Assembly: GCF_000160555.1 (NCBI RefSeq)
Contig: NZ_GG749279.1
Location: forward strand, 1 to 64,000
Source of the DNA: Centipeda noxia ATCC 43541
GTDB lineage: Bacteria; Bacillota; Negativicutes; Selenomonadales; Selenomonadaceae
Direction of reading: 5' to 3'
Length of the DNA: 64,000 nt
Positions 1-64,000 of this stretch are shown in pieces; within the stretch, counting starts at the first letter, position 1, and each line of letters starts with the position of its first letter. Below the pieces are notes generated by a model. It ran no database searches. It was given only the letters and a program-made list of their open reading frames with translations, and had not been told where the DNA came from. Position numbers and translations under genes: made by a program.

Positions 1-14
1 ACAAGCACTCATAA

Positions 15-130
15 TGCGGTGATGATGCCTGAACGGAACCACCTGTTCCCATTCCGAACACAGCAGTTAAGCGTTCAGAGGCCGAGGGTACTTCGCTGGA
101 GACGGCGCGGGAGACTAGGTAGTTGCCGCT
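15..130 (+). rRNA. rrf: 5S ribosomal RNA
   Basis: The sequence carries the conserved 5S core (CCGAACACAG..AGTTAAGC and the GGTACTTCGCTGGAGAC loop region). The ends pair as helix I (GCGG near 16 with CCGC near 126-129). The ends are set by that pairing and may be off by a few bases. It is the last gene of an rRNA operon whose 23S gene lies left of the window. Confidence 0.93.
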
Positions 131-136
131 CAAGGG

Positions 137-168
137 ACTCGTGAATCGCGTGGTTCACGAGTTTCTTT
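137..168 (+). terminator. Hairpin after 5S rRNA
   Basis: A 9-bp perfect stem (137-145 with 154-162, ACTCGTGAA/TTCACGAGT) is followed by a T-rich run. It may end most rRNA transcripts or act as a processing stem, since the two tRNAs follow with no evident promoter of their own. Confidence 0.7.
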
Positions 169-183
169 ATAAAATTTTATAAT

Positions 184-260
184 GGCGGCTTTGGTGAAGT
201 GGTTAACACACTGGATTGTGGCTCCAGCATGCATGGGTTCGATCCCCATAAGTCGCCCCA
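184..260 (+). tRNA. tRNA-His (GTG)
   Basis: A full cloverleaf with anticodon GTG. It carries the extra 5' G (184) that pairs with C257, which is diagnostic of tRNA-His, and a 7-bp acceptor stem (185-191 with 250-256, one G-T pair). CCA is encoded at 258-260. Confidence 0.95.
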
Positions 261-262
261 TT

Positions 263-338
<76 letters not shown>

Positions 339-348
339 TTGAGATCAA

Positions 349-376
349 CCGTATCGAAAACGATACGGTCTTTTTG
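349..376 (+). terminator. Terminator of the rRNA/tRNA operon
   Basis: Perfect 8-bp stem CCGTATCG/CGATACGG with an AAAA loop, followed by TCTTTTT. This is the clear end of the rrf-tRNA-His-tRNA-Trp transcript. Confidence 0.88.
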
Positions 377-480
377 TGCCTGCTTATCTTCTTTTGCTTG
401 TCAAATACGGTATAATGGTGTAGAATGACAAAAACATGATGAGCAATGTTTTGCTAAGGTTTTAAGGAGGAGATATATCC

Positions 481-1038
481 ATGAAGAGATTCGTCCAGAT
501 GGCGCTTGTTCTATGCCTTACATTATTTGCTGTGCAGGCAGGTGCGTCCGCCTACTCTGATAAGGTGACGCTGCCGGAAGGTGCTGTCATCACGAATGTC
601 AATCGTCTTGCCGTTGGGGCTCCTCTCTATGTTCAGGTCGAAGATACCGCGCCCTCACTTGAGATTCTGACACAGGTCGTTTCAGATGCGAGCCGTGTGA
701 CCCGAGCTAATATTGTGACCTATGATGCGGTTGCAAGCGGTATTCAGGCGAGCAAGGGGATCGATATCAAAGCTCTTCCGCGCCGTGAGGCAGCAAAGGA
801 ATTCAAGGATAATGTCGCATCGTTCGCAGATGCCTACATTATCTTGACGGTTGCAAACAACAGCCGTACGACGTTCTTTTTCGATGTTTATCGCGCGGGC
901 TCAAATGAACTTCTTTATACCTACGAGATTCGTGCAAATAAGTCGGACGGAAATACGGTGGCAACGTTCTCAGCGCTCTCGGAGCAATTCTATAAGAGTT
1001 GGCAGCGTTCGGTGGAAGCTCAGAATAAGAGCAAATAA
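481..1038 (+). CDS. Secreted protein of unknown function
   Basis: A 185-residue protein with a classic signal peptide: MKR, a hydrophobic core at about residues 7-19, and an AxA-type cleavage region near VQAGASA (about 18-24). There is no lipobox cysteine. The mature part is mixed alpha/beta with no motif I recognise. A strong AAGGAGGAG site sits just upstream of the ATG, and a TATAAT lies at 411-416. It has its own terminator, so it is monocistronic. The product is probably periplasmic or cell-envelope associated in a diderm Firmicute; the function is unknown. Confidence 0.8.
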   Translation: MKRFVQMALVLCLTLFAVQAGASAYSDKVTLPEGAVITNVNRLAVGAPLYVQVEDTAPSLEILTQVVSDASRVTRANIVTYDAVASGIQASKGIDIKALPRREAAKEFKDNVASFADAYIILTVANNSRTTFFFDVYRAGSNELLYTYEIRANKSDGNTVATFSALSEQFYKSWQRSVEAQNKSK

Positions 1039-1050
1039 TCAGCAAAACGG

Positions 1051-1077
1051 AGCTCTCACTATGTGGGGGCTCTTTTT
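1051..1077 (+). terminator. Terminator after the secreted-protein gene
   Basis: A 9-bp stem AGCTCTCAC/GTGGGGGCT with G-T pairs, followed by CTTTTT. Confidence 0.7.
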
Positions 1078-1121
1078 GTATGCATGGAAGTGGAATTTAT
1101 AGCATCTGCTCATAATAATTG

Positions 1122-1150
1122 TTGACAAAGACGGCGTGCTATAATAAGAT
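1122..1150 (+). promoter_or_regulatory. Promoter of typA
   Basis: TTGACA at 1122-1127, a 17-bp spacer, and TAAGAT at 1145-1150. A second -10-like TATAAT at 1140-1145 is too close to the -35 to pair with it. Confidence 0.7.
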
Positions 1151-1199
1151 AGACACGCTATCTTTTTGGAACGGGTATTTAGGGAGGCACATTTAATAT

Positions 1200-3017
1200 A
1201 TGACGACGAATGAAAAGCTGCGTAATATCGCAATTATTGCCCATGTTGATCACGGTAAGACCACATTGGTGGATGCGATGCTGCGTCAGAGCCATGTGTT
1301 CCGCTCGAATGAACAGGTCGGTGAGCGCGTGATGGACTCGGGTGATATCGAGCGTGAGCGCGGTATTACGATACTCTCGAAAAATACGGCAATTCTCTAC
1401 GACGGGATCAAGATTAATATTGTGGATACGCCTGGGCATGCAGATTTTGGCGGTGAGGTGGAGCGTGTTCTCAATATGGTAGACGGCGTCCTCCTGCTCG
1501 TCGACGCATTTGAGGGGCCGATGCCCCAGACTAAGTACGTCCTGCGTAAGGCCCTTGAGCAGAAACTCAAGCCGATTGTGGTCATCAATAAAATCGACCG
1601 CCCCGATCAGCGCGTGGACGATGTCTATGATGAAGTCCTTGAACTCTTCATGGAGCTCGATGCAGACGACGATCAGCTCGATTTCCCTGTGATCTATGCA
1701 ACAGCACGCGACGGTATTGCAAAGTTTGAGATGGAGGACCAGAACGACAATCTTGAGCCTCTGATGCAGACGATTGTCAAGGAAATTCCGGCGCCGCAGG
1801 GGGATCTGGATGGTCCTCTGCAGATGATGGTGACAACGCTGGAGGCAGACGACTATGTGGGGCGCGTGGCGATTGGCCGTATTATCCGCGGCTCTGTCCG
1901 CCCAAATCAGAATGTGGTCGTTATCAGCGGTGATCATGAGACAAAGGCAAAAGTCGGCAAGGTTTATGTCTATCAAGGTCTCAAGCGTGTCGATGCAGAT
2001 GTGGCAGGCATGGGCGAGATTGTCGCTTTGACAGGCCTTGGCGATGTGAGTATCGGCTATACGGTAGCGGATGCGGAAAATCCGGAGGCGCTGCCGACGA
2101 TTAATATCGATGAGCCGACGCTTTCCATGACATTCGGCGTCAATACGAGTCCCTTTGCAGGACGCGAGGGCCAGTTTGTGACATCGCGGCATCTGCGCGA
2201 TCGCCTCTTCAAGGAGATTGAGACGAATGTGGCAATGCATGTCGAGGAGACGGACTCTGCGGATGTGTTCAAGGTTTCGGGACGCGGTGAGCTGCATCTC
2301 TCGATTTTGATTGAGCAGATGCGCCGCGAAGGATATGAGCTGCAGGTCGGAAAGCCGGAGGTTGTCTATAAGACGATCAATGGACAGAAGTGCGAGCCGA
2401 TGGAGAATCTGACGGTCGAGGTGCCGCAGGAATACATGGGGGCTGTCATGGAGGCGCTCGGCACGCGTAAGGCGGAACTGTCGAATATGACGGAGCTCTC
2501 GGGTTATATTCGCATGGAGTTCTTCATTCCGGCCCGCGGGCTGATCGGGTTTCGCTCGGAGCTCCTCACGAGCACGAAGGGAAACGGCATCATGAATCAT
2601 ATCTTTCACGGATATGTGCCGTACAAGGGGGATATGAGCGGCCGTTCACACGGATCTCTGGTTGCGTTTGAGCAGGGCGAGACGACAGGCTACGGCATTT
2701 TCTCTCTGCAGGATCGCGGGACGATGTTTATCTCACCGGGGCAGCAGGTTTATGAGGGGATGATCGTAGGCGAAAACGCACGCGACATCGATATGGATAT
2801 CAATCCGTGCAAGAAGAAGAACGTCACGAATATGCGTACGTCTGCTTCGGATGAAGCGATTCGCCTTACCCCGCCGCGCATTCTGAGCTTGGAGCAGGCG
2901 CTCGAGTACATCAATGACGATGAGTTGGTTGAAGTAACCCCGGAAAACATCCGCCTGCGCAAAGCGATTCTCGATCGTACGGCACGCGGGCGCGCGGCAA
3001 AAAATGCTCGAAAATAA
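1200..3017 (+). CDS. typA: Ribosome-associated GTPase TypA/BipA
   Basis: A translational GTPase of 605 residues, the normal BipA length. G1 is AHVDHGKT (14-21), G2 lies around RERGITI (53-59), G3 is DTPGH (76-80) and G4 is NKID (130-133). EF-G-like domains II, III and V follow, then the BipA-specific C-terminal domain. BipA binds the 70S ribosome and supports 50S assembly and growth under stress or cold. An AGGGAGG site lies about 12 bases before the ATG. It is monocistronic with its own promoter. The long open frame on the opposite strand is a codon-bias shadow. Confidence 0.97.
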
Positions 3018-3078
3018 GTCGAATTTCGAAGAAAATGCAGATATTTCTTGGAAAATAATAAGTTTAGCCGTGAAGCGC

Positions 3079-3107
3079 TTGCATTTCTGAAAGAAATATG
3101 ATAGTAT
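3079..3107 (+). promoter_or_regulatory. Promoter of sepF
   Basis: TTGCAT (3079-3084), a 17-bp spacer and TAGTAT (3102-3107), about 75 bp before the sepF start. Confidence 0.55.
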
Positions 3108-3181
3108 GTCTGCATTAGTAAAAATGAGGACCTGTCACTAATTTTTGATGACGGTAAATTTATGGAGGAAGGAAGAGGTAA

Positions 3182-3724
3182 ATGGGTGCGAATTCATTCT
3201 TTTCACGCGTGAAGGATATGGTCTCACACGTGGTGGACTCATTTATACCGATTGCCGAGGAAGAGGAGTATGAAGCAGATCTGCACGAAGAACAGAATGC
3301 GCAGCAGGTAGCTGCGCGCACAGAACGTGCAGCAGTCTCCGAGCGCCGTGTCGCCAATGGCGGGACAGTAGCGTTCTCTGCACTTGGCTATGGCAGTTCT
3401 TTCTCGACGGTGCGTACGTCTTTAACCGGAGACGGCGGGACGCCGCTGACAGTTCATACGACAAAGGTCGCTGAACTCAAGGTTCGTATTCACCGCCCGC
3501 GCCGTTATGATGATGCGGCTCCAGCTGTTGTTCAGCTCAAGCGGGGGATTGCTGTCGCGGTCAACTTCGACTGCCTGAACGATGCAGAGCGGCGTCGTGT
3601 CTGTGATTTTCTGAACGGCGCCTGTTATGTGCTCCATGGAACGGCACGCGTGGTATCGAGTACGATCATCTTCTACGCACCGAAAGGTGTGGATGTGACT
3701 GAGACGATGGCTGCGGCAATTTAA
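3182..3724 (+). CDS. sepF: Cell division protein SepF
   Basis: 180 residues. The N-terminal stretch (about 1-20, [14 protein letters not shown]) looks like the amphipathic membrane-anchoring helix of SepF. A low-conservation acidic/alanine linker follows, and the C-terminal half (about 93-175, from [17 protein letters not shown]) matches the DUF552/SepF fold that polymerises and binds FtsZ. SepF tethers FtsZ filaments to the membrane. The gene stands alone here rather than in the ylm cluster next to ftsZ, which is a departure from Bacillus. GGAGGAAGGAG lies 5' of the ATG. Confidence 0.87.
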
Positions 3725-3755
3725 CTCTGTTCATTTCGACGTAAATCAGGAAATG

Positions 3756-3780
3756 GAGAGCCGATGTGCTCTCTATTTTT
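3756..3780 (+). terminator. Terminator after sepF
   Basis: GAGAGC/GCTCTC stem (3756-3761 with 3768-3773), then ATTTTT. Confidence 0.7.
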
Positions 3781-3801
3781 GTGCAATTTTTTTTGCGGGC
3801 A

Positions 3802-3830
3802 TTGTTTTGTGTGTGTTCTTATGCTATAAT
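3802..3830 (+). promoter_or_regulatory. Promoter of rpsB
   Basis: TTGTTT (3802-3807), 17 bp, then TATAAT (3825-3830) preceded by TGC, i.e. an extended -10. It leaves a leader of roughly 100 nt before rpsB, long enough for autogenous control by S2, although I did not identify a specific fold. Confidence 0.75.
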
Positions 3831-3935
3831 ATCCCGCAGTGTGAAAAAGCACGCGCTTCCGATAGCCGTTCTGTGCCGTGTTCTGCGGTGGTACGGCGGA
3901 TGAGGAACGCGGAAGAACAACAGGAGGTATTTTCA

Positions 3936-4646
3936 ATGGCAGTGATTTCTATGAAGCAGCTTCTGGAGGCAGGCGTCCATTTCGGACATCAGACGCGCCG
4001 CTGGAACCCGAAGATGGCGCGTTACATCTTCACGGAGCGCAACGGTATCTATATCATCGATCTGCAGAAGACGGTGCGCAAGGTGGACGAGGCGTATAAC
4101 TTTCTCCGCAGCGTTGCGCAGGAAGGCAAGTCTGTTCTCTTCATCGGAACGAAGAAACAGGCGCAGGAGGCGATCCGCGAGGAGGCTCTGCGTGCAAATA
4201 TGTTCTATGTCAATGAGCGCTGGCTCGGCGGCATGATGACGAACTTCCAGACGATTCAGCGCCGCATTCATCGCCTCAAGACGCTCGAGGAGATGGAGGA
4301 GAACGGGACATTCGACCTGCTGACGAAGAAAGAGGTGCAGGGGCTGCGCCACGAGAAGGAGAAACTCGAGCGCTATCTGGGCGGAATTAAGGATATGAAC
4401 CGTCTGCCGGGCGCGCTCTTCGTCGTTGATCCGCGCAAGGAGCGCATTGCAGTTGCTGAGGCACGCAAACTGAACATCCCAATTGTTGCGATCGTCGATA
4501 CGAACTGCGATCCGGATGAGATCGACTATGTGATTCCCGGAAATGACGATGCCATCCGTGCGGTAAAACTTCTTACAGGCTGCATGGCGGATGCTGTGCT
4601 CGAAGGCAGTCAGGGGGGAGCTTCGGAAGAAGCTGCCGCTGAGTAA
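3936..4646 (+). CDS. rpsB: 30S ribosomal protein S2
   Basis: 236 residues from the ATG at 3936, chosen because CAGGAGG sits 7 bases upstream. An in-frame start further upstream at 3753 would lie before the promoter. The S2 signatures are clear: [22 protein letters not shown] near the start, FIGTKKQAQ and [11 protein letters not shown] in the middle, and the [12 protein letters not shown] region. S2 is a late-assembling small-subunit protein. A hairpin terminator/attenuator separates it from tsf, the classic arrangement. Confidence 0.98.
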
Positions 4647-4659
4647 AAGAATTTTTGAG

Positions 4660-4691
4660 GGGTAAGGGACTGTTATCCCTTGCCCTTTTTT
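4660..4691 (+). terminator. rpsB-tsf intergenic terminator/attenuator
   Basis: A 10-bp stem GGGTAAGGGA/TCCCTTGCCC (4660-4669 with 4676-4685, one G-T pair) followed by six Ts. It lies between two genes of one operon, so partial read-through probably sets the S2 to EF-Ts ratio. Confidence 0.85.
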
Positions 4692-4721
4692 CGTGAAAAT
4701 ATATCTTTGGGAGGAATGATC

Positions 4722-5588
4722 ATGGCAATTACAGCTGCAATGGTAAAGGAACTGCGTGAGCGCACAGGCGCGGGGATGATGGACTGCAAGAAAGCACTTG
4801 CAGAAACCAACGGTGATATGAAGGCGGCAATCGACTATCTGCGTGAGAAGGGCATCGCAAAGGCGGAAAAAAAGGCAGGCCGCATCGCGGCTGAGGGTGC
4901 TGTGACGGCATATCTTTCTGCAGATGCAAAGGCTGGCGCTATCGTCGAGATCAACTGCGAGACGGATTTTGCTGCAGGAAACGAGCAGTTCCGCGCGCTG
5001 AGCGCAAAGATCGCAAAGCACATCGCTGAGACGAATCCTGTGGATCTGGATGCGCTGAATGCGAGCACGCTTGACGGCAAGGAGGTTGCCGCTCTCATTA
5101 CAGAGGCGACTGCGACGATCGGCGAGAAGATTTCACTGCGCCGTTTTGCGCGCTATGAGGGGGCAGGGCGCGTTGCGACCTATATCCATATGGGCGGAAA
5201 GATCGGCGTCCTCGTGGAGCTCTCGGGCGGAGATGAACAGCTTGGCAAGGATATCGCGATGCAGATCGCGGCGGCAGCACCGATTGCGGTTGACCGCTCG
5301 GGCGTGACGGCAGATGATATCGAGCATGAGAAGGAAGTACTGCGCAAGCAGGCACTTGAAGAAGGTAAGCCCGAGAAGATCGTGGAGAAGATGGTCGAAG
5401 GGCGCATCAATAAGTTTTACGAAGAGGTCTGTCTGCTTGAGCAGAAGTTTGTAAAGGATCCTGAGCAGAAAGTTTCCGCCGTGCTCGGTTCGGTTGGGGT
5501 GAAGAGGTTTACGCGTTTCCAGCTGGGCGAGGGCATTGAGAAGAAGCAGGAAGATTTCGCTGCTGAGGTTGCCGCACAGATGCAGTAA
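4722..5588 (+). CDS. tsf: Elongation factor Ts
   Basis: 288 residues from the ATG at 4722 (GGGAGGA just upstream; in-frame ATG codons at 4680 and 4716 are less well placed for that site). It contains the UBA-like N-terminus with [12 protein letters not shown] (15-26), the core region with the CETDF motif and the [15 protein letters not shown]-type end. EF-Ts is the nucleotide exchange factor for EF-Tu. It is the distal gene of the rpsB-tsf unit, with a strong terminator after it. Confidence 0.98.
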
Positions 5589-5602
5589 GAACAGAAGAAG
5601 AA

Positions 5603-5651
5603 GGGGCTGTTATGCGGGGCATATTTTTGCCTCGCATAGCGCCCCTTTTTT
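5603..5651 (+). terminator. Terminator after tsf
   Basis: A long stem from GGGGC..TTATGCG to CGCATAG..GCCCC, then six Ts. Confidence 0.85.
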
Positions 5652-5672
5652 GCAGACAGACAGCGTAAAGTA

Positions 5673-5681
5673 TGCTATAAT
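5673..5681 (+). promoter_or_regulatory. Extended -10 promoter of pyrH
   Basis: TGC followed by TATAAT (5676-5681), immediately after the tsf terminator. There is no convincing -35; it is probably an extended -10 promoter driving the pyrH-to-proS run. Confidence 0.65.
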
Positions 5682-5710
5682 GGCGCAAAGAACAAACAGG
5701 AGGAGTCATC

Positions 5711-6436
5711 GTGGAAGCGAAATATCGCCGTGTCGTTTTGAAGCTCAGCGGAGAAGCTCTGGCGGGAGATCAGGGCTTTGGCATCAATCCCGCTGTTGTT
5801 GAGGATATTGCCACACAGATCAAGAGAGTGCGGGATCACGGGATTGATGTCGCGATCGTGGTCGGAGGCGGCAATATATGGCGCGGTCTTGCAGGAAGCG
5901 CCAAAGGAATGGATCGAACGACTGCGGATTATATGGGCATGATGGCAACGGTGATGAATGCGCTTGCACTGCAGGATGCACTGGAAAATCAGGATGTCGA
6001 TACGCGCGTGCAGAGCGCGATCGAGATGCGTCAGGTTGCCGAACCTTATATTCGCCGCCGTGCAATCCGTCACATGGAGAAGGGGCGCGTTGTGATCTTT
6101 GGTGCGGGGACGGGCAATCCGTATTTCTCAACGGATACAACGGCAGCGCTCCGCGCGGCAGAGATTGAGGCGGATGTGATCCTCATGGCAAAGAAGGGAA
6201 CAGACGGCATCTATGATGCCGATCCGAACAAGAACCCCGATGCAAAGCGTTTTGAAACGCTGAGTTATATTGATATCCTTCAGAAAGGACTTGCCGTTAT
6301 GGACGCTACGGCGACAAGTCTCTGCATGGAAAACAAGATCCCAATTGTGGTGTTTAATATTGACGATCATGCGAATATTGCGCGTGCATCGTTCGGCGAA
6401 CCGATTGGAACAACCGTAGGAGGCGAAGCAGTATGA
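5711..6436 (+). CDS. pyrH: UMP kinase
   Basis: 241 residues, starting at GTG 5711 behind AGGAGGAG. This is an amino-acid-kinase fold: KLSGEAL (11-17), GGGNIWRG (52-59), and the [21 protein letters not shown] and DGIYDADP segments that mark bacterial hexameric UMP kinases. It phosphorylates UMP to UDP with ATP and is normally activated by GTP and inhibited by UTP. It overlaps frr by 4 bases (ATGA), so the two are translationally coupled. Confidence 0.98.
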
Positions 6437-6990
6437 TCAAGGAGATTTTATCGAAACACGAAGAAAGCATGAACAAGGCGATTGACGTGCTTCGCCGGGA
6501 GTTCTCATCCCTGCGGGCGGGGCGTGCGACGCCGAACCTGCTGGATAAGGTGATGGTGCCGTACTATGGGACGCCGACGTCGGTGAACCAGCTGGCCAAG
6601 GTAACGGTGCCGGAACCTCATATGATCGTCATTACGCCATGGGAGAAAGAGATTCTGCACGATATTGAGATTGCAATCTCCAAGTCAGATCTCGGGCTCT
6701 CACCGAATTCGGACGGTACGGTGATTCGTCTGGCTGTTCCGCAGCCGACGCAGGAGCGCCGCAAGGAGCTCATTAAAACGGTCGGCAAGAAGACGGAGGA
6801 GGCAAAGGTTGCCCTGCGCAATATCCGCCGCGATGCAAATGAGGCAATCAAGAAGCTCGAAAAGGATAAGGAGATCAACGAGGATGAGTCCAAGCGCGGT
6901 CAGGACTCCGTGCAGAAGCTTGTTGATAAATTTGTGAAGCAGATGGAAGAAATGCGCGCATCAAAAGAAAAAGAGGTCATGGAGATTTGA
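6433..6990 (+). CDS. frr: Ribosome recycling factor
   Basis: 185 residues, the standard RRF length. The pattern [19 protein letters not shown] near the start, the VPYYG..SVNQLA segment, and the basic helix [26 protein letters not shown] are diagnostic. With EF-G it splits post-termination ribosomes. It sits between pyrH and uppS as in most Firmicutes. Its TGA overlaps a possible TTG start of the next small frame. Confidence 0.98.
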
Positions 6991-7235
6991 CGCCGGAACT
7001 CTTTTTAGCATATCCGTGGGATACTGCCAGGAATGCGCTTGAAGCGGAAGGGATCTCTTATGCGGCGGAGAAGACGCATTCTCCGCGCAATTTCTTTCCC
7101 GTTGACGAAGCAGAACTCTATGTTATCCGAATGCACCAGCACAGCGGAGAATGCACGGTTACGCTCGTATCCTCTCCGATGCGGAGTGCGTCGGTCGCCG
7201 CGTATGAAGAGGACTTTCCCGCTGAGCGGGCGTGA
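6987..7235 (+). CDS. Small hypothetical protein between frr and uppS
   Basis: 82 codons from TTG 6987, which overlaps the frr stop (TTGA). An ATG further in would shorten it. The composition and third-position GC resemble neighbouring genes, and it fills the frr-uppS gap exactly, so it is probably translated by coupling. It has no signal peptide and no motif I recognise (note PRNFFPVDEAELYVIRMHQ). Function unknown. A weak hairpin (ACCCCT..AGGGGT, about 7234-7262) follows it. Confidence 0.5.
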   Translation: MTPELFLAYPWDTARNALEAEGISYAAEKTHSPRNFFPVDEAELYVIRMHQHSGECTVTLVSSPMRSASVAAYEEDFPAERA

Positions 7236-7316
7236 CCCCTTTCGGTAAACGCCGGAGGGGTGTTTTGGTCGAATATCGGAGCGATGCCGGTGCAGAGGAG
7301 GACGGAAGGGATAACG

Positions 7317-8111
7317 ATGTGGAGAAAGATATTTGGCGGCGGGAAGAACGCGTCTGTACTCTCTGAGAGGACGGATCCGTCTGACTTCATGCTTGACCGC
7401 ACAAGTATGCCGCGCCATGTCGCTATCGTCATGGACGGGAATGGACGCTGGGCAAAGGCGCAGGGACGTTCGCGCTCGGCAGGCCATGAAGCCGGGGCAC
7501 ATACGCTCAAGCGTATTGTGCGCGCGGCTTCGGATATGGGGATTGAGGTCCTTACGGTCTATGCGTTTTCCACTGAAAATTGGAAGCGGCCGAAGATTGA
7601 GGTCGATTTCCTTCTGAACCTGTTTGATTCCTTCCTTACGAAGGAGATTGCGGAGATGCACGCGGAAAACGTGCGTATCAGCTTCATCGGGCGCCGTGAT
7701 CGATTTACGGATCGTTTTCTGCGCCGCATGCAGGAAGCGGAAGAGCGTACGGCGGACAATACCGGCATTCATTTTAACTTGGCTGCGAATTACGGCAGTC
7801 AGGATGAGATCCTGCGCGCTGCGCGTACGCTTGCTGAACGCGCAGCGGCGGGGGAGATCACCGCTGAGGAAATCGACGAGGAGATTTTTTCCCATGCGCT
7901 TGATACGGCGGGAGATCCTCCTGTCGATCTCTTCATTCGTACGAGCGGCGATCTCAGGCTCAGCAATTTCCTTCTCTGGCAGTCTGCCTACGCGGAACTT
8001 TACTTTACCGATACGTATTGGCCGGACTTTACGCCGGAAGAATTTGCACGCGCCATTGAGGATTTTGCAGGACGGAGCCGCCGGTTCGGCGGGCTGTCTG
8101 CAGAAGGATAA
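7317..8111 (+). CDS. uppS: Undecaprenyl diphosphate synthase (cis-prenyltransferase)
   Basis: 264 residues from the ATG at 7317, preferred because GGAGGACGGAAGGG lies directly upstream. The catalytic motif MDGNGRWAK is at 39-47 (Asp40), HEAGAHTLKRIV and YAFSTENWKRP follow, and the C-terminal DLFIRTSGDLRLSNFLLWQ with the WPDFTPEEFARAIEDF region binds isopentenyl diphosphate. It makes the C55 carrier lipid for peptidoglycan and O-antigen, condensing IPP onto FPP at the membrane surface. It is followed at 14 bases by cdsA. Confidence 0.97.
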   Translation: MWRKIFGGGKNASVLSERTDPSDFMLDRTSMPRHVAIVMDGNGRWAKAQGRSRSAGHEAGAHTLKRIVRAASDMGIEVLTVYAFSTENWKRPKIEVDFLLNLFDSFLTKEIAEMHAENVRISFIGRRDRFTDRFLRRMQEAEERTADNTGIHFNLAANYGSQDEILRAARTLAERAAAGEITAEEIDEEIFSHALDTAGDPPVDLFIRTSGDLRLSNFLLWQSAYAELYFTDTYWPDFTPEEFARAIEDFAGRSRRFGGLSAEG

Positions 8112-8125
8112 ATGGGAGGCTGTTT

Positions 8126-8947
8126 TTGATTACACGTATGATTTCCGGAATCGTCGGCATTGGCATCTCTGCATATGTCATTCAGCGGGGAGGAACGACG
8201 TTTTCCATTGCTGCGGCAGTGCTTGCTGTGCTTGCATGGTTTGAATTTACACGCGCCTTTTCGCGCCGCGGGGGAAATCCTGCACTTTTTTCAGGTTTGC
8301 TCGGCATCGGAGGAATGCTCTACGGTGCCTATACGGGGCAGCTGGATATGATCCTGCTGGCCGTTACGGCTTCTTCTCTGCTTGCGCTGCTGACGTCGGT
8401 TTTGCTTCGCGGCGACGTATCAGTGCCGGACGCGTGTATTTCCGTCGCCGGAATCTGTTACATCGGACTCCCGTTTGCCCACCTCATCATGCTGCGCTAT
8501 CTTTCGGGCGGTACGTATGTGACGCCGATTGAGACGTTCGATCTTGGAACGGCAATGGTCTGGGTTATGTTTATTGGAACATGGGCAAGCGACAGCTTTG
8601 CATATTTTACAGGAAATACGGTCGGATCGCATAAGCTCGCGCCAGCGATCAGTCCGAACAAGACCATTGAGGGATTTTTCGGAGGGCTTATTGGTACGAC
8701 AGTGACTGTTGCAGGTATTGGATACCTCCTGCATATGCCGCTGCCTCAGATGGCGGGCCTCGGAGCGGCAATCGCCGTGCTCGGTACGCTTGGCGATCTC
8801 GTGGAGTCCATGATGAAGCGCCATACGGGAATCAAGGATTCGGGGGCGATTATTCCAGGACACGGCGGCATCTGGGATCGCTTTGACAGCGTGCTTTTTA
8901 CTGCGCCGCTTGTCTATTACTATACGATATATTTTGTACTTCGATAA
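8126..8947 (+). CDS. cdsA: Phosphatidate cytidylyltransferase (CDP-diglyceride synthase)
   Basis: 273 residues starting at TTG 8126 behind GGGAGGC; an internal ATG four codons later is an alternative start. It is a polytopic membrane protein with about 7-8 hydrophobic segments. The C-terminal CDS signature, running from SMMKRHTGIKDSGAIIPGHG to DRFDS (about residues 228-255), contains the metal-binding Asp residues. It converts phosphatidic acid plus CTP to CDP-diacylglycerol. The next gene is rseP; dxr, which often sits between them, is absent here. Confidence 0.95.
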   Translation: MITRMISGIVGIGISAYVIQRGGTTFSIAAAVLAVLAWFEFTRAFSRRGGNPALFSGLLGIGGMLYGAYTGQLDMILLAVTASSLLALLTSVLLRGDVSVPDACISVAGICYIGLPFAHLIMLRYLSGGTYVTPIETFDLGTAMVWVMFIGTWASDSFAYFTGNTVGSHKLAPAISPNKTIEGFFGGLIGTTVTVAGIGYLLHMPLPQMAGLGAAIAVLGTLGDLVESMMKRHTGIKDSGAIIPGHGGIWDRFDSVLFTAPLVYYYTIYFVLR

Positions 8948-8959
8948 AAAGGAGTTCGG

Positions 8960-10000
8960 ATGCTAGAAAAAATTGTCGCGACAATATTTGTCTTTGGGCT
9001 GCTTGTCTTTGTACATGAGCTCGGGCATTTTATTACAGCAAAGCTGACCGGCATGCGCGTAGATGAATTCGCGATCGGCTTCGGACCGCGCCTCGTACGC
9101 TTTCGCTATGGGGAGACGGTCTATTCGATCCGTGTTGTTCCGCTTGGCGGGTTCAACGATATTGCGGGAATGACGCCGGATGACAACGATGCAGGCGAGC
9201 GCGGCTACTGCCGCAAACCGATTCTCTCGCGCATGATTGTGATCCTTGCGGGTTCAGCGATGAACTTTATCCTGCCGATTGTTCTCTTCTTCGGCATCTT
9301 TTTCTTTGCCGGCGTGCAGACGCCGAATCCGCAGCCGATTATCGGCACAGTGCTCGTGGGGAATCCTGCGGCAGAGGCAGGTCTCATGGCAAATGACCGT
9401 GTTATCGCCATCGATGGTCAGCCCGTTGAAACGTGGCAGGAAATGGTAGATGCCATCCGCTTAAACCACGGCAATGTCCCGATGACGATGCAGGTGGATC
9501 GTGCGGGAAAAGAACTCACGGTGAGCGTGATGCCGCACTACGATGCGGCGCAGCAGCGCGGCTATATCGGCATCGTGAATGCCTATGAGAGCAGTTATCC
9601 CGGCCTTTTCCAGTCGATCTCCATGGCACTTGAGCGGACGGGAATGATCATCATGATGATGTTCGACGCACTCTATCGTATCATTCTCGAACTCTCGGGA
9701 TCGGAGCTCGCGGGACCAATCGGCGTTGCACAGATGGCAGGCGAGGTTGCAGAGATGGGGATTGTGCCGCTGCTGAACTTTGCAGCTCTCCTCAGTCTCA
9801 ACCTTGCGATTATCAATCTGCTGCCCGTGCCGGCACTTGACGGAGGGCATTTCCTGACGCTCTGCGTCGAGGCCGTGCGCGGCAAGCCGCTGAGCCCCAA
9901 AGTCATGCATTATATCCAAAACGCGGGGGTTGGGCTGATCATTCTGCTCATGCTGCTCGCGATGAAGAATGACGTTGTCCGTATCTTTGCAGGAGGCTGA
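8960..10000 (+). CDS. rseP: Site-2 intramembrane metalloprotease RseP
   Basis: 346 residues. The zinc motif HELGH is at 19-23 inside the first membrane helix. One PDZ domain lies at about 125-200 (GTVLVGNPAAEAGLMANDRVIAIDG), and the second metal motif LPVPALDGGH is at 288-297 before the last membrane helices. It is the S2P family with the single-PDZ RasP/RseP architecture. It cleaves anti-sigma factors and signal-peptide remnants in the membrane. It lies 12 bases after cdsA and 8 bases before ispG, in one transcription unit. Confidence 0.95.
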   Translation: MLEKIVATIFVFGLLVFVHELGHFITAKLTGMRVDEFAIGFGPRLVRFRYGETVYSIRVVPLGGFNDIAGMTPDDNDAGERGYCRKPILSRMIVILAGSAMNFILPIVLFFGIFFFAGVQTPNPQPIIGTVLVGNPAAEAGLMANDRVIAIDGQPVETWQEMVDAIRLNHGNVPMTMQVDRAGKELTVSVMPHYDAAQQRGYIGIVNAYESSYPGLFQSISMALERTGMIIMMMFDALYRIILELSGSELAGPIGVAQMAGEVAEMGIVPLLNFAALLSLNLAIINLLPVPALDGGHFLTLCVEAVRGKPLSPKVMHYIQNAGVGLIILLMLLAMKNDVVRIFAGG

Positions 10001-10008
10001 CCCTCTCT

Positions 10009-11088
10009 ATGCCAATTTATGAACGCCGCAAAACGCGGCAAATTCATATCGGAGCAATTCCCATCGGAGGCGGCGCGCCCATTTCCGTGCAGTCCATGTG
10101 CAATACAAAGACAACGGATACGGAGGCGACCGTACAGCAGATTCGTGAGCTCGCAGCGGCGGGATGCGATATCGTGCGTCTTGCGGTCCCCGATATGGAG
10201 GCGGCAAAGAATCTCGGCAATATCATTCGGCAGGTGAAAACACCCCTCGTTGCCGATATTCATTTTGATTATAAGCTCGCGCTTGAGGCAATGGCACAGG
10301 GGATTTCCGCTCTGCGCATCAACCCCGGGAACATCGGAGGAACGGAGCGTGTCAAAAAGGTCGTGGCGGCGGCACGCGAGGGCGGGATTCCCATCCGCAT
10401 TGGCGTTAATGCAGGGTCGCTCGATCATAAGATCCTCACGAAATACGGCGGCATTACGGCGGAGGCGCTCGTCGCTTCCGCGATGGAGCACGTACGTGTG
10501 CTCGAAGAGCTGGATTTCTACGATATGAAAATCTCCCTCAAGGCGCACGACGTTCCGCTGACCCTTGCGGCATACCGTTTGATGAGCGAGCGGGTGGACT
10601 ATCCGCTGCATCTCGGCATCACGGAGGCCGGCACAGCAGGAACTGGCATCATCAAGTCCTCGGTCGGCGTGGGTGCTCTGCTGGCCGAGGGCATCGGCGA
10701 TACAATCCGGATCTCGCTGACGGGGGATCCTGTGGTCGAGGTACGTACGGCGAATGAGATTCTAAAGGCACTTGGCCTAAAGGAATACGGACCGACCCTC
10801 GTGGCATGTCCAACCTGCGGGCGTACGAGCATCAATCTCGTAGAGATTGCCGAGAAGGTTGAAGAGCGCCTGCGCAGCATGGAGGAGCCGATTGAAGTCG
10901 CTGTCATGGGCTGTGTCGTTAACGGCCCAGGCGAGGCACGCGGTGCGGATGTCGGCATTGCTGGCGGAAACGGCGAGGGGCTCATCTTCCGTAAGGGCGA
11001 GGTTGTCCGCAAGGTAAAGGAAGAAGATTTGCTTTCCGAACTGTTTCGGGAAATTGATGCGATATTGGAGGAACGCAAAACGTCATGA
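10009..11088 (+). CDS. ispG: 4-hydroxy-3-methylbut-2-enyl diphosphate synthase (GcpE)
   Basis: 359 residues. It opens with the family motif region around SVQSMCNTKTTD. The [4Fe-4S] ligands are C267 and C270 (CPTCGR) and C302 (GCVVNGPGE), with a TIM-barrel N-terminal part (VADIHFD, LRINPGNIG). It reduces MEcPP to HMBPP in the MEP pathway, using ferredoxin or flavodoxin. Its stop overlaps the proS start (ATGA). ispE of the same pathway is at 28771. Confidence 0.98.
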   Translation: MPIYERRKTRQIHIGAIPIGGGAPISVQSMCNTKTTDTEATVQQIRELAAAGCDIVRLAVPDMEAAKNLGNIIRQVKTPLVADIHFDYKLALEAMAQGISALRINPGNIGGTERVKKVVAAAREGGIPIRIGVNAGSLDHKILTKYGGITAEALVASAMEHVRVLEELDFYDMKISLKAHDVPLTLAAYRLMSERVDYPLHLGITEAGTAGTGIIKSSVGVGALLAEGIGDTIRISLTGDPVVEVRTANEILKALGLKEYGPTLVACPTCGRTSINLVEIAEKVEERLRSMEEPIEVAVMGCVVNGPGEARGADVGIAGGNGEGLIFRKGEVVRKVKEEDLLSELFREIDAILEERKTS

Positions 11089-12797
11089 GAGCTACGAATC
11101 TGTATGCGCCCACACTCAGAAACACGCCCGCGGAGGCGGAGATCGCAAGCCATAGGCTCATGTATCGCGCGGGACTGATCCGCAAGTCTGCCGGCGGGAT
11201 GTATACCTATCTCCCGCTCGCATGGCGTACGATCCGAAAGATCGAGGAGATCATCCGCGCGGAGATGGAGGCGGTCGGCGGACAGGAGATTATGATGCCG
11301 ATTCTCCAGCCGTCCGAGCTTTGGGAGGAGAGCGGCCGCTGGGGCGCATACGGCGCCGAGATGATCCGCATCAAGGACCGCCATGACCGCGAGTTCTGCA
11401 TGGGGCCGACTCATGAGGAGATGATTACGGCACTCGTGCGTGATGAACTGCGCTCGTATAAGCAGCTGCCGGTTTTGCTCTATCAGATTCAGGATAAATT
11501 CCGCGACGAGCGGCGTCCGCGTTTCGGCATCATGCGCAGCCGTGAGTTTATTATGCAGGATCTTTATTCCTTTGACGAAGATATTGAAGGAATGAACGAG
11601 TCCTACCGTAAGATGTATGCGGCGTATTCGAACATTTTTACGCGCTGCGGCCTCGATTTCCGTGTCGTGGAGGCAGACAGCGGCGCGATCGGCGGAGGGC
11701 GCTCCGAGGAGTTTACGGTGCTTGCGCCCGAGGGTGAGTCGCGCATCGCTTGCTGTGATGCATGCAGCTATGCGGCAAGTGATGAAAAAGCAGCGCTGCG
11801 CCCGATCAATGCGCCTGCAGAGACAGAGCTTCCGCTCGAGAAAGTGGCGACTCCCGGTACGCATACGATTGCGTTGCTTGCGGAATATCTGAAGATTCCC
11901 GTGGAAAAGACGATTAAGGCGGTCGCCTATCAGACAGAGGACGATTCGCTCATCCTCGCGTTCCTGCGCGGCGATCATGAGGTCAATGAGACCAAGCTTG
12001 CGAATGCCGTCCCGGGGGCGCGTGACCTGCGTATGGCGGACGAAGCTGCCATACGAGCGGCGGGCGGCTCTCCGGGCTTCATGAGCCCAATCGGCATACG
12101 GAAGGGGACACATATCGTGGTCGATGAGACGGCAATGCGCATGCACAATGCCGTCTCGGGGGCGAACGAAGCAGATTTCCACTTCCTAAATGTCAATCCG
12201 AAGCGTGACTTCGGCGAGGTGACGGTTGCAGATATCCGTCTCGTAGCGGAGGGCGATGAGTGCCCTGTCTGCGGAGGCGGGCATCTTCATATCAGCCGCG
12301 GCATCGAGGCGGGACAGATCTTTGCACTCGGTACGAAGTACAGCGAGGCGATGGATGCGACCTTTCTCGACGCTGCGGGCAAGGCGCAGCCGCTGCAGAT
12401 GGGCTGCTATGGAATCGGTGTCGGACGCACAATGGCTGCGGCGATCGAGCAGAACCATGATGACAGCGGGATTATCTGGCCGCGCGCAATTGCGCCGTAT
12501 GAGGTTGTGGTCGTTGCCGTCAATGCGAAGGTTCCTGAGCAGCTTGCCTATGCTGAGGAGGTCTATGAGGAACTCCGCGCGGCCGGGGTCGATGCGCTGC
12601 TCGATGATCGCCGCGAGCGCGCAGGCGTGAAGTTCAACGACTGCGATCTGATCGGTTACCCTGTGCGCATTGCAGTCGGGCCCAAGACGATCGAGAGCGG
12701 GAGCATTGAGGTCAAATTGCGCCGAACAGGTGAGCTTGTGAACTTTGCACGTGATACGTATCTGAAGGGCGTGCAGGATATGCTCGCGGCACTTTGA
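11085..12797 (+). CDS. proS: Prolyl-tRNA synthetase, bacterial type
   Basis: 570 residues, class II. Motif 1 lies around SAGGMYTYLPLAWRTIRKIE, motif 2 at FRDERRPRFGIMRSREFIMQD, and motif 3 near the GCYGIGVGRTMAAAIEQ segment. The editing (INS/YbaK-like) insertion occupies roughly 225-405 and includes the conserved K(G)TH.VVDE region. The anticodon-binding domain ends the protein. It charges tRNA-Pro and hydrolyses mischarged Ala. Last gene of the pyrH-to-proS unit. Confidence 0.98.
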   Translation: MRATNLYAPTLRNTPAEAEIASHRLMYRAGLIRKSAGGMYTYLPLAWRTIRKIEEIIRAEMEAVGGQEIMMPILQPSELWEESGRWGAYGAEMIRIKDRHDREFCMGPTHEEMITALVRDELRSYKQLPVLLYQIQDKFRDERRPRFGIMRSREFIMQDLYSFDEDIEGMNESYRKMYAAYSNIFTRCGLDFRVVEADSGAIGGGRSEEFTVLAPEGESRIACCDACSYAASDEKAALRPINAPAETELPLEKVATPGTHTIALLAEYLKIPVEKTIKAVAYQTEDDSLILAFLRGDHEVNETKLANAVPGARDLRMADEAAIRAAGGSPGFMSPIGIRKGTHIVVDETAMRMHNAVSGANEADFHFLNVNPKRDFGEVTVADIRLVAEGDECPVCGGGHLHISRGIEAGQIFALGTKYSEAMDATFLDAAGKAQPLQMGCYGIGVGRTMAAAIEQNHDDSGIIWPRAIAPYEVVVVAVNAKVPEQLAYAEEVYEELRAAGVDALLDDRRERAGVKFNDCDLIGYPVRIAVGPKTIESGSIEVKLRRTGELVNFARDTYLKGVQDMLAAL

Positions 12798-12811
12798 CCG
12801 GATCGCGCATA

Positions 12812-12840
12812 TTGAAAAGAATGCATGTTATTGCTATAAT
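12812..12840 (+). promoter_or_regulatory. Promoter of the hsp20 gene
   Basis: TTGAAA (12812-12817), 17 bp, TATAAT (12835-12840) preceded by TGC. It is a near-consensus vegetative promoter; I see no CIRCE-type inverted repeat beside it. Confidence 0.8.
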
Positions 12841-12883
12841 AAGACCGTAGATATAATCTGTATCAGCGTTGGAGGTGGTCACT

Positions 12884-13330
12884 ATGTTTCGCCCATTGCC
12901 GTTTAATTTGAAAGAGAATGCCGAGAAAGGGCAGGAGATACTGGGGAAGGCGCTCGAATCCGTAATGGAGCATTCCTTCAATCCGCTCGACAAGGTCGGC
13001 GGCATGTTCTTCCCGTTCCGTGTCGATGTGGTCGACTGTGAGAACTGCTACGAGCTCTTTGCCGAACTTCCAGGGTTCTCGAAGGATGCCATCGAGGTTT
13101 CCTATAACGAGGACGGCCGCCTCAAGATCAAGGCAGAACGCGCGGCATCGGATTTTGCCGAGGCGAAGTTCCTCTGCCGCGAGCGCAAAGCGGGAACATT
13201 CGAGCGCTCATTTCTCATCGACGATGTGGATGAGTCGGGCGTATCTGTCTCCTATGATGCGGGGATTCTCCATGTGATTCTGCCGAAGCTTGCGGTGAAA
13301 AAATCTTGTCGGGTTTTTACGATTCAGTGA
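12884..13330 (+). CDS. Small heat-shock protein (Hsp20/alpha-crystallin)
   Basis: 148 residues from the ATG at 12884; GGAGGTGG directly upstream rules out the in-frame TTG at 12869. An alpha-crystallin domain spans about 45-148: FPFRVDVVDCENCYELFAELPGF and the GTFERSFLIDDVDESGVSVSYDAGILHVILPK strand pair are typical, although the canonical GxL motif reads GILHV. It is an ATP-independent holdase that binds unfolding proteins. It is followed after 38 bases by cheR. Confidence 0.88.
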   Translation: MFRPLPFNLKENAEKGQEILGKALESVMEHSFNPLDKVGGMFFPFRVDVVDCENCYELFAELPGFSKDAIEVSYNEDGRLKIKAERAASDFAEAKFLCRERKAGTFERSFLIDDVDESGVSVSYDAGILHVILPKLAVKKSCRVFTIQ

Positions 13331-13368
13331 GAGAGATGTAGGGATATGTATGACGGGGAGGGCAATTT

Positions 13369-14157
13369 ATGACGGAAGACCGTGATTGGGAGCTTTTTAA
13401 GCAGAAGCTCAAGGCGAAGACGGAGATTGATCTCGACCTTTACAAAGAGCCGCAGATGAAGCGCCGCATCAACAATCTGATCACGCGCGCGGGCTATAAG
13501 GGCTGCGTAGAATATTTCGATCATGTCTGCGAGGATAAGGATGATTTCGCGGCGTTCATTGAGTATCTGACGATCAATGTGTCGGAGTTCTTTCGTACGC
13601 CGGAGAAGTTCAGCAAACTTGAGACAGATGTTATCCCCGATCTTTTAAAGCGATCTTCCAAACTCAATATTTGGAGTGCGGGCTGTTCCATCGGGGCAGA
13701 GCCGTATTCCCTCGCCATTATCATGAAGGAGATGACGCCCGGAACGCGCCATCGTATTTTGGCATCCGATCTCGATGTTGAGATTCTGGCAAAGGCAAAG
13801 CGCGGCGTCTATACAGCGGATGAGATCAAAAGCATGGCGCCGGATCGCCGCCGCAAGTATTTCGAAGAAGACGGGGATCACTTCGCTGTAAAACCAGAGA
13901 TCAAGAGTATGATCGAGTTCAAGCGGCACAATCTCCTGCAGGATAAGTTCGAGACGGGATTTGACTTGATCCTCTGCCGCAACGTTGTTATCTATTTCAC
14001 AGACGAGGCAAAGGATCAGCTCTATCGACATTTCTTTGAGGCGCTGAAGCCCGGCGGTATCCTCTTTGTCGGCGCGACGGAGTCCATTCTGAACTTCCGC
14101 AAGATGGGGTATACGAGCTTTCAGCCGTTTTTCTATCAGCGGCCGCTTGAACCATGA
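13369..14157 (+). CDS. cheR: CheR-type chemoreceptor glutamate methyltransferase
   Basis: 262 residues. The N-terminal helical domain ends in NVSEFFR (70-76). SAM-binding motif I is IWSAGCSIGAEPYSLAI (101-117), with ASDLD (acidic loop) and LILCRNVVIYF further on. CheR adds methyl groups to receptor glutamates for chemotactic adaptation. No other che gene is in the window, so it is an orphan copy or serves a flagellar system elsewhere. Its stop overlaps the next gene by 4 bases (ATGA), tying it to the PaaK-like protein. Confidence 0.93.
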   Translation: MTEDRDWELFKQKLKAKTEIDLDLYKEPQMKRRINNLITRAGYKGCVEYFDHVCEDKDDFAAFIEYLTINVSEFFRTPEKFSKLETDVIPDLLKRSSKLNIWSAGCSIGAEPYSLAIIMKEMTPGTRHRILASDLDVEILAKAKRGVYTADEIKSMAPDRRRKYFEEDGDHFAVKPEIKSMIEFKRHNLLQDKFETGFDLILCRNVVIYFTDEAKDQLYRHFFEALKPGGILFVGATESILNFRKMGYTSFQPFFYQRPLEP

Positions 14158-15083
14158 GCGGAGCAGCGCTGCTCGCGCAGGAAGAGCGCTTGGCACTCCT
14201 CCTGCGCGAAATCAAGTGGGCGGAGGAAAAGACCGCCCTTTACCGCACGGCATTCGCGCGTGCAGGCGTCAGCCATGCATCTGTAACGTGCTTTTCCGAT
14301 ATGACGCGGCTGCCGTTTTTGGAGTACTCAGAGGAAGAGGGGGCAGATGCCCCTTTTTTCATGCTTACGCTTCCTCTGTCCGGTATCCTTCGCCTGAGTA
14401 TTCTGCGGGATACGGCCCAATGCAGCGGGAGGATTCACTGTTATACGCAGGGAGATGTCGCACGGCAGGTGCGGACGGCGGCAGATATGCTCGCCGCGTG
14501 TGGGGTGAATCGTGCGAGTACCGCACTTCTCACAGGTGATTTTGATGACAGCCGGGTACTCGATCTGCAGTATGCACTCGAGACGATCGGGGCGACTGTC
14601 TTGCCGTGCGAGAGCGCAAACTGCACCGCCGCTGCGCAGTTGCTGCGGGCCGCAGTGCCCGATACCGTCATCGCATGGGAACATGATTTGCCCGCGCTTG
14701 CGGACGTTATGGGCGATCTTTGCACAAACCGCATCATTACGATCAGCACTCGTATCGCTGCAGGTAATTCTGCAAAAAAAATGGCAGAGAGAATGGGCAG
14801 ACGGCACGCACATATCTTTACGCTGGCGCAAATGGGAGCATTGATCGGATACCGCTGTGCAGAGAATGAAGGGATTCATCTCGAGGAGCGCCTCTTTTTT
14901 GCCGAAGTTATTGATGCGGTGGGGGGCAGCTCGACAGCGGACGGCGCAGCAGGGGAGCTTGTGCTCACCACGATTGCAGCAGAGGCGATGCCTGTCCTTC
15001 GGTATCGTACCGGGCTGCATGTACGTCTTGCGCGTGGCGAATGCGCCTGCGGCAGCACGCAGCTGCGCATAGTAGAGGAGTGA
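14154..15083 (+). CDS. Short PaaK-like (phenylacetate-CoA-ligase-related) adenylate-forming protein
   Basis: 309 residues against about 430 in true PaaK. The N-terminus (KTALYRTAFARAGV, then TRLPFLEYSEEE) follows the PaaK opening, and the C-terminal part (GELVLTTIAAEAMPVLRYRTG then CACGS) matches the adenylation-domain motif plus the PaaK cysteine element. The glycine/serine-rich P-loop region is poorly preserved and the C-terminal mobile domain is missing. It may therefore be catalytically altered, or an adenylate-binding relic. Coupled to cheR by ATGA and 4 bases before pyrF. The role is unknown. Confidence 0.6.
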   Translation: MSGAALLAQEERLALLLREIKWAEEKTALYRTAFARAGVSHASVTCFSDMTRLPFLEYSEEEGADAPFFMLTLPLSGILRLSILRDTAQCSGRIHCYTQGDVARQVRTAADMLAACGVNRASTALLTGDFDDSRVLDLQYALETIGATVLPCESANCTAAAQLLRAAVPDTVIAWEHDLPALADVMGDLCTNRIITISTRIAAGNSAKKMAERMGRRHAHIFTLAQMGALIGYRCAENEGIHLEERLFFAEVIDAVGGSSTADGAAGELVLTTIAAEAMPVLRYRTGLHVRLARGECACGSTQLRIVEE

Positions 15084-15087
15084 AAAC

Positions 15088-15804
15088 GTGGCAGATGATC
15101 AATTGATTGCAGCACTCGACGTGCATACGAGATCGGAGGCAGAGGTGCTCGTGCAGCGCCTTGGCGAGAGCGTCGGGTATTATAAAGTCGGTATGGAACT
15201 CTTCTATGCGCTCGGCGGAGATATGGTTTTATGGCTGAAGAATGAGGGGAAGAGAGTATTCCTCGATCTGAAGCTCCATGATATTCCCAATACGGTGGGA
15301 AACGGGCTCTGTTCGCTCCTGCGGCTCCGACCGGATATCCTAAATGTGCATACGGCAGGCGGACTGCGCATGATGAAGGCAGGTGCAGAAGCGCTGCATC
15401 GTGAGGCAGAGGCACAGGGCATCCCCTGCCCAAAGCTGATTGGCGTGACGGTGCTCACGAGCATGGATGCAGAGGATTGGCGCGGGCTCGGTCATACGGG
15501 GACAATTGCAGATGCGGTTCTCAGACGTGCGCAGCTCGCACAGGAGGCAGGCCTCGACGGTGTGGTCGCATCGCCCGCTGAGACACTGGAGATTCGGCGT
15601 ACTTGCGGCGATGATTTTCTGATTGTGACGCCCGGAATCCGTCCCGCAGGTGTGGGCAATGATGATCAGCGGCGGGTGATGACGCCGGCCGGAGCAATTC
15701 GTGCGGGGGCTTCGCAGATTGTTGTCGGGCGTGCCATTTCAGGTGCGCCGGATCCGCGCGCGGCGGCAGAACTGATTTTGAAGGAGATGGAGGAAGCGTT
15801 ATGA
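15088..15804 (+). CDS. pyrF: Orotidine 5'-phosphate decarboxylase
   Basis: 238 residues from GTG 15088. The catalytic signature D-L-K-L-H-D is at 60-65 (FLDLKLHDIPNTV), with IAALDV at the start and the VTPGIRP phosphate-binding loop near 185. It converts OMP to UMP, the last step of de novo UMP synthesis. It overlaps pyrE (ATGA), which supplies its substrate. Confidence 0.97.
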   Translation: MADDQLIAALDVHTRSEAEVLVQRLGESVGYYKVGMELFYALGGDMVLWLKNEGKRVFLDLKLHDIPNTVGNGLCSLLRLRPDILNVHTAGGLRMMKAGAEALHREAEAQGIPCPKLIGVTVLTSMDAEDWRGLGHTGTIADAVLRRAQLAQEAGLDGVVASPAETLEIRRTCGDDFLIVTPGIRPAGVGNDDQRRVMTPAGAIRAGASQIVVGRAISGAPDPRAAAELILKEMEEAL

Positions 15805-16376
15805 CACAGGAGGAAGTGCGCGCACTGCTCGTTGAGACGGGTGCCATTATGGACGGGCATTTTTTGCTGACCTCTGGTCTGCACAGCCCGCATTACGTAG
15901 AGAAATTCAATGTGCTGCAGCATCCGCAGTATACGCAGCAGCTTTGTGAGGCGACGGCTGAGCGCTACAGGGATGCGGGCATTGAGACGGTAGTCGGCCC
16001 CGTGACGGGCGGCATTCTGCTTGCGCATGAGACGGGCAAGGCGCTTGGGACACGCGCGATTTTCACGGAGCGCGTGGACGGAAATATGACGTTTCGGCGC
16101 GGCTTTTCCCTGCGCCCGGGCGAGCGTGTGCTGATTGTCGAGGACATCGTGACGACGGGCGGCTCGATCAAGGAGGTCATCGAGGTCGTGAAGGAGGCGG
16201 GCGCGATTCCCGTTGCGGTCGCGATGCTCGTTGACCGCAGCGGCGGCAAGGCACAGTTCGGCGACGTTCCCGCATCGGCGCTCCTCACGATGGATGTCGA
16301 GACCTATACGCCCGAGGCATGTCCGCTCTGCGCCGCGGGCATTCCCATGACGAAGCGCGGACGCACGGGAAAGTAA
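15801..16376 (+). CDS. pyrE: Orotate phosphoribosyltransferase
   Basis: 191 residues. The PRPP motif VEDIVTTGGS is at 113-122, with GPVTGG at 66-71 and the flexible-loop region FTERVDGNMTFRRGF. It makes OMP from orotate and PRPP. The C-terminal tail has CPLCAAG, a two-cysteine element seen in a subset of the family. It is coupled to pyrF upstream and lies 12 bases before an unknown gene. Confidence 0.96.
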   Translation: MTQEEVRALLVETGAIMDGHFLLTSGLHSPHYVEKFNVLQHPQYTQQLCEATAERYRDAGIETVVGPVTGGILLAHETGKALGTRAIFTERVDGNMTFRRGFSLRPGERVLIVEDIVTTGGSIKEVIEVVKEAGAIPVAVAMLVDRSGGKAQFGDVPASALLTMDVETYTPEACPLCAAGIPMTKRGRTGK

Positions 16377-16388
16377 GAGGCACGCTCG

Positions 16389-17084
16389 ATGGCACAGGCT
16401 TTTACAGAGAAAATTGACGCAGTGCTTGCGGAGTCTTCTGTGCTCGATGAACTCCCTGCTGAAATCGAAGGCTTTGTCCTCTCAAAGGAGCGGCAGGTGA
16501 GCGAGGGACAGTACGATTTCTTTTGCTACGATCACGCGGCAAAGCACCGTGCCGTTGTCGGCTTTTATGACGCATCGACAGCCTCGTACAAGCTGCGCGT
16601 CGAGATCGGCGTTGTGAGCTTTGCCCTGGCGTCCTTTATCTATGGAGATTTTGTGACATTCGGACGCGAGCTGACACGCAATCTGCCGCGCGTGATGGCG
16701 GGGCTTCACGCGGATACACTCACGACACAGGAACTTCTGCCCGTGCGCGAAAGTCTCGAAAAATGGGCGTACGGGAAGGAGCTGCCGGAGGAAATTGAGG
16801 GCTATACGCTCTTTGTTCGTCCGTCTGCGCCTGCAGAGCTCACGAACGGTTCCTTCCTCATCATTGACTATGTGGATTTTTCGCGGAGAAATGACGTCGG
16901 CATCTATTACAACTGTTATCGCAATGAGTTCTTCGGCGAGTATCATGCGGCGGGGATGCCGTATGTGAGCTATTCGTTTGATGCAGAAAGTCTTGAGGAA
17001 TTGGAGCAGCGGCTGAAGCTGCACCTCGTACGTTATCTGCGTGAGGCAAGCGCGCAGTCGGAGTTGGAAACGAACGGAAAGTGA
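16389..17084 (+). CDS. Protein of unknown function downstream of pyrE
   Basis: 231 residues, acidic, cytosolic by composition (no signal peptide or membrane helix). It seems to contain two copies of a similar unit: LPAEIEGFVLSKE..YDFFCYDH near 22-55 and LPEEIEGYTLFVR..FLIIDYVDFSRR near 125-162, suggesting an internal duplication. I do not recognise the family. GAGGCACGC upstream is a weak ribosome site; it is 12 bases after pyrE and 7 bases before a PLP lyase gene, so it is probably in the same operon. Confidence 0.75.
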   Translation: MAQAFTEKIDAVLAESSVLDELPAEIEGFVLSKERQVSEGQYDFFCYDHAAKHRAVVGFYDASTASYKLRVEIGVVSFALASFIYGDFVTFGRELTRNLPRVMAGLHADTLTTQELLPVRESLEKWAYGKELPEEIEGYTLFVRPSAPAELTNGSFLIIDYVDFSRRNDVGIYYNCYRNEFFGEYHAAGMPYVSYSFDAESLEELEQRLKLHLVRYLREASAQSELETNGK

Positions 17085-17091
17085 GGGCGTT

Positions 17092-18324
17092 TTGCAGAGG
17101 GGCGAACTAGGCGCGCTGCGCGCTGATGTAATCAATCGAGCGTGTGGGGCGTTCGCGCATATAGACGAAGTTGCGGAGATCAATACAAAGAAGGTGCTGG
17201 ACGCCATGCGTGCATGCCGTATCTCAGACGCCCATTTCAGCGTGAGCTTCGGCTATGCATACAGCGATCTCGGACGCGAGAAGCTCGATGAGCTTTATGC
17301 CCGCGTCTTTGGTGCGGAACGTGCACTCGTGCGGACACAGTTCGTCTCGGGGACACACGCACTCGCAGCGGTGCTGTTCGGCATCCTGCGCCCCGGCGAT
17401 CAGCTCGTCTCGATCACGGGGGCGCCCTACGATACGATGCAGACGGTCATCGGCTGGGCACATGAAAGCGTCGGCTCGCTCAAAGAGTTTGGCGTGGGCT
17501 ATGACGAACTGCCCATGCGGGACGGGCGTGTTGATCTGGATGGGATCGACCGCATTGTGACGGCACAGACAAAAATGGCTCTCGTTCAGCGTTCGCGTGG
17601 CTACAGCGAGCGCGAGCCGCTCAGTATCGAAGATATCCGCACGGTCAGCGCGCGCATCAAGGCGGCAAATCCGAACTGCATCGTATTCGTCGATAACTGC
17701 TACGGCGAATTCGTGGATCGGATGGAGCCGACGGAAGTCCCCACGGTTGATATCATCGCGGGTTCGCTGATCAAGAATCCGGGCGGCGGCCTTGCACCGA
17801 CGGGCGGCTATATTGCGGGGCGCAGCGATCTTGTGGAGGCGGCCTCTTATCGTCTGACGGCTCCCGGCATGGGGGATGAACTTGGTGCGAGTCTCGTCTC
17901 GAACCGTCTCCTCTATCAGGGACTATTCCTTGCGCCTCATGTGGTGGCGCAGGCGCTCAAGGGAGTGGTGTTTGCTGCCGGGATCTTCGAGGGGATCGGG
18001 TGTCGTACGTTCCCGCGCTTTACGGATGTGCGCAGCGACATCATTCAGGCGATCGTGCTCGGAGATGCAGATCGTATGAAAGCATTTGCGCGTGCGATTC
18101 AGGCAATGTCGCCTGTGGATTCGTTTGCCGCGCCGGAGCCGTGGGATATGCCGGGCTATGCCGATCAGATCATCATGGCGGCGGGGACATTCGTGCAGGG
18201 GGCGTCGATCGAGCTGAGCGCGGACGGGCCGATGCGTGAGCCGTACTGCATCTATCTGCAGGGCGGGCTGACGTTCGAGCATGCGGCACTCGGTGTGATG
18301 GCTGCTGCGGAAGCAGTTCGATGA
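17092..18324 (+). CDS. Methionine gamma-lyase family / 'aluminium resistance' PLP enzyme
   Basis: 410 residues from TTG 17092, chosen because GTGAGGG lies just upstream and the homologous N-terminus begins near there; a longer in-frame start at 17041 would run deep into the previous gene. It has the fold-type I PLP enzyme features TQFVSGTHALAAVLFGILRPGD (cofactor phosphate region), VFVDNCYGEF (Asp contacting the pyridine N) and GSLIKNPGGG with K228 as the likely PLP lysine. The family (YnbB-like, often annotated aluminium resistance or cystathionine beta-lyase) acts on sulfur amino acids, but the substrate is not certain. Confidence 0.85.
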   Translation: MQRGELGALRADVINRACGAFAHIDEVAEINTKKVLDAMRACRISDAHFSVSFGYAYSDLGREKLDELYARVFGAERALVRTQFVSGTHALAAVLFGILRPGDQLVSITGAPYDTMQTVIGWAHESVGSLKEFGVGYDELPMRDGRVDLDGIDRIVTAQTKMALVQRSRGYSEREPLSIEDIRTVSARIKAANPNCIVFVDNCYGEFVDRMEPTEVPTVDIIAGSLIKNPGGGLAPTGGYIAGRSDLVEAASYRLTAPGMGDELGASLVSNRLLYQGLFLAPHVVAQALKGVVFAAGIFEGIGCRTFPRFTDVRSDIIQAIVLGDADRMKAFARAIQAMSPVDSFAAPEPWDMPGYADQIIMAAGTFVQGASIELSADGPMREPYCIYLQGGLTFEHAALGVMAAAEAVR

Positions 18325-18695
18325 TGGTTGCTTCGTGTGTTTGGTGCGTGTCCCTCGCGAACACTTAGCTGTACAAGTGATCCGTGCTTGTACGCTTATG
18401 CCGATGAATTTTAAACGCGCTTCACTTGAACGATAAAAATTGTCGGGGCGTGCCGCGCGCTACACTCATTTGCTTCACTAGAGGGCACTTAGGGACGATA
18501 CATCTCTCATCATAGGATTGCTTCCTATTGGTGGGGGATTTTTATTTTACAAGCAAGTTCAGTTTTTCGGATATTTTTACAGATTTGTGGATATTCTTTT
18601 GCTGTTTCTTTTTGTATACTATAAATAATCAGACGAATAGAGGGCGAAAGGATTCGATGCTGTCCGAAATAAGATGTCATTTTGGAGGGGATTAT
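18325..18695 (+). other. Non-coding 371-bp gap before the ABC importer
   Basis: No convincing gene. It holds a perfect 7-bp inverted repeat GTACAAG/CTTGTAC (near 18372-18394), and the outer segments GTCCCT (near 18349) and AGGGAC (near 18490) that could close a structure of about 140 nt. An ATAGGA/TCCTAT hairpin lies near 18513. A TATACT at 18615-18620, in TATACTATAAAT, is the best -10 candidate for the importer operon. No Fur-type operator is obvious to me. Confidence 0.5.
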
Positions 18696-19814
18696 ATGAG
18701 CGTAGCGATTCACATCGAGAATGCCGTAAAAAAATACGGTGATCTCACGATCATTCCAGGGCTCACAGAACATATCCACAACGGTGAGTTCTTCACACTA
18801 CTTGGCCCTTCGGGATGTGGAAAGACAACGCTCCTGCGCATGATTGCGGGGTTTAACAGCATTGAGGGCGGCGATATCCTATTCAACGACCGGCGTATCA
18901 ACGACATCCCTGCACATAAGCGCAATATCGGCATGGTGTTCCAGAGCTACGCGATCTTCCCGCATCTGACGGTGCGTCAGAATGTGGAGTATGGACTCAA
19001 GCTGCGCGATGTGCCGAAATCGGAGATGAAGGAGAAAGTCGACCGCATTCTCGATGTCGTGCAGATTACGGACTATCAGGACCGGCTGCCCGAGCGCCTT
19101 TCGGGCGGACAGCAGCAGCGCGTTGCGCTCGCACGTGCAATTGTCATTCATCCGAGTGTGCTGCTGATGGATGAGCCTCTGTCAAATCTTGACGCAAAGC
19201 TGCGCGTCGAGATGCGCTCGGCTATCCGCGCCGTGCAGAAGAAGGTCGGCATTACGACGGTCTACGTTACGCATGATCAGGAGGAGGCACTTTCCATCTC
19301 TGATCGTATTGCGGTTATGAACAAAGGGGAGATTCAGCAGACTGCACGTCCTCAGACGATCTATGAGCGCCCTTGGAATATTTTCGTCTCGACGTTTATC
19401 GGACATTCGAACCTCTTCTTCGGGCGTGTGAAGAAATCCGACGATCAGGCGGGCGTTGTCTTTCGCGACGGTTTCGAGATGCCGATGGAGAACCTCAGTC
19501 CAGAGGCGGAGGACGGGATGGAGGTTGTGATCTCCGTGCGTCCGGAGGAGCTGTCTATACAGGAAGACGGCCTCCCGTGCAAAGTGCAGACAAAGGTGTT
19601 CCTCGGAAAATATATCAACTATAGTTTGGGGTTCTCTGACGATATGATTCTGCCGCATCAGGCGTCAATTGAGTTCTCACAGGACCTCGGCCACGCGACC
19701 CGGCAGCTCGAGGTCGGAGATACGGTTCGCCTGCGGCCCAATGCACGCAAGGTCAACATCTTCACTGCAGACGGCGCACGCAATATCCTGAAGGACGTGG
19801 TGCGTTATGAATAA
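18696..19814 (+). CDS. ABC transporter ATPase, Fbp/Afu (ferric or sugar-phosphate) type
   Basis: 372 residues from the ATG at 18696 (TTGGAGGGG upstream). Walker A GPSGCGKTT (37-45), Q-loop VFQSYAIFPH, signature LSGGQQQR (135-142), Walker B VLLMDEP, and H-loop YVTHDQEEA. A C-terminal TOBE regulatory domain occupies the last 130 residues. It energises the permease encoded 7 bases inside its 3' end. Together with the two-domain permease and lipoprotein that follow, this is an FbpABC/AfuABC-type importer; either Fe3+ or phosphorylated sugars/organophosphates could be the cargo. Confidence 0.9.
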   Translation: MSVAIHIENAVKKYGDLTIIPGLTEHIHNGEFFTLLGPSGCGKTTLLRMIAGFNSIEGGDILFNDRRINDIPAHKRNIGMVFQSYAIFPHLTVRQNVEYGLKLRDVPKSEMKEKVDRILDVVQITDYQDRLPERLSGGQQQRVALARAIVIHPSVLLMDEPLSNLDAKLRVEMRSAIRAVQKKVGITTVYVTHDQEEALSISDRIAVMNKGEIQQTARPQTIYERPWNIFVSTFIGHSNLFFGRVKKSDDQAGVVFRDGFEMPMENLSPEAEDGMEVVISVRPEELSIQEDGLPCKVQTKVFLGKYINYSLGFSDDMILPHQASIEFSQDLGHATRQLEVGDTVRLRPNARKVNIFTADGARNILKDVVRYE

Positions 19815-21462
19815 AGTAAATTTACGCTGGGATTTTTGGACGGGCGTTACCATACTCTCCATCGTGGTATTCGGACTCTTCCTGATCTATCCACTCTTTT
19901 CGCTTTTTATTTCGGCATTTCAGGATGCCGTGACAGGGGCGTTCACCCTCGAGCATTTTACGCATTTCTTTGAGCGAAAATACTATTACCAGTCGATGAT
20001 CAACAGCTTCAGCGTTACAGCGTGCGTAACGGTGCTCGCCATCGTGATCGGCACGGCGCTTGCTTACTTCATGACGCTGTACCGCGTGCGCTTTAAGAGC
20101 GCGCTTGAGATCTGCATCATCATTTCGCTGCTTTCGCCGCCCTTTATCGGTGCATATTCGTGGATCCTCATCGGCGGACGAAGCGGCATTCTCACCCAAT
20201 GGCTGCAGGAGACATTTCAGTATGAGTTCCCGTCCATCTATGGTTTTACAGGCATCCTGCTCGTCCTGACGCTCAAGCTCTATCCGTTCATCTACCTCTA
20301 TGCGGCGGGCGCGATGAAGAATATCGACGCGGCGCTGATTGAGGCGGCGGAGAGCCTCGGCTGCAGCGGAGTCCGCAAGGTAGTGACAGTCATCGTGCCG
20401 CTTATCACACCAACGATCCTTGCGGGCGCACTCATGGTGTTTATGAACGCGATGGCGGATTTTGGAACGCCGATGCTGATTGGCGAGGGGTTCAACGTCA
20501 TGCCGGTCATGATCTACTCGGAGTTCATCAACGAGGTCGGCGATCAGGCGAATTTTGCGGCGGCAATGGCAGCGATTATGGTTGTCATCACCTCGACGAT
20601 CTTTCTCCTGCAAAAGTATGTCGTGAGCCGCAAGTCGTTCACAATGAGTTCGCTTCGTCCTATTGAGGTGAAAGAGATGAAGGGCGCGGGAAATGTCCTT
20701 ATGCACGCTCTCATCTATCTCCTTGTCGCCGTTTCTATGATCCCGCAGCTCGTCGTTATCTATACCTCGTTTCTGGAGACGCGGGGTGCGGTCTTTACCG
20801 GCGGTTATTCCTTCGATAGCTATACGACGATCTTCAGCAGTCTCGGTACGGCGATCTCGAATACCTATCTCTTCAGTACGACGGCGATTCTCGCCATTGT
20901 CTTCCTCGGAATGACGGTTGCCTACCTTACAACGCGGCGCAAAAGCATACTCACAGACATCATCGACACGCTGACGATGTTCCCGTATATCATCCCAGGC
21001 TCGGTGCTGGGCATCACGCTTCTCCTCGCGTTCAATGAGGAGCCGCTGCTCCTCTCGGGAACGGCGCTCATCATCATCATCTCGCTCATCATACGACGCC
21101 TGCCCTATACGCTGCGATCGAGCTCGGCGATTCTCTATCAGATCAGCCCGAGCATTGAGGAGGCGTCGATCAGTCTCGGTGCATCGCCGCTCAAGACCTT
21201 CTTCAAGGTGACGGCGATCATGATGCTCCCCGGCGTCATGAGCGGCGCGATCCTCTCGTGGATCACGGCGATCAATGAGCTCAGTTCCTCAGTCATCCTG
21301 TTTACGGGAGCAACGAAGACGATGTCGGTCGCGATCTATACGGAGGTTATCCGCGCCAGCTACGGTACAGCGGCCGCCCTTTCGACGATCCTCACACTCA
21401 CGACAATCGCTGCGATGGTGATCTTCTTCAGGGTCTCGGGCAGCAAGGATGTAACGCTCTGA
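19807..21462 (+). CDS. ABC transporter permease, fused two-domain FbpB type
   Basis: 551 residues with about 12 membrane helices: two BPD_transp_1 units in tandem. The first EAA-like loop is at EAAESLGCSGVRKVVTVIVPLITP, the second at EEASISLGASPLKTFFKVTAIMMLPG. The fused architecture is typical of FbpB/AfuB. It forms the membrane channel for the ATPase at 18696 and the lipoprotein at 21531. The start overlaps the ATPase gene by 8 bases. Confidence 0.92.
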   Translation: MNKVNLRWDFWTGVTILSIVVFGLFLIYPLFSLFISAFQDAVTGAFTLEHFTHFFERKYYYQSMINSFSVTACVTVLAIVIGTALAYFMTLYRVRFKSALEICIIISLLSPPFIGAYSWILIGGRSGILTQWLQETFQYEFPSIYGFTGILLVLTLKLYPFIYLYAAGAMKNIDAALIEAAESLGCSGVRKVVTVIVPLITPTILAGALMVFMNAMADFGTPMLIGEGFNVMPVMIYSEFINEVGDQANFAAAMAAIMVVITSTIFLLQKYVVSRKSFTMSSLRPIEVKEMKGAGNVLMHALIYLLVAVSMIPQLVVIYTSFLETRGAVFTGGYSFDSYTTIFSSLGTAISNTYLFSTTAILAIVFLGMTVAYLTTRRKSILTDIIDTLTMFPYIIPGSVLGITLLLAFNEEPLLLSGTALIIIISLIIRRLPYTLRSSSAILYQISPSIEEASISLGASPLKTFFKVTAIMMLPGVMSGAILSWITAINELSSSVILFTGATKTMSVAIYTEVIRASYGTAAALSTILTLTTIAAMVIFFRVSGSKDVTL

Positions 21463-21530
21463 TATTTCCCTCGGGTCCTCAGGCGAAAGCCTTTGTTATA
21501 GATAGCAATTCTGTCAAAGGAGGTTTTCTC

Positions 21531-22562
21531 ATGAAGTTCAAGAAAACATTTGCCGTCCTTGCGGCATCTCTGCTGCTCGGCGGCGCGCTCGCCGGCTGCG
21601 GCGGAGGAGAGAAGAAGGCGGCGGAGGCGGATGACAATCAACTCGTCATCTACTGTCCGCATCCGCTGAGCTTTATCAATCCGCTCGTCGAGGAGTTTGA
21701 GAAACAGAGCGGTGTGAAGGTTGAGGTTATCGCGGCAGGCACGGGTGAGCTCCTCAAGCGCGTCGAGTCCGAAAAGGCGAATCCGCTCGGCGATATCTTC
21801 TGGGGCGGTTCGCTTAACACGATGAAGCCGAAGGCAGATCTCTTTGAGAACTACACTTCGGTGAACGAGGATCATATCCAGGCCGCGTTCAAGAATGTCG
21901 AGGGACCGATGACGCGCTTTACGGATATCCCGAGTGTCATCATGGTCAACACGAATCTCCTCGGCGATGTAAAAGTCGAGGGCTATGAGGACTTGCTGAA
22001 CCCTGCGCTCAAAGGAAAGATCGCGTTTGCTGATCCGTCGAAATCCTCCTCGTCCTATGAGCATCTTATCAACATGCTCTATGCAATGGGGAACGGGGAT
22101 CCTGACAAGGGCTGGGACTATGTGGAAAAATTCTGCCGCAATCTCGACGGCAAGCTGCTTTCCGGATCGTCTGCGGTCTATAAAGGCGTTGCAGACGGTG
22201 AGTATGCGGTTGGCCTGACCTTTGAGGAGGGCGGCGCAAAGTACGTTGCAGACGGTGCCCCAGTGAGACTTGTCTACATGAAGGAGGGCGTCATCTCCAA
22301 GCCGGACGGCATCTATATCATCAAGAACGCAAAGCATATGGCGAATGCGAAGAAGTTCATCGACTTCATCACGAGTAAGGAAGCACAGAGCATTATCACC
22401 TCCTCGCTCCATCGCCGCTCGGTGCGTGACGATGTAGATCCGCCGGTTGGTCTCCTGCCGAAGGATCAGATCAAGATCATCGACGATGAGGAGCAGGTAG
22501 TCGAGAAGAACAAGAAGGCATGGCTCGATAAGTTCAAGGATATCTTTACGAGTGTGCAGTAA
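21531..22562 (+). CDS. Substrate-binding lipoprotein, AfuA/FbpA-like
   Basis: 343 residues. A type II signal peptide with lipobox LAGC puts the lipidated cysteine at residue 23, followed by a glycine tether. The mature protein is a class II periplasmic binding fold (LVIYCPHPLSFINPLVEEFEKQSG; GDIFWGGSLNTM; KGKIAFADPSKSSSSYEH). The WGGS motif and the lack of an obvious Tyr-Tyr iron pair look closer to AfuA-like anion or sugar-phosphate binders than to FbpA. It is the last gene before a strong terminator; a two-component system follows. Confidence 0.88.
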   Translation: MKFKKTFAVLAASLLLGGALAGCGGGEKKAAEADDNQLVIYCPHPLSFINPLVEEFEKQSGVKVEVIAAGTGELLKRVESEKANPLGDIFWGGSLNTMKPKADLFENYTSVNEDHIQAAFKNVEGPMTRFTDIPSVIMVNTNLLGDVKVEGYEDLLNPALKGKIAFADPSKSSSSYEHLINMLYAMGNGDPDKGWDYVEKFCRNLDGKLLSGSSAVYKGVADGEYAVGLTFEEGGAKYVADGAPVRLVYMKEGVISKPDGIYIIKNAKHMANAKKFIDFITSKEAQSIITSSLHRRSVRDDVDPPVGLLPKDQIKIIDDEEQVVEKNKKAWLDKFKDIFTSVQ

Positions 22563-22584
22563 TATTTGTGCCGCGTAATGCAGG

Positions 22585-22616
22585 ATACCGGAAGGAGAGA
22601 ATCCTTCTGGTATTTT
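22585..22616 (+). terminator. Terminator after the ABC importer operon
   Basis: A 12-bp stem ATACCGGAAGGA/TCCTTCTGGTAT with GAGAA loop, then TTTT. Confidence 0.85.
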
Positions 22617-22632
22617 GTATGAATTGATATTC

Positions 22633-22641
22633 TGTTATAAT
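22633..22641 (+). promoter_or_regulatory. Extended -10 promoter of the histidine kinase gene
   Basis: TGT followed by TATAAT (22636-22641), with a weak -35 (TTTTGT at 22613-22618) overlapping the terminator tail. Confidence 0.6.
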
Positions 22642-22681
22642 AGAGTCGAAAGTCATCGAATTTCACGAAAAGGAGGCGCGT

Positions 22682-24424
22682 ATGCGGCGGTTCCAAGACG
22701 AAGTGCGAAGCGCACTTATGAAGTATGCGCTTGTTCCGGGCTTTCTCATAACGTTGATCTGTATTCTGCTTGCGGGAATCTACTGGGATCGAAATGTGGC
22801 AGCACGCACAGAGGAGGAGGCACGGACCGCAGGCGACATCTTTACGGAGCTGACGCGGGACTATGAGGCGCGTGCAGCAGCGATTGCCAAGAACGGCATC
22901 GGAGGACTGCACGGGGGCGGAGAAGAACGCCGCATGTCCTTTGAGCGCATCTATGCGGAGCTGAATCTGCATGGTGCACTTCCGGACTTCTATCTGCTTG
23001 ATGCAGAGCGCCGCATCCTCTTTCAGACGAAATCCGATGTTCCGGCATATCTCTCGCTGCCGCCGCTGCAATGGGGCGTGTTCTCGCGCATGAATGCGCG
23101 GACGGGCTGTATTGAGGAATTTGTTCCGCACAGTGATCGGGAGTGGGACTATATTGTCGGTCAGGCGATCCGCGCATCTTCGTCCGGCGCAGAGACCAGA
23201 ACCACCCGGGAACAGACGGCGGAGGGCTACGCGGTCTTTGTAGTATCAATGCGTGAGCTCGAGAAACGCCTCCAGACGGGCGAGAAGATTCACTTTGTCA
23301 TTGCTGACAGCGAGGGCCGTGCTCCGTTTTCTACAATGACGACCTTCCGCGACTCCGTATTTCATAAACTCGCGCCGGAGCTGACGGATGCGCATGGGCT
23401 CGTTGAGGTAGACGGGCAGCGCTTTTATGCAGCGCAGGAGCCCGTGCTTGACGGGAAATTCACAGTTTATGCACTCCTTCCTGTCGGCAGCCGTATCGCG
23501 CAGTTTGCAACCGGGGCGGTGATCCTCCTCGCTGTATTTCTGCTCATGATTCCTTTGATCTTCCTCAGTGTGCGGCGTGAGACGGCGGAGAAAACAAGGG
23601 CGATGGATGAACTCGTCGACGCCTTCCGTGCAGTTCGGCACGGGAACCTTGACCGCACGCTCACGATTCGTACAGGGAATGAGTTCGAGGAGATTGCGGG
23701 CGAATACAACCGTATGGTGCAGAGCCTCGTCCGTCTCATAAAGGAGAATGAAGCAGAGGCGCGCGCAGGGGTGATTTCCGAACTGCGGCAGCTTGAGTCG
23801 CAGTTCAATCCGCATTTTCTCTTCAACACGCTTGAGAATATTAAGTTCATGACGAAGCTTGAACCTGACGCAGCAGTGCGCATGATTACGGCGCTTTCGG
23901 CGCTCCTGCGCTACAGTATTGACAACCGCGTACAGCGCGTTCCGCTGGCGGAGGATATTCGCCATCTCGAAAATTACATTGAGATTCAGCGCCAGCGTTT
24001 CGGTGCGCGCTTGGATTACCGGCAGTGCATCGACGAGGAGGCAAAGAACTGCCTCGTTCCCAAGCTTTTGCTGCAGCCCGTCGTGGAGAATGCCGTTCAC
24101 TATGGCGCGGATGCGGAGGGAAATATCCGCATTTGTACGCATGTTTCCATTGCGGACGATCAGCTGTGTATTGTCATCAAAGATGCAGGGCCCGGCATGG
24201 GGGCGGAGACGCTTTGCCATCTGCGCACCATGATGGAACGCAGGGAGAACAATTCTGTTCATACGGGAATCTATAATATTCACCGACGCATCCAGCTCCT
24301 CTATGGCAGCGCATACGGCGTGCAGATTTCAACGCCGAAGGGGGGCGGTACGCTCGTTGAAATGGTGCTTCCGGTGAAGCGCGGGAAGGGAGATGAGGAT
24401 GATGCGGCGTATTCTCATCGTTGA
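22682..24424 (+). CDS. Sensor histidine kinase, YesM/LytS-like (His_kinase family)
   Basis: 580 residues. TM1 is about 17-34, an extracytoplasmic sensor of about 235 residues follows, and TM2 is about 275-297. HAMP is at 298-352, then the His_kinase segment QFNPHFLFNTLENIKFM with phospho-acceptor H378, and the ATPase domain with N-box Asn470 (VVENAVHYGAD) and G-box DAGPGMG (501-507). AAAAGGAGG precedes the ATG. It overlaps the response-regulator gene. Its position right after the Afu/Fbp-type importer suggests it senses that importer's substrate, as in HptRSA-like hexose-phosphate systems. Confidence 0.93.
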   Translation: MRRFQDEVRSALMKYALVPGFLITLICILLAGIYWDRNVAARTEEEARTAGDIFTELTRDYEARAAAIAKNGIGGLHGGGEERRMSFERIYAELNLHGALPDFYLLDAERRILFQTKSDVPAYLSLPPLQWGVFSRMNARTGCIEEFVPHSDREWDYIVGQAIRASSSGAETRTTREQTAEGYAVFVVSMRELEKRLQTGEKIHFVIADSEGRAPFSTMTTFRDSVFHKLAPELTDAHGLVEVDGQRFYAAQEPVLDGKFTVYALLPVGSRIAQFATGAVILLAVFLLMIPLIFLSVRRETAEKTRAMDELVDAFRAVRHGNLDRTLTIRTGNEFEEIAGEYNRMVQSLVRLIKENEAEARAGVISELRQLESQFNPHFLFNTLENIKFMTKLEPDAAVRMITALSALLRYSIDNRVQRVPLAEDIRHLENYIEIQRQRFGARLDYRQCIDEEAKNCLVPKLLLQPVVENAVHYGADAEGNIRICTHVSIADDQLCIVIKDAGPGMGAETLCHLRTMMERRENNSVHTGIYNIHRRIQLLYGSAYGVQISTPKGGGTLVEMVLPVKRGKGDEDDAAYSHR

Positions 24425-25187
24425 GGACGAAGAGATCATTCGCCAGGGGCTTGTCTGTACGATCGACTGGCTCAGCATGGACTGCGTTGTCGTAGGCGAT
24501 GCGCCCGACGGCAAGGCAGGGCTGGAACTTTTGCGCAGAGAACGCCCGGACATCCTGCTGACGGATATTCGGATGCCGCGCATGGATGGGATTGAGATGG
24601 CGGAGCATGCGCGTGCAGAGGGAATCCTGCCGCATCTTGTTTTCCTGACGAGCTACGCGGAGTTTGGATATGCGAAGAAAGCGATCGAACTGCGGGCAGT
24701 GGACTATCTGCTGAAGCCGGTGGATGAAAAGGAACTCGCCGCACTCATGCAGCGGCTTGCCGGTGAGGAGCAGGCGCGCGGGGCGGAGGAATCCCCGATG
24801 GATCGTATTGACTGGCGGCATTACTTTGAGGATGATGCGCTTAACCCCTATGTGCGGCATGCAATGGAGCGTATTCGGAGAGACTACCGCGAAAAGCTCA
24901 GCATCGAGCTCCTCGCCGAGGAGGCGGGTGTCAGCGCCAGTTATCTGAGTCGTAAATTCAAGGAAGCCGCCGGACAGACTTTCCTCGAACTTTTGACGCG
25001 GGAGCGCCTGCAGAGGGCAATGTCTCAGCTTGCCTCGGGCAAGTATCGTGTCTATGAGGTTGCCGAGGAAAATGGCTTCGGCGATTATAAAAATTTTTGT
25101 ACGGCATTCAAAAAATACACGAAGAGTTCGCCGCGTGAGTTTATGCAAAATCCAAAAGGTATCGCGCAGCGGCGGGACGAAGAGTAA
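24399..25187 (+). CDS. Response regulator, REC + AraC-type DNA-binding domain (YesN-like)
   Basis: 262 residues if ATG 24399 is used (GGGAAGGGAG sits about 8 bases upstream; ATG codons at 24393 and 24402 are also possible). It is a REC domain with the acidic pocket EDEE near the N-terminus and phospho-acceptor Asp in LLTDIRMPRMDG (D56 in this numbering), then the LLKPVDEKE lysine. The C-terminal AraC/XylS double helix-turn-helix covers about the last 100 residues (EEAGVSASYLSRKFKEAAGQ; VAEENGFGDYKNFCTAFKKY). It pairs with the kinase and likely activates the importer operon. Confidence 0.93.
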   Translation: MMRRILIVEDEEIIRQGLVCTIDWLSMDCVVVGDAPDGKAGLELLRRERPDILLTDIRMPRMDGIEMAEHARAEGILPHLVFLTSYAEFGYAKKAIELRAVDYLLKPVDEKELAALMQRLAGEEQARGAEESPMDRIDWRHYFEDDALNPYVRHAMERIRRDYREKLSIELLAEEAGVSASYLSRKFKEAAGQTFLELLTRERLQRAMSQLASGKYRVYEVAEENGFGDYKNFCTAFKKYTKSSPREFMQNPKGIAQRRDEE

Positions 25188-25225
25188 AAAAAGTCTCCTC
25201 AGGCAATCGCCTGGGGAGACTTTCG
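25186..25225. terminator. Bidirectional terminator between response regulator and cupin genes
   Basis: A 15-bp near-perfect stem from AAAGTCTCCTCAGGC (25190-25204) to GCCTGGGGAGACTTT (25209-25223) with A-run and T-run on either side. It serves both converging genes. Confidence 0.9.
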
Positions 25226-25238
25226 TTTGGGGAGAAAA

Positions 25239-25583
25239 TTATGCCTCGGGGAACGCGACGACGAGGAACATTTTAAACGGTGTATCCTTTGCCGCGTAGA
25301 CCGAGTGCGGATGCCGGGCGGGCATCACGATGCTTTCACCGGCCTTGAGCGCATAGGTCTTATCGTCAATGGTGATAACGCCCTCGCCTTCGAGCGCCGT
25401 CACAAGCGCGTCGCCTTTCGACTCATGCGTGCTGATGCCCTCGCCTTTGGCAAAGGCGAAGAGCGTGATGCCGAGTCCCTTGTTTTGGACGAGCGTTTTA
25501 CTGACAACCTGTCCCTCTGCATAGGCAACTTGATCCTTGAGCAAAAGCGCCTGCTGATGCTGAATATTATTTAAAACAGCCAT
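25239..25583 (-). CDS. Small single-domain cupin protein
   Basis: 114 residues, transcribed leftwards. It has a cupin beta-barrel pattern: motif 1 THESKGDALVTALEGEG (the usual HxH is reduced to HES) and motif 2 LKAGESIVMPARHPHSV. The MPARHPHSVYA end suggests a metal site built from fewer ligands than classical cupins. A good GGAGGAAG site precedes the ATG. A CRP-like palindrome lies 65-80 bp upstream. The likely role is a small-molecule-binding or oxidative-stress cupin; the substrate is unknown. Confidence 0.83.
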   Translation of the reverse strand: MAVLNNIQHQQALLLKDQVAYAEGQVVSKTLVQNKGLGITLFAFAKGEGISTHESKGDALVTALEGEGVITIDDKTYALKAGESIVMPARHPHSVYAAKDTPFKMFLVVAFPEA

Positions 25584-25647
25584 ATTGCTTCCTCCTCTGT
25601 ATATCTTTCTTCCTGCTCACAGGATACACGGAACATGACGGAAAAAA

Positions 25648-25663
25648 TGTGACCGAAGCCACA
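25648..25663. promoter_or_regulatory. CRP/FNR-like palindrome upstream of the cupin gene
   Basis: TGTGACCGAAGCCACA matches the CRP pattern TGTGA-N6-TCACA with one mismatch, and the flanks (AAA before, ATT after) also fit. It lies in the divergent gap between the cupin gene and the gene at 25811. Confidence 0.5.
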
Positions 25664-25712
25664 ATTCCGAGAAAAATGCTCGGGATTTAAAGAGATACAA
25701 AATTTTTTCTGG

Positions 25713-25741
25713 TTGTCAAATGTCCGTCGTTGTCCTATAAT
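25713..25741 (+). promoter_or_regulatory. Promoter of the cysteine-cluster protein gene
   Basis: TTGTCA (25713-25718), 17 bp, TATAAT (25736-25741). Confidence 0.78.
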
Positions 25742-25810
25742 AACAGACAGAGTGTTCTGGGGAAATGATATATGAGAGTATTTCGGCAGAGGGCTGAGGA
25801 GGGGTAGATT

Positions 25811-26167
25811 ATGGCGCTGGACCGCGATGGCGTTATTGCAAAAGTACGCAGGCTGACGGAGGTGCCGCCGACCTATGAAGGCCTAAAGGAAAAGGCAGAG
25901 GCATTCCTGCGTGCAGCCGGCACGGAGCAGGAAAAGTCGGCGTTTCGCTCCCTTATCGAGGAAATTAAGGTCGATGTGACGACGATCGACGAACTTATCC
26001 GCCTTACGGAATCGCCTGAGGGCATTGCCTTATTCGGCGAGAAGAAAGCGGAAAAGCTCAATACTATCGCAAAGGATGCGAAGCAGCAGGGGGAAGATAC
26101 CTGCATCTGTCCCGCATGTCAGGCCTGTAAGGAAATCCTTGCAAATCAGGCGGCGATCGCCTCATAA
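25811..26167 (+). CDS. Small helical protein with a C-terminal cysteine cluster
   Basis: 118 residues, mostly predicted helix, ending in C98-x-C100-xx-C103-xx-C106 (CICPACQACKEIL). The cluster could bind zinc or an Fe-S centre, or act as a redox switch. There is no signal peptide. Small proteins of this type in Clostridia are sometimes labelled as heat-shock proteins, but nothing here resembles Hsp90. It has its own promoter and terminator, so it is monocistronic. Function unknown. Confidence 0.72.
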   Translation: MALDRDGVIAKVRRLTEVPPTYEGLKEKAEAFLRAAGTEQEKSAFRSLIEEIKVDVTTIDELIRLTESPEGIALFGEKKAEKLNTIAKDAKQQGEDTCICPACQACKEILANQAAIAS

Positions 26168-26185
26168 ATATCATGTACGGAAAGG

Positions 26186-26224
26186 AGCTGTTGCACGAAT
26201 GTCTTCGTGTAACGGCTTTTTTGT
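26186..26224 (+). terminator. Terminator before priA
   Basis: A 14-bp stem AGCTGTTGCACGAA/TTCGTGTAACGGCT with G-T pairs and TGTC loop, then a T-run. Confidence 0.8.
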
Positions 26225-26239
26225 TGAGAAGGTGAACAT

Positions 26240-28654
26240 ATGACCGTCGCGGATGTCTATATCAATATCCCGGTCAAAAGCATTGCGCGTGCGTTCACCT
26301 ATGTGGTCCCTGCTGCACTGGCTCAGCTTGATGCGGGGTGGCGCGTATTCGTTCCGTTCGGCAATGTCCGCATCGAGGGCTTCGTTGTCGCCGTACGTCC
26401 CTATGATGCCGCACGCGACGGCGGGCACGCGCTGCGGGAGATCATTGAGGCGGTGGATGAAGAGGCGTGGTTTACGCCGGAACTGCTCGCCGCTGCGCAG
26501 GAGCTTGCAGACTTTTATCTCTGCTCAGCGGCGGAGATGATGCGTCTGTTTATGCCGGGCAAAAGCGGTCTGCGCATCTTCCCGGTCTATATGGCTGAGC
26601 CGGATGCAGATGAAGCGCATCCCTTGCTTGCAGATAGGAATGCGCGCGCCGTCTATGATCATCTGCGCGCAAGCAGCGGCCTGCGCATGGCGCAGCTGCG
26701 CGCCGCACTACCTGCCGCTCCGGTGGAGGAGAGCATTGAAAAACTCCTGCGCTACCATCTCCTGCGCAAAGAATACCACGCCGATAAACGCGATAAGGCG
26801 CGCTATGAGAAGTATTACACAGCAGGGGAGGTCACCGACGAAGCGTTGGCGACGCTCTCGCGCAGGCCCGCACAGGCGCGGGCACTCGCGCTTTTTCGGC
26901 AGACGCGGGAGCATACGCGCTCTGCGCTGAAAGAGGCGGGCGTTTCGCCTGCGACCATCAAGCATCTCGTCGATGCACGGATTCTGACCGAGCATTTGCG
27001 GCGCAGCACACGTGACAGTCACGGACCGGGCGCCGCGGCCGCCTGTGCGGATCCCTTGACGGCGGCGCAGACATCTGCTGTTGCGGAACTCCATACAGCG
27101 ATTGCGCAAGGCGGATTTCAAGGCTGCCTGCTGCATGGCGTGACGGGCAGCGGTAAGACGCGCGTTTATATTGAGACGGCGCGTGCCGTGCGTGCCGCAG
27201 GACGACAGGTTGTTGTGCTCGTGCCTGAGATTGCTCTTACGGGGCAGCTCATTACAGCGTTTCAAGAGGTATTTGCGGGCGACATCGTCGTCCTGCACAG
27301 CCAGCTTTCGGTCGCCGAGCGCAATGACGCGATTTTCCGTGTGCGGCGCGGGGAGGCAGGGATCATCATCGGCGCGCGTTCCGCACTCTTCACTCCCGCG
27401 GGAAACATCGGGTGCATCATCCTTGACGAGGAACAGGATATGTCCTACAAGCAGGATGAATCGCCGCGCTATCATGCCCGTGTAGTCGCAGAGATTCTTG
27501 CACGCCGCTATGGGGCACTCCTCGTCCTCGGCAGCGCGACGCCGTCTCTTGAAAGCTATGCGCGGGCACAGGCCGGGGAGCTGATGTTGCTCACCCTGCC
27601 GGAGCGCATCGGGCGTCAGCCTCTGCCGCATGTGCGTGCCGTCGATATGCGCGAGGAACTGCGCCGCGGACGCCGCTCAATCGTCTCTGCAGCGCTGCAG
27701 GCGCTCCTGACGGAGACGCTTGCGCGTCGTGAACAGGCGATCATCATGCTGAATCGGCGCGGCTACTCCACCTTCATCATGTGCCGCTCCTGCGGTGCAG
27801 TTATGAATTGTAAGATCTGCGGCCTGCCGCTTGTATATCATGCGAACGGGTCGCTTATCTGCCATCACTGTGATCTGCACGCGGAAGTTCCGACGACCTG
27901 TCCCATATGCGGGAGCCGTTATATCAAATACTTTGGCTCGGGGACGGAAAAACTCGAGGAGGAGCTCAGAAACCTTTTCCCGCAGGCGCGCATTGTGCGC
28001 ATGGACCGCGACACGACCGGGCGAAAGCTGGCGCATATGGAGATCCTCACACATTTTCGTCAGCGGACCTATGACATCCTCCTCGGTACGCAGATGGTGG
28101 CCAAGGGACATGATTTGCCCGGGGTGCAGACCGTCGGCATCATCAGCGCGGACGCAAGTCTCAATCTGCCGGATTTTCGTGCGGCGGAGCGCTGCTTTAT
28201 GCTCATTACGCAGACAGCGGGACGGGCAGGGCGGCATGGTGCGCGCGGCGAGGTCGTTGTTCAGACCTACAACCCGGAACACTATGCTGTGCAGTGTGCA
28301 ATGCGGCAGGATTACGAGGCATTTTATGCGCAGGAGATCGAACTGCGCCGCGAACTCTTCTATCCGCCGTTCAGCCGCCTCGTAAAGCTCCTCTTTCATG
28401 ATCCGAGCCGCGCGCGTGCATGGAGTGAGGCGTCGTCATGCGCGGCATCCGTTCAGCAGGCATTTGAAAATCAGGCGGGCTGTATGGTGATCGGTCCCTC
28501 GCCTGCGCTGATTGAGCGGGAGCGGGACGAATATCGCTATGTCGTTCTCATCAAGACAGATCGCCTTGCGGATGTGCAGGCATTTTTGCGTGAACACGGG
28601 ATGCATCTGCGCAATGACGCGGCAATCGATATTGATCCAATCACAATTTTTTGA
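26240..28654 (+). CDS. priA: Primosomal replication restart helicase PriA
   Basis: 804 residues, normal for Gram-positive-type PriA. N-terminal 3'-OH-binding domain, then superfamily 2 helicase motifs: Walker A GVTGSGKTRVYIE near 300, DEEQ near 395, the GSATPS motif III and the QTAGRAGR motif VI. The zinc-binding cysteine block lies about 513-560 (CRSCGAVMNCKICG, CHHC, CPICGS). It remodels stalled forks to reload DnaB. It is alone after a terminator; def/fmt, its usual neighbours in Firmicutes, are not here. Confidence 0.97.
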   Translation: MTVADVYINIPVKSIARAFTYVVPAALAQLDAGWRVFVPFGNVRIEGFVVAVRPYDAARDGGHALREIIEAVDEEAWFTPELLAAAQELADFYLCSAAEMMRLFMPGKSGLRIFPVYMAEPDADEAHPLLADRNARAVYDHLRASSGLRMAQLRAALPAAPVEESIEKLLRYHLLRKEYHADKRDKARYEKYYTAGEVTDEALATLSRRPAQARALALFRQTREHTRSALKEAGVSPATIKHLVDARILTEHLRRSTRDSHGPGAAAACADPLTAAQTSAVAELHTAIAQGGFQGCLLHGVTGSGKTRVYIETARAVRAAGRQVVVLVPEIALTGQLITAFQEVFAGDIVVLHSQLSVAERNDAIFRVRRGEAGIIIGARSALFTPAGNIGCIILDEEQDMSYKQDESPRYHARVVAEILARRYGALLVLGSATPSLESYARAQAGELMLLTLPERIGRQPLPHVRAVDMREELRRGRRSIVSAALQALLTETLARREQAIIMLNRRGYSTFIMCRSCGAVMNCKICGLPLVYHANGSLICHHCDLHAEVPTTCPICGSRYIKYFGSGTEKLEEELRNLFPQARIVRMDRDTTGRKLAHMEILTHFRQRTYDILLGTQMVAKGHDLPGVQTVGIISADASLNLPDFRAAERCFMLITQTAGRAGRHGARGEVVVQTYNPEHYAVQCAMRQDYEAFYAQEIELRRELFYPPFSRLVKLLFHDPSRARAWSEASSCAASVQQAFENQAGCMVIGPSPALIERERDEYRYVVLIKTDRLADVQAFLREHGMHLRNDAAIDIDPITIF

Positions 28655-28674
28655 AAAATAAGGAATAAAAACGG

Positions 28675-28703
28675 TTGAATATGATTGAAAATCCTGCTAA
28701 TCT
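28675..28703 (+). promoter_or_regulatory. Possible promoter of ispE
   Basis: TTGAAT (28675-28680), 17 bp, TAATCT (28698-28703), in the 116-bp gap before ispE. Only moderately close to consensus. Confidence 0.4.
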
Positions 28704-28770
28704 GGGATATGCGGGGAGACATGGGCAGTATGTTTTCGTGTTTCCTAAGACAATGGAGGAATGACATCCT

Positions 28771-29634
28771 ATGGTGACGATACGCGGGCGGGCGAAAATC
28801 AATTTGACGCTTGATGTTCTGGGGCTTCGGGATGACGGATATCATGAAATCGCAACGGTGATGCAGTCGCTCGCTCTCGCAGATACGCTCACGCTGACGC
28901 GGGAGGAGAGCGGAATCGCTCTGACTGTGGATATGCCGGGACTTGAGACGGATGAGCGCAACCTCGCATGGCGTGCGGCCGCACTTGTCATAGAGCACTG
29001 CGGCATTCGCGGCGGCGTTCGCATTGATATTGTGAAGCGGATACCCGTTGCGGCGGGACTTGCGGGAGGAAGTGCCGATGCGGCGGCCGTCCTGCGCGGA
29101 ATGAATGAGCTCTATGCGCTCGGATTGTCGGATGCGGAACTCTGTGCGTTAGGCGCGCAGATTGGGTCGGATATTCCATTTTCCCTTATGGGCGGTACTG
29201 TTTTCGCAACGGGACGCGGGGAAAATATGAAGCCGCTTGCCGATTTTCCAAAGATTCATGTGGTACTCGCAAAGCCGCCGGTTGATGTATCAACCCCGTG
29301 GGCGTATCGCGCCTACGACGCGCACCCGCCGGAGCAGCGTCCCGACAACAGCGCATTCTTGGAAGCATTGGCTGCAGGCGATATGACCGCGTGTATGCGG
29401 CTCGTCGGCAATGTGCTTGAGCCTGTGACCGAGCGGGCACATCCCATCGTCGGCGACTATCGGTCCCGTATGTATGCACACGGAGCTGCCTGTGCAATGA
29501 TGTCCGGCAGCGGACCCACTGTATTCGGCCTCTTTACGGAGGAAGAGACGGCAGCGCATACTGCCGAGGAATTCCGCAGGGAGACAGGAGCCGCCGTATA
29601 TCTGACGCAGACAGCGGGAAGATACGGAGTCTAG
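28771..29634 (+). CDS. ispE: 4-diphosphocytidyl-2-C-methyl-D-erythritol kinase
   Basis: 287 residues, GHMP kinase fold. Motif 1 is RAKINLTLDVLG at the N-terminus, motif 2 (ATP loop) PVAAGLAGGSADAAAVLRG at about 91-109, and motif 3 AMMSGSGPTVFGLF near the C-terminus. It phosphorylates CDP-ME in the MEP isoprenoid pathway, upstream of the IspG step encoded at 10009. ATGGAGGAATG precedes the start. A GntR regulator gene follows after 45 bases. Confidence 0.97.
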   Translation: MVTIRGRAKINLTLDVLGLRDDGYHEIATVMQSLALADTLTLTREESGIALTVDMPGLETDERNLAWRAAALVIEHCGIRGGVRIDIVKRIPVAAGLAGGSADAAAVLRGMNELYALGLSDAELCALGAQIGSDIPFSLMGGTVFATGRGENMKPLADFPKIHVVLAKPPVDVSTPWAYRAYDAHPPEQRPDNSAFLEALAAGDMTACMRLVGNVLEPVTERAHPIVGDYRSRMYAHGAACAMMSGSGPTVFGLFTEEETAAHTAEEFRRETGAAVYLTQTAGRYGV

Positions 29635-29679
29635 TCAGAAGAGCAAGAGAAGATATCATCCAAAACAGAGGGATTATTT

Positions 29680-30417
29680 ATGCAAGGAAAACTATCGCCG
29701 GTTGTTGTAAACAGCTATCAGCCGCTTCGTGAAATTGTCTGTGAGGTACTTCGTGATGCAATTCGCGGCGGGATCCTCAAGCCGGGCGAGTGGCTGAAGG
29801 AAAACGATCTCGCAGATGAACTGCTGGTCAGCCGCACGCCTGTGCGCGAGGCGATCCGCAAGCTGGAGCAGGAGGGATATGTTGTCACCGTCCCGCGCCG
29901 CGGCGCCTATGTTGCCAGCGTATCCATCCGCGATATCAATGAGATCTTTGAGATTCGTGCAGCACTCGAGGCACTTGCCTGTGAACTTGCGGCAGAACGC
30001 ATTACGGATGAGGAGCAGGAGCGTTTGGAACGCCTGCTCGTCGCCATCGGACGGGCGATCGAGGAGCACGATATGGAGCGTATTGTACGGACGGATATCG
30101 AGTTCCATGAGCTCCTGTACCAGGCAGCGCGCAACGAGCGCCTGCTCGCAATCATCGGCAACCTGCGCGAACAGCTCACGCGTTTCCGTACGATTTCGAT
30201 GTCATATCCGGGACGCCTCAAGGCAACGCTCGAGGAACACCGCGCGATTGTCGATGCGATCGGCGCGGGCGATGCGCGGCATGCGCGCAAAGTGGGTGCA
30301 AAGCATATGGAAAATTCGGAACGGACACTCCTTTATGCCATTGAGGAACAGGAGAAGAAAACGGGCACGACGCTCGTCAAGCGAAAACATAAAAAGAGCA
30401 AAGAAGGAATGGAATAA
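29680..30417 (+). CDS. GntR-family regulator, FadR/FCD subfamily
   Basis: 245 residues. An N-terminal winged helix (about 10-75: LREIVCEVLRDAIRGG, WLKENDLADELLVSRTPVREAIRKLEQEG) is followed by an all-helical FCD ligand domain (about 88-215) with metal-type histidines (D.EFHELLYQAARN, ..EEHRAIVDAI, ..KHMEN). Such regulators respond to carboxylic acids. It sits between ispE and glmU where some Firmicutes carry purR/spoVG, so it may regulate the local operon or simply be inserted. Confidence 0.92.
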   Translation: MQGKLSPVVVNSYQPLREIVCEVLRDAIRGGILKPGEWLKENDLADELLVSRTPVREAIRKLEQEGYVVTVPRRGAYVASVSIRDINEIFEIRAALEALACELAAERITDEEQERLERLLVAIGRAIEEHDMERIVRTDIEFHELLYQAARNERLLAIIGNLREQLTRFRTISMSYPGRLKATLEEHRAIVDAIGAGDARHARKVGAKHMENSERTLLYAIEEQEKKTGTTLVKRKHKKSKEGME

Positions 30418-30443
30418 GGCATTCTGGAGAACGGAGGAGCACG

Positions 30444-31808
30444 ATGTTGGATTTCGTTACGGTCATATTGGCGGCGGGCAAGGGTACGCGCATGAAGTCA
30501 AAGCTGCCGAAGGTGCTGCACCGTGCAGCGGGGAAGGCCATGCTGCAGCATGTCATCGATGCGGCGGATGCGGCAGGCGCACGGCGCAATATCGTTGTTA
30601 CGGGCTTTGGCGGCGAGACGGTTCGGGCGGCCATCGGTGACAGTGTCGAGTATGTGGAGCAGCGCGAGCAGCTCGGCACGGGACATGCGGTCCTCCAGAC
30701 AAAGGAGCTGCTCGCAAAGGAGCGCGGTACAATCATGGTGCTCTGCGGCGATACCCCTCTTCTGACGGCAGAACTTTTGGCGCGCTTTCATGAGGAACAT
30801 GTCCAGTCGGGAGCAAAGGCAACGGTGCTCACGGCGATCATGCCGAACGCAAAGGGCTACGGCCGCATTATCCGCCGCGAGAGCGGAGAGGTGCTCAAGA
30901 TTGTTGAGCATAAGGACGCGACGGAGGAAGAACGCAAAATCCGCGAGGTCAATGCAGGCATTTACTGCTTTGATGCGCAGGCGCTGTTCTCGGCGCTTGC
31001 CAAGGTCACAAATGACAATGCACAGGGAGAATACTACCTGCCTGATGTACTCGGCATCCTGCACGATGCGGGGGAGAAGATCTGGGCGGTGGTTGCGGAC
31101 AATTATGAAAGCACGCTCGGCATCAACTCACGCAGTCAGCTCGCCGTCGCTGAATGCATTCTGCGTCGGCGCAAGGTTGAGGAGCTTATGGCGGACGGCG
31201 TTACAATTATGGACCCGCACACGACATTTATCGATGCGGAAGTGCACGTGGGCATGGATACCGTCATCTACCCCTTTACCTTTCTGGAGGGAGTGACGGT
31301 GATCGGCGAGGATTGCTGCATTGGACCGCATGTGCGGTTCCAGAACACTGTGGTTGGGGATGGCGTCAAGGCGCACTATGTTTATGCTCATGACGCCGAC
31401 GTGGAAAGCGGAACGGATCTCGGGCAGTTCAACCACATTCGGCCGGACAGCCATCTTGGCACGGGCGTTAAGCTCGGCAACTTTGTGGAGGTCAAGAACT
31501 CCGATATCGGTGCGGGATCGAAGCTGCCGCATCTCTCCTACATCGGGGACTGCGATATGGGAGAACATGTCAACATGGGCTGCGGCACGATCACGGTAAA
31601 CTATGACGGGAGGAACAAATTCCGTACGGTCATCGGCGACAACGCCTTTGTCGGCTGCAACTCAAACCTTGTCGCGCCGGTTGCCCTGGGGGAGGATTCC
31701 TATGTCGCTGCAGGCTCGACGATCACGCGCGATGTCCCAGCCGGCACGCTTGCCGTTGCCCGCGCACGTCAGAAGGAGATCGAGGGATGGCGTGACAAGC
31801 GGAGATAA
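30444..31808 (+). CDS. glmU: Bifunctional GlmU (UDP-GlcNAc pyrophosphorylase / GlcN-1-P acetyltransferase)
   Basis: 454 residues. The N-terminal uridylyltransferase domain has LAAGKGTRMKSKLPKVLH (9-26). The C-terminal left-handed beta-helix starts near 250, with hexapeptide repeats through NHIRPDSHLGTGVKLGNFVEVKNS and the acetyl-CoA site GCGTITVNYDG. It makes UDP-GlcNAc for peptidoglycan and LPS. It is 26 bases after the GntR gene and upstream of prs, the common glmU-prs pairing. Confidence 0.98.
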   Translation: MLDFVTVILAAGKGTRMKSKLPKVLHRAAGKAMLQHVIDAADAAGARRNIVVTGFGGETVRAAIGDSVEYVEQREQLGTGHAVLQTKELLAKERGTIMVLCGDTPLLTAELLARFHEEHVQSGAKATVLTAIMPNAKGYGRIIRRESGEVLKIVEHKDATEEERKIREVNAGIYCFDAQALFSALAKVTNDNAQGEYYLPDVLGILHDAGEKIWAVVADNYESTLGINSRSQLAVAECILRRRKVEELMADGVTIMDPHTTFIDAEVHVGMDTVIYPFTFLEGVTVIGEDCCIGPHVRFQNTVVGDGVKAHYVYAHDADVESGTDLGQFNHIRPDSHLGTGVKLGNFVEVKNSDIGAGSKLPHLSYIGDCDMGEHVNMGCGTITVNYDGRNKFRTVIGDNAFVGCNSNLVAPVALGEDSYVAAGSTITRDVPAGTLAVARARQKEIEGWRDKRR

Positions 31809-31878
31809 ATTCCGTACTTTCGGCAGCCTTGAATATTGAAAAAGACGGGGGAACACCCTTCCAAAAATATACTGTGCG

Positions 31879-31887
31879 TGTTATACT
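31879..31887 (+). promoter_or_regulatory. Extended -10 promoter of prs
   Basis: TGT followed by TATACT (31882-31887), about 64 bp before the prs ATG. A second AT-rich -10-like TATTCT lies at 31903-31908. Confidence 0.55.
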
Positions 31888-31950
31888 ATAAAAAGATTTG
31901 TGTATTCTATAAAAATAAAGGCACGTCCGGTTTTTAGGAGGAACAGAGAG

Positions 31951-32904
31951 ATGAGTTTTCCGACCGACAATGTATGCATCCTGACGGGAAATGCAAATCC
32001 GCAGTTAGCGAAAGATATCGCTGAACGCATTGGCATCCCGCTCTGCGAGGCTTTCGTCGGACAGTTCAATAACGGAGAAATCCAAGTGATGATCGAAGAG
32101 AGCATCCGTGGAAAGGATATCTTCATCATCCAGTCAACCAGCTATCCCGTCAATGACAACCTTATGGAGCTGTTGATCCTCACAGATGCATGCAAGCGCG
32201 CGTCTGCACACAGCATCACGGCGGTTGTTCCGTATTATGCGTATGCTCGTCAGGACCGCAAGACGCGCGGGCGCGAGCCGATCTCGGCAAAACTCGTTGC
32301 CAATCTTATGACGACGGCAGGGGTGACCCGCGTTGTAACTGTAGACCTGCATGCAGGTCAGATTCAGGGATTTTTCGATATTCCGGTGGATCATCTCGCC
32401 GCAGCTCCCGTGCTCGCAGGATATTTCCGCGAGCAGGAGATCGAGGATCTCGTCGTTGTTTCGCCGGATCTCGGCGGGGTTACGCGCGCACGTATTATGG
32501 CAGACTTCCTTCATGCGCCGATCGCCATCATCGAAAAGCGCCGGCCTTGTCCCGGCTGTGCGGAGGTCATGAATCTCATCGGCGATGTCGAGGGGAAGAC
32601 GGCACTGCTCATCGACGATATCGTCGATACGGCGGGGTCGCTTTGCGAGGGAGCAAAGGCGATTAAGCAGCGCGGAGCGAAGCGCGTACTTGCCGCATGC
32701 TCGCATGCGATCCTAAGTGATCCGGCAGTCGAACGTCTCAATGCATCGGTCATCGATCAGCTTGTGATCACGGACTCGATTCCTCTGCCGCCGGAGAAGC
32801 AGTCAGATAAACTCGTTACGCTCTCTCTTGCACAGTCGCTTGCCGATGTCATAGTCCGGATTCAAAGTCATCGTTCGGTGAGCCTGCTCTTTAACCATCA
32901 TTAA
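31951..32904 (+). CDS. prs: Ribose-phosphate pyrophosphokinase (PRPP synthase)
   Basis: 317 residues from the ATG at 31951 (TAGGAGGAA upstream), matching the normal class I length of about 315. Motifs include CEAFVGQFNNGEIQV, YYAYARQDRKTRGREPISAK, VDLHAGQIQGFFDIPVDHL, VVSPDLGGVTRAR and the PRPP loop LLIDDIVDTAGSL. It makes PRPP, the co-substrate of PyrE. The strong terminator downstream ends the unit. Confidence 0.98.
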   Translation: MSFPTDNVCILTGNANPQLAKDIAERIGIPLCEAFVGQFNNGEIQVMIEESIRGKDIFIIQSTSYPVNDNLMELLILTDACKRASAHSITAVVPYYAYARQDRKTRGREPISAKLVANLMTTAGVTRVVTVDLHAGQIQGFFDIPVDHLAAAPVLAGYFREQEIEDLVVVSPDLGGVTRARIMADFLHAPIAIIEKRRPCPGCAEVMNLIGDVEGKTALLIDDIVDTAGSLCEGAKAIKQRGAKRVLAACSHAILSDPAVERLNASVIDQLVITDSIPLPPEKQSDKLVTLSLAQSLADVIVRIQSHRSVSLLFNHH

Positions 32905-32925
32905 GTATAAGTTCCCTGCAGAAAG

Positions 32926-32952
32926 AAAAAGGGGCGTTCAGCGCCCCTTTTT
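32926..32952 (+). terminator. Terminator after prs
   Basis: GGGGCG/CGCCCC stem flanked by A-run and T-run (32926-32952). Confidence 0.88.
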
Positions 32953-32979
32953 TGTACATCTGAAATTTAGGAGTATCGT

Positions 32980-33840
32980 ATGCGTGTCATCATCATCGGG
33001 GCGGGGCCTGCAGGAATTTCTGCGGCGCTCTATGCCCGTCGCGGAGGTGCGGAGGTGACGGTGGCGGCGAAGGGGGCTGGCGCCCTTTCCGGAGCAGAAT
33101 GGGTTGAAAATTACTACGGATTTGCCGAGCCTGTTTCCGGCGCGGAGCTTGAGCGGCAGGGGATAGCGGGAGCAAAACGACTGGGCGTCGGATTCGAAGA
33201 AGATGAAATCGTTGCCGTGCGGCCGATGGATACAGGGAGGGGCTTTCTCGTCGAAGGTGTTCGCCGATCCTATGAGGGGGACGCGGTTATTTTTGCGGCG
33301 GGGGCACGGCGCGGGACACTCTCTCTGCCGGGAATCAGGGAATTTGAGGGGCGCGGCGTCAGCTTCTGCGCGAGCTGTGACGCATTCTTTTACCGCGGGA
33401 AAAAAGTCGCCGTCATCGGTGCGGGAGCATATGCGCTCCACGAGGCTCGGATTCTATTGCCGCATGCCGCCCATGTATGTCTGTTGAGCAATGGTGTGCC
33501 GCCGGCCATTAAGATTCCGAATGAGATTGCTGCAGAGTCTCGGCGTATTGCACGTATCGAGGGGGAGCGCCGTGTCCGTCGGATCGTATTCGCGGACGGC
33601 ACGGAGATGGAGGCGGACGGTGTCTTTATCGCGATCGGAACTCCAGGAGCCACGGAGCTCGCTCAAAAACTCGGCATATTGCTGAACGACGGGAAGATCG
33701 TTGTGGACGAACATATGGCAACCAATGTTCCCGGTGTTTATGCAGCTGGAGACTGCACGGGCGGCCTGCTGCAGATCGCAAAGGCGGTCTATGAGGGCGC
33801 CGAGGCAGGCCTTGCGGTGCTCCGTTATCTGCAGAATTAG
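32980..33840 (+). CDS. Thioredoxin-reductase-like FAD/NAD(P) oxidoreductase
   Basis: 286 residues. FAD-binding GAGPAG at 7-12, a CxxC pair C130/C133 (CASCDAFFY, where true TrxB has CATCDG), second dinucleotide motif AVIGAGAYAL, and the FAD-closing AAGDCTGG near the end. The second GxGxxA site is weakened (GAGAYAL), so NADPH preference is uncertain. The family reduces thioredoxin, ferredoxin-like or flavodoxin-like partners. It is 29 bases before a Crp/Fnr gene, so the two may form a redox pair. Confidence 0.85.
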   Translation: MRVIIIGAGPAGISAALYARRGGAEVTVAAKGAGALSGAEWVENYYGFAEPVSGAELERQGIAGAKRLGVGFEEDEIVAVRPMDTGRGFLVEGVRRSYEGDAVIFAAGARRGTLSLPGIREFEGRGVSFCASCDAFFYRGKKVAVIGAGAYALHEARILLPHAAHVCLLSNGVPPAIKIPNEIAAESRRIARIEGERRVRRIVFADGTEMEADGVFIAIGTPGATELAQKLGILLNDGKIVVDEHMATNVPGVYAAGDCTGGLLQIAKAVYEGAEAGLAVLRYLQN

Positions 33841-33868
33841 CGGAGATCAAAGGGAAAGAGGGACGGAT

Positions 33869-34561
33869 ATGTCGGTGCATGCTTCGGAGGACTATCATTT
33901 TCGAGATTATATCGATTCCTTTGATCTGTGGCATCCACTGACAAATGCGCAGCAGGATGTTCTGCTCCGGAATACGCGCTTTATGCGCTTCAGAAAAGGC
34001 ACTTCTGTTTACCGCGGCCCCCTCGGCAGTGCAGGGGTACTGCATATTATATCCGGCGTTTTGCGCGTATATATCCTTTCGGAGGAGGGGCGCGCGTTCA
34101 CGCTTTGTTTTCTTCGTGCAGGGGATGCTGCACTGCTTACTGCTGCTGCTCTTTTTGACGGGAATTTATGCGACATCTCGATTGAGGCTGATGAGGATAC
34201 CGGGCTGTTTTTTTCGGATACGATTGTGGTACGGCAAATATTAGGCGAGAATCTTCATGTGCGTGTCGCCGCATATGAGCGTTCCATGCAGCGGCTTTCA
34301 GAGATATTGGGGAAGTTTCATCAGGCGCTCTTCATCTCTGCGGACAGGAGGCTTGCGAGGTTTCTGCTTGCAGAATCTGAGCGGACAGGCGATGACGAGA
34401 TCCGCCTGACACATGAGCAGACGGCACAGTCTCTCGGCACAGCGCGCGAAGTGGTCAGCCGGCTGATCCGCGAGTTCAGTCAGGAAGGCATGGTGGAGAC
34501 CGCACGCGGGCGCATTCATATACTGGATCGTGCAGCACTGCAGTGCCGTGCCGATGCTTGA
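33869..34561 (+). CDS. Crp/Fnr-family transcription regulator
   Basis: 230 residues from the ATG at 33869 (AAAGAGGGACGG upstream); the longer in-frame start lies inside the previous gene. A cyclic-nucleotide-binding-like beta-roll covers about 20-130, a dimer helix follows, and a Crp-type winged helix lies at about 160-225 with LTHEQTAQSLGTAREVVSRLIREF as the recognition helix. There are no N-terminal Fnr cysteines, so it is not a classical Fe-S Fnr. It is a candidate regulator for the CRP-like palindrome at 25648. Confidence 0.9.
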   Translation: MSVHASEDYHFRDYIDSFDLWHPLTNAQQDVLLRNTRFMRFRKGTSVYRGPLGSAGVLHIISGVLRVYILSEEGRAFTLCFLRAGDAALLTAAALFDGNLCDISIEADEDTGLFFSDTIVVRQILGENLHVRVAAYERSMQRLSEILGKFHQALFISADRRLARFLLAESERTGDDEIRLTHEQTAQSLGTAREVVSRLIREFSQEGMVETARGRIHILDRAALQCRADA

Positions 34562-34579
34562 GTTTTATTGGAGAAGTTT

Positions 34580-35275
34580 ATGCTGATCTACGTTCTGGCA
34601 GCAATTGTCGTTGTGCTGCTGCTGATCTTATTTCGTTATCTGCCGCGGCGCATCTTTCTTATTTTTGTCGCCTTGCTCGCCGTGCTTGGCGGCGTTGTCT
34701 TTCGGATGCAGACTGCGGAGAGGGCCGCGCCGCCGCTGACCCCGGAGGCCCGCGCCGTCATCATCCGTGATCAGGAGTCTTTCATGCCGTGGTGGGGAAC
34801 CTATCAAAAGCAGATTGCGGAACTGGACCGCAATTGGTCGCGCTATCATCAGATTCTCTCCGACGCAAAGGAGGGGGCTGTCGGACTCTCGGTCACGTAT
34901 GCGCGCCTTTCTGATCTTGAGCAGGAGATGCAGGAGCTGCGCAGCCGAATCGAGAAGAATGCTCCGCCAATCGAGCTGACAGACCGCATCTATGATCAGC
35001 TCGCGAGTATATTGAACAAAACGAATGAATATGCTGCAGCGGAGCAAAAGGCGATCACGCTGACGCGTGCCGCGGCAGATCCCGTGTCAATGAAGGAGCA
35101 GAAACCGGCCGAGCAGGCACGTCTGCTCGAACTTGTCATGCTTCGCGAATCTCCGGTCGCGCTCTTCATCGAGGATGAGGTCGACGCGATACGCGCCTAT
35201 TTTGCACCGGTTTCAGCTGCAAGTGCCGGGGAAAAGAACGACGGGGCACAGGGTGAAAAACAACTCGACAAATAG
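34580..35275 (+). CDS. Membrane-anchored coiled-coil protein of unknown function
   Basis: 231 residues from the ATG at 34580 (TTGGAGAAG upstream). Two hydrophobic segments at about 3-20 and 25-43 are separated by RYLPRR, then a mostly helical, charged region with heptad character (about 80-150, SDLEQEMQELRSRIEKN). There is no recognised domain. It follows the Crp/Fnr gene by 18 bases. Its 3' end contains the tRNA-Arg promoter. Confidence 0.75.
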   Translation: MLIYVLAAIVVVLLLILFRYLPRRIFLIFVALLAVLGGVVFRMQTAERAAPPLTPEARAVIIRDQESFMPWWGTYQKQIAELDRNWSRYHQILSDAKEGAVGLSVTYARLSDLEQEMQELRSRIEKNAPPIELTDRIYDQLASILNKTNEYAAAEQKAITLTRAAADPVSMKEQKPAEQARLLELVMLRESPVALFIEDEVDAIRAYFAPVSAASAGEKNDGAQGEKQLDK

Positions 35276-35293
35276 CTGCTTTTAAGATATAAT
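35265..35293 (+). promoter_or_regulatory. Promoter of tRNA-Arg
   Basis: TCGACA (35265-35270), 17 bp, TATAAT (35288-35293). The -35 lies in the last codons of the preceding gene. Confidence 0.75.
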
Positions 35294-35313
35294 GCACATT
35301 GTGCCTTCACAGC

Positions 35314-35388
35314 GCGCTCGTAGTCCAGTGGATAGGACGTCAGCCTCCGGAGCTGAAAGCGTGGGTTCGACTCCCGCCGAGCGCACCA
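35314..35388 (+). tRNA. tRNA-Arg (CCG)
   Basis: Acceptor stem GCGCTCG/CGAGCGC (35314-35320 with 35378-35384), anticodon CCG in loop CTCCGGA, T-loop TTCGACT, and encoded CCA at 35386-35388. A single-gene transcription unit reading CGG codons. Confidence 0.95.
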
Positions 35389-35403
35389 TTTTTTGTATGT
35401 TTA

Positions 35404-35432
35404 TCCTGCGGTTTTTCCGCAGGACTTTTTTA
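35404..35432 (+). terminator. Terminator of tRNA-Arg
   Basis: TCCTGCGG/CCGCAGGA stem with T-loop, then CTTTTTT. Confidence 0.88.
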
Positions 35433-35519
35433 TTATAGGCGTATTGAAAAAGGATTTTGACTGAATGCGAAGAATATTTACACCAAGGGTTTAATTGGTT
35501 TTCGTTAGGAGATGAATGA

Positions 35520-38195
35520 ATGGCGCGAAAAGAGGTGCAGGCAACGGGGCGCCCGGTGCTCATGCGCAGCTTACATTTGAAAAAGGATGCTTTTCGGCAG
35601 TTTTTTTACGAGAGCTCGCTTCGCTTTGGACGTCAGATTGGCAGTGACATTGCGAAGCTGAAGGATGAGACGGCGTCCATCGTCAATAAGAAGTACATGT
35701 TCTCGCTGGGCATGGAGAAGGGCGGTGCGCAGAGTTTCCTGAAATGGATTGCGGACGAATTCAATGCGGAGGACGTCTCACATGAGCAGGAGGAGCGCCT
35801 GAGGCGCCTGGTGGCCGAGTATCCGAAGATCCGCTCCTATATTCGCATCGAGGCGGATCAGCTTGTCTTTGATCATGAACGATTTGCCGAGGATGTTGTG
35901 GCGGGACGCTTTAAGGAGACGATTTTCGGCATTAGCTTCGATATTCAGAGCATCATCGAGACGGCGATCAATACGGGTTCAGTTGCGCTGGATTTCTCCA
36001 TTGAGCCCTTTAAAAGGGAGCTCCTGAACGTCGACCATGTGCGCGCTAATATTCAGCCCTATGCAGAGCGTATTTTGACAGATATGAGCCTTGGCCATTG
36101 GGATCTCTATGAGGAACTGACGGAGGAGGGCCGTGAGGACAGCGTCTGCCTTCGCTTGCCGTCGACAGATTTTCTTGTGGCGCGTCCGCCCCAGCTGGAT
36201 GTTATCATGAACGGCACCTGTGCCATTGACTTCGGTACGCGCAGCACCGTGGTTGTCTGCCGCGACCGTGAAGCGCGCCTCCTGCGCATCGGCAAGGGGG
36301 ACTATGAGAACGAGCCGACCGTCCAGGACTATGAGAATCCGACGGCGATCGAACTGATCGACATCGAGAAGTTTAAGCAGCTCTATCGCGCACGTGCAGG
36401 TCGGCCCTACACGGAATGGGCACAGGTGACGGCGTCTCATCAGGCAGCAGAAGCGATCTTTGAGCGGCAGTCTGCGGAGGGCATCGCCGTCTATTACTCG
36501 GTGTTCAGTGAGCTCAAGCGCTGGACGCGCGATACGGCGAACTCACCGATCCTGAAAGATCGACGCGGCTATATCCAGGAGGTCAAGCCGTATGCGGAGA
36601 CGCAGCCCCTCGACGCGGGCGGATTTGATCCGATCGAGATCTATGCTTACTATCTCGGCCTTTACATCAACAATATGCATCGCAGTATCTACCTGGACTA
36701 TATTCTTTCCTTCCCCGTGGGATATGAAAAGAGTGTTCGCGAGCATATTCGGCAGAGCTTTGAGCGCGGACTTCGGAAGAGCCTGCCGAAAGCGCTGCTC
36801 GATGATCCCGAGATGATGTGCCGTTTCCGCGTTTATGACGGGGCGAATGAGCCGGCGGCATATGCGGTCAGCGCGCTTGAGGCGTACAGACTTGAGCCGA
36901 AGCGCGTGGGCGAGGAGGTTGCCTACGGCGTATTCGATTTCGGCGGCGGAACGACGGATTTTGATTTCGGCGTGGAATATGTGCCGGAGAACGGGCGGCG
37001 AAAATTCATCATCGAGCAGTTTGGATTCGGCAGCGATATGTATCTCGGCGGTGAGAATATTCTCGAACTGCTCGCCTATGAGGTGTTCAAAGACAACCTC
37101 GCAGAGATGCGCCGCCATAAGATCACATTTGCCCTGCCGCCCGAGAGTGAGACATTTGCCGGGGCAGAGGCGCTTGTTCGTGAGACGCGCGACGCGGCAT
37201 CTCATCTGAACAATAAGATCCTAGCCGAGCGTCTGCGCCCCTTTTGGGAGCGCGGTGCAGGCTATGCGGAGTTCGCGGCAGGAGACGCATTCGACACGAA
37301 GATTACGCTGTTCTCGTCAGAGAAGACGGGGAATGCGGGCAACCGTGCGGAACTCCGTCTGCATATCAATGTGCGTAAGCTCGAGCGCGCGCTGGAGGCG
37401 CGCATTCGCCGCGGCGTCGAGAACTTCTTCCAGGCAATGGCGGCTGCGTTTAAGGGGCGCGACGTTCGACAGGTGCATATCTTCCTTGCCGGCAACTCAT
37501 GTAAGGCGCCGATCGTTCGCAAGCTGTTCAATGAGTATATCGCGCGTCAGATCGGAGCACCGCAGCAGACGGTAAAAAGCGGTCCTCCGCATAAATCTGA
37601 GCCTGCATGGAAGAAGGAGAAAGCCGACGCGGCAAAGGGAGCGCCGGCACAGCGAAAGGATGCGCCCTTCCTGCTCTACCTCCCGCTCGGCATGGAGGAT
37701 GAGGACAGGGGGACGGAGAAGTCCCTTCTTGACGGATTTGACCGCCTGCGCACGGGGAAAACGGGAGTGGCATTTGGCCTTCTGCGCTGCCGCAAGGGAG
37801 GGAAAGATGTCAAGATCATCAATAAGAACGTGGATGAGCATGACGAGCTCCTGTTCCCATACTTCCTCGGCAGTCTCAATGAGCGCGGATGTTTTAAAGT
37901 AGATATTGATGCCCGTGTCGACTACGGCACATGGACCTACTTTACCTATGCGGATGAAGATGAATTTGAACTCTACTATACGCAGGAGCCGCGCGCGTTG
38001 AAGGGTCACATGAAGGCGGCGGAGGTGCATATGGTACGCTGCATGATTGACGATGCCGACGTAAGCGATGCCGACGAGGTCGGCGTCTACATTCGCAAGA
38101 AGTCGCCAAACACGATTGAATATACGGTTGCCTCGGAGCAGAGTCTCGCGGCGAGGGACGACAAGGGAACCATATACACCGTTCGTCTGAGCTAA
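35520..38195 (+). CDS. Large Hsp70-like actin-fold ATPase with extra N- and C-terminal regions
   Basis: 891 residues. An N-terminal region of about 230 residues has no recognised domain. Then an Hsp70/actin ATPase core: phosphate-1 AIDFGTRSTVVV (D237-FGT), phosphate-2 FDFGGGTTDFD (about 472-482), and an adenosine-type motif HIFLAGNS (653-660). A charged, proline- and lysine-rich linker lies at about 685-715, and a C-terminal region of about 170 residues follows. There is no DnaK substrate-binding domain or GrpE-binding signature, so it is not DnaK. The partner or client is unknown. It is 28 bases before a ComFB gene, so they may be one operon. Confidence 0.8.
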   Translation: MARKEVQATGRPVLMRSLHLKKDAFRQFFYESSLRFGRQIGSDIAKLKDETASIVNKKYMFSLGMEKGGAQSFLKWIADEFNAEDVSHEQEERLRRLVAEYPKIRSYIRIEADQLVFDHERFAEDVVAGRFKETIFGISFDIQSIIETAINTGSVALDFSIEPFKRELLNVDHVRANIQPYAERILTDMSLGHWDLYEELTEEGREDSVCLRLPSTDFLVARPPQLDVIMNGTCAIDFGTRSTVVVCRDREARLLRIGKGDYENEPTVQDYENPTAIELIDIEKFKQLYRARAGRPYTEWAQVTASHQAAEAIFERQSAEGIAVYYSVFSELKRWTRDTANSPILKDRRGYIQEVKPYAETQPLDAGGFDPIEIYAYYLGLYINNMHRSIYLDYILSFPVGYEKSVREHIRQSFERGLRKSLPKALLDDPEMMCRFRVYDGANEPAAYAVSALEAYRLEPKRVGEEVAYGVFDFGGGTTDFDFGVEYVPENGRRKFIIEQFGFGSDMYLGGENILELLAYEVFKDNLAEMRRHKITFALPPESETFAGAEALVRETRDAASHLNNKILAERLRPFWERGAGYAEFAAGDAFDTKITLFSSEKTGNAGNRAELRLHINVRKLERALEARIRRGVENFFQAMAAAFKGRDVRQVHIFLAGNSCKAPIVRKLFNEYIARQIGAPQQTVKSGPPHKSEPAWKKEKADAAKGAPAQRKDAPFLLYLPLGMEDEDRGTEKSLLDGFDRLRTGKTGVAFGLLRCRKGGKDVKIINKNVDEHDELLFPYFLGSLNERGCFKVDIDARVDYGTWTYFTYADEDEFELYYTQEPRALKGHMKAAEVHMVRCMIDDADVSDADEVGVYIRKKSPNTIEYTVASEQSLAARDDKGTIYTVRLS

Positions 38196-38223
38196 TCCAC
38201 AGCACGCAGAAAGGAGCGCAGTG

Positions 38224-38517
38224 ATGAAGCACCTGCCATTTAAGAACTATATGGAGGATGCCGTCGGATATATGTTGGAGCGACTGGCTCCGCAGTATCC
38301 CGACATCTGCATGTGCGATCGATGCTGCACAGATATGATGATGATTGCGCTGAACAACCTGCCGCCGCGCTATGTCTCCACACATAAAGGAGATGTTCTG
38401 AAGCGCGTGGAGGGCATGGAGCTCCAATACGAGGTAGAGGTGCTGACGGAGACGCTGCGCGCGATGCAGATTGTCGGCCGCAAGCCGCATCACGGACGAA
38501 ACGAAGAGGGGATCTAG
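38224..38517 (+). CDS. ComFB-family protein
   Basis: 97 residues from the ATG at 38224 (AAAGGAGCG upstream; a GTG lies one codon earlier). It matches late-competence ComFB: N-terminal NYMEDAVGYMLERL, cysteines in ICMCDRCCTDMM (C29, C31, C34, C35), then IALNNLPPRYVSTHKGDV. Family members bind zinc, and some have been reported as cyclic-dinucleotide receptors; I have not verified that for this one. No comFA or comFC is nearby. It follows the Hsp70-like gene. Confidence 0.82.
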   Translation: MKHLPFKNYMEDAVGYMLERLAPQYPDICMCDRCCTDMMMIALNNLPPRYVSTHKGDVLKRVEGMELQYEVEVLTETLRAMQIVGRKPHHGRNEEGI

Positions 38518-38545
38518 CCTCGGCACGGCCTTTCTTTCGTTTAGC

Positions 38546-38581
38546 CAAAACACGTGCAGAGATTTCCTGCGGGTGTTTTTA
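38546..38581 (+). terminator. Possible terminator after comFB
   Basis: An imperfect stem (ACACGTGCAG with CTGCGGGTGT) and a T-run. Confidence 0.45.
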
Positions 38582-38601
38582 TGACAGCAATCTCCTTGTT
38601 C

Positions 38602-38630
38602 TTGCGCACGCGCCCCTTTTTTGGTAGAAT
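38602..38630 (+). promoter_or_regulatory. Promoter of cysE
   Basis: TTGCGC (38602-38607), 17 bp, TAGAAT (38625-38630). The leader of about 95 nt can fold a hairpin around GCGTCTCT/AGAGATGC; I found no T-box specifier or antiterminator sequence. Confidence 0.6.
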
Positions 38631-38729
38631 AAAGGAGAAATCAAAGGCGATCTGCGCGTCGGCGTCTCTGAAGAGATGCGGGCGCATTTCTTTTGCTGCC
38701 AGCATATGTATCGGAGAGAGGAAGCTGCT

Positions 38730-39452
38730 ATGTTCGCAAGGATCAAACGTGATATCCGCGTTGTCTTTGAGCGAGACCCCGCGGCACAGAGCGTGATCGA
38801 GGTCATTCTCTGCTACGGCGGACTCCATGCCATCTGGCTGCATCGCCTGTCGCATGCGCTCTATGTGCGCGGGTGGGTCCTTCTCCCTCGGCTGATCTCC
38901 AATTTCGCGCGATTTCTGACAGGTATTGAGATTCATCCGGGCGCGACGATCGGCGAGGGATTCTTCATTGATCACGGCACAGGGATCGTTATCGGCGAGA
39001 CGGCTGAAGTCGGCAGGAACGTTACGCTCTATCAGGGGGTGACGCTCGGCGGTACAGGGAAGGAGAAGGGGAAGCGCCATCCCACGCTCGGCAACAATGT
39101 CGTCGTTGCGTCCGGTGCAAAGGTGCTCGGTTCTTTTACCGTAGGAGATCATGCAAAGATTGGTGCGGGCTCCGTCGTACTCGGTCCTGTTCCTGCACAC
39201 GCGACTGTGGTTGGCATCCCAGGGCGTATTGTTGTGATGAACGGACATCGTGTTCGAGCGGAAGCAGAGCGGCTTGAGGAACGGGAACTTCCGCTTGCAT
39301 ATGATGAGAGTGCAGAGGAGATTGCAAGCGAGTTGGATGTCGATCTTGATCACAATATGCTGCCTGACCCGGAGGCAGAGATGATTGAGGCGATGCGGCA
39401 GGAGATCGAGGCACTGAAGACGCGCCTGAGCAGTCTGGAAGAGCGAAAATAA
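38730..39452 (+). CDS. cysE: Serine O-acetyltransferase
   Basis: 240 residues from the ATG at 38730 (GAGAGGAAG upstream). The N-terminal helical part begins [18 protein letters not shown], then a left-handed beta-helix with hexapeptides ([39 protein letters not shown]). Catalytic His is expected in DHGTG. It makes O-acetylserine for cysteine synthesis. The C-terminal tail is acidic and helical, longer than minimal CysE. It is 11 bases before cysS, linking cysteine synthesis to Cys-tRNA. Confidence 0.94.
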
Positions 39453-39463
39453 GGGGAGATACG

Positions 39464-40891
39464 ATGCTTACCGTCTATAATACAATGACGCGAAAAAAGG
39501 AAGAGTTCCATCCGCTGCGCACAGGCGAGGTCAGTATATACTGCTGCGGCGTGACGCCGTACAACGATCCGCATATCGGCAATGCGCGTCCTTTTGTTAC
39601 ATGGGATGTTATCCGCCGATTTCTTTCACGCAAGGGCTATCGCGTCCGCTACATTCAGAACTTTACGGATGTGGATGACAAGATCATCAACGCCGCGAAC
39701 CGCGAGGGGGTGACATGGAAGGAGATTTCCGACCGTTACATCGCGGCGTATTTCAAGGCGATGGACGCCCTCAATGTACGCCGTGCCGATGTCTTTCCGC
39801 GTGTCTCCGAGACCATGGCGGAGATCATCCGCATGATCGAGACGCTGATTGAGCGCGGCTTTGCCTATGTAACTGGGGCAGGCGATGTCTACTACCGTGT
39901 GGAGGCGTTTGCACATTACGGCCGTCTCAGCGGGCGCAGCCTTGAAGATATGGAGGCCGGTGCGCGCGTCGAGGTCAACGAGACGAAGGAACATCCGATG
40001 GATTTTGCGCTGTGGAAAGCGGCAAAGCCGGGCGAACCCTCATGGGACAGCCCTTGGGGGAAAGGGCGCCCCGGCTGGCATATTGAGTGTTCGGCAATGT
40101 CCGTGAAGTACCTCGGTGAGGTGTTTGACTTTCACGGCGGCGGCAACGATCTGATCTTCCCGCATCATGAGAATGAGATCGCGCAGGCAGAACCCTGCAT
40201 CGACGGCGATGAGAAATTTGCGCGGTATTGGCTGCACAATGGATTTATCACGATTGACAACGAGAAGATGTCAAAGTCGAAGAATAATTTCTTTACGGTG
40301 AAGGATATTCTGAAGGAGTTTCCGGGCGAAGTCATTCGTTTCTTCATTCTCCAAACGCATTACCGCAGTCCGCTCGATTTCAGCGACGAGCGTCTGCATG
40401 AGGCACAGGCGGCGCTTGATCGTCTGCACAATGTACATGATGTGATTGTGGAGTTCTCCAGTCGGGAGGGGACGGCAGACACAGCAGCAGAGCTTGCGGC
40501 ACAGGCAGAGACGTTCCTGCATGATTTCGATGCCGCGATGGACGACGACTTTAATACAGCGCTGGCCATCAGTCAGATGTTCGGGCTCGCGAAGGAGATC
40601 AATCGCTATCATCAAGAGGTGGAGCGAGGGACTTCATTTGATGCCGCAAACTTTAAGAAAGCTGCGGATGCATTTTATACAATGGCGGAGATCATCGGCA
40701 TCTTTGAGCAGGAGGAGATGGTTGCGGACGACGGCCTTGCCGATGCCTTGATGGATATCATCATCGGCATCCGACAGGAGGCACGCGCCGCAAAAAACTG
40801 GGCGGTTGCGGATAAGATCCGCGATGGGCTGAAGAATGCCGGCGTCGTGATCGAGGACACACCGACGGGCGTACGCTGGAAGAGGACTTGA
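39464..40891 (+). CDS. cysS: Cysteinyl-tRNA synthetase
   Basis: 475 residues, class I. HIGH-type motif PHIGN in CCGVTPYNDPHIGNARPF near 26-43, zinc ligands in the C-G and FHGGGNDLIFPHHENEIAQ blocks, and KMSKS within NEKMSKSKNNFF near 266-278. The DALR-type helical domain follows. It charges tRNA-Cys. The downstream mrnC starts 7 bases later. Confidence 0.98.
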   Translation: MLTVYNTMTRKKEEFHPLRTGEVSIYCCGVTPYNDPHIGNARPFVTWDVIRRFLSRKGYRVRYIQNFTDVDDKIINAANREGVTWKEISDRYIAAYFKAMDALNVRRADVFPRVSETMAEIIRMIETLIERGFAYVTGAGDVYYRVEAFAHYGRLSGRSLEDMEAGARVEVNETKEHPMDFALWKAAKPGEPSWDSPWGKGRPGWHIECSAMSVKYLGEVFDFHGGGNDLIFPHHENEIAQAEPCIDGDEKFARYWLHNGFITIDNEKMSKSKNNFFTVKDILKEFPGEVIRFFILQTHYRSPLDFSDERLHEAQAALDRLHNVHDVIVEFSSREGTADTAAELAAQAETFLHDFDAAMDDDFNTALAISQMFGLAKEINRYHQEVERGTSFDAANFKKAADAFYTMAEIIGIFEQEEMVADDGLADALMDIIIGIRQEARAAKNWAVADKIRDGLKNAGVVIEDTPTGVRWKRT

Positions 40892-40898
40892 GCAGCGC

Positions 40899-41399
40899 AT
40901 GAAATTTGAACGGTTTCAGCGGCTTGTACGCATGATGTTCCTGCCGGATGAGGACGGCAATATCCGCACGCGTTACGAGAATGTGGATATGCAGAATGTG
41001 CATCCTCTTGTGCTCGCCTATGTGGGCGATGCCTATTTTCATCTCTATGTGCGGATGCGCCTTCTTTCCTATGAGCAGGCGAGGGTACAGGCGCTCCATT
41101 CATTCAGTGCACAGATTGTTTCGGCGCTCTGGCAGGCGCGCGCCTACCGCGGCATTGCACCCATGCTAACAGAGAAGGAGCAGACGATCTATCGGCGGGC
41201 ACGCAATACGAAGAGCCATGCGCCGCGCAGTGCATCTGTTGCGGATTATCACGCGAGTACGGGCTTTGAGGCACTGCTCGGGAGCCTCTATATTCAAGAA
41301 AAGGACGAGCGCCTTGCGGAAATCGCTGAGGCGGCATTTCAGATCATCGCCAAAGAAATGATGGAAAATATTCAGCGGGAGCAAAACAATGGAAATTAA
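40899..41399 (+). CDS. mrnC: Mini-ribonuclease III
   Basis: 166 residues: a RNase III catalytic domain without the dsRNA-binding domain. LAYVGDAYFHLYVR carries the catalytic Asp, with the matching downstream segment FEALLGSLYIQEKDERL. The first 35 residues are a small family-atypical extension. It matures 23S rRNA in Bacillus. It sits in the usual cysS-mrnC-thyX/rlmB-yacP order and overlaps thyX by 11 bases. Confidence 0.94.
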   Translation: MKFERFQRLVRMMFLPDEDGNIRTRYENVDMQNVHPLVLAYVGDAYFHLYVRMRLLSYEQARVQALHSFSAQIVSALWQARAYRGIAPMLTEKEQTIYRRARNTKSHAPRSASVADYHASTGFEALLGSLYIQEKDERLAEIAEAAFQIIAKEMMENIQREQNNGN

Positions 41400-42027
41400 A
41401 CTGATCTCGAAGACCCCCAACTATCTGAAAACTTGCTGGACGGCGGCGCGGACCTGCTACAGCGCAGATTCGCCGATTGAGCTGCTCGCGCAGGAGAAAA
41501 CGGAGGAAGAGATGCTGCGTCTATTGGACCGCATTATGACAAGCAAGCATCTCTCCGTGGTAGAGCATTGCTCCATGACATTTGCTGTTAAGAATGTCTC
41601 GCGTACACTGCTCGCACAATACAGCCGTCACCGCATCGGCGTTTCGCTGAGCGTGCAGAGCCAGCGCTATGTCTCCGAGCAGTCAGCGAAGCAGGCGGAC
41701 GGCCTCTTTGGGCATGTCGTTCCGCAGACGGTAGCAGACAATGAGGCGGCGTATGGACGCTATATGGCATGCATGCGCGAGATTCAAAAGGCCTATGACG
41801 ATCTGTTGGCGCTGGGCGTGACCAAACAAGATGCGCGCTTTGTCCTGCCGGGCGGTGCGTGTACGAATTTTGTCACGACGCTCAATCTGCGCTCCTTTAT
41901 GGATGTCTATGAGAAGCGCGTCACAACGCCCGGCGCACAGTGGGAGATTAAAGAGATGATGTTGCGGATGCGCGATCTGATTGTCGCTGAGGAGCCGTGG
42001 CTGGAACGCTTTATTCCGCGCGGATAA
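41389..42027 (+). CDS. thyX: Flavin-dependent thymidylate synthase ThyX
   Basis: 212 residues. FAD/dUMP signature RHRIGVSLSVQSQRYV: the RHR and the following Ser are 8 residues apart instead of the usual 7, so a one-residue insertion is present or the alignment shifts. HLSVVEHCSMTF and the C-terminal NLRSFMDVYEKRV segment fit ThyX. It makes dTMP without ThyA, using methylenetetrahydrofolate and reduced FAD. No thyA is in this window. It overlaps rlmB's region. Confidence 0.92.
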   Translation: MEIKLISKTPNYLKTCWTAARTCYSADSPIELLAQEKTEEEMLRLLDRIMTSKHLSVVEHCSMTFAVKNVSRTLLAQYSRHRIGVSLSVQSQRYVSEQSAKQADGLFGHVVPQTVADNEAAYGRYMACMREIQKAYDDLLALGVTKQDARFVLPGGACTNFVTTLNLRSFMDVYEKRVTTPGAQWEIKEMMLRMRDLIVAEEPWLERFIPRG

Positions 42028-42038
42028 TGGAGCGTCGA

Positions 42039-42845
42039 ATGAAGCATACGGAACAACACCAGCGCGGCACGCGCCCTGTAGAGCACCGCTCCGACATTCT
42101 TGCCGGCCGCCACGCAGTCATGGAGGCGATGAAGGCGGGGCGCGGGATCAACCGCATTCTGCTCGCTGACGGGCTTCACGGCAGCGGCGTGCGGGAGCTG
42201 CGCGACCTTGCGCGAGAGTATGGGGTTGCGACAGATGTCGTCAGCCGCTCGAAGCTGGATGCTGCGGTGCCTGAGGGTGTACGCCATCAGGGCGTGATTG
42301 CCTATGCTGCCCCTGTTTCCTATGTTTCTGTTGAGGAGATTATTGCAGCAGCACGTGCCCGCGGCGAGGATCCTCTTCTGCTCCTCCTTGACGGCATTGA
42401 GGACCCGCAGAACCTCGGAGCACTGCTCCGCACAGCAGATGCGGCGGGGGTACATGGGATTCTTCTGCCGCGCCGTCACAGCGTCCCTCTGACCGAGACC
42501 GTGGCACGCGTCTCGGCAGGCGCGCTTGAATATGTTCCTGTCGCCCGCATCGGCAATATTGCGCAGACCATGCGCGCGCTCAAGGAGCAGGGCTTTTGGA
42601 TTGCGGGTGCGGATATGGACGGAACAGAGACCTATGATCGTGCGAATCTCACCGGCGCACTCGTACTCGTCATCGGCAGCGAGGGGCGCGGTATGAGTCG
42701 GCTTACACGAGAGATCTGCGATTTCACCGTACGCCTGCCGATGTGTGGGAAAATCAACTCGCTCAACGCCTCGGCCGCTGGTGCCATTCTCATGTACGAG
42801 GCGCAGCGGCAGCGCAGGGCAAAGGCTGTGGTGCCGCATGGCTAG
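42039..42845 (+). CDS. rlmB: 23S rRNA 2'-O-methyltransferase RlmB (TrmH/SpoU family)
   Basis: 268 residues from the ATG at 42039 (GGAG 7-10 bases upstream; an ATG at 42027 that overlaps the thyX stop is an alternative). N-terminal L30e-like substrate domain starting at ILAGRHAVMEAMKAGRG, then the SPOUT knot: LDGIEDPQNLGALLRTADAAG, IGSEGRGMSRL and LPMCGKINSLNASAAGAI. It methylates a guanosine in the 23S peptidyl-transferase region. It overlaps yacP by 8 bases. Confidence 0.95.
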   Translation: MKHTEQHQRGTRPVEHRSDILAGRHAVMEAMKAGRGINRILLADGLHGSGVRELRDLAREYGVATDVVSRSKLDAAVPEGVRHQGVIAYAAPVSYVSVEEIIAAARARGEDPLLLLLDGIEDPQNLGALLRTADAAGVHGILLPRRHSVPLTETVARVSAGALEYVPVARIGNIAQTMRALKEQGFWIAGADMDGTETYDRANLTGALVLVIGSEGRGMSRLTREICDFTVRLPMCGKINSLNASAAGAILMYEAQRQRRAKAVVPHG

Positions 42846-43371
42846 GCAGAGGAAGTCGGAATATTATCTCGTTGACGGCTACAATGTCATCAATGCATGG
42901 CCCGAACTTATGCGCCTGCGCGGCAATCTCAACGAGGCACGCGATGTCCTTGTCCATATCCTTACGGAGTACGGCACATTCGAGAACTATGAGATGACTG
43001 TGGTGTTCGATGCGTTCTTTACCGAGGAAGAGGAGCATGAACTGCAGATCAGTGACCGCATGAAGGTTATCTACACGGGGGCGGGAGAGACAGCAGACAG
43101 CTGCATTGAGCGCCTGGCCTACACAGCAGTGCGTGCGGGGCGTGAGGTGTATGTCGTCACCTCGGATGGTGCGGAACAGAGCGTCATCCTTGGCGCGGGT
43201 GCGTATCGTATTACCTCCCCCGAGCTGCGCCGCTCGGTGAAAAAGGCAAAGAAGCTGATGAAAGCAGAGTATATGAACCCGCACAGCCGGCCGCTTGCAC
43301 GCATCGAAGTCCATGAGCGTCTCGACTACGATACACGCGCGCGTCTTGAAGAACTGCGGCGCAGAAAATAA
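42838..43371 (+). CDS. NYN-domain endoribonuclease YacP/Rae1-like
   Basis: 177 residues from the ATG at 42838, which overlaps the rlmB stop. NYN/PIN-like fold: LVDGYNVINAWPEL near the N-terminus with the first catalytic Asp, VVFDAFFTEEEE, and VVTSDGAEQSVILGAG with the second acidic site. Bacillus Rae1 cleaves mRNA in the ribosomal A site; the same gene order supports that role here. Final gene of the cysE-to-yacP run. Confidence 0.9.
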   Translation: MARQRKSEYYLVDGYNVINAWPELMRLRGNLNEARDVLVHILTEYGTFENYEMTVVFDAFFTEEEEHELQISDRMKVIYTGAGETADSCIERLAYTAVRAGREVYVVTSDGAEQSVILGAGAYRITSPELRRSVKKAKKLMKAEYMNPHSRPLARIEVHERLDYDTRARLEELRRRK

Positions 43372-43376
43372 GCACA

Positions 43377-43410
43377 AAAAAATCTTTGAACTGCTGTTCA
43401 AAGATTTTTT
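43377..43410. terminator. Bidirectional terminator between yacP and trkH
   Basis: A 15-bp stem from AAAAAATCTTTGAAC to GTTCAAAGATTTTTT around TGCT, with A- and T-runs on both sides. Confidence 0.92.
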
Positions 43411-43423
43411 GTATGCCGATATA

Positions 43424-44872
43424 CTACCATCGCTTTGTCTTGCGCCAGAACGAGGGGCGCAGGAGAATCAGCAGCGTAAATATCTCGAGGCGTCCGAGGA
43501 GCATGGAGCAACAAAGTACTGCTTTTACAAAATCAGAAAGCGGTGCATAAGTTGAGGTTGCATTCACAATACCGAATGCCGGGCCGATATTGCCGAGCGT
43601 ACTGACCGCAACGGCGATTGCATCAAAGGGAAGCAGACCGTCCATTGTGAGCAGGAATGCAGTTATGAAGATGATCGTGAGATAGAGAAAGAAGAAGGAA
43701 CCCACGCGCAGGAGCATTGCACCGTCAACGTGGGTGCCGCCGAGCGAGATATCAACGACGCGGTGCGGATTCAGCTTTTGCAGGATGACAGCACGCGCGT
43801 TGCGCACAAGGAGAACGATACGCGCTACCTTGATGCCGCTCGCGGTCGAACCGGCACATCCTCCGATGATCATGAGCAGGAGCAGGAGAAGTTTTGAGAA
43901 TGTTGGCCAGGTCTCGAAATCCGCTGATACAAACCCTGTCGTCGAAAGAGATGTCACTTGAAAGACGGCGACGCGCGCTGCCATGAAAGTATCCATGCCC
44001 ATCTCTATGATGAGGTTCAGAGCGATGAGGAGCATTGCGATGAGCGCAATACCGAGATAGGTGCGGAACTCCGTATTGCGCAGGATGACGGATGGCCCTT
44101 TGACCCAAGCGCGGTAGTAGAGTGAAAAGCTCCCCCCCGCAAGGAACATAAAGAGTGCGGTCCACAGCTCGAATGGAAGATTGTGGAAGTGCATGGTACT
44201 GTCGTCGTAAGTTGAGAAACCGCATGTCCCAATCGTGGACATCGCGTGTGTAACGGCAATGCTGAAATCCACTCCGCAGAGCATAAAAACAACGGTTGTG
44301 ACCGCCGTGAAGAGAAGATAAATCTTAAAGAGCGCCATCGTCATATCGCGCAGGCGCGGCATGACGCGCTCCATTGTCGGCCCCATGCCCTCGGCATTGT
44401 ACATATAGATCGTGCTTGCGCCGGACTGCGGGAGAAGCGCAATAAAGATAACGATGATGCCGAGGCCGCCGATCCATGCCGTCATCATACGCCAGAAGAG
44501 AACGCTGTACGGAAGGGTGCCGAGCGAAGAAAAAACCGTTGCGCCCGTGCCGGTAAATCCTGAGATGCTTTCGAAGAGCGCATCGAGAAAATTGAGATAA
44601 TGACCGAGCAGATAGGGGAGCATTCCAAGAAATGTCCCTGTGAACCATCCGAATGCTGTGATGGCGATGCCCTCGCGTGCCGTCAGTTCCTCTGCAGGGC
44701 GGCCGAAGCGACGAAAGCCAAGGCCGAAGAATGCGCTGATGAGCATAGACAGCATGAAGGCCTCTCGGCTTGGCTCATCATTGACGATGGCGAGAACGAG
44801 CGGAATCATAAGCGCTCCTGCCATTGCAAAAGAGAGTCGCGAGAGAATGTAGTTGATGGTGTAGATATTCAT
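43424..44872 (-). CDS. trkH: TrkH/KtrB-type potassium channel subunit (copy 1)
   Basis: 482 residues, about 10 membrane helices. Filter-like turns include FTGTGATVF, TIGTCGFSTYD, STTGFVSADF and TLGNIGPAFG, the four pseudo-repeats of the SKT family. It conducts K+ (or Na+) with a cytosolic TrkA ring. It is the most distal gene of the trkA-trkH-trkH minus-strand operon, 5 bases after its paralog. Confidence 0.93.
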   Translation of the reverse strand: MNIYTINYILSRLSFAMAGALMIPLVLAIVNDEPSREAFMLSMLISAFFGLGFRRFGRPAEELTAREGIAITAFGWFTGTFLGMLPYLLGHYLNFLDALFESISGFTGTGATVFSSLGTLPYSVLFWRMMTAWIGGLGIIVIFIALLPQSGASTIYMYNAEGMGPTMERVMPRLRDMTMALFKIYLLFTAVTTVVFMLCGVDFSIAVTHAMSTIGTCGFSTYDDSTMHFHNLPFELWTALFMFLAGGSFSLYYRAWVKGPSVILRNTEFRTYLGIALIAMLLIALNLIIEMGMDTFMAARVAVFQVTSLSTTGFVSADFETWPTFSKLLLLLLMIIGGCAGSTASGIKVARIVLLVRNARAVILQKLNPHRVVDISLGGTHVDGAMLLRVGSFFFLYLTIIFITAFLLTMDGLLPFDAIAVAVSTLGNIGPAFGIVNATSTYAPLSDFVKAVLCCSMLLGRLEIFTLLILLRPSFWRKTKRW

Positions 44873-44877
44873 AACGT

Positions 44878-46317
44878 CTACCAGTTATGTCCCGTCTCTT
44901 CGAGGAGCGAGCCAATGAAGAGGAAAAATGCAAAGATCTCAATACGCCCGAGAATCATGAGCAGCGCGCAGATAAACTTTGTCCAGGAAGGCAGCACCGC
45001 AGCCGTATTCAAATCTGCAAGCGAAGCGACGCCGCCTGTGGTCGTCAGGCAGGAGACCGTCAGCGTAATCGTCTTGATGGGGCTGAGTCCTGCAAGGGCA
45101 ATGAGGAGAGTACCCGCTGAAAAAACTGCGGCAAAGAGAAATGCAAGTACGAGAATCCGTCCCGCAGAATGCAGGGGAACAACCTCTCCTCCTTGGTGCA
45201 CGGCGATTACCATTCGCGGGTGCAGCGTGCGCAGAAGCTCTGTCCATGCCAAAGAGATCAGTACCAGCACGCGCGATATCCGGAAACCACCTGCTGCTGA
45301 GCCCATGCACCCTCCAATTATGGCAAGGACGATGAGCAGCAGTTCAGAACCGTTGTGAAAAGGAATCTCCTCCTGCAGCATCAGGCCGTTCGTTGAGAGA
45401 AAAGAGATGGCATAGAAATATCCGTAGCCGATCGCACTTGCGAGACTTTGTGTGCCGTGCAATATGGGGGGCACACAAAGCAGCGTTCCGGCACCGATGA
45501 AAAGAGCAAAAAATGCCCGCAGTTCCATATGACGAACGATCTCTGTACCGGAGCGGCGATGCAGCATTTGCCAGATTGTGAGCAGCGGAAGCGCCGAGAG
45601 CAGGGACACCAGGCCGCCGCCGAATATCAGCCCCGGTGTCGGAGGCAGTCCCGCGGTCATTGGACCCGCACCTGACGAAACCGTAAAGAGTGCCAGGATA
45701 AGTGCTGGAAATATTTCATCGCCTGCCATAAGATAGATACAGACTGCGACAAGAGTGATGGCAATGTAGAGTATTGTCATCTCCCGCATGGGACGTGTCA
45801 TGCGGTTCCAGAGCGGGCTGAACAGGCGCTCCTGCTGTACGGCGAAATCGACGCCGAAGCATCCCCCAACCACCGGAAGCACCGTCACAAGAATGACGAT
45901 GAAGAGCAGCCCCCCGAACCAGCTCATGAGCGCCCGCCAAAGAATCAGAGAAGGAGGAAGTCCCCCGCCGAGTGCCGTCATGCCCGTTGTCGTAAGTGAG
46001 GATATGGAGTCGAAGAATGTATCGATTGGAGAGAGATGAAGTCCTGCGAGATGGAACGGCAGCATACCAAGCACTGCAAGCAGAAACCATACGACGAGAA
46101 GAAACAGCATTCCCTCCTGCACCGAGAGCTGCCGCATATGACTGCGGCCCATATTGCCGAAGACCATGCCGAGTATTGCGCTCAATACGGCAAGCGCAAG
46201 AAAAGAACCTGCTGCAGGATCACCGAAAGCAAAGCCATAGGCAAACGGGATGAGATACAGTGGCGCAAAGACATATGCTGTGCGCCCCATAAGCACCCAG
46301 AATAAATCAAAACGCAT
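44878..46317 (-). CDS. trkH: TrkH/KtrB-type potassium channel subunit (copy 2)
   Basis: 479 residues with the same layout: LTTTGMTALGG, TVSSGAGPMTAG, FLSTNGLMLQ and CLTTTGGVASL as filter segments, GGCMGSAAGG between them. The second filter (SSGAGPM) departs from the TGT/TGF pattern, so ion selectivity may differ from the other copy. It overlaps trkA's stop by one base and is the first channel gene after it. Confidence 0.93.
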   Translation of the reverse strand: MRFDLFWVLMGRTAYVFAPLYLIPFAYGFAFGDPAAGSFLALAVLSAILGMVFGNMGRSHMRQLSVQEGMLFLLVVWFLLAVLGMLPFHLAGLHLSPIDTFFDSISSLTTTGMTALGGGLPPSLILWRALMSWFGGLLFIVILVTVLPVVGGCFGVDFAVQQERLFSPLWNRMTRPMREMTILYIAITLVAVCIYLMAGDEIFPALILALFTVSSGAGPMTAGLPPTPGLIFGGGLVSLLSALPLLTIWQMLHRRSGTEIVRHMELRAFFALFIGAGTLLCVPPILHGTQSLASAIGYGYFYAISFLSTNGLMLQEEIPFHNGSELLLIVLAIIGGCMGSAAGGFRISRVLVLISLAWTELLRTLHPRMVIAVHQGGEVVPLHSAGRILVLAFLFAAVFSAGTLLIALAGLSPIKTITLTVSCLTTTGGVASLADLNTAAVLPSWTKFICALLMILGRIEIFAFFLFIGSLLEETGHNW

Positions 46318-47666
46318 CAGTCATCTCCAAAATAAGCAAGTGCCTTTTTTGCGAAACTCTTGAGGACAAAGAGGATCACGCGATCCCCCGGCATAAGCTC
46401 CGTCATACCGTTTGGGATAGCGGCCTCCTCACTGCGCACATAGGCGCAGACAAGACATTCGCGCGGGAGATTCGCGTCCATCAGTTTCTTCCCGACGACC
46501 GAAGCGCCGGGACTGACAATCACCTCGAGCGCTTCCGCACGCGCCCCCTCGAGGAGCGTTACGCGCGTCACATCGCCGCCGCGTGCATAGGCAAGTACCT
46601 CGCTTGCTGAGAGCAAACGCGCCGAGAGCGCGATATTGACGCCGACCTTCTCCATAAGGTCGATATACTCGTTGCGGTCGACACGCACGACTGTCTTAAT
46701 TTTATTGTCTGAGAGGTGGCGCGCAAGGAGCGCCAGCATAAGATTCAGCTTGTCATCCTCCGTCAGGCAGACGATGACATCCGCCTCCGCAACGCCCTCC
46801 TCCGTCAGCAGATCAATATCTGTACCGTCTCCGCAGATTGCAAGGCCCGATGTCAGCTTCTCCGCGAGCAGTTCGCAGCGCTCACGATTGCGGTCGATGA
46901 CCTTTACCTGCACGGCCTGGCGCTCAAGCATCAATGCAAGCGCGCGGCCCGTCCGTCCTGCACCGATGATGGCGGCACGCGTCAGTTTATGTGTGTCGCT
47001 CGGCACGAGACTCTGGCTGAACTCCTCGATGCGGTCGGGAAGACCGATGAAGTAGGCATTGTCACCCGGGAGAAATACGTCATCGCCGTGCGGGATAATC
47101 ATACGATGATCGCGAAAGATCAACCCTGCGAGTACCCCGTGCGGGAGCTGCAGCTCCTTGAGTGGTTTGCGCGCGATGGCAGAGCGGCGGCGGATGCGCG
47201 TCTCAAAAAGGCGCACCTTTCCCTGTGCGAAATCCTCTACGTTGAGCGCAGCGGGCGTCATTAGAATACGATTGATTTCATTTGCCGTGATGAGTTCCGG
47301 GTTGAGGACGAGATCAATATCGAAATTTTCTTTAAGATATCTTCCGGCATCCACGGTGAAATTCATATCGCGAATGCGGGCGATTGTATGCGCAATCCCA
47401 TGTTTTTTCGCAAGCACACAGGCGACAATATTTACCTCGTCGCTCTCCGTCACCGCGATGAGAATGTTCGCGCTCCTGATGTCAGGATCGTTCATTGTGA
47501 GCGGGCTTGCGATATTCTCCGCAATGGTCAGCACATCGAGTGTCGTCTTCGCCGCCTCAAGCTGACTCTCTTCGCCGTCGACTACAACGACATCCATACC
47601 CTCCTCTGAGAGGAGCGATGCAATGCTGTAGCCCAGCCGCCCTGCTCCTGCAACCACAATACGCAC
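46317..47666 (-). CDS. trkA: TrkA, potassium-uptake regulatory subunit with two RCK units
   Basis: 449 residues from GTG 47666 (AGGAGGG 8 bases upstream; a longer in-frame start exists but lacks a site). Two Rossmann RCK_N/RCK_C units in tandem: RIVVAGAGRLGYSIASLL near 2-19 and RAAIIGAGRTGRALALML near 227-245. It binds NAD(H)/ATP and gates TrkH. One TrkA serving two TrkH channels in one operon. Confidence 0.95.
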   Translation of the reverse strand: MRIVVAGAGRLGYSIASLLSEEGMDVVVVDGEESQLEAAKTTLDVLTIAENIASPLTMNDPDIRSANILIAVTESDEVNIVACVLAKKHGIAHTIARIRDMNFTVDAGRYLKENFDIDLVLNPELITANEINRILMTPAALNVEDFAQGKVRLFETRIRRRSAIARKPLKELQLPHGVLAGLIFRDHRMIIPHGDDVFLPGDNAYFIGLPDRIEEFSQSLVPSDTHKLTRAAIIGAGRTGRALALMLERQAVQVKVIDRNRERCELLAEKLTSGLAICGDGTDIDLLTEEGVAEADVIVCLTEDDKLNLMLALLARHLSDNKIKTVVRVDRNEYIDLMEKVGVNIALSARLLSASEVLAYARGGDVTRVTLLEGARAEALEVIVSPGASVVGKKLMDANLPRECLVCAYVRSEEAAIPNGMTELMPGDRVILFVLKSFAKKALAYFGDD

Positions 47667-47706
47667 AATGAATCCCTCCTGTGCACCACTTAAGTAAATA
47701 TAAAGA

Positions 47707-47735
47707 AGTATACCATATATTCTTGGCAAGTTAAA
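47707..47735 (-). promoter_or_regulatory. Promoter of the trkA-trkH-trkH operon
   Basis: On the minus strand TTTAAC (47730-47735), 17 bp, TGG-TATACT (-10 at 47707-47712). Confidence 0.65.
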
Positions 47736-47739
47736 CTCA

Positions 47740-48300
47740 TATTGAAGCAGGGAGAGGAAATGGATTGAGAGAAGATATTATTATGATATAATTAAAAAGC
47801 GGATTTTTCTGACTGATGTAGTTTAGCAGATGCGGAAAAAAGTTGTTGAAATGGTCTTGAAGTTGGAGAACTTCGCGCAACCTCCTGTGCCCCCATCATT
47901 AGGTTGTATTGATCTATCTGGACTAATATGTGGAACAATTACTGCTAGTGGAAGGTTCGTATGTTGGATGAAGAGCTTGCGGAACTTAAAGATACGATCA
48001 CTTACGACATGAAAAAACAGTGCATAGGAAATCACTATTTTAAATGAGTCTGGGAACCTTCCCTAAAGAAGTTAATTGTATGTGCGTGAACTGAGGTGTA
48101 AAATAGAAAAAGAGACGATTCAATTCTCATGGAAAAATAGTGAGTGCGAAGATGAAGTGAACAGAATAATAAATATTAAAGCGAGGCATAAAAACTTCGC
48201 TAGATCAAGTTCGTGGGAGTGGGCATCAAGAAAAAACACATATGTAGCATATAATCGCTATGATACATCGCAAAAGAGGTCTTTTATATCCACTTTTGCC
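47740..48300 (+). other. AT-rich gene-poor stretch and CRISPR leader
   Basis: About 560 bp visibly richer in A/T than its surroundings. TTGAGA (47765-47770), 16 bp, TGA-TATAAT (47787-47792) is a good plus-strand promoter with no clear gene behind it. Short frames at 47830-48012 (60 codons) and 47961-48047 (28 codons) lie in different frames and could be pieces of one frameshifted gene. The frame at 48076 runs into the first CRISPR repeat, so it is not a normal gene. The last 200 bp, with TATAAT at 48250-48255, is in the place expected for an array leader. I recognise no protein family. Confidence 0.55.
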
Positions 48301-48935
48301 ATCGCGTTCCTATGCGGACGCGCGGATTGAAACATTGAATTTTGTCATGCAAATGGTTGGTCGTGTAAATCGCGTTCCTATGCGGACGCGCGGATTGAAA
48401 CATCTTCGGCAACGTGTTCGGCTGGGTACATCGGATCGCGTTCCTATGCGGACGCGCGGATTGAAACCCATCCTGCGCGTCGTAGCTGCGCGTCTGGATG
48501 CATCGCGTTCCTATGCGGACGCGCGGATTGAAACATCAATCGTGATGAGCACGAGCGCTACATCATGTATCGCGTTCCTATGCGGACGCGCGGATTGAAA
48601 CGTATCTCCTCCATGCCCGTGAACTGGTCGAGCTCATCGCGTTCCTATGCGGACGCGCGGATTGAAACAACAAAGTTGCAGATGCAGCACAATACAGTGG
48701 ATATCGCGTTCCTATGCGGACGCGCGGATTGAAACGCCGTCGAACTGCTCCTCCCAGACGATTTGCTGCATCGCGTTCCTATGCGGACGCGCGGATTGAA
48801 ACTTATGCCCCTTTGTCAACGTACTGGACGCACGCTATCGCGTTCCTATGCGGACGCGCGGATTGAAACCAGTATTTCGGAATGATTACGGTCGTGACCG
48901 ACATCGCGTTCCTATGCGGACGCGCGGATTGAAAC
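48301..48935 (+). CRISPR. CRISPR array: ten 33-nt repeats, nine spacers, type I-C-like
   Basis: Repeats start at 48301, 48369, 48435, 48502, 48569, 48636, 48703, 48770, 48837 and 48903. They are identical, begin ATCGCGTTCC and end GGATTGAAAC. Spacers are 33-35 nt. The internal CGCG..TCC/GGA-CGCG palindrome and ATTGAAAC tail are of the type I-C kind, and put the leader on the left with plus-strand transcription. No cas gene is present in the window, so the array depends on Cas proteins encoded elsewhere or is inactive. Confidence 0.97.
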
Positions 48936-48961
48936 TCCTTGCGGAGCGCGTGGATTAAAGC
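48936..48961 (+). repeat. Degenerate CRISPR repeat abutting the last repeat
   Basis: TCCTTGCGGAGCGCGTGGAT plus TAAAGC resembles the 3' part of the repeat with several changes, and follows repeat 10 with no spacer in between. It looks like the eroded leader-distal end of the array. The GCGTGGATT form is closer to the general I-C consensus than the intact repeats are. Confidence 0.6.
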
Positions 48962-48974
48962 ATAATAAAGTATG

Positions 48975-49012
48975 AAAAATGGCGCTGCCGGTGACGAGCA
49001 GCGCCATTTTTG
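48975..49012 (+). terminator. Terminator after the CRISPR array
   Basis: A 14-bp stem AAAAATGGCGCTGC/GCAGCGCCATTTTT, 14 bases past the degenerate repeat. It would end the array transcript before the ABC genes. Confidence 0.88.
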
Positions 49013-49070
49013 TAGGAATCGAAATTTTGTGTTAGACTATGCCCATAGAAATTGTGATGGGGGTGATGAT

Positions 49071-49820
49071 GTGCTCTGCTTTCAGGGAATATACGCGGAT
49101 TACGGAACGGGAGACGATGCTGTGCATGCGCTTGCAGATGCCTCGCTTTCTGCGGGGCGCGGGGAAGTGCTCGCGCTGATCGGTCCCTCGGGCTGCGGAA
49201 AGTCGACGCTGCTGCGCGTTGGGGCGGGGCTTTTGCGTCCCAAGGCGGGAACGGTGCTTGCTGATGGTATTCCCATAGATCAGCGCACATTGCGTATCGG
49301 ATTTCTGCCGCAGAATTATGGTTTGCTTGCATGGAAAACGGTGCGTGAGAATATCTTGCTCAGCACTGAGGTCAAAGGGGAATGGAACGAAGAGCGGGCG
49401 TCGGTATTCGAGGAGCTTGTCAAAGATCTTGGGCTGACTTCTCTTTTGAATCGATATCCGCACGAACTCTCAGGCGGACAGCAGCAGCGCGTGGGCCTGG
49501 CACGCGTATTTCTCCTTGCGCCGGATCTGCTGCTGATGGATGAGCCGTTCTCTGCGCTCGACGTGATTACGCGCGAGTCGATGCAGGCGGTCTTTCTCGC
49601 ACTTTGGAAGAAGCGCTCTGTGACAACGCTGCTCGTGACGCATTACGTGGAGGAGGCGCTGACGCTTGCAGGACGCATTGCCGTTATGACGGGAACGCCC
49701 GGGCATGTGGCCGAGATTATTGATAACCCGTTTGCGGGAAATCTTGCACAGCGCAGTACGCCGGAGTTCTTTGCGATGGGGCAGCGGCTGCGTGCGAGGA
49801 TTGCGGGAGCAGGTGTGTGA
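49071..49820 (+). CDS. ABC transporter ATPase, nitrate/sulfonate/taurine type
   Basis: 249 residues from GTG 49071 (GGGGGTG 6-12 bases upstream; an in-frame ATG at 48972 lies before the terminator stem and is unlikely). Walker A GPSGCGKST (38-46), Q-loop LPQNYGLLAWKTVREN, signature LSGGQQQRVGLAR, Walker B LLLMDEPFSALD. The SsuB/TauB/NitD-like LAWKTVREN loop fits. The permease gene overlaps its stop. No binding-protein gene is beside them. Confidence 0.9.
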   Translation: MLCFQGIYADYGTGDDAVHALADASLSAGRGEVLALIGPSGCGKSTLLRVGAGLLRPKAGTVLADGIPIDQRTLRIGFLPQNYGLLAWKTVRENILLSTEVKGEWNEERASVFEELVKDLGLTSLLNRYPHELSGGQQQRVGLARVFLLAPDLLLMDEPFSALDVITRESMQAVFLALWKKRSVTTLLVTHYVEEALTLAGRIAVMTGTPGHVAEIIDNPFAGNLAQRSTPEFFAMGQRLRARIAGAGV

Positions 49821-50563
49821 TGGAGAAAATCTCGCTGCGTATGTTTGCGTTTGGGATATTCATATGTCTTGCCGTTTGGGCAGGTGCTGCTCAACTTCTT
49901 CAAATACCTGTGGTTCCTTCGCCTGAATTGGTACTGATCCGGCTCGCGCAGAAATTCCTGGATACGATTGCCGTTCACGCAGGATATAGTCTTATGCGGA
50001 TTATGGTCGGGCTCTTTGCTGCTGTTGTCGCAGGCTATCCGATCGGTGTTCTGATGGGGTATTTCCCGCGTGTGAACCGTCTGCTTGCGCCGATTCTCTA
50101 CCTGAGCTATCCCATTCCAAAGATTGCGCTTTTGCCCGTTGTCATGCTCCTTTTCGGTGTAGGAGAGACGAGCAAGCTTCTCTTGGTTTTCCTGATCATC
50201 GTGTTTCAGGTTGTTGTGGCTGTGCGCGATGCGATTGCCGCAATTCCGTCGGAGACTTACTTCCCGCTGCGTGTACTGGGGGCTTCCTTTACACAGCTGG
50301 TACGCCACATCATCCTTCCCGCTTCGCTGCCGAAGTTCATCACAGCGGTACGTGTGGCAATGGCGACGGCGATCTCCGTGCTGTTTTTCACGGAGACATT
50401 CGGTACGCAGTACGGCATCGGCTACTACATCATGGACGCATGGCTGCGTGTGAACTACCTCGATATGTACGCGGGCATTGTCGTTCTCAGCATGATGGGG
50501 TTTCTGTTCTTTGTTCTGCTCGATTTTGCAGAGCGGCGGCTGTGCGCGTGGAATCGGCAATAA
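49820..50563 (+). CDS. ABC transporter permease, SsuC/TauC type
   Basis: 247 residues with about 6 membrane helices. The EAA loop is FPLRVLGASFTQLVRHIILPASLPKFITAVRVAM, typical of the SsuC/TauC/NrtB group. It starts one base inside the ATPase stop. Together with 49071 it would import an anion such as a sulfonate, nitrate or a thiamine precursor; the cargo cannot be told without the binding protein. Confidence 0.9.
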   Translation: MEKISLRMFAFGIFICLAVWAGAAQLLQIPVVPSPELVLIRLAQKFLDTIAVHAGYSLMRIMVGLFAAVVAGYPIGVLMGYFPRVNRLLAPILYLSYPIPKIALLPVVMLLFGVGETSKLLLVFLIIVFQVVVAVRDAIAAIPSETYFPLRVLGASFTQLVRHIILPASLPKFITAVRVAMATAISVLFFTETFGTQYGIGYYIMDAWLRVNYLDMYAGIVVLSMMGFLFFVLLDFAERRLCAWNRQ

Positions 50564-50568
50564 ATACG

Positions 50569-50603
50569 AAAAGAGCGACCGCAGTGAGTGCAGTCGCTCT
50601 TTA
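50569..50603. terminator. Bidirectional terminator between the permease and DUF4153 genes
   Basis: Stem AAAGAGCGAC/GTCGCTCTTT flanked by A- and T-runs. Confidence 0.88.
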
Positions 50604-50613
50604 GCATATATTC

Positions 50614-52239
50614 TCAGCGGATCAGAACAAAGCCGGACGCATGTACCCAATGAATGCTGCCGGTTCGGTCCCATTCAATGACGGCACTCTCAAAGCAAAT
50701 GAAATAGACATCCGTTTCATAATCCATAATCGGGAGGGTTTTGTGTTCCTTCCCATATTCGGCTAAGGCAGTGCCATAGGGACTCAGATCAATGCGCACC
50801 TCGGCTCCGTCTTCTCGTTGGAGAGTCAAGAATCCATCGTTGTTGATATTGTGCGTATCAAAAGGTATGAGCCTTTGGTAGCCTGCAACAGAGTGTTCCT
50901 GAGAGCTCTTCGCATAGAAAGAAAATGTCTCTTTGTGCGTATTGAAATTGGCGGCGAGCACCTGTGCGGCAAGCGGAGAGGCATCCTCACCAATGTAGCG
51001 CGCAATGTCGGCAATCTCCGCAATGGTCTTGCGCGGGAGATCATCTCTCTTTATCACCTGACCCTCCTGCAGGAGATTATTCTCCGTAAGGATCTGCGTG
51101 AGCCGCACCTCCTGATTGCGGAGCGGAACGTCGATAACGTTCAGGGGCGTGAGGGAGAAGATGAGCGCGAGAATGGCAGCGCAGAGGTAGACTTGCCGCG
51201 GTTTCTTTTTGAGAAATGCAACGACGAGCGCGTAGATGCCGCAGAACGTGCAGATCATTGAGACGTAGCGTGCTGTGGTCAGACCGTACGCTTCATAGCG
51301 CAGGTATACACCGTAGAGCTGTACGGCAAGAATGGGGAGAAAGAGGAGAAGCCCCCACTTCAAAAAGCGGTTAAAGAGGGGAAGGCGTTTTTGTTCAGCC
51401 AGTGTTCCAAAGAAAAATGCAAAGCCCAAGAGTGCAAATGAAGCAAACCAATTCATCGTTCCGACAGGCATTTCGCCCGCAAGGATGATCTTGCCCACGT
51501 AGATATAGAGGACGAGGAGCAGCACGGCATAGACGGGGAAAAAGAGATAGAGGAGCAGTTTTTGCACGGCGATGGAGTGTTCATAGTGCTCGCCTGCTCT
51601 TGGGAGTGCACCGAGGAATGCGCCCAATCCCCAGACACCGTATGCAATCAATCCTGCGAAGAGGTAGGTCGTCTCCGGCAGCCAGCCATCGGCGTCGGTG
51701 ATGATCAGCGCCCAGAATGCTGCAACGCAGAGCATCAGGCCGAGAAAGAGCAGGATACTCGTCGCAATGGAAAAGACTGCAGCAAAGAGGAGAGCAGGAA
51801 GTCCCGGTGCACGGTTTGTATGCTCGAGGAAAAAGAGTGCAAGAAAACTCAGTGCGAGATATACACCGAGTGTCCCCATGATCAGATGACGGCTCGGCGT
51901 TTCGATGCCATACCAAAAATATGCGAATATCAGGAATAGAACGGCGGAGCAGGCAGCCGTCACAATCGGCGCCTTTTTTACGGAAAAAGCATCACGCAGG
52001 AGACTGCCCGCCGCTGCCGCAAGCCACGCGGCGATGACTGCGGGCAGCAGCTGCGTCAGGCGGTCGAACAGCACAGAGTTCTCGAACCCAAATGAGGGGA
52101 TATCATAGCCGGGGCGCATGAGGATCGCACCCGCAGCGATGAAAAAACCGACCGCCTGCCAGAACACCGCAACGGGAAAACGGCGGACGAGTTCATGCGT
52201 TCGTCCCTTCAGCTGCAGCATACGAACGGAAATATTCAT
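50614..52239 (-). CDS. DUF4153 polytopic membrane protein
   Basis: 541 residues from the ATG at 52239 on the minus strand (GGAGGGAG directly upstream; a longer frame start lies before the ribosome site). About 12 membrane helices in the first 390 residues, then a soluble C-terminal part. The pattern fits DUF4153, a family seen in Firmicutes and Bacteroidetes with no firmly known function. It has its own promoter at 52262-52290. Confidence 0.8.
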   Translation of the reverse strand: MNISVRMLQLKGRTHELVRRFPVAVFWQAVGFFIAAGAILMRPGYDIPSFGFENSVLFDRLTQLLPAVIAAWLAAAAGSLLRDAFSVKKAPIVTAACSAVLFLIFAYFWYGIETPSRHLIMGTLGVYLALSFLALFFLEHTNRAPGLPALLFAAVFSIATSILLFLGLMLCVAAFWALIITDADGWLPETTYLFAGLIAYGVWGLGAFLGALPRAGEHYEHSIAVQKLLLYLFFPVYAVLLLVLYIYVGKIILAGEMPVGTMNWFASFALLGFAFFFGTLAEQKRLPLFNRFLKWGLLLFLPILAVQLYGVYLRYEAYGLTTARYVSMICTFCGIYALVVAFLKKKPRQVYLCAAILALIFSLTPLNVIDVPLRNQEVRLTQILTENNLLQEGQVIKRDDLPRKTIAEIADIARYIGEDASPLAAQVLAANFNTHKETFSFYAKSSQEHSVAGYQRLIPFDTHNINNDGFLTLQREDGAEVRIDLSPYGTALAEYGKEHKTLPIMDYETDVYFICFESAVIEWDRTGSIHWVHASGFVLIR

Positions 52240-52261
52240 TATACTCCCTCCTTTGATATCC

Positions 52262-52290
52262 ATTCTATCGTTGCGGTGATTTCCAGTCAA
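52262..52290 (-). promoter_or_regulatory. Promoter of the DUF4153 gene
   Basis: On the minus strand TTGACT (52285-52290), 17 bp, TAGAAT (52262-52267). Confidence 0.75.
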
Positions 52291-52331
52291 TGAATGCAGC
52301 ATTAAGCCCGTGAATACATGCGGTCAATACC

Positions 52332-52361
52332 TTTACAACGACCTTCGAAAAATGGTAATAT
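52332..52361 (+). promoter_or_regulatory. Promoter of the glutamine synthetase gene
   Basis: TTTACA (52332-52337), 18 bp, TAATAT (52356-52361) preceded by TGG. Confidence 0.6.
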
Positions 52362-52428
52362 GGGCGCGTGGTTTTTTCGCATGGACGATCTGTTCGGCAT
52401 TCTTTTATGAAAAAGGTGGTACGCAAAG

Positions 52429-54318
52429 ATGAACGAACTTCTCTATAAAATCCCCGCCAATACACCGCGTGAGGAGATCATTCGGCAGCTCAAGGCACAT
52501 CCGGAGGTGCGCTTCGTTTCGCTCGTGGGCATTGATATGGCGGGCAACGATACGGATGAGAAGATCCCTGTGCGGATTTTTATTGAGGATATCGAAAAAT
52601 TTTATAACGGAACCGCCGTACAGACAGACGGTTCCTCCGTGGTCCTGCCGAAGATCGCAACAATCAACAATGCGAAGGTTGATCTTCCGATCGATCCTGC
52701 AGTCAACTGGTTTGTGGACTACGATCCCGAGAGCTCGGACGAGGAGACGGGGCTGCCCGTCGGGACGCTGCGCATTCCCTCCTTTATCATTCACGAGGAA
52801 AAACGTGTCGATTCGCGTGCAGCACTTGTGGATACGCTCGCCTATGTCAAGCGTGAACTCCTCGCCTTCTTCCGTGCCAATCCGGACATCTCCGGCGCGC
52901 CAAGCCTCAACGGGAAGAACATTGAGGATATCGTCTTTACCTCGGCGACAGAGCTCGAGTTCTGGGTCAAGACGCCGCTTGATGACAACGCGTCCATCGA
53001 GGAGATGTCGGCCTCACAGGTGATGAACGAGCAGTATTGGGAGCGGACGCACGGGGCTGTGCGCACGGCGCTCGAGGACTGCCTTATCCAGCTTGACAAA
53101 TATGGTTTCCACATGGAGATGGGGCATAAGGAAGTCGGCGGACTGAAGGCACAAATCGATGAGAATGGCTGCATGACGCATGTCTGCGAACAGATCGAGA
53201 TCGATTGGCAGTTCGACAACGCTGTGCAGGCGGCGGACAATGAGCTTTTCGTTCGCACCTTTGTACGTGAGATTTTCCGCCTCTATGGACTGGAGGTCAA
53301 TTTCAAGGCGAAACCGCTCATCGGTCTTGCAGGCAACGGCGAGCATACGCATCTCAGCCTCGCAGCAGTCACGAAGGACGGCAAGCGCCACAGCCTTTTT
53401 GCAGCGGATGATCAGAATGCGGATTATATGAATGCCGTCGGCTACGGTGCTCTGATGGGTCTCCTGAAGAACTACGAGGCGGTCAGCCCCTTCGTCTCCG
53501 CGACGAACGATGCGTTCAACCGTCTCAAGCCCGGCTTCGAGGCGCCGGTCTGCGTCGTTACCTCGTTTGGTGCGACGCCTGCGATTCCTTCGCGCAACCG
53601 CACCGTACTTGTCAGTCTCATCCGCGACCTCAAAAGTCCCCTTGCAACGCGTTTTGAGCTCCGTGCGACCAATCCGTATTCGAATACCTATCTCGTTCTT
53701 GCTGCCGCATATCTTGCCATCCTCGATGGGATCAAGCATACAGCGGGGCGTACGACGACGGAACTCCTCGGCGAACTCTCAAAGCAGCCGGGGGAGAAGG
53801 GATTCTATCTCGAAACCGATCGTGCCTATCGGAGTGAGGAGGACGTATTCGAGCACTATACGGCGGACGAGCGCGATGCACGCTTCGGCAAACCGCCCGC
53901 AACAGTTTGGGAGAATATGCTCGGATTCGAACTCTACCCGGAGAAAGTAGCGGTACTTACAGCGGGCAACACTCTTCGGCCGCAGATCATCGAGTCGTTC
54001 CGTACGGGCGCTCTTTTACGCTGGAAGATTGAGCTCATCAGCCGCATCATTCCGGAGAACCGCGAGATCGTCCGCCGCATGGCGGAGATCAAGAGTGACT
54101 TCGTCACGGATCAGGATGCCTATATGTGGAATAAGATTCACGATCTGCGCATCTATCTCGCAAAGGATACGATTGACGATAAGGCACTCTTTACACTACT
54201 CATCAAGGCGCTCAATGAGGGGGACTATCCGACGGCGTCTGCGCTCCAGATCGAAATGTATGCGAAGATAGAGGAGCTCAAGGGCCTTTACGAATGCTAT
54301 AAAAAGAATATGATCTAA
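52429..54318 (+). CDS. Glutamine synthetase, long (about 630-residue) form
   Basis: 629 residues. The beta-grasp N-terminus includes VGIDMAGNDTDEKIPVRIF and the QTDGSSVVLP segment. The catalytic core has TELEFW (metal Glu), HKEVGGLKAQID (where GSI has HHEVAPGQHEID), GNGEHTHLSL (metal His) and IPSRNRTVLV. A C-terminal helical extension of about 120 residues goes beyond GSI-alpha. No adenylylation Tyr loop is visible. It makes glutamine from glutamate, ammonia and ATP. AAAAAGGTGG precedes the ATG. No glnR/glnB neighbours; regulation is unclear. Confidence 0.85.
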   Translation: MNELLYKIPANTPREEIIRQLKAHPEVRFVSLVGIDMAGNDTDEKIPVRIFIEDIEKFYNGTAVQTDGSSVVLPKIATINNAKVDLPIDPAVNWFVDYDPESSDEETGLPVGTLRIPSFIIHEEKRVDSRAALVDTLAYVKRELLAFFRANPDISGAPSLNGKNIEDIVFTSATELEFWVKTPLDDNASIEEMSASQVMNEQYWERTHGAVRTALEDCLIQLDKYGFHMEMGHKEVGGLKAQIDENGCMTHVCEQIEIDWQFDNAVQAADNELFVRTFVREIFRLYGLEVNFKAKPLIGLAGNGEHTHLSLAAVTKDGKRHSLFAADDQNADYMNAVGYGALMGLLKNYEAVSPFVSATNDAFNRLKPGFEAPVCVVTSFGATPAIPSRNRTVLVSLIRDLKSPLATRFELRATNPYSNTYLVLAAAYLAILDGIKHTAGRTTTELLGELSKQPGEKGFYLETDRAYRSEEDVFEHYTADERDARFGKPPATVWENMLGFELYPEKVAVLTAGNTLRPQIIESFRTGALLRWKIELISRIIPENREIVRRMAEIKSDFVTDQDAYMWNKIHDLRIYLAKDTIDDKALFTLLIKALNEGDYPTASALQIEMYAKIEELKGLYECYKKNMI

Positions 54319-54324
54319 ATGCGG

Positions 54325-54357
54325 GGAGTTCTGTCATAAACTGGCAGAGCTCCTTTT
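54325..54357 (+). terminator. Terminator after glutamine synthetase
   Basis: An 11-bp stem GGAGTTCTGTC/GGCAGAGCTCC with G-T pairs, then TTTT. Confidence 0.8.
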
Positions 54358-54367
54358 AAGAGAAAAA

Positions 54368-54403
54368 AGTCAAAAAATCAAAATAGTATTTGACTTTTTG
54401 ACT
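54368..54403. promoter_or_regulatory. Symmetric four-heptad operator before clpB
   Basis: Four near-identical heptads: AGTCAAA (54368-54374) and AATCAAA (54376-54382) on the plus strand, then TTTGACT (54389-54395) and TTTGACT (54397-54403), i.e. AGTCAAA on the minus strand. The two direct pairs have an 8-bp period and are arranged as a perfect mirror around 54385.5. It overlaps the -35 (54390-54395). The heptad is like the CtsR unit GGTCAAA, but CtsR pairs are spaced by 10 bp. Confidence 0.6.
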
Positions 54404-54417
54404 TTATCTGTTATAAT
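54390..54417 (+). promoter_or_regulatory. Promoter of clpB
   Basis: TTGACT (54390-54395), 16 bp, TGT-TATAAT (54412-54417). The -35 is inside the heptad operator. Confidence 0.78.
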
Positions 54418-54457
54418 GGGAGCATGAAGACAAAAATAAATGGTGGAGGGACACATT

Positions 54458-57031
<2,574 letters not shown>

Positions 57032-57038
57032 TGTTTTG

Positions 57039-57072
57039 GGGGCTGCTCTTTTTTCGGAGCAGCCCCTTTTTC
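57039..57072 (+). terminator. Terminator after clpB
   Basis: A 10-bp stem GGGGCTGCTC/GAGCAGCCCC, then TTTTTT. Confidence 0.9.
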
Positions 57073-57164
57073 GTACCAAAGGTTACAGCCTTTCTTCACC
57101 GACTTGCGTTATAATCGCTGTAAAGAGATGACAAAGAGCAATTTACATAAAAGGAGCTTTGACG

Positions 57165-58607
57165 ATGGAAAAGATACTCGACCTGAAAAAGACGGTCGCT
57201 GAGCTGGTGGAGGAGAATCCCGAGGTTAAGGATATCATGGCGGAGATCGGGTTCAAGGAGATTACAAATCCCGTCGCGCTGAACGTGATGGGGCGCATCA
57301 TGACGATCCCGCGCGGTGCAGCAGTGAAGGGGATCGACCTCGCGAAGGTCATCGCAGCGTTCGAGGGGCGCGGATACACCGTTATCAGTGAGGATACGCA
57401 GTCGCGGCAGGGACGCCTGCGCGGATTCATTGAGCGCCTGTCGAGTGGCGAAGAGCTGGAATCCGTTCGAAAGGACTTCGTGAAGGAGTTCGCCCACGTC
57501 GAGGCGCAAGAGATCATGGAGGCGGAGCAGACTCTCATCAAGGGGGGGATGCCGATCACCGAGGTCCAACGCCTGTGCGATGTGCACTCAGCACTCTTTC
57601 ACGGGGCGGTGGATGCGCCTCCGGGCGCGCTCTCGCACGATGAGATTCATGCGCAGGCTGCATCCGTTGATCCGAATGATTTGGATGCGCTGCCGGAGGG
57701 ACACCCGCTCTCTCTTCTGCGTGCAGAAAACCGTGCGCTCAATGTTTTGCTCGACACGATTGAGGGAGAGCTGGACGGTGCGAAGCGCTCGGATGAGATC
57801 GTGCAGCATATCCTCGCGTTGGGCGATCTGCGCATGCACTACATCAAGAAGGAAGAAATCCTGATGCCGATCCTCTACGACTACGGCGTCACAGGACCCT
57901 CACAGGTCATGTGGGGCGTCGACGATGAGATGAAGCGCGAGCTCAGTGTGATAACGAAGGCGCTTAAAGAGGATGCAGAGACGCTTCCGATGTATGAAGC
58001 GCGCATCCGCGCGCTGACCCAGCGTGTGCGTGAGATGATTTTCAAAGAGGAGAAGATTCTCTTCCCGCTCAGTCTGCGCTATTTTACCGAGATCGAATGG
58101 TATCGCGCCTACCACGATCTGCTGGAGATGGGCGTCTCGTTTGGCATCGCTATTCCCGCATGGCCCGCGGCGCAGCCGTGGCTCGATCAAGAAGAGGAGC
58201 GCCTTGCGCGTTCGCAGGCGGACGGGAAGCTGCAGTTCCCGACGGGAGAGCTCTCGATGGAGCAGCTGACGACAATACTGCAGCTGCTGCCTGTGGATAT
58301 TACCTTCATCGACAAAGACGATGTCGTCCGTTTCTTCACGAACGAGGGACAGGTATTCACGCGTCCAATGTCCGCACTCGGACGGGATGTAATGAACTGT
58401 CATCCGCCCGAGATTATCCCGGTAGTGCGCAATCTGATTGCGGATTTCAAGGCGAAGAAGCGCACGCAGATGATCGTGCACCGCTACATCCGTGAGCGCC
58501 CGATCCGCGTGCACTATCAGGCGATGTACGATAAGGCGGGGGAGTACATCGGAACGGTCGAGTTTGTGACCGACCACGCGGAGCCGCTCGAAAAATTCCG
58601 CCGCTAA
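57165..58607 (+). CDS. DUF1858 + DUF438 (hemerythrin-like) + PAS protein
   Basis: 480 residues from the ATG at 57165 (AAAGGAGC upstream). Order: a DUF1858-like segment (about 1-65, LKKTVAELVEENPEVKDIM..GFKEITNPV), a DUF438 region (about 80-150), a helical hemerythrin-like part with HPLSLLRAENRALNVLLDTIEGEL, MHYIKKEEILMPILYDYG and EEKILFPL (about 180-310), and a PAS domain at the end (about 365-475, LPVDITFIDKDDVVRFFTNEG). The His/Glu set suggests a di-iron centre for O2 or NO sensing; the PAS may bind haem. TATAAT (57110-57115) is the likely -10. Confidence 0.85.
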   Translation: MEKILDLKKTVAELVEENPEVKDIMAEIGFKEITNPVALNVMGRIMTIPRGAAVKGIDLAKVIAAFEGRGYTVISEDTQSRQGRLRGFIERLSSGEELESVRKDFVKEFAHVEAQEIMEAEQTLIKGGMPITEVQRLCDVHSALFHGAVDAPPGALSHDEIHAQAASVDPNDLDALPEGHPLSLLRAENRALNVLLDTIEGELDGAKRSDEIVQHILALGDLRMHYIKKEEILMPILYDYGVTGPSQVMWGVDDEMKRELSVITKALKEDAETLPMYEARIRALTQRVREMIFKEEKILFPLSLRYFTEIEWYRAYHDLLEMGVSFGIAIPAWPAAQPWLDQEEERLARSQADGKLQFPTGELSMEQLTTILQLLPVDITFIDKDDVVRFFTNEGQVFTRPMSALGRDVMNCHPPEIIPVVRNLIADFKAKKRTQMIVHRYIRERPIRVHYQAMYDKAGEYIGTVEFVTDHAEPLEKFRR

Positions 58608-58655
58608 GACGTGACATAAGGATATGACAATACAATGAGTTCTTAGGCATGAACT

Positions 58656-58682
58656 GGCATGAAGCTGTTTCATGCCTTTTTT
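58656..58682 (+). terminator. Terminator after the DUF438 gene
   Basis: GGCATGAA/TTCATGCC stem (58656-58663 with 58669-58676), six Ts. A copy of GGCATGAA also lies at 58647-58654. Confidence 0.85.
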
Positions 58683-58698
58683 GATGGAACTTTCAGCC

Positions 58699-58727
58699 TT
58701 GACATTGGTTATCGAAGTGGATACTAT
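58699..58727 (+). promoter_or_regulatory. Promoter of the UDG-like gene
   Basis: TTGACA (58699-58704), 17 bp, TACTAT (58722-58727). Confidence 0.7.
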
Positions 58728-58758
58728 TATGTTAGAATAAAATGAGGAGGGGACAGAA

Positions 58759-59508
58759 ATGAACAAACGTGAAGCCTATGAAAGTCTTGTACAAGACGCA
58801 CGGAAGTTCTATCAGGAACAGGATGGATCTTCTTTTCTGATGCAGCTTGATGAGACGTTTGGTGTTTGTAAAGAAATTAATCTTTATACCTATTGGCAGG
58901 GCAGAGGATATGCCGAAACGACGCCGGAAATAAAATACTTGTTGGTTGGACAGGACTGGGGCAACCCATATTCTGCGCCGAAGACGTTTCAAGATAGGAT
59001 CAGACAGATTATCAGCGGAAAAGACTTACCGTATATCAGTGACGAAAAGAAAATGGACAGTGGGTTTCAAACGGATAAAAACTTGATTGAGCTCTTTCGT
59101 CATTTGGGTTATGAAATTGCACAACAGCGGTACAATGAGCTTTTCTTTACGAATTTTTGCTTGGGCTACCGGCGTAAAGAAAGCAGCAGGGGTATGACGA
59201 AGAAACGCATGAATAAGGACAGGGAGCGTTTTCAGGAGTTATGTACCATATTGCAGCCAAAGAATATTTTGTGCTTGGGACGTATGAGCTTTGAATGTGT
59301 TTATAAGACACTTGTAAAAGGCTCCAGAATACCATATAAGGGCTATATGAAATATATCGAAGAACATCCACAGATCAACGCGGATCCTGCGTATGGGGGC
59401 GGGGTGATATATCCGCTGGCACATTGCGGCGGTCTTGGGATAAGGAATCGACCATTGGAGCAGCAAATTAAAGATTGGAAGTGGGTCGGGGAGACCTCCA
59501 TGCAATGA
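58759..59508 (+). CDS. Uracil-DNA-glycosylase-superfamily-like protein
   Basis: 249 residues. YLLVGQDWGNPYSAP (about 55-70) sits where UDG has its GQDPY water-activating loop, and VIYPLAHCGGLGIRNRPLEQQIKDW near the end matches the C-terminal loop of this UDG-like subfamily. The central basic/Tyr-rich part is variable. Whether it excises bases is unproven. A/T-richer codons than the neighbours; 21 bases before the macrodomain gene, so they are probably co-transcribed. Confidence 0.7.
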   Translation: MNKREAYESLVQDARKFYQEQDGSSFLMQLDETFGVCKEINLYTYWQGRGYAETTPEIKYLLVGQDWGNPYSAPKTFQDRIRQIISGKDLPYISDEKKMDSGFQTDKNLIELFRHLGYEIAQQRYNELFFTNFCLGYRRKESSRGMTKKRMNKDRERFQELCTILQPKNILCLGRMSFECVYKTLVKGSRIPYKGYMKYIEEHPQINADPAYGGGVIYPLAHCGGLGIRNRPLEQQIKDWKWVGETSMQ

Positions 59509-59529
59509 GATGAAAAAGGAGGGGCTGCG

Positions 59530-60522
59530 ATGTCTCGGCAGGAACGCAGGCGAATCGCGGAAGAAACCATACAGATTACACATCAAGGCAGGTATCAAAA
59601 GCATGGAAAAACAATACTTCTTCCCAAAGAGGACTATAGCGCAGCAATTCTCATAGATGCCAAGGAGGCAAAACGCTGCGGAGAAGTTGTAAAAAATGGC
59701 TGCTCGATATCAGATACGCCCGATATTTATGTCTTGGATGCAGATTCTTTTGCCTGTGCCGAGGGAATGGAGAACGTCCTCGTAATGAATTTCGCCAATG
59801 CACATGTACCCGGCGGAGGGGTTCGAAACGGCGCAAATGCACAGGAAGAATGTTTGTGCAGAGAGAGTACACTCTATCATTCCATAGGCGGCGATGTGGC
59901 ATACGAGATGTATGACTATAACAATCGCCGAAAAAATGCCTGTGATTCAGACTACATGATACTATCACCCCATGTATGCGTCTTTCGGAATCTTCATGAT
60001 GATTTTTTGGATGAGCCGTTTCTGACCTCTGTCATTACGATTCCCGCACCGAACCGCAACGGTGCGGCGCGGGAGGTTTCTCCCGCTGTGCTGTCCCGTG
60101 TAATGAAATCGAGGCTAAGGAAAATGTTTGCCGCTGCCGCAGCGCATGGGTATTCGTCTCTCGTTCTTGGTGCATGGGGATGCGGGGCATTTGGGCACGA
60201 TCCATATAGCGTTGCAAAGTATTTTTATGATATTCTTATGAATGAAGGATATCACAAATACTTTCGGACAATAGCATTTGCAATTATTGATAGAGGTGAA
60301 AAGAAAAATTTTCACGCATTTGCAGATGTATTTCAGGATGTTGGAACAATATGCACCAATGATACATCTGAAGCTGTGACAGCAGTACCGGGATTTTATC
60401 AAACAAGTCATCCGTTCATCATATACAACTTTTCTCAGGAAAACATTTCGCCTGAGAATAAAGGCTATTCTTATGGCACAACGAAGAACGGAATTCCCTT
60501 TATGGCAGAAATCTGGGAGTAG
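59530..60522 (+). CDS. TIGR02452-type macrodomain (PARG-like) protein, ends at an in-frame TAG
   Basis: 330 residues up to TAG 60520-60522. The macrodomain core includes VLVMNFANAHVPGGGVRNGA (loop 1, about 84-103), AQEECLCRESTLYHSI, and the second loop LVLGAWGCGAFGHDP. This matches the TIGR02452 group of ADP-ribose-hydrolysing macrodomains. The last 60 residues (from about 270) fall outside the macrodomain, and the frame stays open after the TAG until 60930. AAAAAGGAGGGG precedes the ATG. The likely role is removal of ADP-ribose from protein or nucleic acid. Confidence 0.83.
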   Translation: MSRQERRRIAEETIQITHQGRYQKHGKTILLPKEDYSAAILIDAKEAKRCGEVVKNGCSISDTPDIYVLDADSFACAEGMENVLVMNFANAHVPGGGVRNGANAQEECLCRESTLYHSIGGDVAYEMYDYNNRRKNACDSDYMILSPHVCVFRNLHDDFLDEPFLTSVITIPAPNRNGAAREVSPAVLSRVMKSRLRKMFAAAAAHGYSSLVLGAWGCGAFGHDPYSVAKYFYDILMNEGYHKYFRTIAFAIIDRGEKKNFHAFADVFQDVGTICTNDTSEAVTAVPGFYQTSHPFIIYNFSQENISPENKGYSYGTTKNGIPFMAEIWE

Positions 60523-60930
60523 ACCGATGGCGATCGGGCTGTGGCATTCTATCTTCCCGTTATGGAAGACTTCATGAAGCTTGAGGGCATGCCGCTTGTC
60601 AATGAAGAAACCGATACGAAGACCTTTTTTGTTCAAAAGCCGGTCAAGGCGTTTCATGCTTTGTGTGTCGGCATGGCGGACGGCGGCATGGTGGACGATT
60701 TAAGCGTTCTGTTTGCTTATGTCAGGTTTTTGGAAGAATGTAATTTGCTTGCGTTTTCAACCGAACTCCCAAATGCGTATGCATTTCTCTTGACGGATGT
60801 GACAGGGCATGATCTGACTGCGATTACAATATCGCTTACCATAGAGGGGGAGACGGTGGCATCTACACCGCTTTCATGGATTCCGTTTCACCATCCGTCC
60901 CCAAAGAGAACACATCTGCATTTGGTGTAG
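60523..60930 (+). pseudogene. Detached C-terminal segment in frame after the macrodomain TAG
   Basis: 136 open codons in the same frame as 59530-60522, ending at TAG 60928-60930. The first possible starts (GTG 60541, ATG 60562) have no ribosome site at a workable distance. The residues on either side of the TAG (NGIPFMAEIWE then GDRAVAFYLPVMEDF) look like one continuous domain, so the simplest reading is a single protein of about 466 residues split by a nonsense mutation. I do not recognise the domain. Confidence 0.6.
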
Positions 60931-60966
60931 TGCATTCAAAAAGGCTCACGGAAGCACATTGATCGA

Positions 60967-60998
60967 AGCCTGTCAAGAAAAATACTTGACAGGCTTTT
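60967..60998 (+). terminator. Terminator after the macrodomain region
   Basis: An 11-bp perfect stem AGCCTGTCAAG/CTTGACAGGCT, then TTTT. Its 3' arm carries the -35 of the next promoter. Confidence 0.82.
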
Positions 60999-61014
60999 CG
61001 TTTGCCGTTATAAT
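60986..61014 (+). promoter_or_regulatory. Promoter of ylxM-ffh, nested in a terminator
   Basis: TTGACA (60986-60991), exactly 17 bp, TATAAT (61009-61014): full consensus. The -35 is the 3' arm of the terminator stem. Confidence 0.88.
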
Positions 61015-61044
61015 CGCAGAAGTGTTTATAGGTGGGTGATGTGT

Positions 61045-61410
61045 ATGGAGCGACTCTACTACCTTGCAAGACTGTATGACCTCTATGGAGGGCTTCTGAC
61101 AGGAAAGCAGCGGGAGAGTCTGCGTCTTCACATCGCAGAGGACTTCTCCCTCGCAGAGATCGGCGAGGAGCTTGGCATCACGCGGCAGGCGGCGCATGAC
61201 AATATCCGCCGCGCAGAGCGTGCGCTCACGGAGATGGAGGAGACCCTCGGACTCCTCGCGCGTCAACAGGCGCAGGAGCACGCACTTGCTGCCGTCTGTG
61301 CGGATCTGCGTGCACTCAAAGAACCGATTGCGTGCGTTGATGTGTGCCGCATCGTGGACGAACTGGAACAATACACATCCCAGAATGATATAAAGGAGGT
61401 GAGGGAATGA
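61045..61410 (+). CDS. ylxM: YlxM, SRP-associated helix-turn-helix protein
   Basis: 121 residues from the ATG at 61045 (AGGTGGGTG upstream; GTG 61036 and ATG 61039 are also in frame). Sigma-70-region-4-like helix-turn-helix: LTGKQRESLRLHIAEDFSLAEIGEELGITRQAAHDNIRRAERAL. YlxM modulates SRP GTPase activity in streptococci and is encoded before ffh in most Firmicutes, as here. Its stop overlaps the ffh start (ATGA). Confidence 0.92.
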   Translation: MERLYYLARLYDLYGGLLTGKQRESLRLHIAEDFSLAEIGEELGITRQAAHDNIRRAERALTEMEETLGLLARQQAQEHALAAVCADLRALKEPIACVDVCRIVDELEQYTSQNDIKEVRE

Positions 61411-62783
61411 TCTTTGAGAATCTGTCGGATCGCCTGCAGGGCATTTTCAAAAAAATGCGCGGACACGGCAAGCTGACAGAGGAAGATGTCAATGATGCGA
61501 TGCGCGAGGTGCGCATGGCACTCCTCGAGGCCGATGTCAATTTCAAGGTCGTCAAGGACTTTGTGAAACGCGTCAAGGAACGCGCGGTCGGACAGGATGT
61601 GCTTGATACCCTCACCGCTGCACAGGCGGTCATTAAGATCGTCGACGAGGAACTCACCGCACTGATGGGCGGGACGGAGAGCCGTCTCAACATCAGTCCG
61701 AATCCGCCGACCGTCATCATGCTTGCGGGTCTTCAGGGCTCGGGCAAGACGACCTCGGCCGGCAAGCTTGCTCTCATGCTGAAAAAACAGGGCAAGCGCC
61801 CGCTCCTCGTGGCTGATGATATTTATCGGCCCGCTGCGATCAAGCAGCTTGAGGTTATTGGCGCTCAAGTCGATGTGCCGGTGTTCTCGCAGGGGCAGGA
61901 GGATGCTGTTGCCATTGCGCGTGCTGCGATCGCATACTCGGCAGCGCATGCAAATGATGTCGTCATCATTGATACGGCAGGCCGCCTGCAGATTGATGAA
62001 ACGCTCATGCAGGAGCTGCGCGACATCAAGGCTGCGGTAAAGCCGCATGAGATCCTGCTTGTCGTCGATGCGATGACAGGCCAGGAAGCCGTCAACGTGG
62101 CGCAGTCCTTTGACGCGTCACTCGGCCTCGACGGCGTCATCATGACGAAGCTGGACGGTGATGCACGCGGCGGCGCGGCACTCTCGATCAAGGCGGTTAC
62201 CGGCTGTCCGCTGAAGTTCGTCGGTATGGGGGAGAAACTCGAGCCGCTCGAGGTGTTCCATCCCGACCGCATGGCGTCGCGCATTCTCGGCATGGGCGAT
62301 GTTCTCTCCCTCGTTGAAAAGGCGCAGGAGAACTTCGATCTCGAGAATGCGAAGAAGATGGAGGAAAAACTTCGCCGCAATGATTTTACGCTCGACGATT
62401 TCCTCGATCAGATGCAGCAGGTAAAGAAGCTTGGCTCGCTCAGCAACATTCTCGGAATGATTCCGGGGATGGGCGGACTCAAAAAAAAGCTTGGCGATCA
62501 GGAAATTGACCTCGACGGCAAGGAGATGCGCCGGATCGAGGCGATCATCCGAGCAATGACGCCGAAGGAGCGCACCGATATAACGATCATCAACGGCAGC
62601 CGCCGCAAACGCATCGCTGCGGGCAGCGGAACGCGCGTGCAGGATGTAAACAAGCTGCTCAAGCAGTTCGGCGAGATGCGCAAGATGATGAAGAAGATGA
62701 AAAACTTGAAGGGCAAAGGCGGAATGCCGTCTCTTCCGTCACTCGGCGAAATGGGCCTTCCGAAGATGCCGTTCTTCAAATAG
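61407..62783 (+). CDS. ffh: Signal recognition particle GTPase Ffh
   Basis: 458 residues. N-domain, then the GTPase with G1 [15 protein letters not shown] (about 107-121), DTAGR (G3), [10 protein letters not shown] (G4) and [14 protein letters not shown]. The methionine-rich M-domain (about 300-458) includes LGMIPGMGG and the RNA-binding [13 protein letters not shown] helix. It targets membrane proteins co-translationally to FtsY/SecYEG. Coupled to ylxM; rpsP follows after 34 bases. Confidence 0.98.
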
Positions 62784-62817
62784 TCCGGAATCCGGTACAA
62801 CGAAAGGTGGTGAGAAT

Positions 62818-63093
62818 ATGGCAGTCAAGATTCGTTTGAACCGCATGGGTGCAAAGAAGAATCCATTTTACCGCATTGTGGTCGCCGACTCGCGTGCACC
62901 GCGTGACGGTCGATTCATTGAGATTCTTGGGAATTACGATCCGTCGCAGCAGCCCGCTGTCGTCAACATTGACGAGGAGAAGGCAATCGATTGGATGAAG
63001 AAGGGCGCACAGCCGACCGATACGGTCAGGAACATCCTGAGCAAGAACGGTACGATGGCAAAGTTTGCCGAGGCAAAGCGTCAGAAGGACTAA
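62818..63093 (+). CDS. rpsP: 30S ribosomal protein S16
   Basis: 91 residues: [42 protein letters not shown] is the S16 signature. GAAAGGTGGTG precedes the ATG. It keeps the standard ffh-rpsP-khpA-ylqD-rimM order. A 92-bp gap with no evident gene follows before khpA. Confidence 0.98.
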
Positions 63094-63185
63094 CAAATGC
63101 TGCGCGTTCCGAGAGGGATTCCTTCATTTTGGTGGAGGGATCTTTCATGGACGCGTGCATTGTGCAATGAGGAGAGACGATCAGC

Positions 63186-63413
63186 ATGAAAGAGATAGTC
63201 GAGGTTATTGCCAAATCCTTGGTAGATCATCCGGAAGCTGTCGTCGTTGACGAAACGCAGGATGATCAGGAGATCATTTTGAGACTTCGCGTGGCGGAGG
63301 ATGACATGGGCAAGGTCATCGGCAAACAGGGGCGCATTGCAAAAGCTCTGCGCAGTGTTGTCAAAGCTGCTGCAACGAAGGAAAATAAGCGGGCGACGGT
63401 CGAGATTGGCTGA
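63186..63413 (+). CDS. khpA: KH-domain RNA-binding protein KhpA
   Basis: 75 residues, a single KH domain with the GxxG loop in GKVIGKQGRIAKALRSVVKAAA. It pairs with KhpB/Jag in Gram-positives to bind RNA and influence cell elongation. GAGGAGA lies upstream. Placed between rpsP and ylqD as in other Firmicutes. Confidence 0.95.
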   Translation: MKEIVEVIAKSLVDHPEAVVVDETQDDQEIILRLRVAEDDMGKVIGKQGRIAKALRSVVKAAATKENKRATVEIG

Positions 63414-63422
63414 GCCATACAG

Positions 63423-63456
63423 AAACGGCGCGCGTCCTGTGACGGCCGCCGTTTTT
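63423..63456 (+). terminator. Possible attenuator between khpA and ylqD
   Basis: Stem AAACGGCG/CGCCGTTT with an inner pairing, then TTT. The downstream genes are in the same operon, so read-through is expected. Confidence 0.5.
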
Positions 63457-63475
63457 GCGTAAGGAGAGATACAGA

Positions 63476-63886
63476 GTGGATTCTATCACAATGAAGGTAC
63501 CTGTTACCGTCAAGGCGAAACTGACGGAAAAGCTGCGTGCAAAGATGCTCAAGGAGATGGAAGAGGGGCTCAGCCGTGCTGAGCTCGAGCTCCAGCAGCT
63601 CGGCATTCAGGAAAAACGCGTCATGCAGGAGGCGGAACAGGGTGAGCTCACGCCCCAGGCGATCCAGCACATCAATACGATCCGCCAGGAGCGTCAGCGC
63701 CGCATGGACTATGTTGAGGAGACGCGCGCCCATCAGGAGGAACTGCAGAAATTCGCCGAGGGGGCGGAGATCGTCCAGGGCACCCTCGAACGCCTGGTCA
63801 AGGCAAACGTGGGTGACGATATGCGTGAACTGATGAATGTCGAGATTCTGGTGGAGGATGACAAGATTGTCGCCATCCGTGCCTGA
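63476..63886 (+). CDS. ylqD: YlqD family protein
   Basis: 136 residues from GTG 63476 (AAGGAGAGA upstream). Mostly a long helical hairpin/coiled coil (about 15-100: KLTEKLRAKMLKEMEEGLSR..AELELQQL, QERQRRMDYVEETRAHQEELQKF), and a small beta C-terminus LMNVEILVEDDKIVAIRA. YlqD sits between khpA and rimM in Bacillus and relatives; its function is not known. Confidence 0.85.
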   Translation: MDSITMKVPVTVKAKLTEKLRAKMLKEMEEGLSRAELELQQLGIQEKRVMQEAEQGELTPQAIQHINTIRQERQRRMDYVEETRAHQEELQKFAEGAEIVQGTLERLVKANVGDDMRELMNVEILVEDDKIVAIRA

Positions 63887-64000
63887 TGAACGCATTGTTA
63901 TCGGCCGCGTCGGTGCGCCGCATGGCGTCCGCGGCGCTCTGCGCATCATTCCGCTGACGGATTTTCCCGAGCGGTTTGCCTCACTGCACGAGGTCATGGC
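63879..64000 (+). CDS. rimM: Ribosome maturation factor RimM (5' part only)
   Basis: Starts at GTG 63879, overlapping ylqD by 8 bases, and runs off the right edge. The visible 40 residues contain the RimM opening IVIGRVGAPHGVRGALRI, then PLTDFPERF. It assists 30S head assembly together with S19. The start is inferred from the frame and the overlap. Confidence 0.9.
   Translation, partial: MPDERIVIGRVGAPHGVRGALRIIPLTDFPERFASLHEVM

Follow-up and report, generated by a model that had tools for sequence, protein, structure and literature searches.

The AT-rich cassette that lies between a DUF438 gene and ylxM-ffh in the window (the whole stretch of 64,000 nucleotides that was analysed) moves between species, and the UDG-like domain that it encodes is recurrently coupled to ADP-ribose hydrolases. 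The cassette was tentatively interpreted as a laterally mobile, two-enzyme conflict (anti-invader) module; this reading, for which we infer both the substrates and the defence activity, was given slightly less than an even chance of being correct.

The inserted DNA occupied approximately positions 58608–60965 (no strand assigned), as delimited by empty sites in related genomes and by synonymous divergence, and there was no clear target duplication at its boundaries. It was preceded by the DUF438 gene (57159–58607; PF04282, 4.8e-26) and followed by ylxM-ffh, beginning at 61036. Measured in 1-kb windows, G-C content was 0.44–0.46 over the cassette vs 0.55–0.58 in the flanks. Among 50 long ORFs in the window, where third position G-C content (GC3) averaged 0.63 (sd 0.064), the two lowest values belonged to ORF A (0.486) and ORF B (0.412). 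ORF A (58759–59508, +; 249 aa) was identified as UDG-superfamily-like through Pfam, alignment and predicted fold. ORF B (59530–60522, +; 330 aa) was identified as a TIGR02452 or bacterial-type PARG protein with the arrangement GGG-(7)-QEE, and ends in an in-frame TAG. Comparison with orthologues showed that ORF C (60523–60930, +) is the C-terminal domain of B, cut off by that TAG.

The preliminary description had credited the pair with one promoter and one terminator, and the first of these survives in part. A sigma-70-like promoter of the cassette (TTGACA-17-TACTAT, 10/12; 58699–58727, +) arrived with the insert; the count of promoter-like sites across the cassette stretch equalled the shuffle mean, and this site is weak taken alone. 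The proposed terminator, a hairpin with a T run (AGCCTGTCAAG...CTTGACAGGCT; 60967–60995, +), overlaps the ylxM promoter (60986–61014, 12/12 match); it was found in the empty sites also and is therefore ancestral to the site and no part of the insertion. Another terminator-like hairpin with a T run, 5' of ORF A (58656–58682, +), was absent from the empty sites printed, and terminator-like sites in the cassette stretch showed no excess over shuffles. The surroundings of the Selenomonas cassette were housekeeping genes, with no defence island. PADLOC matched none of A, B and C, and PHROGs gave nothing of value for them. Elsewhere in the window, a CRISPR-like array of 10 repeats (ATCGCGTTCCTATGCGGACGCGCGGATTGAAAC) with a spacing of 66–68 bp was observed in a low-GC stretch at 48300–48953.

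Comparison of 14 genomes from the genus, the window's own included, showed that A and B were both present at the DUF438-ylxM site in five. In seven congeners the site was empty, with ~85–270 bp separating DUF438 from ylxM, and the cassette was therefore interpreted as an insertion. One genome (G030) had B alone beside a scar of A, while in another (G034) the site was occupied by other DNA and DUF438 was not close by. The AT-rich insertion that had been proposed, with codons richer in A/T than those on either side, was thus borne out by G-C content, by GC3 and by the seven empty sites.

Rates of substitution showed that the cassette had a history distinct from that of its flanks. In comparisons of the window with four sister species, dS was 0.095–0.15 for A and 0.085–0.21 for B, vs 0.8–1.2 for the flanking genes clpB, glnN, DUF438 and ffh; the short flanking gene rpsP had a lower value (0.24–0.63). 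DNA identity was correspondingly ~0.95 within the cassette vs ~0.85 outside. Given that its dS was far below that of most flanking genes, the cassette must have been exchanged laterally between species after their divergence. Both A and B were under purifying selection (dN/dS = 0.1–0.5). When plotted on an ffh tree, in which several forks were unresolved, the presence of the cassette was scattered. At another locus in G035 (L081, ~6570–7540), a shortened A and a fragment of C were present; B was missing there, and the flanking genes are presumably lexA and a cobalamin gene. The scans of plasmids, phage records and IMG/VR that were used recovered no relatives of A.

ORF A was a sub-threshold match to the UDG family in Pfam (PF03167; 0.0066, 17 bits, under the cut-off of 24.3 bits), and a relative in G024 scored above that cut-off (29.6 bits). 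Membership of UDG family 4 was considered and rejected, the score against TIGR00758 being 14.7 bits vs a cut-off of 125.3. An AlphaFold model of A, built from eight sequences, had a pTM of 0.76 and a mean pLDDT of 66, with low confidence at residues 68–75, beside motif 1. Its top match in the PDB was the family 4 UDG of S. tokodaii (4zbx; Z = 14.1, rmsd = 3.7, 184 residues), and all 50 PDB matches listed belonged to the UDG superfamily (family 4, TDG, SMUG1 and UdgX). Foldseek identified the same fold as VIA-align (E = 5.5e-6), with TM-scores by query length that were modest (0.39–0.53). A UDG fold is therefore predicted for protein A, which agrees with the UDG-like assignment made from motifs in the preliminary description.

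Five elements of A were kept in 14 relatives: Q65-D66 (within GQDWG), N132 (within FFTN), LCLG, H222 and R231. In UDG family 1, the catalytic Asp is found at position 3 of motif 1, and D66 is the candidate catalytic residue of A. A profile of the family (A1) produced no match below E = 0.26 among PDB sequences; in the weak alignment at that value, N132 fell on N82 of 4zbx and H222 on the motif-2 His. The former residue contacts uracil in the S. tokodaii enzyme (PMC11078745). Judged by alignment, A would thus have conserved polar residues at the superfamily positions of the base-binding Asn and the catalytic His, in addition to the invariant Asp of motif 1. The clade of A, which is marked by the GQDWG motif and is described here for the first time, is a distinct clade of putative glycosylases.

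The assignment of ORF B to the PARG family was upheld by strong matches to TIGR02452 (3.7e-56; 190.6 bits, cut-off 50 bits) and PF10021 (3e-30), and its catalytic signature, GGG-X-QEE, reads PGGGVRNGANAQEE. The S. infelix orthologue (L003) matched the catalytic domain of T. curvata PARG (3SIG, 2.4e-41), with the signature aligned, and a B orthologue likewise matched that of D. radiodurans PARG (5ZDB, 5e-35). From these sequence matches, B is a bacterial-type PARG with predicted ADP-ribosyl hydrolase activity.

The two genes that had been recognized at this site are both present, but the second is truncated. Where the window has TAG (60520–60522), CAG is found in S. felix, S. infelix, Selenomonas sp. 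FOBRC6 and G030. Uninterrupted B comprises 466 aa in the three sister species, reading IWE-Q-TDGDRAVAF across this point, and the G030 gene also encodes 466 aa. It follows from this continuous frame that B has been truncated in the window and that 60523–60930 belongs to it. The C stretch of the window was still 92–95% identical to sister species, with dN/dS of ~0.2, and the stop is therefore probably recent. S. massiliensis has lost the same domain through a deletion. The C domain had no match in a Pfam search; PARG proteins of G007, G012 and G018 end in the same domain (~35% identity), and a single additional ORF (G116) contains it. Structure prediction for full-length B gave a pLDDT of 37.

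The UDG-like domain was found in 21 of 189 genomes of the bacterial family (Selenomonadaceae), with many copies situated in long open frames. A class-level search showed that the family of A is nearly confined to this one bacterial family, and of 398 genomes in a wider phylum sample only three contained it, one of them as a weak match. Beyond the genus of the window (g1) and another genus (g3), ARH was fused or adjacent to the UDG-like domain in nine of nine informative loci, i.e., those with enough contig, as detected with profiles made in this analysis. The fused proteins combined the UDG-like domain with ADP-ribosylglycohydrolase ARH (PF03747, 1e-29 to 8.5e-39), which preceded the UDG-like domain in one group and followed it in another, and sometimes included an SseB-like domain; these fused loci are not fully independent, since all come from one bacterial family and most from one genus. 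In five of the nine loci a Macro gene (PF01661, 1e-25) stood beside the fusion, although it was broken in L076. PARG was a member of the cluster in two (L073 and L075), and a WYL regulator in three (L069, L075 and L077).

Other copies had different associations. In all five g3 loci the partner of the UDG-like domain, by fusion or adjacency, was a nucleoside-deoxyribosyltransferase domain (PF05014, 6.7e-15). No ADP-ribose hydrolase was found near these five copies, near the HTH-UDG protein of G024, or near the three Lachnospiraceae-type copies of Butyrivibrio and RUG334. A domain tree separated the ARH-coupled, g3, G024 and Butyrivibrio/RUG334 groups. The association of UDG-like domains with ADP-ribose hydrolases is recurrent. 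The direct fusion of the two, and PARG as a partner, are new here. Pairing had been suggested previously from a single locus, and the survey extends it to fused proteins and to gene clusters that involve three hydrolase families. Lack of recurrence, or a base composition like that of the neighbours, was looked for as evidence against that suggestion, and neither occurred.

Several other gene arrangements were observed in the course of the survey. DUF1643, whose NPS and HPL motifs recall UDG, was evaluated as a second UDG branch, and this received no support (hhalign probability 0.3%, no PDB match). An ARH-DUF1643 fusion was located behind a WYL-type regulator in L069 (9637–11886, -) and L095 (3797–6043, +), and the same pairing, judged by position, was seen in G015, G118 and G141. 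In G074, a TIGR02452 PARG with a C-terminal match to PF03496 (L073, 10381–11652, -; whole-protein E = 1.7e-9) clustered with ARH and a UDG-like gene; PF03496 is an ADP-ribosyltransferase fold, such that this protein combines a hydrolase with a transferase-like domain, in which the ExE motif looks incomplete by eye. G131 had ARH fused to the type I restriction methylase HsdM (L097, 4392–6809, +; PF03747 2.4e-33, PF02384 1.1e-95), followed 3' by what appeared to be further restriction-modification genes. G007 had a Macro gene between two long PARG genes (L085, 4132–10708), with a WYL regulator nearby on the opposite strand, and a similar PARG-Macro-PARG cluster in G012 included DUF1643.

Relatives of A were also found in the company of defence genes. 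The copy in Butyrivibrio sp. M55 was situated 3.5 kb after a complete Gabija system (GajA 2.6e-183, GajB 7.5e-202), behind PDC-M09A, with a phage-type integrase downstream. The RUG334 copy had PDC-S11 (1.1e-110) and a gene for an N6 DNA methylase (N6_Mtase) in its neighbourhood. Directly 5' of the latter UDG-like copy, a protein with no Pfam family (L006, 3345–4079, +) matched A1 weakly (0.0008) and, on visual inspection, had motifs resembling those of UDG.

The closest parallels are Brig1 and Brig3. Brig1 is a UDG-superfamily protein that removes alpha-glucosyl-hmC from T4 DNA; its best structural match is the S. tokodaii family 4 UDG (4ZBX/4ZBY), and it is encoded beside a predicted ADP-ribosyl glycohydrolase (PMC11078745). 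Brig3 excises 5hmC after BapA has taken the glucose off, and is also encoded near a predicted ADP-ribosyl glycohydrolase, which was dispensable against the phage tested (PMC13160076). The cassette and its relatives share with both the UDG superfamily, a predicted hydrolase neighbour and a defence-island setting (here in Butyrivibrio). The likeness of A to Brig1 is one of predicted fold and gene context, the nearest solved structure being the same. The partner, however, is PARG in the window and a fused ARH or Macro in relatives; furthermore, A has N132 at the putative base-binding Asn position, where Brig1 has E147, and its motif 1 is GQDWG. Among bacterial-type PARGs (3SIG, 5ZDB, TIGR02452), B resembles the others in its whole catalytic domain and GGG...QEE signature, but differs in its extra C-terminal domain, severed here by a stop, and in the UDG-like gene upstream. 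Bacterial PARGs reverse ADP-ribosylation at the 2'-OH of RNA and protect E. coli from the RNA-targeting ART toxin RhsP2 (PMC11833690).

Two further comparisons were less close. Loci built around ARH, which combine it with WYL or Nudix regulators and with SseB-like and Macro components, have been proposed to counter viral ADP-ribosylation; the main text of that study mentions neither a UDG-like component nor TIGR02452 (PMC9503650). Relatives of the cassette combine ARH, an SseB-like domain, Macro and a WYL regulator in the same manner, but the window cassette has no ARH and no WYL or Nudix regulator. The preliminary description had drawn an analogy with DarT/DarG, with which the cassette shares a macrodomain-fold ADP-ribose hydrolase and a link to nucleic acid. 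This analogy was not supported: the other gene of the cassette encodes a UDG-fold protein and not a transferase, B is PARG-type and not DarG-type, there was no match to PF14487 (DarT) in the window genome, and DarT occurred in only 2 of the 21 genomes carrying the cassette or its relatives, on other contigs. The accompanying suggestion that the pair handles ADP-ribosylated or otherwise modified nucleic acid fares better in its second part, which is consistent with Brig1 and Brig3 (PMC11078745, PMC13160076).

As a conflict module, the cassette would attack a modified genome and undo ADP-ribosyl sabotage from a single locus. In the DNA of an invading phage or plasmid, A would hydrolyse the N-glycosidic bond that holds a non-canonical base, leaving abasic sites as Brig1 and Brig3 do. 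B would hydrolyse O-glycosidic ADP-ribose adducts, either at the 2'-OH of ribose or of the poly-ADP-ribose type, that had been set on host RNA or protein by ADP-ribosyltransferases of the same invader. In relatives, ARH or Macro would stand in place of PARG. T-even phages have hypermodified bases together with ADP-ribosyltransferases, and a mobile unit directed against both would therefore make sense (see also PMC9503650). That three hydrolase families replace one another speaks for a role in general clearing.

The main rival to the conflict module is repair, in which A would free the cell's own DNA or RNA of ADP-ribosylated or otherwise adducted bases by excision and B would strip ADP-ribose from ribose or phosphate, both clearing the damage done by ART toxins. 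The presence of UDG-like and ARH domains in one polypeptide suggests linked substrates and keeps this explanation alive, unlikely as it was judged. To our knowledge, no DNA glycosylase removes ADP-ribosylated bases, which counts against it, as does the absence of DarT from the genome and from nearly all carriers; moreover, the known reversal of base ADP-ribosylation is by DarG-type macrodomains or NADAR, with no UDG. PARG, ARH and macrodomain enzymes do have activity on RNA and DNA ADP-ribosylation (PMC11833690), which favours repair. A further, doubtful reading is that the UDG-fold clade has the ADP-ribose hydrolase as its regular partner and that the two act in sequence on one substrate, the decoration (ADP-ribose or pentose) being taken off a nucleobase before the base is excised. 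If true, ADP-ribosylated nucleic acid would be processed by an unmask-and-excise or excise-and-clear pathway, which some bacteria would contain in single fused proteins. In a separate unmasking explanation, the hydrolase would strip a ribosyl-, arabinosyl- or ADP-ribosyl-like group from hypermodified phage bases and expose the base to A. PARG cleaves a ribose-O-glycosidic bond, which suits such unmasking, and so does the tight coupling through fusion in relatives. However, PARG and ARH bind the ADP part of their substrate and we know of no phage base modification that has one. Even with the precedent of brig3-bapA (PMC13160076), unmasking was considered very unlikely, the interchange of PARG, ARH and Macro being a better fit to adducts on many targets than to a single base decoration.

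The g3 loci raise the possibility that the UDG-like domain is an N-glycosidase on free nucleotides or on derivatives of NAD or ADP-ribose, and that the pair acts in salvage or signalling, given that a nucleoside 2-deoxyribosyltransferase family is its partner at each of the five. Action on small molecules is nonetheless quite improbable: the predicted fold and, weakly, the pocket residues are of the DNA glycosylase type, relatives occur in defence islands, and lateral mobility with decay is unlike a metabolic gene. Finally, the UDG-like gene and PARG might be unrelated in role and share only a mobile hotspot. G030 keeps PARG alone, G035 has remnants only, and ADP-ribose hydrolases are widespread in the family, with PARG in 70 and ARH in 124 of the 189 genomes. 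With one to four such genes per 2–3 Mb genome, however, chance alone would place a hydrolase no more than 5 kb away at an estimated ~1% of loci, and the fusions are repeated, take two orders and are accompanied by clusters with three hydrolase families; mere chance was regarded as a highly improbable cause of the association.

The authors of the Brig3 study set the hydrolase neighbour aside. With UDG-fold domains directly fused to an ADP-ribose hydrolase, and with PARG, ARH and Macro trading places as partners, the connection can scarcely be dismissed, and the proteins involved offer small constructs that are open to testing. Confirmation would establish a bacterial unit that both strikes at modified phage DNA and undoes ADP-ribosyl sabotage, or alternatively a means of removing ADP-ribosylated bases by base excision, and would assign a function to many bacterial PARG genes that are so far unexplained.
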